Shown here one piece after another: positions 1 to 27,055 of a stretch of 27,055 bases of DNA. Each line of letters begins with the position of its first letter. Position 1 is the stretch's first letter. The notes beneath the pieces were generated by a model. It was not told the DNA's origin. It made no database searches and saw only the letters and a program-made list of their open reading frames with translations. Source of the DNA: a virus. The stretch covers positions 1 through 27,055 of the IMG/VR virus record IMGVR_UViG_3300026512_000050. One strand, given 5' to 3'. The position numbers were made by a program, and so were the translations under genes.

Positions 1-93
1 ACTGTTAAAAGTGTTACTGTTGTTAATGATAAAATCAAAGTTGAAACTAAAAATAGTATATATGAATTACAAGTAATAAATATAATAGAATAA
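1..93 (+). CDS. 3' end of an unidentified phage gene (partial)
   Basis: The first reading frame is open from the first base and ends at TAA 91-93, giving about 30 residues ending in YELQVINIIE. The start lies outside the window. The visible piece is rich in Val, Ile, Lys and Asn and carries no motif I recognise. It precedes the Tad2-like gene by 35 bases on the same strand, so it is probably part of the same early transcription unit. Function unknown. Confidence 0.6.
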   Translation, partial: TVKSVTVVNDKIKVETKNSIYELQVINIIE

Positions 94-110
94 CTACAAC
101 GAGGTAGTTA
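91..110 (+). other. small hairpin between the partial gene and the Tad2-like gene
   Basis: TAACTAC (91-97) pairs perfectly with GTAGTTA (104-110) around a six-base loop, AACGAG. The stem includes the stop codon of the upstream gene. Only a short ATTTT follows, so it is at best a weak terminator. It may instead be an RNA processing or stability element just upstream of the ribosome binding site AAAGGAGG at 116-123. Confidence 0.4.
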
Positions 111-128
111 ATTTTAAAGGAGGAACAT

Positions 129-605
129 ATGAAAAAATATTTAGGAGTTAAATTAATTGAAGCAGAAAAAATGAGTTTAGGAACGTATAATAATTTCAGG
201 GGTTGGAGTATTCCACCAAATGAAAATCCTAAATCTTCGGGATATTTAGTAAGATACACAGACGGTTATGTTAGTTGGTCGCCAAAGAAACAATTTGAGG
301 AAGCTTATAGAACGATTAATAATTTGACTTTTGGTTTAGCAATTGAAGCGGTTAAAAAAGGTTCTAAAATTGCAAGAAAAGGTTGGAATGGTAAAAACAT
401 GTTTGTAGTTTATCAAAAAGGTTATCCTGATGGAATATCAAGTAATAAACAAACAGCAGAAGCATGGGGAATTAACGAAGGTGATTTATTTATAGTTAGA
501 CCTTATTTGCAATTAAAAACAGCTGATGGATCACATGCAATGTGGAGTCCTTCAACAAGCGATTGTTTAGCAGAAGATTGGAAAATAGTAGAGGAGGAAA
601 AATAA
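129..605 (+). CDS. tad2: Tad2-like anti-Thoeris protein (DUF2829 domain) with N-terminal phage accessory domain
   Basis: A 158-residue protein with two parts. Residues about 67-154 match the DUF2829/Tad2 pattern: an FGLAIEAVKKG helix, ARKGWNGKNMF (82-92), PYLQLKTADG (125-134), Trp139 and a closing LAEDW (147-151). Known Tad2 proteins bind the gcADPR signal made by Thoeris ThsB and so stop ThsA activation in the infected cell. Residues 1-61 form a separate domain seen in small phage proteins (YLGVK start, NNFRGW, NENP..GYLVRY, YVSWSPK, FEEAYR); its role is unknown to me. The start has AAAGGAGG seven to eight bases upstream. The stop overlaps the next gene's ATG (TAATG), implying translational coupling. 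Family call is from motif recognition; activity against Thoeris is inferred. Confidence 0.77.
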   Translation: MKKYLGVKLIEAEKMSLGTYNNFRGWSIPPNENPKSSGYLVRYTDGYVSWSPKKQFEEAYRTINNLTFGLAIEAVKKGSKIARKGWNGKNMFVVYQKGYPDGISSNKQTAEAWGINEGDLFIVRPYLQLKTADGSHAMWSPSTSDCLAEDWKIVEEEK

Positions 606-796
606 TGGAAACAGTAAATTTTGTAGTAGCACCATATGCATTATTTGACACATTGAGAGCATTTGAAAATGATAGAAACAGTGAATATCAAGTAGAGTAT
701 TCAGTAACTATGGAAGATGGCAATCTAGTAGTATATGCTGAAAGAAAATATTATCCTGTACCAACGCAAGCTTGTACAGATGCAAGACCAAGATAA
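605..796 (+). CDS. small phage protein coupled to the Tad2-like gene
   Basis: A 63-residue protein, METVNFVVAPYALF to DARPR. I chose ATG 605 rather than an in-frame upstream ATG at 542, because 605 forms a TAATG junction with the Tad2-like stop and has GAGGAGG at 591-597. The protein looks like a single small alpha/beta fold: a helix (LFDTLRAFEND), then two strand-like pieces (YQVEYSVTMED and NLVVYAERKYY). No catalytic motif, membrane segment or signal peptide is visible. Its position as the last gene before the hairpin region suggests joint expression with the anti-defence gene. Function unknown. Confidence 0.7.
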   Translation: METVNFVVAPYALFDTLRAFENDRNSEYQVEYSVTMEDGNLVVYAERKYYPVPTQACTDARPR

Positions 797-800
797 CAAA

Positions 801-895
801 ACTACCTTCGGGTAGTATACATACGGTTTGAATACCAACAACAGCAGGCGTGCTGATGGTGACTAATAAACGCAAATTGGCGTGGAGGTATCCAC
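801..895 (+). ncRNA. candidate structured RNA: chain of compact hairpins
   Basis: This gene-free stretch holds consecutive hairpins: ACTACC-TTCG-GGTAGT (801-816, a UUCG tetraloop); ACCA/TGGT (834-837 with 857-860) enclosing CAGCA-GGCG-TGCTG (842-855); ACGC-AAATTG-GCGT (870-883); and GTGGA-GGTA-TCCAC (882-895), which shares two bases with the previous one. Local GC is clearly higher than in the flanking AT-rich sequence. I find no good ORF on either strand and do not recognise a named RNA family. It could be a regulatory leader or small RNA, or partly a terminator for the gene ending at 796, although no U-tract follows the first hairpin. Confidence 0.5.
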
Positions 896-975
896 ATATT
901 ATAAAAATACACATTTTATAAAAACATACACTATATACTTGTAATATCACCATAAAAATCAAAGAAAGGAGCATA

Positions 976-1057
976 GGAGTAGAAACATCGGTCAGTAATA
1001 GGACCTGTTAATTTGTTAATAGGGAGTGGAAATAGGACGCTACTCCCTTATTTTTTT
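976..1057 (+). terminator. intrinsic terminator with a possible competing antiterminator
   Basis: AGGGAGTGG (1021-1029) pairs with CTACTCCCT (1040-1048) as a nine-pair stem with one G-U, followed by TATTTTTTT (1049-1057): a standard intrinsic terminator. Upstream, GGAGTAG (976-982) is perfectly complementary to CTACTCC (1040-1046), the 3' arm of the same stem, so the two pairings exclude each other as in an attenuator. A smaller GGTC/GACC hairpin lies between. The terminator closes the left unit before a fresh promoter at 1068. The terminator is clear; the switch is inference. Confidence 0.7.
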
Positions 1058-1067
1058 AAAGTAACAC

Positions 1068-1096
1068 TTGATTAATTAAATATATTGTGATAAAAT
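1068..1096 (+). promoter_or_regulatory. promoter for the XRE/antirepressor genes
   Basis: TTGATT (1068-1073) and TAAAAT (1091-1096) are separated by exactly 17 bases, a good sigma-A promoter directly behind the terminator. The XRE gene starts 24 bases after the -10 box. Confidence 0.65.
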
Positions 1097-1119
1097 ATCA
1101 ATAACAAGGAGGTGTTAAA

Positions 1120-1311
1120 ATGATAATGATTGAATTTTTAAGAAGAAAGAAAGGCTTAAATCAATCGCAGCTAGGTGAGTTAATAGGAGTTACAACTCAA
1201 ACTATTAGTAATTGGGAAACTGAAAAGCTTGATCCACCCGTTAGTAGATACAAGCAATTAGCAAAAGTATTTAATTTAGAAAATTGGACTGAATTAACTA
1301 AAGAAGTATAG
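1120..1311 (+). CDS. XRE-family helix-turn-helix regulator
   Basis: A 63-residue single-domain DNA-binding protein. The HTH_3/Cro-CI helix-turn-helix lies around residues 14-33 (NQSQLGELIGV, TTQTISNWE), followed by the usual PPVSRYKQLAKVFN helix. It has no dimerisation or peptidase domain, so it resembles small Cro-like or accessory phage regulators. AAGGAGGTG sits at 1106-1114 and the start is ATG 1120; a second ATG at 1126 is possible. A promoter lies immediately upstream and the antirepressor gene follows after nine bases, so the pair is one unit. The 17-base leader AAGGAGGTGTTAAAATG is repeated exactly before the HTH gene at 5021. The target operator is not identifiable from sequence alone. 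Confidence 0.85.
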   Translation: MIMIEFLRRKKGLNQSQLGELIGVTTQTISNWETEKLDPPVSRYKQLAKVFNLENWTELTKEV

Positions 1312-1320
1312 GAGGTAGAT

Positions 1321-2034
1321 ATGAAAAAACTGATTAAATTAGAAAATGGAAACATTAAAATGACAAGTAGAGAAATTGCGGAATGGTTTGGAAAAAGACA
1401 CGCTGATGTAATGAGAGATATTAGAAGTGAAAGTGAAAGTTGTGGAATAAATATTGAATTAACCAACGCATATTTTGCACTCGTTAAATATCTTGCAGGC
1501 AATGGAGAAATGAAAAATGAATATCAATTATCTAAAAAAGGTATTTTACTAATTGGTGCTAGATATGATGCTAAATTAAGACTTGCATTAATAGAAAAAA
1601 TTGAAGAATTAGAAAACAAGCCACAAAACAGACAACAATTATTAGCTTTAGCAGTTATTGAAGCAAATAATTATATTGAAGAATTAAATGAACAATTAAC
1701 AATTGATAAACCATTTTCAGACTTTGCCAAAGCAATTGCTAATTCAAGTGATAGTATTCCTGTTGGATCATTTGCTAAAATGCTTAAAAACGATGGTATT
1801 AAATTAGGAAGAAACAAATTGTTTGAATGGTTAAGAGATAATGATTATTTAATTAAAAAAGGTAGAGAAAAAAATAATGCTAAACAAAGATATGTTGAAC
1901 AAGGTTTATTTGAAATAAAAGAAAGTGTTGTTCATACTGTTAAAGGTGATTTAATGACAACTACAACTTTAATGACAGGTAAAGGACAAATGTATTTCTT
2001 AGATAAGTTAGGCGATAAAAATGGCAAGTATTAA
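1321..2034 (+). CDS. phage antirepressor: Rha N-terminal domain plus KilAC C-terminal domain
   Basis: A 237-residue protein with a Rha (phage_pRha) domain at about residues 10-95 (MTSREIAEWFGKRHADVMRDI; YQLSKKGILLIGARYD) and a KilAC/ANT domain at about 125-230 (VGSFAKMLKNDGI, GRNKLFEWLRDNDYLI, a TTTLMTGKGQMYF end). In this family the Rha part resembles a DNA-binding module tied to phage development, and the KilAC part is found in antirepressors that lift lysogenic repression. The start has GGAGG with good spacing. It follows the XRE gene and overlaps the replisome organizer by 14 bases, linking regulatory control to replication. Family assignment is firm; the target repressor is not in this window. 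Confidence 0.88.
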   Translation: MKKLIKLENGNIKMTSREIAEWFGKRHADVMRDIRSESESCGINIELTNAYFALVKYLAGNGEMKNEYQLSKKGILLIGARYDAKLRLALIEKIEELENKPQNRQQLLALAVIEANNYIEELNEQLTIDKPFSDFAKAIANSSDSIPVGSFAKMLKNDGIKLGRNKLFEWLRDNDYLIKKGREKNNAKQRYVEQGLFEIKESVVHTVKGDLMTTTTLMTGKGQMYFLDKLGDKNGKY

Positions 2035-2869
2035 TTGGATAAAAATTTCTACTGATATATTTAATGATGAAAAAATATTAATAATTGAATCTTTACCAGA
2101 AGCTGATGCAATTATTGTTATTTGGTTTAAGCTTTTAGTATTAACCGGTAGAACTAATTCATCAGGTGTTTTAATTATGAATAATAGAATTGCTTACACC
2201 GAAGATATGTTAGCAACTATATTTAGAAAGAAAAAAGCTGTAATTCAATTAGCATTAAAAACATTTGAAAAATTAGGTATGATAGAAATAATAAACAATG
2301 CAATAACGATTCCTAATTGGGAAAAACATCAAAATATAGATGGATTAGATAAAATTAAAGAACAAAGAAGAGTGAGAGCACAGGCTTATAGAGATAAACA
2401 GAAGTTATTATTAAATAGTAACGTTACGCATAACGTTGACGTAACGGATAGTAACGCAACAGAAGAAGAAGAAGAAAAAGAGAAAGAAAAGGATAAAGAA
2501 AAAGATAAAGAACTTAAAAAGAATTTAAATCATATAATCGTGGAAGACATAATTTCACATCTGAATTTAAAAACAAATAAAAGTTATAAATCTACAACTA
2601 AAAAAACTAAAGATTTAATTCAAGCAAGATTAAATGAAGAATTTACAGTTGATGATTTTAAAAAAGTAATAGATATCAAATGCAGAGATTGGTTACATGA
2701 TAACAAAATGAATAAATTTCTAAGACCAGAAACATTATTCAGTAATAAATTTGAAGGATATTTAAATCAACAAAATGCAAGTAGCAAATCAATGGATGAT
2801 CTCAAACAAGAATTTGATGATGAATGGGGCAATTTTATAAGAAAGGTTGAAGAAAATGAAAGCCAATGA
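2021..2869 (+). CDS. phage replisome organizer (DnaD-like replication initiator)
   Basis: A 282-residue initiator with the phage replisome-organizer N-terminal domain (about residues 5-115: INWIKISTDIFNDEKI, IWFKLLVLTGR, a winged-helix segment ending near IPNWEKHQN). An acidic/lysine linker (147-168, runs of E and K) leads to a DnaD-like conserved phage C-terminal domain (about 174-250: IISHLNLKTNKSY, WLHDNKMNKFLRPETLF, FEGYL). Such proteins bind repeats at the phage origin, often inside their own gene, and help load helicase. The linker region holds an iteron-like cluster at 2419-2456. The start overlaps the antirepressor gene by 14 bases and has only a weak ribosome binding site, so translation is probably coupled. 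Confidence 0.9.
   Translation: MASINWIKISTDIFNDEKILIIESLPEADAIIVIWFKLLVLTGRTNSSGVLIMNNRIAYTEDMLATIFRKKKAVIQLALKTFEKLGMIEIINNAITIPNWEKHQNIDGLDKIKEQRRVRAQAYRDKQKLLLNSNVTHNVDVTDSNATEEEEEKEKEKDKEKDKELKKNLNHIIVEDIISHLNLKTNKSYKSTTKKTKDLIQARLNEEFTVDDFKKVIDIKCRDWLHDNKMNKFLRPETLFSNKFEGYLNQQNASSKSMDDLKQEFDDEWGNFIRKVEENESQ
2419..2456 (+). repeat. iteron-like TAACG cluster, candidate phage replication origin
   Basis: Four direct TAACG motifs begin at 2419, 2431, 2442 and 2452, spaced 12, 11 and 10 bases apart, about one helical turn each. The first lies in the palindrome TAACGTTA (2419-2426). The cluster codes for the variable, Asn/Thr/Val/Asp-rich linker of the replisome organizer (about residues 132-147), where protein sequence is least constrained, and it is followed by an A/G-rich stretch. 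Related phages commonly carry the origin inside the initiator gene, which this matches. Not proven. Confidence 0.5.
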
Positions 2870-3431
2870 ATTTTCTAATATTATGAAATTAATAACAGTA
2901 TTCTTCCCGAAGTTTCAAGAAAACATAAATGACGATTTTAAAAAGCAAATTTGGTATGAAGTTTTAGGTGATTTGGATTACACAGTTACTCAAATAGCAC
3001 TTAAAAAATTGTTATCAAGTTGTAGATATATGCCGACAGTTGCAGAAATTAGACAAGCAGTAAGTGAATTAAACAATCCTAACACGTTAATGAGTGGTGC
3101 AGAAGCATGGGGAGAAGTTACAAGGGCAATATCAAGACATGGATCATATGCAGAGAAAGAAGCTTTAAATTCTATGAGTGATGGTGTTGCATTGTTAATT
3201 AAACGAATGGGTTGGAAAGATATTTGTATGAGCGAAAACATTATGGCAGACAGAGCACATTTTATAAAATTATGGAGTGAACAGCAAACTAAAGATAGAA
3301 ATTATGGTGCATTGCCAAATGAAGTTAAACAATTTATTGAAAATAAAAAAGAAAAACAAAAATTATTAAGTGAAACTAATGAAAAAGAAATGATGAAAAA
3401 ATTGATAAAAGCAGTAGGGATAAAAGAATAG
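2856..3431 (+). CDS. replicative helicase loader/inhibitor, G39P-like
   Basis: A 191-residue protein. The N-terminal 70 residues match the G39P-type helicase loader/inhibitor pattern: FFPKFQENINDDFKKQIWYEVLGD, YTVTQIALKKLL, then YMPTVAEIRQAV. The remainder (EAWGEVTRAISRHG, LIKRMGWKDIC, FIKLWSEQQ) is the C-terminal region usual in clostridial phage relatives, longer than SPP1 G39P. It would bind the replicative helicase and hand it to the initiator-bound origin. I chose ATG 2856, which has AGAAAGG at 2840-2846; an in-frame TTG at 2847 lacks suitable spacing. It overlaps the replisome organizer by 14 bases. No phage helicase gene is visible, so host helicase is probably used. Confidence 0.75.
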   Translation: MKANEFSNIMKLITVFFPKFQENINDDFKKQIWYEVLGDLDYTVTQIALKKLLSSCRYMPTVAEIRQAVSELNNPNTLMSGAEAWGEVTRAISRHGSYAEKEALNSMSDGVALLIKRMGWKDICMSENIMADRAHFIKLWSEQQTKDRNYGALPNEVKQFIENKKEKQKLLSETNEKEMMKKLIKAVGIKE

Positions 3432-3440
3432 GAGGAGAAC

Positions 3441-3641
3441 ATGACGAAATTACAATCAGTATTAAAAGATCACACAGAATTAACAGAAAAAGAAGTTATG
3501 AATAACTGTCCTAATCACTTTAGAATGGAACCAGAAGCAGATTTTAAAACATTATTAATTTATGTAGTAAGTAAAAAAATTTATGGCTGTAGAGGGATCA
3601 GCTGCGAGGAGTGTTGGAATAGTGAGGTGGAAAATGAATGA
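3441..3641 (+). CDS. small Cys-containing early phage protein
   Basis: A 66-residue soluble protein preceded by GGAGGAG. Its Cys residues occur as CPNHF near residue 24 and as CRG-ISCEECW near the C-terminus, a spacing that could bind a metal ion. The middle (ADFKTLLIYVVSKKIYG) looks helical. It follows the helicase loader by nine bases and overlaps the next small gene by eight, so it belongs to the replication transcript. The family looks familiar from clostridial phages but has no function known to me. Confidence 0.7.
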   Translation: MTKLQSVLKDHTELTEKEVMNNCPNHFRMEPEADFKTLLIYVVSKKIYGCRGISCEECWNSEVENE

Positions 3642-3738
3642 TTATATGTTATTTTCAGCTTTAACAATAAGTGGTTTAGCAACATTGATATTAGTTAGCG
3701 GTATTAGAATTTTAATAATAGATAAATGGGGTGAATGA
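3634..3738 (+). CDS. 34-residue single-pass membrane microprotein
   Basis: A short ORF, MNDYMLFSALTISG to KWGE. Residues about 6-29 are hydrophobic enough to span a membrane once, and DKWGE follows. AGTGAGGTGG lies before the ATG. It overlaps the upstream gene by eight bases and the next by four, in a run of tightly overlapped genes that supports it being real. The role is unknown; small membrane proteins in early phage operons can alter the host envelope or exclude other phages, but nothing here proves that. Confidence 0.5.
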   Translation: MNDYMLFSALTISGLATLILVSGIRILIIDKWGE

Positions 3739-3905
3739 TGTATGCATTATATAAAGGTGAAATCATACTTGCTACCGGTACAATTTATCAAATAGCTGAA
3801 AAAATGAATATTAAAGCAAGAACAGTATTGTTTTATGGAACGAAAAGTTATTTAAAAAGAGCATCGGGCAAAGGTGATAACAATAGAGTGCTGGTGAAAA
3901 TATGA
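3735..3905 (+). CDS. small phage protein, possible DNA-binding fold
   Basis: A 56-residue protein starting with two Met codons and overlapping the upstream stop (ATGA). The pattern YALYKGEIILATGTIYQIAEKMNIKA, then a tyrosine/lysine segment (FYGTKSYLKRA) and a closing RVLVKI, resembles small phage proteins with a helix-turn-helix-like 'IYQIAEKMNIKARTV' segment. It could bind DNA and regulate early genes. The stop overlaps the next start by four bases. Function not established. Confidence 0.6.
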   Translation: MMYALYKGEIILATGTIYQIAEKMNIKARTVLFYGTKSYLKRASGKGDNNRVLVKI

Positions 3906-4030
3906 AAAATGCAGAAGATATAAATATATATAACAATGCAATAGTATATGAGCGAAAGCATGGTAATAATTTGAAATATATAGCGTATTTGCAAGAAAAG
4001 TTGAGGAAGTTGGTAAAAATAAAGAATTAA
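3902..4030 (+). CDS. 42-residue lysine-rich small protein
   Basis: A short ORF (MKNAEDINIYNNAIV to LVKIKN) that begins in an ATGA overlap with the preceding stop. It is rich in Asn, Tyr and Lys, with a helical, positively charged C-terminal half (LQEKLRKLVKIK). No recognised domain. It is kept because it continues the chain of overlapping genes; its leader is weak, so translation would depend on coupling. Confidence 0.4.
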   Translation: MKNAEDINIYNNAIVYERKHGNNLKYIAYLQEKLRKLVKIKN

Positions 4031-4043
4031 AATATCAAAATAG

Positions 4044-4095
4044 TATTCCCTATGAAGTGTAGACAGACTTTAAGGGAGTAAGAGAGTAAATACTC
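4044..4095 (+). other. two hairpins in the leader of the 4141 gene
   Basis: TATTCCCT (4044-4051) pairs with AGGGAGTA (4073-4080), including one G-U pair, with an inner AGT/ACT helix (4056-4058 with 4067-4069). A second hairpin, GAGT-AAAT-ACTC, follows at 4084-4095. Neither has a U-tract, so a standard terminator is unlikely. They fill most of the 110-base gap and may stabilise mRNA or control translation. Confidence 0.4.
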
Positions 4096-4140
4096 GTTGG
4101 AGAAATAAAAACCGTTAGAATTAGAATGAGGAGGGAAAAT

Positions 4141-4479
4141 ATGAAAACTGAACAGATGGTACAACAGGAAAATATAGATGAATTAATTAGATTGCAAAAA
4201 GAAAATCCAGATGCTAGAATTATGTGTTTTGTAAGCGAAGAATGCAATAATGGTGATTTTAGTTATATGTCTGCAAATTTTGGCAAACCAAGGTTAGAAA
4301 ATATGGCTTTAATAAATAATTATTGGTTAGATGATGAAGAAGAAATTAAAGAAAATATTGCTTGTGATATTGACGAAGAATTTGATTCAATTTCTAGAAA
4401 AGAATTTGAAGAAATGGTTGAAAAAAAATTCGAAGAAATTATCGAAGAAATTATCGTAATTTATATTGAAAGTTATTAA
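4141..4479 (+). CDS. acidic phage protein of unknown function
   Basis: A 112-residue acidic protein. ATG 4141 is chosen because GAGGAGGG lies about seven bases upstream; an in-frame ATG at 4126 would overlap that site. The first half reads LIRLQKENPDARIMCFVSEECN, then a central SYMSANFGKPRLENMALINNYWLDDEEE, and the C-terminus is a Glu-rich helix (EFEEMVEKKFEEIIEEI). The layout resembles a group of small, acidic phage early proteins of unknown role. It has no membrane segment or catalytic motif. High negative charge is common among DNA mimics, but that is speculation. Confidence 0.72.
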   Translation: MKTEQMVQQENIDELIRLQKENPDARIMCFVSEECNNGDFSYMSANFGKPRLENMALINNYWLDDEEEIKENIACDIDEEFDSISRKEFEEMVEKKFEEIIEEIIVIYIESY

Positions 4480-4503
4480 AAAAATATGAAAAGAGGTTAA
4501 ACA

Positions 4504-4962
4504 ATGAAAAATTATTATAAAGAATTTATGAAAGATAATAATTTGAAAGAAGAAAGTAAAATTTTAATAAAAAGTGGTGAACACAAAGGTGAAAAAGTAT
4601 CGGTAAGTAACTGCTGTATGATTATATTAGGAGCGACTAATTCAAGTAAATTTGACGAATTGGAAGAACTTAAATTAGAAAACTTAATTATGAGGGGTAA
4701 AGTTGAATTTGAGAAAGTGACTAATTATGAAGAAATAAGATTTGCTGAAGCATTGGATAGAATGAAAAACGAAGAAAAAACGTTTATAGAATTTGCAAAC
4801 GAGAAAAAGTTTGAAATTGAATTATCGTTAGAATATGCCGGAAGAATAAATTTTGATACCGAAATATTAAATATAATTCAGAGAACGGAAATGATGGATA
4901 AATATCTTAAAATAACTGATGCATTAAATCATCAATTTTATAAGGAGTGTGAAAATGAATAA
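4504..4962 (+). CDS. hypothetical early phage protein
   Basis: A 152-residue soluble protein, ATG preceded by AGAGG at 4492-4496. Residues about 19-60 hold a beta-rich unit (KILIKSGEHKGEKVSVSNCCMIILGA) and the rest is mostly helical (FAEALDRMKNEEKTFIEFA, EILNIIQRTEMMDKYLKIT). I do not recognise a family. It follows the acidic gene by 24 bases and precedes the promoter at 4973, so it probably ends that early unit. Confidence 0.7.
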   Translation: MKNYYKEFMKDNNLKEESKILIKSGEHKGEKVSVSNCCMIILGATNSSKFDELEELKLENLIMRGKVEFEKVTNYEEIRFAEALDRMKNEEKTFIEFANEKKFEIELSLEYAGRINFDTEILNIIQRTEMMDKYLKITDALNHQFYKECENE

Positions 4963-4972
4963 CAAAGAATGG

Positions 4973-5001
4973 TTGTTATTTGTTTAATAAAGTGTTATAA
5001 T
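4973..5001 (+). promoter_or_regulatory. promoter for the HTH/HNH/ssb genes
   Basis: TTGTTA (4973-4978), 17-base spacer, TATAAT (4996-5001); the bases before the -10 read TGT, so it is also an extended -10. The HTH gene starts 20 bases later. Confidence 0.72.
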
Positions 5002-5020
5002 GTGGTAAGGAGGTGTTAAA

Positions 5021-5173
5021 ATGTTAAACACTAAAGAAGTAAGCGAATTGTTAAAAGTGCATCAAAACACGTTGTATAAAATGATTAAGGAAGGACTTCC
5101 AAGTTATAAAATTGGTAATACTAGACGATATGACGAAAAGGAGGTGCTTCAATGGATCAAAGAGAACAAGTAG
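5021..5173 (+). CDS. excisionase-like helix-turn-helix protein
   Basis: A 50-residue protein of the MerR/excisionase winged-HTH type (HTH_17): LNTKEVSELLKVHQNTLYKMIKEG, PSYKIGNTRRYDEKEVLQWIKEN. Such proteins bind DNA as excisionases or small regulators. It has its own promoter and the leader AAGGAGGTGTTAAAATG, identical to that of the XRE gene at 1120. The HNH endonuclease gene starts inside its last 22 bases. No integrase is visible nearby, so a regulatory role is at least as likely as excision. Confidence 0.82.
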   Translation: MLNTKEVSELLKVHQNTLYKMIKEGLPSYKIGNTRRYDEKEVLQWIKENK

Positions 5174-5838
5174 AAATTTGGAAAGATGTTAAAGGATATG
5201 AGGATTATTATCAAGTTAGTAATTTAGGCAGAGTTAAAAGTTTAGATAGAATGATTGATAATGGGAAAGGAAAATATAAAAAAACAGGTAGAATTTTAAA
5301 ACAATCTAATACAACAACAGGATATAAAAAAGTTGAATTAAGTGTAAACGCACATAAAAAATCTAAAAAAGTTCACAGATTAGTATTAGAATCTTTTAAT
5401 GAAGTTCATTTAAAAAAAAGAAATATTTGTAATCATATTGACAATAACCCTCATAATAATAATATTAATAACTTAGAATGGTGTACTCAAAAAGAAAATA
5501 TTGAACATGCTTATAAAATTGGTGCTATACCAACATTAAATTTTGAAAAGAAAATTCTTGAAGAAATGTATATAAATAAAAAAATATCGTTAAATGATAT
5601 TGCAAAAAAATTAAATTCTAATGAAACAACGATAAAAAGATATTTGAAATTATATGGTGTTAAAATGAGAAGTATATCAGAAGCTCGAAGTTTGAAATAT
5701 GGTATAAAAGCAAAAGAAGTAAAAGAAATGTTGAAAACAAAAACACAATTGGAAATAGCAAATGAATACGGTTGCAATCCAACAACTATATCACACGCTA
5801 TAAAAAGATTTAAAAAGAATGGAGAGTGGTTAAAATAA
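5152..5838 (+). CDS. HNH homing endonuclease (NUMOD4-HNH with C-terminal HTH)
   Basis: A 228-residue protein with the NUMOD4 DNA-binding motif at residues about 9-31 (IWKDVKGYEDYYQVSNLGRVKSL), the HNH nuclease motif at about 73-111 (VHRLVLESF, NHIDNNPHNNNINNLEWC) and two C-terminal HTH-like segments (KKISLNDIAKKLNSNETTIKRYL; TQLEIANEYGCNPTTISHAI). Free-standing HNH enzymes of this type nick or cut specific phage sites and spread into related genomes. It overlaps the HTH gene by 22 bases and ssb by 13, which looks like insertion between two genes that were once adjacent. The start at 5152 has AAGGAGGTG upstream, inside the HTH gene. Activity is inferred from intact motifs. Confidence 0.88.
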   Translation: MDQREQVEIWKDVKGYEDYYQVSNLGRVKSLDRMIDNGKGKYKKTGRILKQSNTTTGYKKVELSVNAHKKSKKVHRLVLESFNEVHLKKRNICNHIDNNPHNNNINNLEWCTQKENIEHAYKIGAIPTLNFEKKILEEMYINKKISLNDIAKKLNSNETTIKRYLKLYGVKMRSISEARSLKYGIKAKEVKEMLKTKTQLEIANEYGCNPTTISHAIKRFKKNGEWLK

Positions 5839-6269
5839 ACTCATGTAATTTAATTGGAAGATTGGTAAAAGATCCTGAATTAAAATATATACCAGGAAGT
5901 GGAACAGCAGTTTCAAAATTTACTTTAGCAGTAGATCGTGGACTATCAAAAGCTAAGAAAAAAGAATTAGAAGATCAGGGAAAGCCTACAGCTGATTTTA
6001 TAAGAATAATAGTATGGGGGAAGCAAGCTGAAAATTGTGCTAATTATCTTGCGAAAGGTAGACTTGTAGCAGTTAATGGATCTATTAGAACAAGCAACTC
6101 AAAAGATGAAAGCGGTAAAGTTAATTATTATACAGATGTAAATGCTTATAATGTTGAATTTTTAGAATGGGGAGATAAGAAAGAAAAAAAATCAAATTCC
6201 AAATATGATGATGACATCAATCCAAATAATTTTAGTTCAGTTGAAGATGATGACGACATACCATTCTAA
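5826..6269 (+). CDS. ssb: single-stranded DNA-binding protein
   Basis: A 147-residue SSB with the OB fold over residues about 4-113 (NLIGRLVKDPELKY, VSKFTLAVDR, FIRIIVWGKQAENCANYLAKGRLVAVNGSI) and the acidic C-terminal tail DDDDIPF that docks partner proteins. It coats single-stranded DNA during phage replication. Start choice is awkward: the only usual start is GTG 5826, with GGAG (5821-5824) just one base away. SSBs commonly begin M-N-S-x-N-L-I-G; here that Met position is Ile (ATA at 5835), which has ideal spacing to GGAG. Translation may begin at GTG or at a rare ATA start, or rely on coupling to the HNH gene, whose stop lies at 5836-5838. Function call is firm. Confidence 0.92.
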   Translation: MVKINSCNLIGRLVKDPELKYIPGSGTAVSKFTLAVDRGLSKAKKKELEDQGKPTADFIRIIVWGKQAENCANYLAKGRLVAVNGSIRTSNSKDESGKVNYYTDVNAYNVEFLEWGDKKEKKSNSKYDDDINPNNFSSVEDDDDIPF

Positions 6270-6317
6270 TTATTAAGAAATAAAAAGTGTTATGTTCTAT
6301 TTAAAAATATAGTAAAG

Positions 6318-6346
6318 TTGTTTATATTCCAAAAGTATGGTATAAT
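6318..6346 (+). promoter_or_regulatory. promoter for the second Rha gene and downstream early genes
   Basis: TTGTTT (6318-6323), 17-base spacer, TATAAT (6341-6346), preceded by TGG as an extended -10. The Rha gene begins 20 bases downstream after CGAAAGGGGTG. It lies in the gap after ssb. Confidence 0.75.
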
Positions 6347-6366
6347 AAAACGAAAGGGGTGTTATT

Positions 6367-7089
6367 ATGTCAAAAATGATTGAATTAAAAAGAGAATTGC
6401 CTGTTACTACTTCGTTAGTAGTAGCAAAGGGGATAGGAAGAACTCACAAATCTGTAATACAACTTGTTAGAAAGTATGAAAAAGATTTAAAAACGTTTGG
6501 AACTTTAGCATTTGAAATGCGAAAGTCAGCAGGTCGACCACTAGAATTTGTTTACTTAAATGAAGCACAAGTATATTTTTTATTAACTCTAATGAGAAAC
6601 AATAAAATTATAACTGAATTTAAAAAACAACTTATAACTGAATTTGTGAGAATGAAAAAAACTTTAATAAACTTACAAGTAACTAGAAAAAGTAATGAAT
6701 GGAAAGAAAACCGAGTTGACGGTAAAAAAATAAGAAAAGAAACTACTGATGTTATTCAAGAGTTTGTAAAATATGCAACTAAGCAAGGAAGTAACAATGC
6801 AATAAGATACTATTCAAATATAACTAGAATGGAAAACAGAGCTTTATTCATATTAGAACAGAAATTTCCGAATGTTAGAGAAGTATTAAACAACAGACAA
6901 CTTTCAACTATTAAAACAGCTGATAATATAGTTGTTGAAGCATTGCAAGAAGGAATGGAAAGAGAATTAAATTATAAAGATATATATAAATTAGCAAAAG
7001 ATAGAGTTGAAAGATTAGCAGAATTAATTAAACCAACTCTAGTAATGAATTTTGATGAAGTAAAATTAATTGAAAATAAAGGAGAATAA
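6367..7089 (+). CDS. second Rha-family phage regulatory protein
   Basis: A 240-residue protein whose N-terminal about 100 residues match the Rha domain (LPVTTSLVVAKGIGRTHKSV, GRPLEFVYLNEAQVYFLLTL, FKKQLITEFVRMKK). The C-terminal region differs from the KilAC domain of the gene at 1321 and reads as helices (VIQEFVKYATKQGSNNAIRYY, MENRALFILEQKFPNVREVL, DIYKLAKDRVERLAELI). Rha proteins are linked to phage developmental control and interfere with growth in some hosts; the exact target here is unknown. It has its own strong promoter, and dUTPase starts right after its stop. Confidence 0.85.
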   Translation: MSKMIELKRELPVTTSLVVAKGIGRTHKSVIQLVRKYEKDLKTFGTLAFEMRKSAGRPLEFVYLNEAQVYFLLTLMRNNKIITEFKKQLITEFVRMKKTLINLQVTRKSNEWKENRVDGKKIRKETTDVIQEFVKYATKQGSNNAIRYYSNITRMENRALFILEQKFPNVREVLNNRQLSTIKTADNIVVEALQEGMERELNYKDIYKLAKDRVERLAELIKPTLVMNFDEVKLIENKGE

Positions 7090-7497
7090 ATGAAAATAGT
7101 ATTATTAGATGAAAAATGTTTACCATACAGAAAACACGATACAGACGCAGGGTTAGACTTAAAAATTAGAAAAGGGTTTAGAATACAGCCACACACAACA
7201 TTAATCATTCCGTCAGGTATTAAAGTTGCGTTACACGAGGGAACTTATGGAACTATTAAACCTAGAAGCAGCGTATTTAGACAGGGTATTCAAATATCAG
7301 GAGTGATCGATGAAAATTATACAGGTGAAGTCGGCATTATGGTGCATAATATGACTAACAAGGTTAAAATATTTGAACAGTACGATCGTATAGCACAGAT
7401 GATAATAATGGAGTACAGAAAAGAAACATTTGAAGTGGTAGACAAGTTAAATGAAACAGAACGGGGCGATGGTGGTTTTGGGAGTACAGGGAGGTAA
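7090..7497 (+). CDS. dut: trimeric dUTPase
   Basis: A 135-residue dUTP diphosphatase, the usual length. All five motifs are present: DTDAGLDL (17-24), KPRSSV (57-62), GVIDENYTGEVGI (71-83, with the catalytic-region Asp and Tyr), QYDRIAQMI (97-105) and the P-loop-like RGDGGFGSTG (125-134). It converts dUTP to dUMP and pyrophosphate, keeping uracil out of phage DNA; phage versions can also act as regulators. It starts directly after the Rha stop, with AAAGGAG at 7079-7085. Confidence 0.95.
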   Translation: MKIVLLDEKCLPYRKHDTDAGLDLKIRKGFRIQPHTTLIIPSGIKVALHEGTYGTIKPRSSVFRQGIQISGVIDENYTGEVGIMVHNMTNKVKIFEQYDRIAQMIIMEYRKETFEVVDKLNETERGDGGFGSTGR

Positions 7498-7499
7498 AA

Positions 7500-7652
7500 A
7501 TGGCTTATACAATTAAAAGTCAAAAAGTATCAGATATGACTATAAAAGATATGATTGAGAATATTAAAGAAGCATTGAAATTTGATGACATGGAGTATTT
7601 AAAAGTAACAGTAGGGATATTAATTGAAAGGTTAGAGAAGGAAAAATTATGA
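7500..7652 (+). CDS. 50-residue hypothetical protein
   Basis: A short ORF, MAYTIKSQKVSDM to RLEKEKL, preceded by GGGAGG with a good spacing after the dUTPase stop. It reads as a short N-terminal strand followed by two amphipathic helices (TIKDMIENIKEALKF, YLKVTVGILIERLEK), perhaps a small dimer. Its stop overlaps the next ATG (ATGA). Function unknown. Confidence 0.65.
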   Translation: MAYTIKSQKVSDMTIKDMIENIKEALKFDDMEYLKVTVGILIERLEKEKL

Positions 7653-7879
7653 GAAAATTAAAAGGTGTAATTAAAGTAGAGTGCGAGCATACTTTTGAAT
7701 TTGATTTAGATATGCTTAAAGACAGTCATTATAATTTAGATGACAAAGAAATATTAAGAGAACAAATAATTAAGGCTATTGAGCAAATTGGAATAGAGGG
7801 TATAGTTGGATATAATTTTGAAAAAGAAGAATATGATACTGATGATTTAGAAATTAAAATTATAGAGGAGGAGAAATGA
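7649..7879 (+). CDS. 76-residue acidic hypothetical protein
   Basis: An acidic protein with an N-terminal strand pair (GVIKVECEHTFEFDLD), a helix (EILREQIIKAIEQIG) and a very acidic end (KEEYDTDDLEIKIIEEEK). It begins in an ATGA overlap with the upstream gene and ends in one with the next. It has no motif I recognise. It is part of a chain of coupled small genes between dut and rusA. Confidence 0.65.
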   Translation: MRKLKGVIKVECEHTFEFDLDMLKDSHYNLDDKEILREQIIKAIEQIGIEGIVGYNFEKEEYDTDDLEIKIIEEEK

Positions 7880-8262
7880 GAATAACAGCAGAACAGATTT
7901 ATGATTTAGCAGGGTTAAAAGTAGGAGATAAAATTAATGTTAAAGGAAAAAAAGATAATCCTTTTACAGTAGATGAATACGATTTAAAAAGTGCAAGAAA
8001 ATTTCCATACTCAATTGGTTTATTAACAATCGACTTTGAAAAGGTTGAGAGTAAGATATGGAATATTAAAGATATAAAAAGAGGTAATAAATATTATTAT
8101 ATTATTAATGGATTACAAATACGCGAAGGAATATTTTCACATTTTAGTAATGAAGAATGGTTAATTGAAAATGGAATTATTTTTAAAAAAGAAAAATATG
8201 CAGAAAAATACCTTGAAAAGTTGATTGAATTTAATGAGAATTATAAGAAGGAGTGTGAGTGA
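7876..8262 (+). CDS. 128-residue hypothetical protein
   Basis: ATGA overlap with the previous gene and GAGGAGG close upstream. The protein starts MRITAEQIYDLAGLKVGDKINVKG, a helix followed by a turn and strand typical of a small modification-like or RNA-binding beta fold. A central region (IWNIKDIKRGNKYYYI) and a Glu/Lys-rich C-terminus (AEKYLEKLIEFNENYKKE) follow. Similar N-termini occur in clostridial phage proteins of unknown role. It ends in an overlap with the next gene. Confidence 0.68.
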   Translation: MRITAEQIYDLAGLKVGDKINVKGKKDNPFTVDEYDLKSARKFPYSIGLLTIDFEKVESKIWNIKDIKRGNKYYYIINGLQIREGIFSHFSNEEWLIENGIIFKKEKYAEKYLEKLIEFNENYKKECE

Positions 8263-8456
8263 TGAACGGATATTCTATAACACAATTTGGATATAAGCAA
8301 AAGCCTATTAATATACAACATAGTGGAGGTTTTGTTAGATTAGAACATTTAGAAAGTAAAATAGTAGTTACTAAATATAATAAAATTCAAGCAATTGCTT
8401 TAAATAATGCAAAAGATGAAATTGAACAATTAGTTAAAATTTGGGAAAATTTATAA
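8259..8456 (+). CDS. 65-residue hypothetical protein
   Basis: Starts at tandem Met codons (ATGATG) overlapping the previous TGA, with AAGGAGTG upstream. Sequence: MNGYSITQFGYKQ, a strand-rich middle (GGFVRLEHLESKIVVTKY) and a helix (IQAIALNNAKDEIEQLVKIWE). No recognised family. It may start at the second Met. It is followed after 16 bases by a tiny zinc-ribbon gene. Confidence 0.6.
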   Translation: MMNGYSITQFGYKQKPINIQHSGGFVRLEHLESKIVVTKYNKIQAIALNNAKDEIEQLVKIWENL

Positions 8457-8472
8457 GAAGGGGTGTGATTAA

Positions 8473-8586
8473 ATGATACATTGGATACTATGCAAATTAG
8501 GAATACACGAGTTTGAAGAACACAGCAAGAAATACGTTAGTTGTAAGCATTGTGGTTATACTGTGCCAAAGTGGTGGGTTAGATGA
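8473..8586 (+). CDS. 37-residue mini zinc-ribbon protein
   Basis: A tiny ORF, MIHWILCKLGIHEF to PKWWVR, preceded by AAGGGGTGTG. It contains Cys7 and a CKHCGY knuckle (CxxC), plus two His, enough for one zinc site: the layout C-x4-H-x12-CxxC is common in phage microproteins. The end is Trp-rich. Its stop overlaps the start of the next gene (ATGA). Compare the CxxCGY protein at 22609. Likely a real protein of unknown role. Confidence 0.6.
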   Translation: MIHWILCKLGIHEFEEHSKKYVSCKHCGYTVPKWWVR

Positions 8587-8804
8587 AAAAGTATATTTGT
8601 TGGGGCGGTTCAGTTATAGCAAAAGATGGCGATAAACATTTTATAAGCGCAAGTAAATTATGTATATTATTTAATGTAGCATCATCTGAATCTATATTAA
8701 TCAATTCTAAGTATGATATATCATTAAAATTACGCGGTTTGAATCAATCTGATTTTATACATTTACACCCTGATCCAATCGGTAAATATAAAGTAGGTGA
8801 ATAG
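8583..8804 (+). CDS. 73-residue hypothetical protein
   Basis: Begins in ATGA overlap with the zinc-ribbon gene. The protein starts MKKYICWGGSVIAKDGDKHFISASKLC, then a helix-turn segment (LFNVASSESILINSKYD), and ends HLHPDPIGKYKVGE, a pattern shared by small phage early proteins of unknown function. Soluble, no catalytic motif. It ends directly before the lipoprotein-like gene. Confidence 0.65.
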   Translation: MKKYICWGGSVIAKDGDKHFISASKLCILFNVASSESILINSKYDISLKLRGLNQSDFIHLHPDPIGKYKVGE

Positions 8805-9107
8805 ATGAAAAAAATACTTTTGATTATATTAGTAATTTCAATTATGGCTTATGGTTGTGTTGCAAATGAGAATGATAAAATAGTAACCTATAAATATAAG
8901 CTGATTAATGTTAAAGATAATAAAATTGAAATGCAAGATGAACAAATAAAATTACAAGAAAAAATTATACAGGATCATGTTGAAAGTGAAAAGCTACAAA
9001 ATGAAATTATTGAAAAAGATGAAGAAATTATTAGAAGATTAGAAGAAAAAATAATAGAGATCCAGGAAGAAAGAAATTTATTGATTAAAAAGTTGTTGGA
9101 GGGATAA
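8805..9107 (+). CDS. lipoprotein-like coiled-coil protein
   Basis: A 100-residue protein whose N-terminus looks like a lipoprotein signal: MKK, a hydrophobic stretch (ILLIILVISIM) and AYGC with Cys18 as the possible lipidation site. Tyr at -2 makes the lipobox imperfect. Residues about 35-98 are one long charged coiled coil (EMQDEQIKLQEKIIQ, IIRRLEEKIIEIQEE). If exported it would sit on the outer face of the membrane, anchored by lipid. Some phage lipoproteins act in superinfection exclusion, but coiled-coil helper proteins with a membrane anchor also occur among spanin-like or Rz-like proteins; neither role is shown. It sits between early genes and directly before rusA, an odd place for a lysis gene. 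Confidence 0.7.
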   Translation: MKKILLIILVISIMAYGCVANENDKIVTYKYKLINVKDNKIEMQDEQIKLQEKIIQDHVESEKLQNEIIEKDEEIIRRLEEKIIEIQEERNLLIKKLLEG

Positions 9108-9458
9108 ATGAAAGAAATTAAAATAACATTAACAAGAACACACCCAAGCTTGAATGATTGGACAAATTGGCATTGGGCCAAGAAATCAAAAGTAAAAAAA
9201 TCATTTGAAGATGAAATAGGTTGGCTGGTTGGAAAGTATGGAGAACCTAAATTAACTAATTGCGATGTGAAGATCATTTATACTTTTAAATCAAAACGCA
9301 GAAGGGATAAAGATAATTACACACCTAAATTCATAATGGATGGCCTGGTTAAATCAGGAATATTAAACGATGATAACGATAATGAAATATATTTGAATTG
9401 GTTGATTCAGCAAGGCCCGGAAGAAAAAACAGAAATATTTATAAATTTAAGACAATAA
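9108..9458 (+). CDS. rusA: RusA-family Holliday junction resolvase
   Basis: A 116-residue nuclease of the RusA fold, near the usual length. The signature is present: RRRDKDNYTPKFIMDGL (64-80) with Asp67, Asp69, Asn70, Lys74 and Asp78, followed by GILNDDN (84-90), whose Asp88/Asp89 complete the acidic metal-binding set. RusA dimers cut four-way junctions symmetrically; in phages this resolves replication and recombination branches before packaging. It is the last rightward early gene and is followed by a terminator. The start is adjacent to the lipoprotein stop, with TTGGAGGG upstream. Confidence 0.9.
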   Translation: MKEIKITLTRTHPSLNDWTNWHWAKKSKVKKSFEDEIGWLVGKYGEPKLTNCDVKIIYTFKSKRRRDKDNYTPKFIMDGLVKSGILNDDNDNEIYLNWLIQQGPEEKTEIFINLRQ

Positions 9459-9613
9459 AAAAACAAGGCCTAAACCCTGTTTTTTTTATGTGCTGTTTTC
9501 TTTCTATAACTCTTAATACCTTCCTGCAATACCATAATTAGCAAGAATAATAAACTTGATAGTGTAAATGGTATTAAGAACTTAAATAAGAATATACTTA
9601 ATATTTCTAACAT
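9440..9613 (-). CDS. 57-residue membrane microprotein at the end of the leftward operon
   Basis: On the minus strand, ATG at 9613 follows GGAGAGGAG and opens MLEILSIFLFKFLIPF, with two closely packed hydrophobic stretches up to residue about 30, then a basic tail (SYRKKTAHKK). The frame continues through the shared terminator and stops inside the end of rusA, so the last dozen residues are of doubtful meaning. It overlaps the previous gene by seven bases. Likely a small inner-membrane protein; role unknown. Confidence 0.48.
9457..9487 (+). terminator. terminator after rusA, possibly bidirectional
   Basis: AACAAGG (9463-9469) pairs with CCCTGTT (9476-9482) with one mismatch. It is flanked by an A-run on the left and a T-run (9481-9487) on the right, so it can end the rightward early transcript and also the converging leftward operon. 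Confidence 0.65.
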
Positions 9614-9822
9614 TGTATTCTCTCCTCTCCAAACTTAATATATTGGTCGCTATTTTCTTCAACAAAATCTTTTATTTTTAAAAATTGTTCTTTATTCAAT
9701 TCAAAATACCTTGTCATTTCTTTAAATGTTTTCCCTTTATGATAATGCAAATATGCGAATCTCTCTAGTTCTGATTTAGTCCATTCTTGTTTTTGATCTT
9801 TTAATATTATTGGTGTCATCAT
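9607..9822 (-). CDS. small HTH-like protein of the leftward operon
   Basis: A 71-residue protein. Residues about 14-60 (WTKSELERFAYLHYHKGKTFKEM, RYFELNKEQFLKIKDFVEEN) resemble a small helix-turn-helix such as sigma-70 region 4 or homeodomain-like phage regulators. Two Met codons are possible, 9822 and 9819, with AAGGAAGG upstream; the second has better spacing, the first gives an ATGA overlap with the previous gene. It could bind DNA or RNA polymerase. Identity uncertain. Confidence 0.65.
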   Translation of the reverse strand: MMTPIILKDQKQEWTKSELERFAYLHYHKGKTFKEMTRYFELNKEQFLKIKDFVEENSDQYIKFGEERIQC

Positions 9823-10022
9823 CTGATCCTTCCTTTGGCTCTCCTATTTTTTTCTTGCATGTCTAAACTAAAAATTTTCAATTCTTTTTCTGATTTTTTA
9901 TATTTTGGTGTTTGTATACTACCTTCGTGTAAAGGTGAAGATTTTGCAGTAACTCCTTGCAGGTGCATTGTGAAGCGCTCAATTTCAGCTTGTGCTTTTA
10001 CTTTTAATTCTTCTCTAGTCAT
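9819..10022 (-). CDS. 67-residue hypothetical protein of the leftward operon
   Basis: A charged, mostly helical protein starting MTREELKVKAQAEIERF with AAGGAG upstream at good spacing. The middle is a flexible Ser/Pro/Lys stretch (SSPLHEGSIQTPKYKKSEK) and the C-terminus is basic (KNRRAKGRIR), which would suit nucleic-acid binding. Its stop overlaps the next ATG by four bases. No known family. Confidence 0.62.
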   Translation of the reverse strand: MTREELKVKAQAEIERFTMHLQGVTAKSSPLHEGSIQTPKYKKSEKELKIFSLDMQEKNRRAKGRIR

Positions 10023-10033
10023 TGATGATCTCC

Positions 10034-10246
10034 TTAGTCAACTCTGAAATATCCTATTTTCTCATAATCTTTCACTATTTCACTTAAAGCGGAGTTTGTT
10101 ACTCTTGCAATAGCTTTCAATACTTCAAGACTTGGCGTTCTTTTTTTATTCAGGATCATTGTCACAAGTGCTGCTGATGTTCCTAAAAGATTAGCTGTTT
10201 TTGATCTGCTTCCTCCGTTCAATTGTACTAATTGTTCTAATGTCAT
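10034..10246 (-). CDS. Cro/XRE-like helix-turn-helix regulator of the leftward operon
   Basis: A 70-residue DNA-binding protein: MTLEQLVQLNGGSRSKTANLLG, then TSAALVTMILNKKRTPSLEVLKAIARVTN, a compact lambda-repressor-like HTH. Its start shares a base with the stop of the preceding gene (TAATG) and a GAGGTGC site lies nearby. In an operon of small unknown proteins such a regulator commonly represses its own promoter, as Aca proteins do in anti-CRISPR operons. Candidate operators sit at the operon promoter (12473-12526). The autoregulation is inference. Confidence 0.8.
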   Translation of the reverse strand: MTLEQLVQLNGGSRSKTANLLGTSAALVTMILNKKRTPSLEVLKAIARVTNSALSEIVKDYEKIGYFRVD

Positions 10247-10542
10247 TATAGCACCTCTCTTTTATTGTCTAATATTTCGTCTAAATTCATGTAAAAAGCT
10301 AAAAGTTCAAGGCTTATTGATTCTAATAACTCATGAGCTTTTTTAAATTCTTTTGCATCTATTGCAGCAGCAGCTTCTTTTTTAGAAGCAACTGCTTTAT
10401 TATAATGATTACAAATAAACCGATATTCGCTAACTGATGTTATATTAAAACTTTGAACCAATCTTTTTTGTGCTTTTTCCATTTTGCCTTGAACCTCTAG
10501 TTCTAATTCAAAAACTTCTTTTTTAAGTTTATTATTTTTCAT
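10246..10542 (-). CDS. 98-residue helical protein of the leftward operon
   Basis: ATG 10542 is chosen because AAGGAGG lies six bases upstream; a longer in-frame reading would begin over this site. The protein is all alpha: LKKEVFELELEVQGKMEKAQKRLV, then YRFICNHYNKAVASKKEAAAAID, then KAHELLESISLELLAFYMNLDEIL. Ala/Lys/Glu-rich helices suggest a helical bundle or coiled coil. No family recognised. Its stop overlaps the HTH gene. Confidence 0.68.
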   Translation of the reverse strand: MKNNKLKKEVFELELEVQGKMEKAQKRLVQSFNITSVSEYRFICNHYNKAVASKKEAAAAIDAKEFKKAHELLESISLELLAFYMNLDEILDNKREVL

Positions 10543-10562
10543 TTTGAACCTCCTTTTCAATT

Positions 10563-10733
10563 TTAAATTTCCCTTTTTGCTCTAACTATACTATCGCCTT
10601 CTTCAACTTGATAACAGTATAACAATTTATCTTTTATCTGTGTTCTAAGTCTATCCAAAGCATCGTGATTGTTAAAACTTTTGTATAAATAAAAAACATG
10701 ATCCTTAGTTTCTACTAGATAGTTATTTTTCAT
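10563..10733 (-). CDS. 56-residue hypothetical protein of the leftward operon
   Basis: Minus-strand ATG at 10733, with GAGAGGTG six bases upstream, opens MKNNYLVETKDHVFYLYKSF; it continues NHDALDRLRTQIKDKL and ends RAKREI at TAA 10563-10565. The layout (strand, strand, helix, strand) suggests a small alpha/beta fold. It overlaps the upstream gene by 11 bases, in keeping with the rest of the operon. Unknown function. Confidence 0.6.
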   Translation of the reverse strand: MKNNYLVETKDHVFYLYKSFNNHDALDRLRTQIKDKLLYCYQVEEGDSIVRAKREI

Positions 10734-10962
10734 TTTGCACCTCTCTTGTAGATCTTAATAGTGGGGCCATTGAATAGTGACCGATTGGATAACAAAATTC
10801 ATCTTCTAAAACGTTAATTTTCTTTCTTATAATTTCTCCATCGCTTAGATCTTTTAACGTTATCATTTTAGCAGTTTTTTTAATTACTTCATATCTCCAA
10901 ATTGCGTTATGATCGCATATTGAAAACATAAAGTATTTTTTACCTATTTCAAATTTTTTCAT
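10723..10962 (-). CDS. 79-residue hypothetical protein of the leftward operon
   Basis: ATG 10962 is preferred, with GGGAG eight bases upstream; an upstream in-frame start at 11001 has no ribosome binding site. The protein is beta-rich: KKFEIGKKYFMFSICDHNAIWRYEV, MITLKDLSDGEIIRKKINV, and an end with FCYPIGHYSMAPLLRSTRE. Similar short 'FEIGKTY' proteins are common in Firmicute phages and may adopt a small SH3-like barrel. Function unknown. Confidence 0.66.
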   Translation of the reverse strand: MKKFEIGKKYFMFSICDHNAIWRYEVIKKTAKMITLKDLSDGEIIRKKINVLEDEFCYPIGHYSMAPLLRSTREVQNEK

Positions 10963-11060
10963 TTTATTTTCTCCCTTCACTCCCTGGTTAAAACTTTGCA
11001 ATATATAAGCCAGCGTTGGGTTCTAGCAGTAGTTTATATATTTTCTCGTTTTAATGTATT

Positions 11061-11357
11061 TTATAATTCCATTCCATCTAGCATTTCATTTGCTACCTGT
11101 GAATAAAAAGACCATACTAAGAAACATTTAAAATCATTAGAATTTCTTTCACAGACTATCAATTCAGGAACTTCTAACTCTGTTTCTTCTACTGATACAT
11201 CAAGCCATTCGTTTAATTCTTTTGCATGCTCATTATAAAAATTTTCGGCATCTTTAACATTTATAACACTTTTAGCTACTGTTAATCTATTAGCTATCAA
11301 TCCTATATCATTAGATGTTTTATTTAATTCATTTCTAATTTCTTTTCTTGCTGTCAT
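11061..11357 (-). CDS. 98-residue acidic hypothetical protein of the leftward operon
   Basis: ATG 11357, nine bases after GGAG, is better spaced than the upstream in-frame ATG at 11366, which abuts that site. Sequence: helical MTARKEIRNELNKTSNDIGLIANRL, an acidic middle (LDVSVEETELEVPELIVCE) and FLVWSFYSQVANEML at the end. It is preceded by a leader hairpin (11378-11398) that is homologous to the leader of the next gene upstream. Unknown function. Confidence 0.68.
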   Translation of the reverse strand: MTARKEIRNELNKTSNDIGLIANRLTVAKSVINVKDAENFYNEHAKELNEWLDVSVEETELEVPELIVCERNSNDFKCFLVWSFYSQVANEMLDGMEL

Positions 11358-11377
11358 TTTTAACATCTCCTTTAAAT

Positions 11378-11398
11378 CGGGTTTTATAGGTTAACCCG
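11378..11398 (-). promoter_or_regulatory. leader hairpin, copy A
   Basis: CGGGTT and AACCCG (11378-11383 with 11393-11398) form a six-pair stem around a nine-base loop, just upstream of the ribosome binding site of the gene starting at 11357. Together with flanking ACCTGT and CTCCTTTAAA blocks it repeats the leader at 11917-11935. It may be an RNA control element or a protein operator. Confidence 0.55.
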
Positions 11399-11411
11399 TA
11401 ACCTGTATAAT

Positions 11412-11894
11412 TTATCTGTTAGCCCAATAACCGTGAATATATATATTGTCGCTGTATCTTTTATAGTAGTTTTCTAATCTCTTAGTATATTTTGCTCTAG
11501 CTTTTTCAATTACTTTATTTATTTCTTCTACCATTTCATCTGTTAAAGGTGTTGCTCCTTTTCTTACTTCATCAGGATAAAAATGAGCTATTCCTTTTAT
11601 TAGTTCGCTTCCGTCATAGTGATTGATCAAGTATAAGTTAGTTGGATCTTTAATTAATTGTGGGAAATTGTGTTCTTGAGCTGTCATAAAAGTTTCTTTA
11701 TTATTTGTTGGTGCTTCGCATTCATCATTATAATAAATGTCTTTAGTGATTGATGGTTTCTTGTCGCATGCTGCAATGAATAAATTATCAATTTTGATAT
11801 ACTCTGTGCTTTTGATGCAGAAGTTAACCATTTTTTCACTCCATACTTTGCTTAATTCTTCTCTTAACCCTACCAATTCATTATTTTTTTTCAT
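11412..11894 (-). CDS. 160-residue hypothetical protein of the leftward operon
   Basis: The largest product of the block. ATG 11894, with GGAGAG nine bases upstream, is preferred over 11903. It starts with a helix (ELVGLREELSKVWSEKMVNF), has a mixed middle (DNLFIAACDKKPSITKDIYYNDE; MTAQEHNFPQLI; NLYLINHYDGSEL), a helix (EEINKVIEKARAKYTKRLENYYKRY) and ends DNIYIHGYWANR. I cannot place it in a family. The leader carries hairpin copy B. Confidence 0.68.
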   Translation of the reverse strand: MKKNNELVGLREELSKVWSEKMVNFCIKSTEYIKIDNLFIAACDKKPSITKDIYYNDECEAPTNNKETFMTAQEHNFPQLIKDPTNLYLINHYDGSELIKGIAHFYPDEVRKGATPLTDEMVEEINKVIEKARAKYTKRLENYYKRYSDNIYIHGYWANR

Positions 11895-11916
11895 TTTTAA
11901 CACTCTCCTTTAAACC

Positions 11917-11935
11917 AGGGTTTGAGGTTAACCCT
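11917..11935 (-). promoter_or_regulatory. leader hairpin, copy B
   Basis: AGGGTT (11917-11922) pairs with AACCCT (11930-11935) around a seven-base loop. Relative to copy A the closing pair is changed on both sides (C-G to A-T), keeping the stem. The surrounding blocks (ACCTGT, GGTTAACC, CTCCTTTAAA) are shared. It lies just upstream of the gene starting at 11894. Confidence 0.55.
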
Positions 11936-11949
11936 AAACCTGTTATTCA

Positions 11950-12099
11950 TTAAATGTTTAATATAGTATCTAATTTTAATGTGTCATAATATGGATAGCA
12001 TGTACAGAAATCATTGTAAGCATCTTCCTTTTCGTCTGTTGTTGAATAACCGTTGTAAATATTCTCTAAATTTTTAAGTGCTTGTTCAAACGTTGTCAT
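11950..12099 (-). CDS. 49-residue hypothetical protein of the leftward operon
   Basis: Minus-strand ATG at 12099 with AAGGAG eight bases before it (an ATG at 12108 directly touches the site). Sequence MTTFEQALKNLENIYNGYSTTDEKEDAYNDFCTCYP, ending LKLDTILNI, acidic and Tyr-rich with a CTC motif. The stop is TAA at 11950-11952, just before leader copy B. Size and acidity fit a small inhibitor, but that is only a hint. Confidence 0.6.
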   Translation of the reverse strand: MTTFEQALKNLENIYNGYSTTDEKEDAYNDFCTCYPYYDTLKLDTILNI

Positions 12100-12113
12100 T
12101 TTATTCATCTCCT

Positions 12114-12422
12114 TTATACTTTATAAACATTGTAAAAATTCATTTCTTCTATCATTTCAATTCCTCTTGGCTTTCTTATTGATTCACCTAAACTATTTAC
12201 AAATTGTACCGCTTGTGTTCGTACTCCGTTTGCTATATATTTGTAACCGTTTTCGTAAACTTCAACATCCCATTGTAATTCATCGCAACTTGTAAAATTG
12301 TTGTTTCTGTTTCTAGCTTTTTTAAATTTCGGTTGTTCTCTTAATACATTTATGTTCCACATTAGGAAATCTTTAAAAGCTTTCAATTCTTCACTTGTCA
12401 TATCTCTTGATAATTTTTTCAT
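12114..12422 (-). CDS. first gene of the leftward operon, 102-residue unknown protein
   Basis: The first gene after the consensus promoter, with AGGAAGG upstream of ATG 12422. N-terminal helices (MTSEELKAFKDFLMWNINVLREQPKFKKARNRN), a central strand region (ELQWDVEVYENGYKYIANGV) and a C-terminus ending EMNFYNVYKV. No family recognised. First position with a very strong promoter implies early, abundant synthesis. Confidence 0.7.
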   Translation of the reverse strand: MKKLSRDMTSEELKAFKDFLMWNINVLREQPKFKKARNRNNNFTSCDELQWDVEVYENGYKYIANGVRTQAVQFVNSLGESIRKPRGIEMIEEMNFYNVYKV

Positions 12423-12472
12423 TTTTAACTTCCTTCCTATTCGGTTGTCCCTTCGTCCCTTGGCACACTCTT

Positions 12473-12501
12473 ATTATACCGCTGACTTAACACCTTGTCA
12501 A
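12473..12501 (-). promoter_or_regulatory. perfect consensus leftward promoter
   Basis: Read on the minus strand: TTGACA (12501-12496), exactly 17 bases, TATAAT (12478-12473). Both boxes match the sigma-A consensus fully, the strongest promoter in the window. It drives the operon of small proteins starting at 12422. Confidence 0.9.
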
Positions 12502-12526
12502 GAAAAAACTTAACATATTTTTAAGT
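12485..12526. promoter_or_regulatory. operator-like repeats at the leftward promoter
   Basis: The eight-base motif ACTTAACA occurs at 12485-12492 (inside the promoter spacer) and 12508-12515 (just upstream of the -35), 23 bases apart. In addition ACTTAA (12508-12513) and TTAAGT (12521-12526) form an inverted repeat. A third ACTTAACA is at 13274-13281. A protein bound here would block the promoter; the HTH protein at 10034 is a natural candidate. Confidence 0.5.
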
Positions 12527-12655
12527 ATTACAAAACAATTGAGTTTACTCACTCTTTGTATCACTTGAATGTATTAAAATAACTTTATTGATAAATTAAT
12601 AGATAAACTTAAATTAATGTTAGAAATAATCAAGTAAAAAGATTTAAAATAAATA

Positions 12656-12677
12656 AAACGTTGATATTAGAACGTTT
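12656..12677. promoter_or_regulatory. inverted repeat upstream of the late promoter
   Basis: AAACGTT (12656-12662) and AACGTTT (12671-12677) form a perfect seven-base inverted repeat with an eight-base spacer, centred about 40 bases before the -10 box. That is where a dimeric activator would bind for late-gene transcription. Confidence 0.5.
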
Positions 12678-12700
12678 GTCTAGCTTTTATAGTGAATTTG

Positions 12701-12709
12701 TGGTATAAT
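12701..12709 (+). promoter_or_regulatory. extended -10 promoter for the late (virion) genes
   Basis: TGGTATAAT: TATAAT at 12704-12709 preceded by TG at 12701-12702. There is no good -35 box at 16-18 bases, which suits an activator-dependent late promoter. The first late gene starts 25 bases downstream. Confidence 0.6.
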
Positions 12710-12733
12710 ATAGGAAATAAAGAGGGTGATTAA

Positions 12734-12937
12734 ATGAATGATAAAATAAAATTTAAAAATTATGAATTAATTGCAGCAGAATTAAACAAGTTTGATATAG
12801 AAGAAATAAATGAAGCTTTAAACTTAAAATATATGTTAGAGCATGCAATGCAGCATGACATACCTTTTATAAATAATGAAACTTGTATAAGCAGAAAAGA
12901 TATATTGATATTAAAAACAATCATAAAGGGTGATTAA
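12734..12937 (+). CDS. 67-residue protein opening the late module
   Basis: First gene after the late promoter, with AGAGGGTGAT upstream. A helical, acidic protein: FKNYELIAAELNKFDIEEINEALNLKYML, then DIPFINNETCISRKDILILKTI. No motif recognised. Its leader form (GGGTGATTAAATG) recurs before the metallopeptidase-like gene and, with one change, before terL. The stop is immediately followed by the next start. Confidence 0.65.
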   Translation: MNDKIKFKNYELIAAELNKFDIEEINEALNLKYMLEHAMQHDIPFINNETCISRKDILILKTIIKGD

Positions 12938-13261
12938 ATGGAAATTAAAGAAATAAATATTTTAGGTGAAAAATATACAATAGATGAAAGTAAAGAATTA
13001 GAAAATAAAGATGGCCAATGTGATTGGACTACAAAAGAAATAAAAATATGTAATACATTGTTAATAGGTGGTGAAGGAAAGTTAAAGAACCTAGAACTAT
13101 ATAAAAATTCAGTAATAAGACATGAGATCATTCACGCAATATTACATGAATCAGGAATAGATACAATAAATCATATGCATAACGAAGAAACAATAGATTG
13201 GATAGCAAGAATATTTCCTAAAATGTTAAAGATATTTAAAGAACTAGATGTTGAAAATTAA
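12938..13261 (+). CDS. small HExxH putative zinc metallopeptidase
   Basis: A 107-residue protein with the zincin motif in SVIRHEIIHAILHESG: His62, Glu63 and His66 are the expected metal and catalytic residues, and HNEETIDWIA (81-90) offers acidic residues for a third ligand, as in ImmA/IrrE- or SprT-like small phage proteases. A CxW pair and KICNTLL lie before the motif. Homologues of this size are common in Firmicute phages, often near the terminase genes; the substrate is unknown. It starts directly after the previous stop and ends 51 bases before terS. Confidence 0.78.
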   Translation: MEIKEINILGEKYTIDESKELENKDGQCDWTTKEIKICNTLLIGGEGKLKNLELYKNSVIRHEIIHAILHESGIDTINHMHNEETIDWIARIFPKMLKIFKELDVEN

Positions 13262-13281
13262 TAAGTTGCTATAACTTAACA
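13262..13281. repeat. inverted repeat before terS with a third ACTTAACA
   Basis: TAAGTT (13262-13267) and AACTTA (13273-13278) pair across five bases, and ACTTAACA is at 13274-13281, matching the motif at the leftward promoter. It could be a hairpin, a packaging-related site next to terS, or chance in AT-rich DNA. Confidence 0.35.
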
Positions 13282-13312
13282 TAGAAGAGATTAAAACAAA
13301 GGAGGTAACAGC

Positions 13313-13789
13313 ATGAAGAAAAAATTAACAAATAAACAGAAAATGTTTTGTAAAGAATACTTAAAAGACTTAAACGCAACACAAGCAGCAATTCGTGCTG
13401 GGTACTCAAAGAAAACGGCTGAAGTTATCGGTTTTGAAAACTTAAGGAAACCTAAGATTAACGAACAAATACAAAAAGAAATGGATAAACGTTCGGAAAG
13501 AATAAAAATAAATGCAGATGATGTTTTAGAAGGAATATTAAAAGTAAGAGATAATGCGATGCAAGTTACAGATATAATGGAATCAAACGAAAAAGGGGAA
13601 CGCGTTAAAATTGCCGAAGATATGATTGATAGAAACGCAGCATTGAAAGCATCTGAATTATTAGGGAAACATTTAAAGTTATTTACTGATAAAATAGAAC
13701 TAAATGGAACGCTGGAAGTAAAAGACAATTTGACTGATAAAGAACTAGCTGAAAAAATAAAATTGCTCCAAAGCAAAATTAAAGGGTGA
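13313..13789 (+). CDS. terS: terminase small subunit
   Basis: A 158-residue protein of the Terminase_2 family. The N-terminal DNA-binding part is typical: LTNKQKMFCKEYLKDLNATQAAIRAGYSKKTA, then GFENLRKPKINEQIQKEMDKR. The middle and C-terminus (DVLEGILKVRDNA, DRNAALKASELLGKHLKLF) are the oligomerisation helices. TerS rings recognise phage DNA at the pac or cos site and activate the large subunit. GGAGG lies upstream with good spacing, and terL follows after four bases. Confidence 0.93.
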   Translation: MKKKLTNKQKMFCKEYLKDLNATQAAIRAGYSKKTAEVIGFENLRKPKINEQIQKEMDKRSERIKINADDVLEGILKVRDNAMQVTDIMESNEKGERVKIAEDMIDRNAALKASELLGKHLKLFTDKIELNGTLEVKDNLTDKELAEKIKLLQSKIKG

Positions 13790-13793
13790 TAAA

Positions 13794-15578
13794 ATGAATC
13801 TAACTAATTTAAGTAGAAAAGAACAAATAGAATATCTTGAATTGTTAGAAGAAAAAGCAAGACGTCAAAGGAATTTTAAAGAATTTGCATCAGAAGAAAT
13901 ACATATTATAAATAAGAACGGTGAAAGAATTTTGTTTAATGAAAATGAGATTCAAAAAAAAATAAATAAGAAGATAGAAGAACTACAAGCGAAAGGGATA
14001 CCGCCGCGAATAATTGTTTTGAAAGCGCGACAGGAAGGGGTATCAACTAATGAACAAGCAAGAATGATGTATAAAGTGGCTAATACAGAAAATAGAAATG
14101 CTTTAATAGTGGCCCATGATTCAAAAGCGGTAGCGAGTATATTTTCAAAAGCTAAATACATGTATGACAACTTAAAACATAAACCACTTAAAAAAGCATC
14201 CAATTCAACTGAACTTGTATTGTCAGAACCTTCAAACTTTAAAGGATCAGGCAGAGTGTTAAACTCAAAGATAGTTGTTCAAGTTGCATCAGGAAATGGA
14301 ATTGCAAGAGGTGACACATTTCATTATATGCATTTATCAGAGTTCGCATTTTGGGAAGGTAAAGAGAACAACAGCCCTAAAAGACAGCTTGCAGGTGCAT
14401 TGGCATCAGTACCGCGAATAGTTGACTCATGGGTAGTAATAGAAAGCACAGCAAATGGTTTCAATGATTTCAAAGAGTTATGGGATAATGCAACAGATGG
14501 AAATAGCGAATGGACACCGATGTTTTTCGCTTGGCATGACTTCAAAGAGTATGAACAGCAATTTCATTCAGAAGAAGAAAAAGAAAATTTCATCAAGTCA
14601 CTATCTGAATACGAATTGTTTTTAAAAAACGATTTACATTTAAAGATAGAAAAGATTAATTGGTGGCACTTCAAATATAGAGAGCTTGACGAAGACATTG
14701 ACATGATGAAACAAGAATTTCCATCAACACCGGATGAAGCATTTATTGCATCAGGCCGCAGCTTCTTTGATACTCAAATAATTATAAATAGAATTGAACA
14801 ATTAAGAAACATAAAAGAAAACAGATGCAGCATAGAATTTGAATATAAGAATCAGATGATCTTAGACAACACTATTACATTAGACAAAAAGAAATTTGGT
14901 TCGCTTGTAATGTATAAAGACGTTGAAAGAGGCGTACCGTACATACTAGCAGCAGACACAGCGGGCGATGGTTCAGATATGAACGTAGCTTATGTAATCG
15001 ATAACGTAACCGGTGAAGATATAGCATATTTTGAAGTTGACAATGACGAAGTGTTATTTGCAAAACAGATGTATGCGGTAGGTAGATATTATAATAATGC
15101 TCTTGTAGCTCCTGAAATTAATTTCTCAACGTTTCCACTGTTAGAGATACAAAGATTAGGGTATGATAATATATATGTTAGGGAGAGATCACCAGACAGC
15201 TTCACAGGTAAATTGATGGATAAACTAGGTGTTCAAACAAATAAACTTACAAGGCCCGAAATGTTAGGACTGCTTAAAAAAGAAGTTGAAGAAAATCCTT
15301 ATAAATTTAAAAGTAAGAAGTTCTTTGATGAAGCATTAACATTTATTAAGAATGCTAAAGCAAGACCAGAGGCGCAAGCAGGAAAGCATGACGATCATAT
15401 AATGGCCAGAGCAATTGCTATTTTTACAAGGCCGCAGCAATCAACGCGTAAAACTTTGGGACAAATAGAAATAAACTTTGATAAGTTAAGTGATGATAGA
15501 ATAGAAGATTATTATAATTGCAAAGAAAGCATGAGAGGCGAATTAATTAAGCATTGGAAGATGGAGGGAATAATATGA
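13794..15578 (+). CDS. terL: terminase large subunit (packaging ATPase-nuclease)
   Basis: A 594-residue motor protein. The ATPase half has a deviant Walker A, KARQEGVST (77-85), Walker B ending HLSE (180-183) and the coupling motif ESTANG (217-222). The RNase H-like nuclease half has AADTAGDGSD with Asp388, APEINF with Glu441, and KHDDHIMARA with Asp533/534. It cuts concatemeric DNA and pumps it into the procapsid through the portal. Length and motif order fit a full, functional enzyme. Upstream spacing of AAAGGGTGAT is good; it overlaps the next gene by four bases. Confidence 0.96.
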   Translation: MNLTNLSRKEQIEYLELLEEKARRQRNFKEFASEEIHIINKNGERILFNENEIQKKINKKIEELQAKGIPPRIIVLKARQEGVSTNEQARMMYKVANTENRNALIVAHDSKAVASIFSKAKYMYDNLKHKPLKKASNSTELVLSEPSNFKGSGRVLNSKIVVQVASGNGIARGDTFHYMHLSEFAFWEGKENNSPKRQLAGALASVPRIVDSWVVIESTANGFNDFKELWDNATDGNSEWTPMFFAWHDFKEYEQQFHSEEEKENFIKSLSEYELFLKNDLHLKIEKINWWHFKYRELDEDIDMMKQEFPSTPDEAFIASGRSFFDTQIIINRIEQLRNIKENRCSIEFEYKNQMILDNTITLDKKKFGSLVMYKDVERGVPYILAADTAGDGSDMNVAYVIDNVTGEDIAYFEVDNDEVLFAKQMYAVGRYYNNALVAPEINFSTFPLLEIQRLGYDNIYVRERSPDSFTGKLMDKLGVQTNKLTRPEMLGLLKKEVEENPYKFKSKKFFDEALTFIKNAKARPEAQAGKHDDHIMARAIAIFTRPQQSTRKTLGQIEINFDKLSDDRIEDYYNCKESMRGELIKHWKMEGII

Positions 15579-15856
15579 GTAATGCGAATAAGAAAGTTAA
15601 GAGAAGCTATGACAAAATTAACAAAGAGAATCTTGAAGTAAAAAAAATGAATTTCTTCTTAAGAACTGACTTGCAAGAAAGCAGAGAGAAAGAAAGAGGT
15701 TTGCAGATGATTATATACAATCTAATGAAAGCACAAGAACTTGCAGAAATTTCCCTTGATATGGTAGACATGGGAGAATTAGACATCATAGCAAGCAAAG
15801 GCAAAGCGAATGTTAAAATAGGCAAATCGTTATGGGTAACAGAAAATGAAATTTAG
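15575..15856 (+). CDS. 93-residue coiled-coil protein between terL and portal
   Basis: ATG 15575 overlaps the terL stop (ATGA) and has GGAGGG seven bases upstream; an earlier in-frame ATG at 15554 lacks a site. The first 45 residues are basic and helical (KKVKRSYDKINKENLEVKK), then RGLQMIIYNLMKAQELAEISLDMVD and a closing strand (IGKSLWVTENEI). No recognised family; position suggests a packaging or head-assembly accessory protein. Confidence 0.65.
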   Translation: MSNANKKVKRSYDKINKENLEVKKMNFFLRTDLQESREKERGLQMIIYNLMKAQELAEISLDMVDMGELDIIASKGKANVKIGKSLWVTENEI

Positions 15857-15869
15857 GAGGCTGGCACAG

Positions 15870-17837
15870 ATGGCGAAAGCAAAGATAATCGGAGATAAAG
15901 AATCTTTTCAAGCATTAGAACGTATTAGCAAGTATCAAGGTAGATTTGAATCCGCCTGGTCCTCTCATAATATGAGTGAAAAAGACGAATTAGAAAAGAT
16001 ATTTCAAGGTAATAGAGAAGTATTTAGAAATGTAAATAGTACATCAAAAGCTAAAACAAAGCTTGCTAACAATGTATATAATATTGCTTATGAAATATTA
16101 GAAAGCAAAGTTGATAATGTTGTACCGCTTCCAGAAGTTAAATCAAAATTTAGAGGTTGGAACGATCAAGCTAAAATGGTAGAGAACTACATTAAACATT
16201 TAATTGATGAAAGCGATCTCGATTCAATAACTGATTCGAATGAAAGGACAACATATGTACAAGGCTATTCAATCATTGAAACAATTTGGAACCCGGACAA
16301 AAAGCATCATTTAAGACTTGGAGAGATTGAATTCAGGAAAGTACATCCTAAACAATTTATACCGCAGCCGGAAGTATATAGCATTGAAGATATGGACTAC
16401 TTTTTCATAGCAATGCCGGTATCAAGAGAATATTTAGAAAAAAGATATGGCGTTAAGCTAGAAGATGCAACAGAGAAATACCCATCACTGAACAATATAA
16501 ACTCGAAAAACGGTAGTAAATCAAATCAATCTAAAATATTAACTGAAATCACTTGTTATTATAAAGATGAAGACGGGGACGTTGGCCGCTATGTATATGT
16601 AAATGATACAGAATTAGAAGACTTAGAGAAATTTTATTATCGTAGAGGTAAAGTGTGTGGCAGTTGCGGGGAGCCAATGAATGCAACAGATGAATTATGC
16701 ACTTCATGCGGAGGAAAACCAATTGATCAGATACAAGAATTTGAAATAACAACTGAAGACATGAAACTTGAACCTATAGTATATGAAAAAACTGTAAAGA
16801 ACATTGTTATTGATGATAACGGAAAGAAAACAATCAATGAAGAAGTTGAAGAAGTTATTGAAGAAAGAATTGTGCCAAAGGGAACTAAAATTCCATACTT
16901 TGCACCTACAACATACCCGGTATCAATAAGAATAAATACACCAAAAGAGTTTTGTTTTGGAGGATTTAGCGATATTTCAGTAATCATGGACCAACAAGAC
17001 AGCATTAAGAAAGTTTCATCTAAAATGGAAGAAACAATGCTAAAGAGTGGCTCTATAGTAACAGTACCGGACGGAATAAATGCAAAGATTAATAATGAGA
17101 GTTTTCAAATAATTAAAGGGAAAGTACAATTAATTAGTAAAATTGAGGTAAAGAATCTAAAAGCAGACATATCACAAGACACTGAATTTATAGAATTTCA
17201 GAAAAGAAATGCAAAGGATCAAATCGGTGTTACTGACAGTTTTCAAGGTCAAGCAGATACTACAGCACAATCAGGAAGGGCAAAATTAGCGCAGATACAA
17301 CAAACAGAAGGAAGGCTAGCTTCTAGTCACTTAAACAAATATATAGCTTATAGACGTATGTTTTGGAGTTGCTTCGAGTTAATGCTAGCGATGTATGACG
17401 AAACAAGACCATTCATAATGACTGCACCAGATGGAAATGACGATTGGGGAGAATTTAATAAATATGAATTCTTAATGCAAGATAAAGCAGGCGAATGGTT
17501 TTACAATACTGATTTTATTATATCGGCAACACAAGGAAATCAATTACCTTCTGATAAACTTTGGATATTTGAGCAATCAATCGCGATGGCTTCAGCTGGT
17601 ATTATTGATAAAAAGCAACTATTCCAAATATTAGAGAGTTTAAATTATCCGCAAGCATCGCATATATTAAAACAATTTAAGGATCAAGACGAATCAAACG
17701 AATTACAAGACGTAATGTTAATATTAGAAATGTTAAAAAGCATGCCGCCAGAAGAAATGCAAGCGTTCTTAGACATGCCGCCAGAACAACAACTCGATGC
17801 AATCGGTGATATAACTAATATAGAAAATGAAATGTAA
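15870..17837 (+). CDS. portal protein with internal zinc ribbon
   Basis: A 655-residue portal, the dodecameric ring through which DNA enters and leaves the capsid. ATG 15870 is chosen because TTTAGGAGG lies nine bases upstream; an in-frame ATG at 15846 would overlap the preceding gene and has no site. Typical portal features: an N-terminal helical part (SKAKTKLANNVYNIAYEILESKVD), YVQGYSIIETIWNP and the KVHPKQFIPQP segment, a C-terminal half with DSFQGQADTTAQSG and RMFWSCFELMLAMYD, and an acidic end. Residues about 262-281 hold two CxxC knuckles (Cys263, 266, 277, 280), a zinc ribbon inserted in the body. terL precedes it and scaffold follows, as expected. Confidence 0.88.
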   Translation: MAKAKIIGDKESFQALERISKYQGRFESAWSSHNMSEKDELEKIFQGNREVFRNVNSTSKAKTKLANNVYNIAYEILESKVDNVVPLPEVKSKFRGWNDQAKMVENYIKHLIDESDLDSITDSNERTTYVQGYSIIETIWNPDKKHHLRLGEIEFRKVHPKQFIPQPEVYSIEDMDYFFIAMPVSREYLEKRYGVKLEDATEKYPSLNNINSKNGSKSNQSKILTEITCYYKDEDGDVGRYVYVNDTELEDLEKFYYRRGKVCGSCGEPMNATDELCTSCGGKPIDQIQEFEITTEDMKLEPIVYEKTVKNIVIDDNGKKTINEEVEEVIEERIVPKGTKIPYFAPTTYPVSIRINTPKEFCFGGFSDISVIMDQQDSIKKVSSKMEETMLKSGSIVTVPDGINAKINNESFQIIKGKVQLISKIEVKNLKADISQDTEFIEFQKRNAKDQIGVTDSFQGQADTTAQSGRAKLAQIQQTEGRLASSHLNKYIAYRRMFWSCFELMLAMYDETRPFIMTAPDGNDDWGEFNKYEFLMQDKAGEWFYNTDFIISATQGNQLPSDKLWIFEQSIAMASAGIIDKKQLFQILESLNYPQASHILKQFKDQDESNELQDVMLILEMLKSMPPEEMQAFLDMPPEQQLDAIGDITNIENEM

Positions 17838-17890
17838 TGCTCGCAGAGAAAGCGCAAAAATCTCAAATAATAAAACAGGAGGTGAAAGAC

Positions 17891-18040
17891 ATGATGAAAG
17901 GTTATAAAATTTCAAACGCTGGTAGTCAAGAAGCTAAAGCTATTAATAAGCCTAACAAAAGTGGTAAAGGTACTGTTGAAAAAGGTGGAGATTTAAGAGC
18001 TAAAGCATCTAATGTTGGATTTAATAAGAAATCTAAATAG
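17891..18040 (+). CDS. 49-residue basic protein between portal and scaffold
   Basis: ATG 17891, seven to eight bases after GGAGGTG, gives a Lys/Gly/Asn-rich protein (MMKGYKISNAGSQEAKAINK, then GKGTVEKGGDLRAKASNVG). A longer reading from ATG 17837 (TAATG with the portal stop) adds 18 residues but lacks a site; it remains possible through coupling. The low-complexity basic sequence could bind DNA inside the head. Function unknown. Confidence 0.58.
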   Translation: MMKGYKISNAGSQEAKAINKPNKSGKGTVEKGGDLRAKASNVGFNKKSK

Positions 18041-18063
18041 TATATGAAAAAGGAAGTGTAATT

Positions 18064-19002
18064 ATGAAAAGCGCAAAAATGGTAAGTGTCGCTAACTTAC
18101 AAAGCGAAAAAATGGCAGAGGCCGCTGAAATGCCGGCATTTAATTTACAACTTTTCAACGATGACGTTGAACCTAGTGTTGAAACTGATGAAGTGATAAA
18201 TGAGCCGAACGAACTTAATGAACCAGGAACTGAACTAAATGATGATGATTCTGGTAGAAATTTTGAAAAAGATAAAGCATATGCAGAAATGCGAAGAAAT
18301 GCAGAACAATTCAAAAAACAAAATGAACAAATGAATAGTTGGTTCAAAGATCAATACGGTGATGAATTTGGAGTAAATGATTTTGAAAGCTTCACAAAAC
18401 AAATAAGTGAACAAAGAGCAAGAGAAAAAATGGAATCAATTAAAGAAAGAATTGCTGAAGGAGTCGACACAACCAGCGATTTAGAACAATTGATTAAAGA
18501 ATCACCAATATTCAAACAAACTTTATCAGAATTAGAACAATTTAAAAACGCTAGTGCCGAAACAGTAGCAAAGCAACGTGAAAAAGAAGAAATCAATAAT
18601 TTGAATAAAGAATATGGACTTGAACTTAAAAGCTATGAAGATGTAAAGAACTTACCGAACGCAGAAAAAATATTTAAATATGCAGCTGAATCGGGTTTAA
18701 GTGTATCGGAAGCGTACTTTTTAGCAAATAAAGAGGCCATATTGAAAGACGGAGCCGAAAAAGTAAAACAAGACACTATCAATAAGATAGCAGGTAAGAA
18801 CCATATTAAACAAACTGCTAACGGTGGTGGAAGTACAAATATTTCAGCTCCATTATCAGATCAAGAACTTTCAGAATATAGAATTATTATGAAAGATAAA
18901 ACAGGTAAACCATATTCAGACGCTTTATATAGAGAATATGCTTCATTATCAAGAAGCGGTAAAACTCCAAGTATAAAGGCATTGATTAAAAAGTATAAAT
19001 AA
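18064..19002 (+). CDS. capsid scaffolding protein
   Basis: A 312-residue scaffold-like protein. After a short start it has MPAFNLQLFNDD, a motif common at the N-terminus of Firmicute phage scaffolds, then an acidic linker (SVETDEVINEPNELNEPG), long charged helices (YAEMRRNAEQFKKQNEQMNSWF; REKMESIKERIAEG; AKQREKEEINNLNKEY) and a basic C-terminus (SIKALIKKYK) suited to contact the coat protein. It guides coat assembly and leaves or is cleaved before packaging. Order portal-scaffold-decoration-coat supports this. Confidence 0.83.
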   Translation: MKSAKMVSVANLQSEKMAEAAEMPAFNLQLFNDDVEPSVETDEVINEPNELNEPGTELNDDDSGRNFEKDKAYAEMRRNAEQFKKQNEQMNSWFKDQYGDEFGVNDFESFTKQISEQRAREKMESIKERIAEGVDTTSDLEQLIKESPIFKQTLSELEQFKNASAETVAKQREKEEINNLNKEYGLELKSYEDVKNLPNAEKIFKYAAESGLSVSEAYFLANKEAILKDGAEKVKQDTINKIAGKNHIKQTANGGGSTNISAPLSDQELSEYRIIMKDKTGKPYSDALYREYASLSRSGKTPSIKALIKKYK

Positions 19003-19013
19003 AGGAGGCAACA

Positions 19014-19409
19014 ATGTTTAGAATAGTAGGAAGATTGGCAGCAGGATCAGAGCCATATAAATATTTACCAGGCACAGATGCAGAAACATTTACAAGAGGT
19101 GAAGCTTTAGTTATGTCAGGTGGAGCATTAACAAAGTGTGGTGCAACAGTAACACCGCAATATATTTGTAATGAAGATGTAGCAGCAGCAACACCAGCAA
19201 AACAAAATATTTCAGTATCTGTAATCAGAGAAACTGATGAAATTGAAGTAATTGCAACTGAAGCAATAGCTCAATCAGTAGTAGGATCAGTAGTAACATT
19301 ACATACTGACGGTTTAAAAGTAACAGCAACAACAACTAGTGGCGTATTTAGAGTAAAGAACACAGACGGCTTGACACCATCAACAGTTGTCGGCGTATTC
19401 GAACAATAG
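19014..19409 (+). CDS. head decoration/stabilisation-like protein
   Basis: A 131-residue beta-rich protein without signal peptide, directly upstream of the coat gene. The pattern GRLAAGSEPYKYLPGTDAETFTRGEALVMSGG followed by repeated strands (ISVSVIRETDEIEVIATEAI; VTLHTDGLKVTATTTSG) resembles small head decoration or capsid-stabilising proteins. It would sit on the capsid surface. GGAGG is well placed. Family assignment is moderate. Confidence 0.65.
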   Translation: MFRIVGRLAAGSEPYKYLPGTDAETFTRGEALVMSGGALTKCGATVTPQYICNEDVAAATPAKQNISVSVIRETDEIEVIATEAIAQSVVGSVVTLHTDGLKVTATTTSGVFRVKNTDGLTPSTVVGVFEQ

Positions 19410-19420
19410 GAGGTAGTTAA

Positions 19421-20422
19421 ATGATTATATCAATTTCAAACGGAGTAATGGATTCAGCATATGGTAAGTCAGCAGAACCAATTAAAATGTTTATAGAAAG
19501 TAAAAATGAAGCGTGGGAAGAAAAATCAATGATCCCTAAAATCTTCTCAATGGAAACTTCAAGCAATTTTGCAGAGAAGTTCACTTATGAAACAACTATT
19601 GGAAACTTTGAAATAGTTGGAGAAAATGGAAACTATCCAGAAGCAGATTATCAAGAAGGTTATGACAAAGTAATCTATCCTCAAGAATTTAAGAGAAAGT
19701 TCTCAATCTCTCAAACTTTAATGGAAGATGGAAAAGCTGGATCAGTTGGTAAAAAAGAAGGTGGGAAGCTTGTTGATGCATGGCATAGAACAAGAGAATT
19801 GTTCGGAAGTACATTATTAACTAATGGTATTGCTACAACAATGACTTTCGGTAAGAAAACAGGGTTAGACATTGCATGTGCAGACGGTAAAGCATTATTT
19901 GCAACAGATCACCCATCAGTAAATGGTAAAACTTCAGCGCAATCTAACTTGTATAATTTAGAGTTTTCTTATGAGAACTTAACAATCATGGAAACTGCAA
20001 TGCAGAACGTTAAAGATGATGACGGTAACAAGCTTAATTTACAGCCTGATACAATTATTATCCCTAATGATCCTAGAATCAAAGCGAAAGTATTTGAAGT
20101 GTTAGGAGCAGACTACAAACCAGGAACAGGCGATAATGATTCTTCTTATAACTATGGAAGATGGAATATTATTGTTTGGACTTTCTTAGGATCACCATCA
20201 GGAATGACAGCAGGTAAATCATGGTTTATGATTCAAGATTCAGAATGGAATGAAAATTATGCAGGTTTAGTATGGATAGATAGAATTGATTTAACTATCA
20301 AATCAGAAATTGATGCAGACACAGACGCTAATATTTGGAGAGGTAGAGGAAGATATGGCGCAGCTCCTAATGATTGGAGATGTATGTTTGCAGGTATTCC
20401 TGGACTAGGTACAACAGTATAG
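19421..20422 (+). CDS. major capsid protein, HK97-fold type
   Basis: A 333-residue coat protein. Recognisable elements: an N-terminal PKIFSMETSSNFAEKFTYET stretch, the long helix region (KKEGGKLVDAWHRTRELFGS), ALFATDHPSV, which is typical of Mu-like and related coat proteins, the peripheral domain LNLQPDTIIIPNDPRIKAK, and a C-terminal WIDRIDLTIKSEIDADTD with a final SPSG/PGLG-rich end. It forms the icosahedral shell. AGGAGG precedes the ATG by eight bases, signalling high translation. Assignment rests on motif and on position after scaffold. Confidence 0.88.
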   Translation: MIISISNGVMDSAYGKSAEPIKMFIESKNEAWEEKSMIPKIFSMETSSNFAEKFTYETTIGNFEIVGENGNYPEADYQEGYDKVIYPQEFKRKFSISQTLMEDGKAGSVGKKEGGKLVDAWHRTRELFGSTLLTNGIATTMTFGKKTGLDIACADGKALFATDHPSVNGKTSAQSNLYNLEFSYENLTIMETAMQNVKDDDGNKLNLQPDTIIIPNDPRIKAKVFEVLGADYKPGTGDNDSSYNYGRWNIIVWTFLGSPSGMTAGKSWFMIQDSEWNENYAGLVWIDRIDLTIKSEIDADTDANIWRGRGRYGAAPNDWRCMFAGIPGLGTTV

Positions 20423-20436
20423 AAGGGAGTTGAAAA

Positions 20437-20736
20437 ATGAGTTATACAACACATAACGCAGTAAAAGGAAATAACTTCTTTACTCATGTAATTACAGCAG
20501 CAGAAGTAACAGCGACTAAAGTTGAGCTAGATGTAATTGATGATTTAGGGATATCAGGTTTTTCTGATGATTTAGAAATAAACGGTTATGTAGTACAAAT
20601 ATTTGACCAAACTACTAATGTAGGTAGATTGGTTACAGATTATGACGTAACAGCTAGTGGCACAGTATTGACAATCGCAAAAGGTGGAACTTACGCACTT
20701 GTTGAAGGCGATGTTATTACAGGAATGGTTTATTAA
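20437..20736 (+). CDS. 99-residue beta-rich head protein
   Basis: Small soluble protein after the coat gene, preceded by GAAGGGAG. It is mostly strands: FTHVITAAEVTATKVELDVID, LEINGYVVQIFDQTTN, VLTIAKGGTYALVEGDVITG. Likely a minor capsid or decoration protein by position. The transcript meets a terminator hairpin immediately after its stop, setting coat and this gene apart from the next. No named family. Confidence 0.65.
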   Translation: MSYTTHNAVKGNNFFTHVITAAEVTATKVELDVIDDLGISGFSDDLEINGYVVQIFDQTTNVGRLVTDYDVTASGTVLTIAKGGTYALVEGDVITGMVY

Positions 20737-20742
20737 TAAAAC

Positions 20743-20767
20743 GAGGGTAGAAATACCCTCTTTTTTT
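20743..20767 (+). terminator. intrinsic terminator inside the virion gene cluster
   Basis: GAGGGTA (20743-20749), GAAA tetraloop, TACCCTC (20754-20760), then seven Ts. A perfect seven-pair stem with a stable GNRA loop and U-tract. It would cut transcription after the coat region, giving more coat mRNA than downstream tail mRNA. Confidence 0.85.
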
Positions 20768-20785
20768 AAAGAAGGAGCAGATGAT

Positions 20786-21070
20786 ATGATAAAACTTTCG
20801 GATATGGATTTTAAAACTGAAAGAGATCTATTGAAAATGTTAGTTATAGAACAAACTAAAATTACTGATTTGTTAAAAGAATTAATTGAAAAAGATGAAA
20901 TTCAACCTGAAAAAGTTGAAGATAAAAAAGAAAAATCATTTGAAGAAATGAGTTATTTTGAATTGAAAGATTATACTAAAGCATTACCAACAAAAGACAG
21001 ACCTGTTGGTTGGAACACACTTAAAAAAGAAGTATTAAGAGCACATCTAATAGAATTGAGAGGTGAGTAA
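20786..21070 (+). CDS. 94-residue protein with a SAP/HeH-like end
   Basis: ATG 20786 has GAAGGAG eight bases upstream; an earlier in-frame start would run through the terminator. An N-terminal helix (FKTERDLLKMLVIEQTKITDLLKELIE) leads to a charged linker and a C-terminal SYFELKDYTKALPTKDRPVGWNTLKKEVLRAHLIELR, similar in shape to short SAP- or HeH-type helix-extended domains seen in phage neck or head-completion proteins. Function not certain. Confidence 0.65.
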   Translation: MIKLSDMDFKTERDLLKMLVIEQTKITDLLKELIEKDEIQPEKVEDKKEKSFEEMSYFELKDYTKALPTKDRPVGWNTLKKEVLRAHLIELRGE

Positions 21071-21369
21071 TGAGAGCATTGAATGGTTTTTTAAGATTAA
21101 GTAAAACAATACCAGCGGTAGCAGTAAGTACAACTACTATTGTTTTAACAGATGATTATGATATAACCGGGTTACCCATTGCAATAGAAGTAATGAGCGG
21201 AAACATTTTAATTGCAAGCGGCGAAAGCCCTACAACTTACGGTAATAAAATGGCCGCTGGTGATTATAGAGAATTTAATGCAGGATCTAAAACTGTTGGC
21301 AACGAATTAAGAATAATACAAGACGGAGGGGCGGCAGTAATTCAAATCTGGGTTTACGAGGGCGTGTAA
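21070..21369 (+). CDS. 99-residue small structural protein
   Basis: Its ATG overlaps the upstream stop (TAATG). Beta-rich: GFLRLSKTIPAVAVSTTTIVLTDDYD, LPIAIEVMSGNILIASGE, ELRIIQDGGAAVIQIWVYEG. Resembles small virion proteins that decorate or join head and tail parts; the distribution of strands suggests a single beta barrel. It precedes the 408-residue structural gene by one base. Confidence 0.6.
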   Translation: MRALNGFLRLSKTIPAVAVSTTTIVLTDDYDITGLPIAIEVMSGNILIASGESPTTYGNKMAAGDYREFNAGSKTVGNELRIIQDGGAAVIQIWVYEGV

Positions 21370-21370
21370 T

Positions 21371-22597
21371 ATGGCTAGTATAATTAAACACCTTGACGGA
21401 AAAGGAACAACATATGTAAACGGTAAACCACAAGGCACAGTCTTTGGTGCTGATATGGTTATAGCACAAGAGAAAGCTCAAATATCTGGTAAATGGGATA
21501 TGGGACTCAATCTAAGAGCACCTTTGCCAACTATTGTTGGTACCGGATATATGAAAGTACAAGAAAATGAAAGCACTTTTGAAATTGGAACCGGAACAGA
21601 TGCAAACGGATCATTTAAGTTAATATCAAAAACACGTGTTAGATATGAACCAGGTGCTCCTATATTTGCAAAATTTACCGCTGCATTTCCTAAAATAGAA
21701 GATTCAAACGGTGATTATACATGCGGAATGGGACTTGGCGATTATTCAGAAGGTTGGTTTTTAGCTCAAAGGCGTAGAAATAACGTTTTAGAATATGGTT
21801 TTATATTATTAAGAGGTGGAATTGAAGAATGGTTTGATTACAACGGTGAATTACCGGAAAATATGAACAATTTGATAATATATCGCTTAGAAGCCGGATA
21901 TTTAGGCGTTGCTCCAACGAATTTATATTGGAGAGATACAGTTAATGAAGTATTTAAAAGATTTCATAGGCAAACTTATGCACAAAGAGTTACTTCAGTG
22001 AAAAAACCTGATTTACCGGTAAGTTCTTTTGTTAGAAATGAAGGAAATACTACTAATATAACATTATTAAATGGTAGTTTTGAAGCTGGTACAATCAATG
22101 GTGGAACTACAATAGATCCTAATGCTAGAATAGAAACTTATGAACGCTCATTTACTGCAACAAGCGGAACCAATCAAACTATATTTTCGTTCAAGAATCC
22201 ATTAGTTGTTGAAATGTACGATTATTTTGATATTAATGCAATTCCTACAACTAGAGAATTCAATAATTCAATTAATAGTCAACTATTGCAAATAGCATTT
22301 GAAGGAATTGGAGCTAATAAGCTAGTAGATATAAACTTATACGCCATTCCTATTGATGATGTTACAAGCGGAACCTATACACCGGTTCGACTTGGTTTTT
22401 CTGTATTATCTGTGAGTGATGATGCAGTAGTAGATTTTACTAATGCTAGGAAATTAAGCAGTTTTGTTTTAAATTTTCCGAAAAATATTAGTTTTTTAGA
22501 TCTGTTACATCCAGGAGAAGTTGCAATTTTTGTATATTCGACAACATCAACTAATTTTGATTTTAAAGCATTTATGAAATTTCAAGATTTATTTTAA
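21371..22597 (+). CDS. virion structural protein, lectin-like N-terminal half
   Basis: A 408-residue protein. Residues about 40-210 follow a pattern common in large phage virion proteins: RYEPGAPIFAKFTAAFPKI, GMGLGDYSEGWFLAQRRRN, EYGFILLRGGIEEWFDY, which resembles a jelly-roll or concanavalin-like fold. Residues about 255-408 form a second beta-rich part (TNQTIFSFKNPLVVEMYDYFDI; DVTSGTYTPVRLGFSVLSVSD; LHPGEVAIFVYSTTS). It may be a head fibre or a tail-attached decoration protein. Position before the adaptor leaves both options. Upstream GAGGG is present. Confidence 0.65.
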   Translation: MASIIKHLDGKGTTYVNGKPQGTVFGADMVIAQEKAQISGKWDMGLNLRAPLPTIVGTGYMKVQENESTFEIGTGTDANGSFKLISKTRVRYEPGAPIFAKFTAAFPKIEDSNGDYTCGMGLGDYSEGWFLAQRRRNNVLEYGFILLRGGIEEWFDYNGELPENMNNLIIYRLEAGYLGVAPTNLYWRDTVNEVFKRFHRQTYAQRVTSVKKPDLPVSSFVRNEGNTTNITLLNGSFEAGTINGGTTIDPNARIETYERSFTATSGTNQTIFSFKNPLVVEMYDYFDINAIPTTREFNNSINSQLLQIAFEGIGANKLVDINLYAIPIDDVTSGTYTPVRLGFSVLSVSDDAVVDFTNARKLSSFVLNFPKNISFLDLLHPGEVAIFVYSTTSTNFDFKAFMKFQDLF

Positions 22598-22608
22598 GGA
22601 GTGATACG

Positions 22609-22749
22609 ATGTGCGAACATGAAAATAATAGAATTATAGAAACAACCGGAACTCATTTTATTAAGCAATGTTTAGATTGTGGATATAAATGGAAAGAGCT
22701 TAAAATAGAAAAGAAAAAAACTTTTTTCGATAAATTGTTAGGTAGGTGA
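22609..22749 (+). CDS. 46-residue zinc-knuckle microprotein in the virion cluster
   Basis: ATG 22609 with AAGGAGTGA upstream. MCEHENNRIIETTG, IKQCLDCGYKW, LKIEKKKTFFDKLLG. Cys2, His4 and CLDCG (Cys21, Cys24) can form one zinc site; the C-terminus is basic. It resembles the CxxCGY protein at 8473. It is oddly placed between structural genes; a role as a host-directed or packaging-coupled factor is possible but not shown. Confidence 0.6.
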   Translation: MCEHENNRIIETTGTHFIKQCLDCGYKWKELKIEKKKTFFDKLLGR

Positions 22750-22753
22750 TTAA

Positions 22754-23701
22754 ATGTTGCTAAGAGAAGCAAAAACTAAAGTAATAAAATTAATAAGAGA
22801 GTATTCGAATGCTGGTAATGTAATTGCACCTAGTAAAAATTTAGATTATACACTACCAATGAATACTTACTTTGATACAGCACAGAAGTTAGTAGCAACT
22901 AAGAAAAAGATAAACGCAAAAGAAAACATTGTTCAAAATTCAATTGATAATTTGTTAGGATATCAATTTTCGACTAATGAACACAAGACAGAAGATCTAA
23001 ATTATTCAGCAATAGGAGCAAAAGCATATTACTTTGAAGTATCAAGTGATTCAACAATTTATATAGAAGAAGAAACCGCACCAGGTGTATGGACTATATT
23101 AGATACCATTGTACACGTCAACACGAGCGGTGTGGGTTTTAAAAGTTATAAAGGTCTAATTGTAGCAAGTGATGCAGAAAACAGTATACGATTAAGATTT
23201 AGTGGATCATTTTACTATTCTTTCAGATATATGGCATTGTTTGAGGAGAATTTCCCAAGTGTGGATCTAATACCTAATTATCAACCGTACCAGGAACACA
23301 AATTGAAGTCAACATTTTATCAAATTGATAAAGTTATTTTTTCAGAAGATGATACAGAATTATACAATGCTGATTATAAATTTTCAGAAAGTGAAAACTC
23401 TAATGTAATTTTATTTAGATATGATTTAAAAGGTGAATTTGAAGTATATTACTACAAATATCCCGATGATGTACCTAATGATGATACTAATCCTAATCTA
23501 TATGATGATACTTATAGCTTTGAAATAGACATAGAAGCAATTGAAATAATGATAATGTATGTATGTTATTTAGTTAAGAGTGATGAAGATCCATATATAG
23601 CAGGACTATTTAGAGAAGAATTTTATCAATTGTTAAATGATTTCGACAATTCAGGAGTAACAGGCGTTGAAACAGTTGCCGATTCTTATGGTTGGGTGTA
23701 A
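22754..23701 (+). CDS. probable head-to-tail adaptor of a short-tailed phage
   Basis: A 315-residue protein with adaptor-like ends and a beta insert. The N-terminus is helical (LREAKTKVIKLIREYSNAGN, NTYFDTAQKLVATKKKI). A long beta domain follows (residues about 70-240: YFEVSSDSTIYIEEETAPGVW; IRLRFSGSFYYSFRYMALFEE; FEVYYYKYPDD). A closing helical part (EAIEIMIMYVCYLVKSDEDPYIAGLFREEFYQLLNDF) is typical of gp4-like adaptor or head-completion proteins that bind under the portal. It sits just before the nozzle-like gene, as in podoviruses. Similarity is by pattern, not proof. Confidence 0.6.
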   Translation: MLLREAKTKVIKLIREYSNAGNVIAPSKNLDYTLPMNTYFDTAQKLVATKKKINAKENIVQNSIDNLLGYQFSTNEHKTEDLNYSAIGAKAYYFEVSSDSTIYIEEETAPGVWTILDTIVHVNTSGVGFKSYKGLIVASDAENSIRLRFSGSFYYSFRYMALFEENFPSVDLIPNYQPYQEHKLKSTFYQIDKVIFSEDDTELYNADYKFSESENSNVILFRYDLKGEFEVYYYKYPDDVPNDDTNPNLYDDTYSFEIDIEAIEIMIMYVCYLVKSDEDPYIAGLFREEFYQLLNDFDNSGVTGVETVADSYGWV

Positions 23702-23704
23702 ATT

Positions 23705-25591
23705 ATGGCTATTAGAAATAGAGCAAGACCGGTACAAAAGAAAATAAAAAGATTGCAGCAGTTTGGTGGACTTGATTTATCTTCGACTTTCAGTCAAATA
23801 GATGACAATAGGTTCACGGATTTACAAAATATGGTACTAGATGATAGAGGGGCCATTGATAAAAGATTCGGATACAAAGAATATTTAGATAAATCTTCAA
23901 TACCTGGTAAAGTAAATGGAATGTTTAAATTCAATAAAATATCAGGATCAGAAATATTGTTCGTATTTGGAAAAGAAATTTGGAAACAAGTAGGCGCAAC
24001 TCTAACAGGACCATTATATACATTCACAAACGAATTAAAAGTAAGAGGATTTGCTTTTAATGACAAGTTTTATTTTTTAAATGGTGAAGAATACGTTGAA
24101 TATGATGGAACAGATGCGAAGTTAGTATCTGAAATTGCATATGTACCAACAGTAACAATAAACGCACCGCCAGCAGGCGGAGGAACACCATTTGAACAAA
24201 CTAATATGATGACACCAAAGTTTAAACAAACGTGGGTTGCTGATGGAGCAGCAAGTTTATTCCAATTTGATGGGCTAGATGATTCAGGAACTCCTATACC
24301 ATTAGATGCTGCTGAAGTTGTGGTTACAATAAACTTATCAACAACACTTGTGGAAACTGTGGATTTTACCGTTAATAGAACCAATGCAACTATCGACTTT
24401 TCAGGTGGATCAGCTCCATATGGAGTACCAACTGATGAAGATTTAGTTGAAGCACAAGCAGAAAGAACAGAATCAGGTAATACAGAAAAAATCAATAAGA
24501 TGACTATATTTCATGTGTTTGGTGGAGCAAATGATACAAGAGTGTTCTTAGCAGGCAATCCAGATATTCCTAATGTAGATTACAGAAGTGGAATAGATGA
24601 TGCAACTTATATTCCGGTTAACAACTTTGATGCAGTAGGGGACAAATCAGATCCAATACTAGGATATGCAACTCAATATACAACACAAGTTGTATTTAAA
24701 CACAGAGAAATATATGTTGCTGCATTAGAATACGATTCAACAACAGGAATTTTCTTATTAAAAAGAAAACCGGTTACCTACAATGTCTTATTTTCAGCTA
24801 CTGATAGTATAGAAATAATAGACAACTCACCTACCTTTGTTACTGAAAAAGGTATATATAAATATGTAGGTGGCACAGGTGTAAAGGATGAAAGAAATAT
24901 TAAACATATTTCTGATAGAATAGATAGAAATTTTGATATAATTGGTAGACAAGGAATATTACAATCTGGTGAACTAGATAAATATATTGCAATTGATTAT
25001 GATCAAAAATATATGTTATTCAATCCTGAACTTGAAATTGCATGGGTATATGATTACAGGTACTTAGATAATAAAGGTGTCGGAGAATGGTTTATATGGA
25101 CCAACATGCCATTCAATTGTGTTAAATTGATAGATGGATTGATTTATTTAGGAAGTAAAACAGATAATAAAGTTTATGTTTTTGATAATCAATTATATAA
25201 TGACAATGAGGCTGCAATAGATGCTTATATGGATACTAAGCTATTTACATTCGACACATATACTAGTCTGAAATTAATAGACAAAATATTTTATACTTTA
25301 AAATCAGAGGTTAGCACATCAGCAACATTATTTATAAGAACAGATGTTAATGACAACTTGTTTTCTGAAATAGAAACAGGATCAGCATCATTATTAACTT
25401 ATGGAGAGAGTTTCACATATGGAGAAGATTTCACATATGGTGCAAATATATTCCCGATAGTTATCACAGAAAAAATAAGAATTAAAAAAGCTAATTTTTT
25501 ACAAGTGAGATTAAAAAATGATGTTCTTGATGAAAAAATGGGTATAATCTCGATCGATTTAAAATTCAATTATCAAAGAGAGGTGAAATAA
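23705..25591 (+). CDS. probable tail nozzle/DNA-stabilisation protein (P22 gp10-like)
   Basis: A 628-residue protein. It opens IKRLQQFGGLDLSSTFSQIDDNRFTDLQNMVLDDRGAIDKRFGY, matching the start of beta-propeller nozzle proteins of short-tailed phages ('few designs, N bound ... DDRG..KR.G'). Blade-like strands follow, with repeats of short hydrophobic-aromatic units (GMFKFNKISGSEILFVFGKEIW; FYFLNGEEYVEYDG; YDYRYLDNKGVGEWFIWTNM; KLIDGLIYLGSKTDNKVYVF) and an N-linked Ala/Pro-rich insert near residue 150. It would close the portal and form the tail tube end. Confidence is moderate because the family is recognised by pattern. Confidence 0.68.
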   Translation: MAIRNRARPVQKKIKRLQQFGGLDLSSTFSQIDDNRFTDLQNMVLDDRGAIDKRFGYKEYLDKSSIPGKVNGMFKFNKISGSEILFVFGKEIWKQVGATLTGPLYTFTNELKVRGFAFNDKFYFLNGEEYVEYDGTDAKLVSEIAYVPTVTINAPPAGGGTPFEQTNMMTPKFKQTWVADGAASLFQFDGLDDSGTPIPLDAAEVVVTINLSTTLVETVDFTVNRTNATIDFSGGSAPYGVPTDEDLVEAQAERTESGNTEKINKMTIFHVFGGANDTRVFLAGNPDIPNVDYRSGIDDATYIPVNNFDAVGDKSDPILGYATQYTTQVVFKHREIYVAALEYDSTTGIFLLKRKPVTYNVLFSATDSIEIIDNSPTFVTEKGIYKYVGGTGVKDERNIKHISDRIDRNFDIIGRQGILQSGELDKYIAIDYDQKYMLFNPELEIAWVYDYRYLDNKGVGEWFIWTNMPFNCVKLIDGLIYLGSKTDNKVYVFDNQLYNDNEAAIDAYMDTKLFTFDTYTSLKLIDKIFYTLKSEVSTSATLFIRTDVNDNLFSEIETGSASLLTYGESFTYGEDFTYGANIFPIVITEKIRIKKANFLQVRLKNDVLDEKMGIISIDLKFNYQREVK

Positions 25592-26340
25592 TGGCTAAAA
25601 AAACAATTAGCAAAATAACGAGTTTTATTTTCAATCATATAGATCAAGTTAGAGATTATGGTAAAGTTGCTTCTGATTATACTGAAATACAAAGTAATTT
25701 TGATTCAAGAGCAGAAGCTAATCAAGAGGATAGAAATAATTTAATCGATGTTTTGCAATCAGAAACTGTAAATGATGCAGGGGCTAACGCTATTGGAACA
25801 GAAGGTACATTTGGTACTAATAACGTAGGCGATGAAATAAAAGCTATTAAAGTGGTAACAGATAGTAAAGCACCATTAAGCGATACTTACACTAAATCAG
25901 AAGTTGACGGAAAAGACACAATATTACAAAATCAAATCACAAGTAATGACGGTGATATTTTAAATTTACAAAGCGGTAAAGCTGATAAAGCAGATACTTA
26001 TACCGAAACAGAGGTTGATACTTTACTAGATGCAAAGGCTGATAAAACAAATGTATTGGAATTAGACAATACAGATGCTTTCACACCTACTGCGGACTAT
26101 CACCCAGCAACTAAAAAGTTTGTTGATGATACTGCATTTGATGGTGTTGGTGATAACAGTATAACTGATATAAAAATGGCTACTGATTATAAATTAGGTG
26201 GGCTTAGTAATCTTAATACTACTGAAAAAAGCTCATATACCGGTGCTATTAATGAAGTTGTAGGGAATGTTAGTGATTTAGAAACAGTAAACACAGACAA
26301 ATTATTTTTAAGTGTTAGAGGGGGCAGATACAATGGCTAA
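25591..26340 (+). CDS. tail fibre/base protein with YTKxEVD repeats
   Basis: A 249-residue protein beginning in a TAATG overlap with the nozzle gene. It has an N-terminal helical anchor (SKITSFIFNHIDQVRDYGKVASDY) and the fibre-type repeats DTYTKSEVDGKD (about 98-109), ADTYTETEVDTLLDAKADK (about 132-150) and TNVLELDNT, DYHPATKKFVDD, common in trimeric phage fibres. It probably connects the tail to receptor-binding parts. It overlaps the next gene by eight bases. Confidence 0.78.
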   Translation: MAKKTISKITSFIFNHIDQVRDYGKVASDYTEIQSNFDSRAEANQEDRNNLIDVLQSETVNDAGANAIGTEGTFGTNNVGDEIKAIKVVTDSKAPLSDTYTKSEVDGKDTILQNQITSNDGDILNLQSGKADKADTYTETEVDTLLDAKADKTNVLELDNTDAFTPTADYHPATKKFVDDTAFDGVGDNSITDIKMATDYKLGGLSNLNTTEKSSYTGAINEVVGNVSDLETVNTDKLFLSVRGGRYNG

Positions 26341-26653
26341 AACATATTCAGATCAAGTTTATTCAGGAACATTGACAACTTCAAGTGCAACAGTAGCAAC
26401 GATTGCAGCAAGTACAACTTTTATCATGAAAGGTTTTTGCATATCTAATGCAAATGCAGCTGATAAGAAAGCAGAATTATTAATAGATGATATAAGAATT
26501 TTACCTTATGTTACTCCTATACCAACAGGTGATAGTTTAATAAGAAGTGATTTAAATATTCCTGTTGAAACTACTAAAACTATAAAAGTTAAAGGTGAAG
26601 TTGCATCAGATATGGATTTTTACATCTGGGGAGTTAATGAGGTGATTAGCTAA
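26333..26653 (+). CDS. 106-residue small tail/fibre-associated protein
   Basis: ATG 26333 has GAGGGGG eight bases upstream; an in-frame ATG at 26312 is worse placed. Beta-rich and soluble: SDQVYSGTLTTSSATVATIAAS, FIMKGFCISNANAADKKAELLI, IKVKGEVASDMDFYIWGVNEV. The first residues resemble short beta-sandwich proteins next to fibre genes. It may cap or decorate the fibre. Its stop overlaps the next gene (TAATG). Confidence 0.65.
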   Translation: MAKTYSDQVYSGTLTTSSATVATIAASTTFIMKGFCISNANAADKKAELLIDDIRILPYVTPIPTGDSLIRSDLNIPVETTKTIKVKGEVASDMDFYIWGVNEVIS

Positions 26654-27055
26654 TGGAAGGTTTACTTACTAATAATCTTTTAAGTAAAAGCGATATATTC
26701 AATAAAAGTGGTGGAAGTAATATAAAAAGTATTCAAAATGGTGTCGCAGTTTTAAATAATGAAACGCTTGATATTGCTATATCAAAAATTGATTTAGAAA
26801 AAAGTATTATATTAATTAGTTTTAACGGGGTGGAGTCTTATAATTTTAAAGCAAATAATATTTTAGTTGAAGCTTTTTTTACAAATGCAGAAACATTAAC
26901 TTTACAAAGAAACGTAAGCACTTATTCAGTAAAAGTTTCGTGGCAAGTTATTGAGTACGTTAATGTGAAATCATTACAAACTGGGTTATATATATTTGAT
27001 GCGACAGATAATTTAATACAAAATATAGCAATTTCTGCTGTTGATATATCCAAAG
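26653..27055 (+). CDS. tail fibre or receptor-binding protein, 5' part (runs off the window)
   Basis: ATG at 26653 forms TAATG with the previous stop and the frame stays open for 134 codons to the window edge. The start (NNLLSKSDIFNK, then IKSIQNGVAVLNNETLDI) and repeated strands (KSIILISFNGVESYNF; TLTLQRNVSTYSVKVSWQVIEYV) resemble the N-terminus of Firmicute phage tail/fibre proteins. The rest, including any receptor-binding end, is outside the window. Confidence 0.65.
   Translation, partial: MEGLLTNNLLSKSDIFNKSGGSNIKSIQNGVAVLNNETLDIAISKIDLEKSIILISFNGVESYNFKANNILVEAFFTNAETLTLQRNVSTYSVKVSWQVIEYVNVKSLQTGLYIFDATDNLIQNIAISAVDISK

Follow-up and report, generated by a model that had tools for sequence, protein, structure and literature searches.

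A conserved structured RNA directly downstream of a short early gene in two mostly dissimilar phages

The gap of 323 nt (797-1119) that separates a 63-aa early ORF from the gene of an XRE regulator in the viral contig IMGVR_UViG_3300026512_000050 (positions 1 to 27,055, a stretch of 27,055 nucleotides hereafter called the window) contains at 799-967 a genuine structured RNA. Its structure is well supported, and the element is a real conserved phage RNA that is absent from Rfam; it has two members, a number that limits what can be inferred from it. The second copy is found in IMGVR_UViG_3300039098_000100 (locus L024), which was reached by protein searches with the XRE and 63-aa products, and lies at L024:5216-5346, directly 3' of the 69-aa homologue of the 63-aa protein. 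This copy scores 158.8 bits with the covariance model R1, L024 being one of the two sequences of that model. We tentatively favor, from sequence comparison, a reading of 799-967 as a 3'-UTR or intercistronic RNA tied to the upstream early gene, where it may bind a protein and/or affect the fate of the message. The features of the locus are the following:

129-605, + strand: gene of a Tad2-like domain protein (PF11195, E 7e-25), 85% identical in L024.
605-796, + strand: 63-aa early ORF, followed directly by the RNA element in both phages; the L024 homologue has 69 aa and is 62% identical.
801-816, + strand: hairpin HP1, ACUACC-UUCG-GGUAGU, with a canonical cUUCGg tetraloop; in the MFE, with pair probabilities of 0.92-1.0 in both copies; sequence identical in L024.
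825-836, + strand: hairpin HP2, GGU-UUGAAU-ACC, of 3 bp, with a loop resembling a T-loop; pair probabilities 0.80-0.87 in both copies; identical in L024.
842-855, + strand: hairpin HP3, CAGCA-GGCG-UGCUG, which abuts P1 directly; pair probabilities 0.91-1.0 in both copies; identical in L024.
856-862, + strand: 5' strand of the long-range helix P1, AUGGUGA, pairing with 947-953.
863-946, + strand: variable interior of P1, 84 nt here and 43 nt in L024.
882-895, + strand: hairpin P4, GUGGA-GGUA-UCCAC, in both MFEs; UAGAA-GCAC-UUCUA in L024 (P4 was aligned by hand).
947-953, + strand: 3' strand of P1, UCACCAU, pairing with 856-862.
954-967, + strand: conserved A-rich tail AAAAAUCAAAGAAA, identical in L024 and followed by a purine-rich GGAG without an ORF.
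976-982, + strand: GGAGTAG, the putative antiterminator strand, probably not functional.
1021-1057, + strand: intrinsic terminator (stem 1021-1029/1040-1048, U-run 1051-1057; -13.3 kcal/mol), a separate module before XRE.
1068-1096, + strand: XRE promoter from a promoter scan, TTGATT-17-TAAAAT with a TG before the -10, kept in L024.
1120-1311, + strand: XRE/HTH_3 regulator, 90% identical in L024.

Compared with shuffled sequences, the segment 799-967 has a more stable fold (z = -3.2), a single one of 200 shuffles being as good, and the L024 copy gives z = -2.85. The unconstrained MFEs of both copies contain HP1, HP2, HP3 and P1, and thus the same architecture. A preliminary description of the window had recognized four compact hairpins as well as the intrinsic terminator, and all of these are present in the gap, the hairpins at 801-816, 825-836, 842-855 and 882-895; it overlooked P1, and the antiterminator that it added to them is a match close to chance (see below). 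In L024, P1 reads ACAGCGA/UCGCUGU: both bases differ in three of the seven pairs, yet every pair is preserved, with pair probabilities of 0.82-1.0 in the unconstrained folds of both copies. Such covariation alone is not rare with two sequences (63 of 500 shuffles); an anchored helix at the exact place of P1 occurs in 7e-4 of interior shuffles for each member. Despite interiors of such different length, both MFEs also place a hairpin with a 4-nt loop within P1. Conservation of the stems in relatives had been set beforehand as a test of the region, and in one relative, L024, the stems are indeed kept, P1 by compensatory changes. HP1-HP3 are supported by folding energy and constraint and not by covariation since, with only two members, both copies are identical there. 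The HP2 loop (UUUGA) could form a pseudoknot with the tail (UCAAA, 959-963). This pairing is put forward as a suggestion only, because both partners are likewise invariant and 6.7% of shuffles would be expected to contain a match of 5 bp. A hammerhead-like CUGAUG at 852-857 was considered and rejected; L024 has CUGACAG at that place. Another hairpin, ACTAC-AACGAG-GTAGT, occurs at 91-110, just 5' of the Tad2-like gene. It has the same stem as HP1, with whose ACTACC its GGTAGT strand could pair; it is lacking in the relative.

The 5' part of the element is conserved almost base for base. The block 799-856 is identical at 57 of 58 positions between the window and L024, the exception being one missing base (an indel at C824). 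At the fourfold-degenerate sites of the three genes shared by both phages, 52 of 78 positions (67%) are identical, and the chance of observing 57/58 given that identity is P about 2e-9. The constraint is not coding, because the one-base indel breaks the shared reading frame. A protein-coding explanation of the block was rejected on account of this indel, and so was read-through of the stop codon of the 63-aa ORF, as the frames differ between the two phages. The invariant stem sequences could instead come from the recent transfer of a short block. The two contigs are mostly dissimilar, and what they share at the DNA level is the cassette and a few short stretches, e.g. around window 5833-6270. 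Since the element sits at a mosaic junction where the gene order has been reshuffled, it might also be a DNA-level element (a recombination junction or a replication or packaging site) or a recently transferred block devoid of any role as RNA. Nevertheless, P1 changed with compensation and its flanks did not change; the - strand folds less well (z -2.0 in the window and -2.15 in L024) than the + strand, and the cUUCGg forms a stable RNA loop on the + strand only. A DNA-level explanation seems improbable.

The comparison of gene orders is informative about what belongs together. In the window, the order is Tad2-like gene, 63-aa ORF, RNA, terminator and XRE; in the relative, it is 69-aa ORF, RNA, Tad2-like gene, terminator and XRE. 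The RNA and the terminator are consequently 0.55 kb apart in the relative, with the Tad2-like gene between them. In both phages the RNA accompanies the 63/69-aa gene and the terminator accompanies the XRE promoter; they therefore form two distinct modules. This organization contradicts the proposal that the hairpins and the terminator make up one switch. The promoter that the preliminary description attributed to XRE was recovered in the scan, and its form common to both phages is TTGAWT, 17 nt, TAAAAT. L024 carries a terminator at the same place before XRE with a different stem (GAGCAG/CUGCUC) and a U-run. The terminator at 1021-1057 is an ordinary intrinsic terminator that ends the operon ahead of an independently promoted XRE. 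On the other side of XRE, L024 has a GC-richer non-coding stretch (6290-6500, about 12.7-12.9 kb of the IMG/VR contig) before a PAPS-reductase-like gene; it folds no better than shuffles (z -0.87) and has no Rfam match.

The preliminary description also claimed that GGAGTAG (976-982) and the 3' arm of the terminator give two mutually exclusive folds, which would make the region a riboswitch or attenuator. CTACTCC (1040-1046) is indeed the exact complement of GGAGTAG, and a structured RNA does lie upstream of a terminator. Yet shuffling gives a 7-nt match of this kind in 5.1% of cases for the 100 nt upstream and in 6.8% for the whole gap, and the forced antiterminator fold (-16.5 kcal/mol) falls short of the terminator fold (-19.5 kcal/mol) by 3 kcal/mol. 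L024 has no counterpart of the match, its longest being 5 nt. The terminator switch is not supported, because the match is near chance, less stable and absent in L024, where a whole gene is interposed between the RNA and the terminator; XRE is moreover independently promoted, and control of the terminator through 976-982 appears very improbable. Like terminator-type riboswitches, 799-967 is a compact domain of several helices that precedes an intrinsic terminator, and its nearly identical 5' domain together with the compensated P1 amounts to a conserved aptamer-like domain, any ligand binding being hypothetical. Unlike them, it has no conserved competing helix and its terminator is separable by a whole gene.

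In both phages the RNA precedes an intrinsic terminator, which would also fit a cis-acting antitermination RNA that modifies RNA polymerase and thereby lets it pass the terminator further downstream. The put RNA of phage HK022 works in this way from RNA alone (PMC9378689). Both put and 799-967 are phage early-operon RNAs made of adjacent hairpins and located upstream of terminators (PMC9378689). However, put has about 70 nt and two stem-loops near early promoters, whereas 799-967 has more helices (three hairpins and the long-range P1), spans about 125-170 nt, comes after an ORF and has a purely hypothetical antitermination activity; there is no sequence match between them. No conserved promoter was seen just before 799. 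The contig starts inside the operon, no operon promoter was detected, and this promoter may be located beyond the contig; the RNA is located after an ORF and not at an identified early promoter. A put-like function is as improbable as a DNA-level one.

The tail, for its part, ends in a purine run that resembles a Shine-Dalgarno sequence and may take part in the pseudoknot. These features would suit a translational riboswitch or leader, with the tail (UCAAA-GAAAGGAG) adjacent to a ribosome-binding site. Nevertheless, no usual start codon that opens an ORF at a suitable distance follows the tail in either member, and the Tad2-like gene of L024 has its own Shine-Dalgarno sequence about 40 nt further on. 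A translational role is, if anything, marginally less probable than put-like antitermination.

The element was also compared with known families, the preliminary description having recognized no named class. This holds after the searches: neither the window nor L024 has a match in Rfam 15 at the gathering score, both copies give only chance matches at a permissive threshold (E<=5), and ARAGORN finds no tRNA or tmRNA in either of them. No further copy was found by blastn of the element in phages and plasmids, and a tblastn search of phages with the 63-aa protein gave no match. Exact DNA patterns retrieved no third member from IMG/VR and 84,980 species genomes; the inspected pattern matches outside the contig of L024 (L025, L040-L051) correspond to apparent coding sequence or to inverted repeats that lie before an HTH gene and resemble operators. 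The covariance model found no member in 125 genomes of the host phylum, in 631 genomes of three other phyla or in 12 further phage contigs searched whole; its weak hits were inspected and judged to be chance. Since exact patterns are limited to close relatives and the model was built from two sequences, distant members could be missed. Orphan RNAs such as the STAXI, manA and wcaG motifs, discovered by comparative sequence analysis, also occur in phages or near mobile-DNA genes, and their functions are likewise unknown or inferred (PMC2864571). The RNA at 799-967 resembles them as a conserved orphan RNA and differs from them by its lack of a match to Rfam models and its two members.

The main rival to our favored reading is a trans-acting phage small RNA or decoy that would be freed by processing or termination and would titrate a host factor. 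The invariant loops and stems suggest a fixed partner, such an RNA would suit a cassette with a Tad2-like (anti-Thoeris-like) gene, and in the window the terminator begins at most 55 nt past the conserved tail. Yet no conserved promoter was seen directly upstream of the RNA, and its release in L024 would need processing, as no terminator precedes the Tad2-like gene there. The covariance model, applied to 80 loci over about 3 kb around Tad2-like genes, recovered only the own copy of L024 (as L055), and the element is absent from the 79 other phage loci. A small RNA or decoy is unlikely on this balance, though less so than the alternatives above. Decidedly less probable again is a new class of small phage RNA: a domain with a pseudoknot, whose hairpin face and tail are invariant, would travel with the 63-aa protein in a cassette that includes the Tad2-like gene, and would either act in counter-defence as RNA or make up the RNA part of a ribonucleoprotein. 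With regard to the cassette, the association of a Tad2-like (PF11195) gene (129-605) with an XRE regulator recalls counter-defence operons with HTH regulators. Elsewhere, the contig encodes two Rha-family (PF09669) antirepressor-like proteins (1321-2034 and 6367-7089), the first also with an ANT/KilAC domain, and a NUMOD4/HNH homing-endonuclease-like protein with extra HTH domains (5152-5838). A gap of 220 nt (3906-4125) between the ORFs 3735-3905 and 4126-4479 has no ORF of at least 50 aa on the + strand.

The reading of 799-967 as a 3'-UTR or intercistronic element is the simplest one because the 63/69-aa gene is its constant neighbor: the RNA comes directly after this one gene family in both members, which are two cases only. 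In that case, the RNA would be co-transcribed with the upstream 63-aa gene, as a 3'-UTR element in the window and an intercistronic one in the relative. Its predicted fold comprises HP1, HP2 and HP3, then P1 closing the variable interior, and the A-rich tail, which may form a short pseudoknot with the HP2 loop. The invariant face of HP1-HP3 and the tail could provide a platform for binding a protein and/or the RNA may act as a barrier that sets the stability or the processing of the 63-aa message, the terminator at 1021-1057 ending the 63-aa operon before XRE. The 63-aa product itself has no Pfam match, belongs to no recognizable RNA-binding family and has a weak best PHROG (E 0.038). Its model is a beta-alpha-beta-beta fold of modest confidence (pLDDT 74), and a fold search with it gave no significant match, so the mechanism is not decided by that protein. 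The L17 downstream element (RF01708) likewise consists of a structured RNA domain within a 3' UTR, downstream of a short ORF, a location described as highly unusual in bacteria (PMC2864571). The likeness is one of position: the L17 element belongs to a ribosomal-protein operon, whereas 799-967 belongs to a phage early operon and has no Rfam match, RF01708 included.

Structured elements are rare in bacterial 3' UTRs, and here a 5' domain is kept near base for base in two mostly dissimilar phages even though the fourfold sites of their shared genes are only two-thirds identical. An RNA with two members is a lead and not a new principle. Being conserved and sharing its cassette with an anti-defence-like gene, it would be a testable candidate for RNA-based counter-defence.
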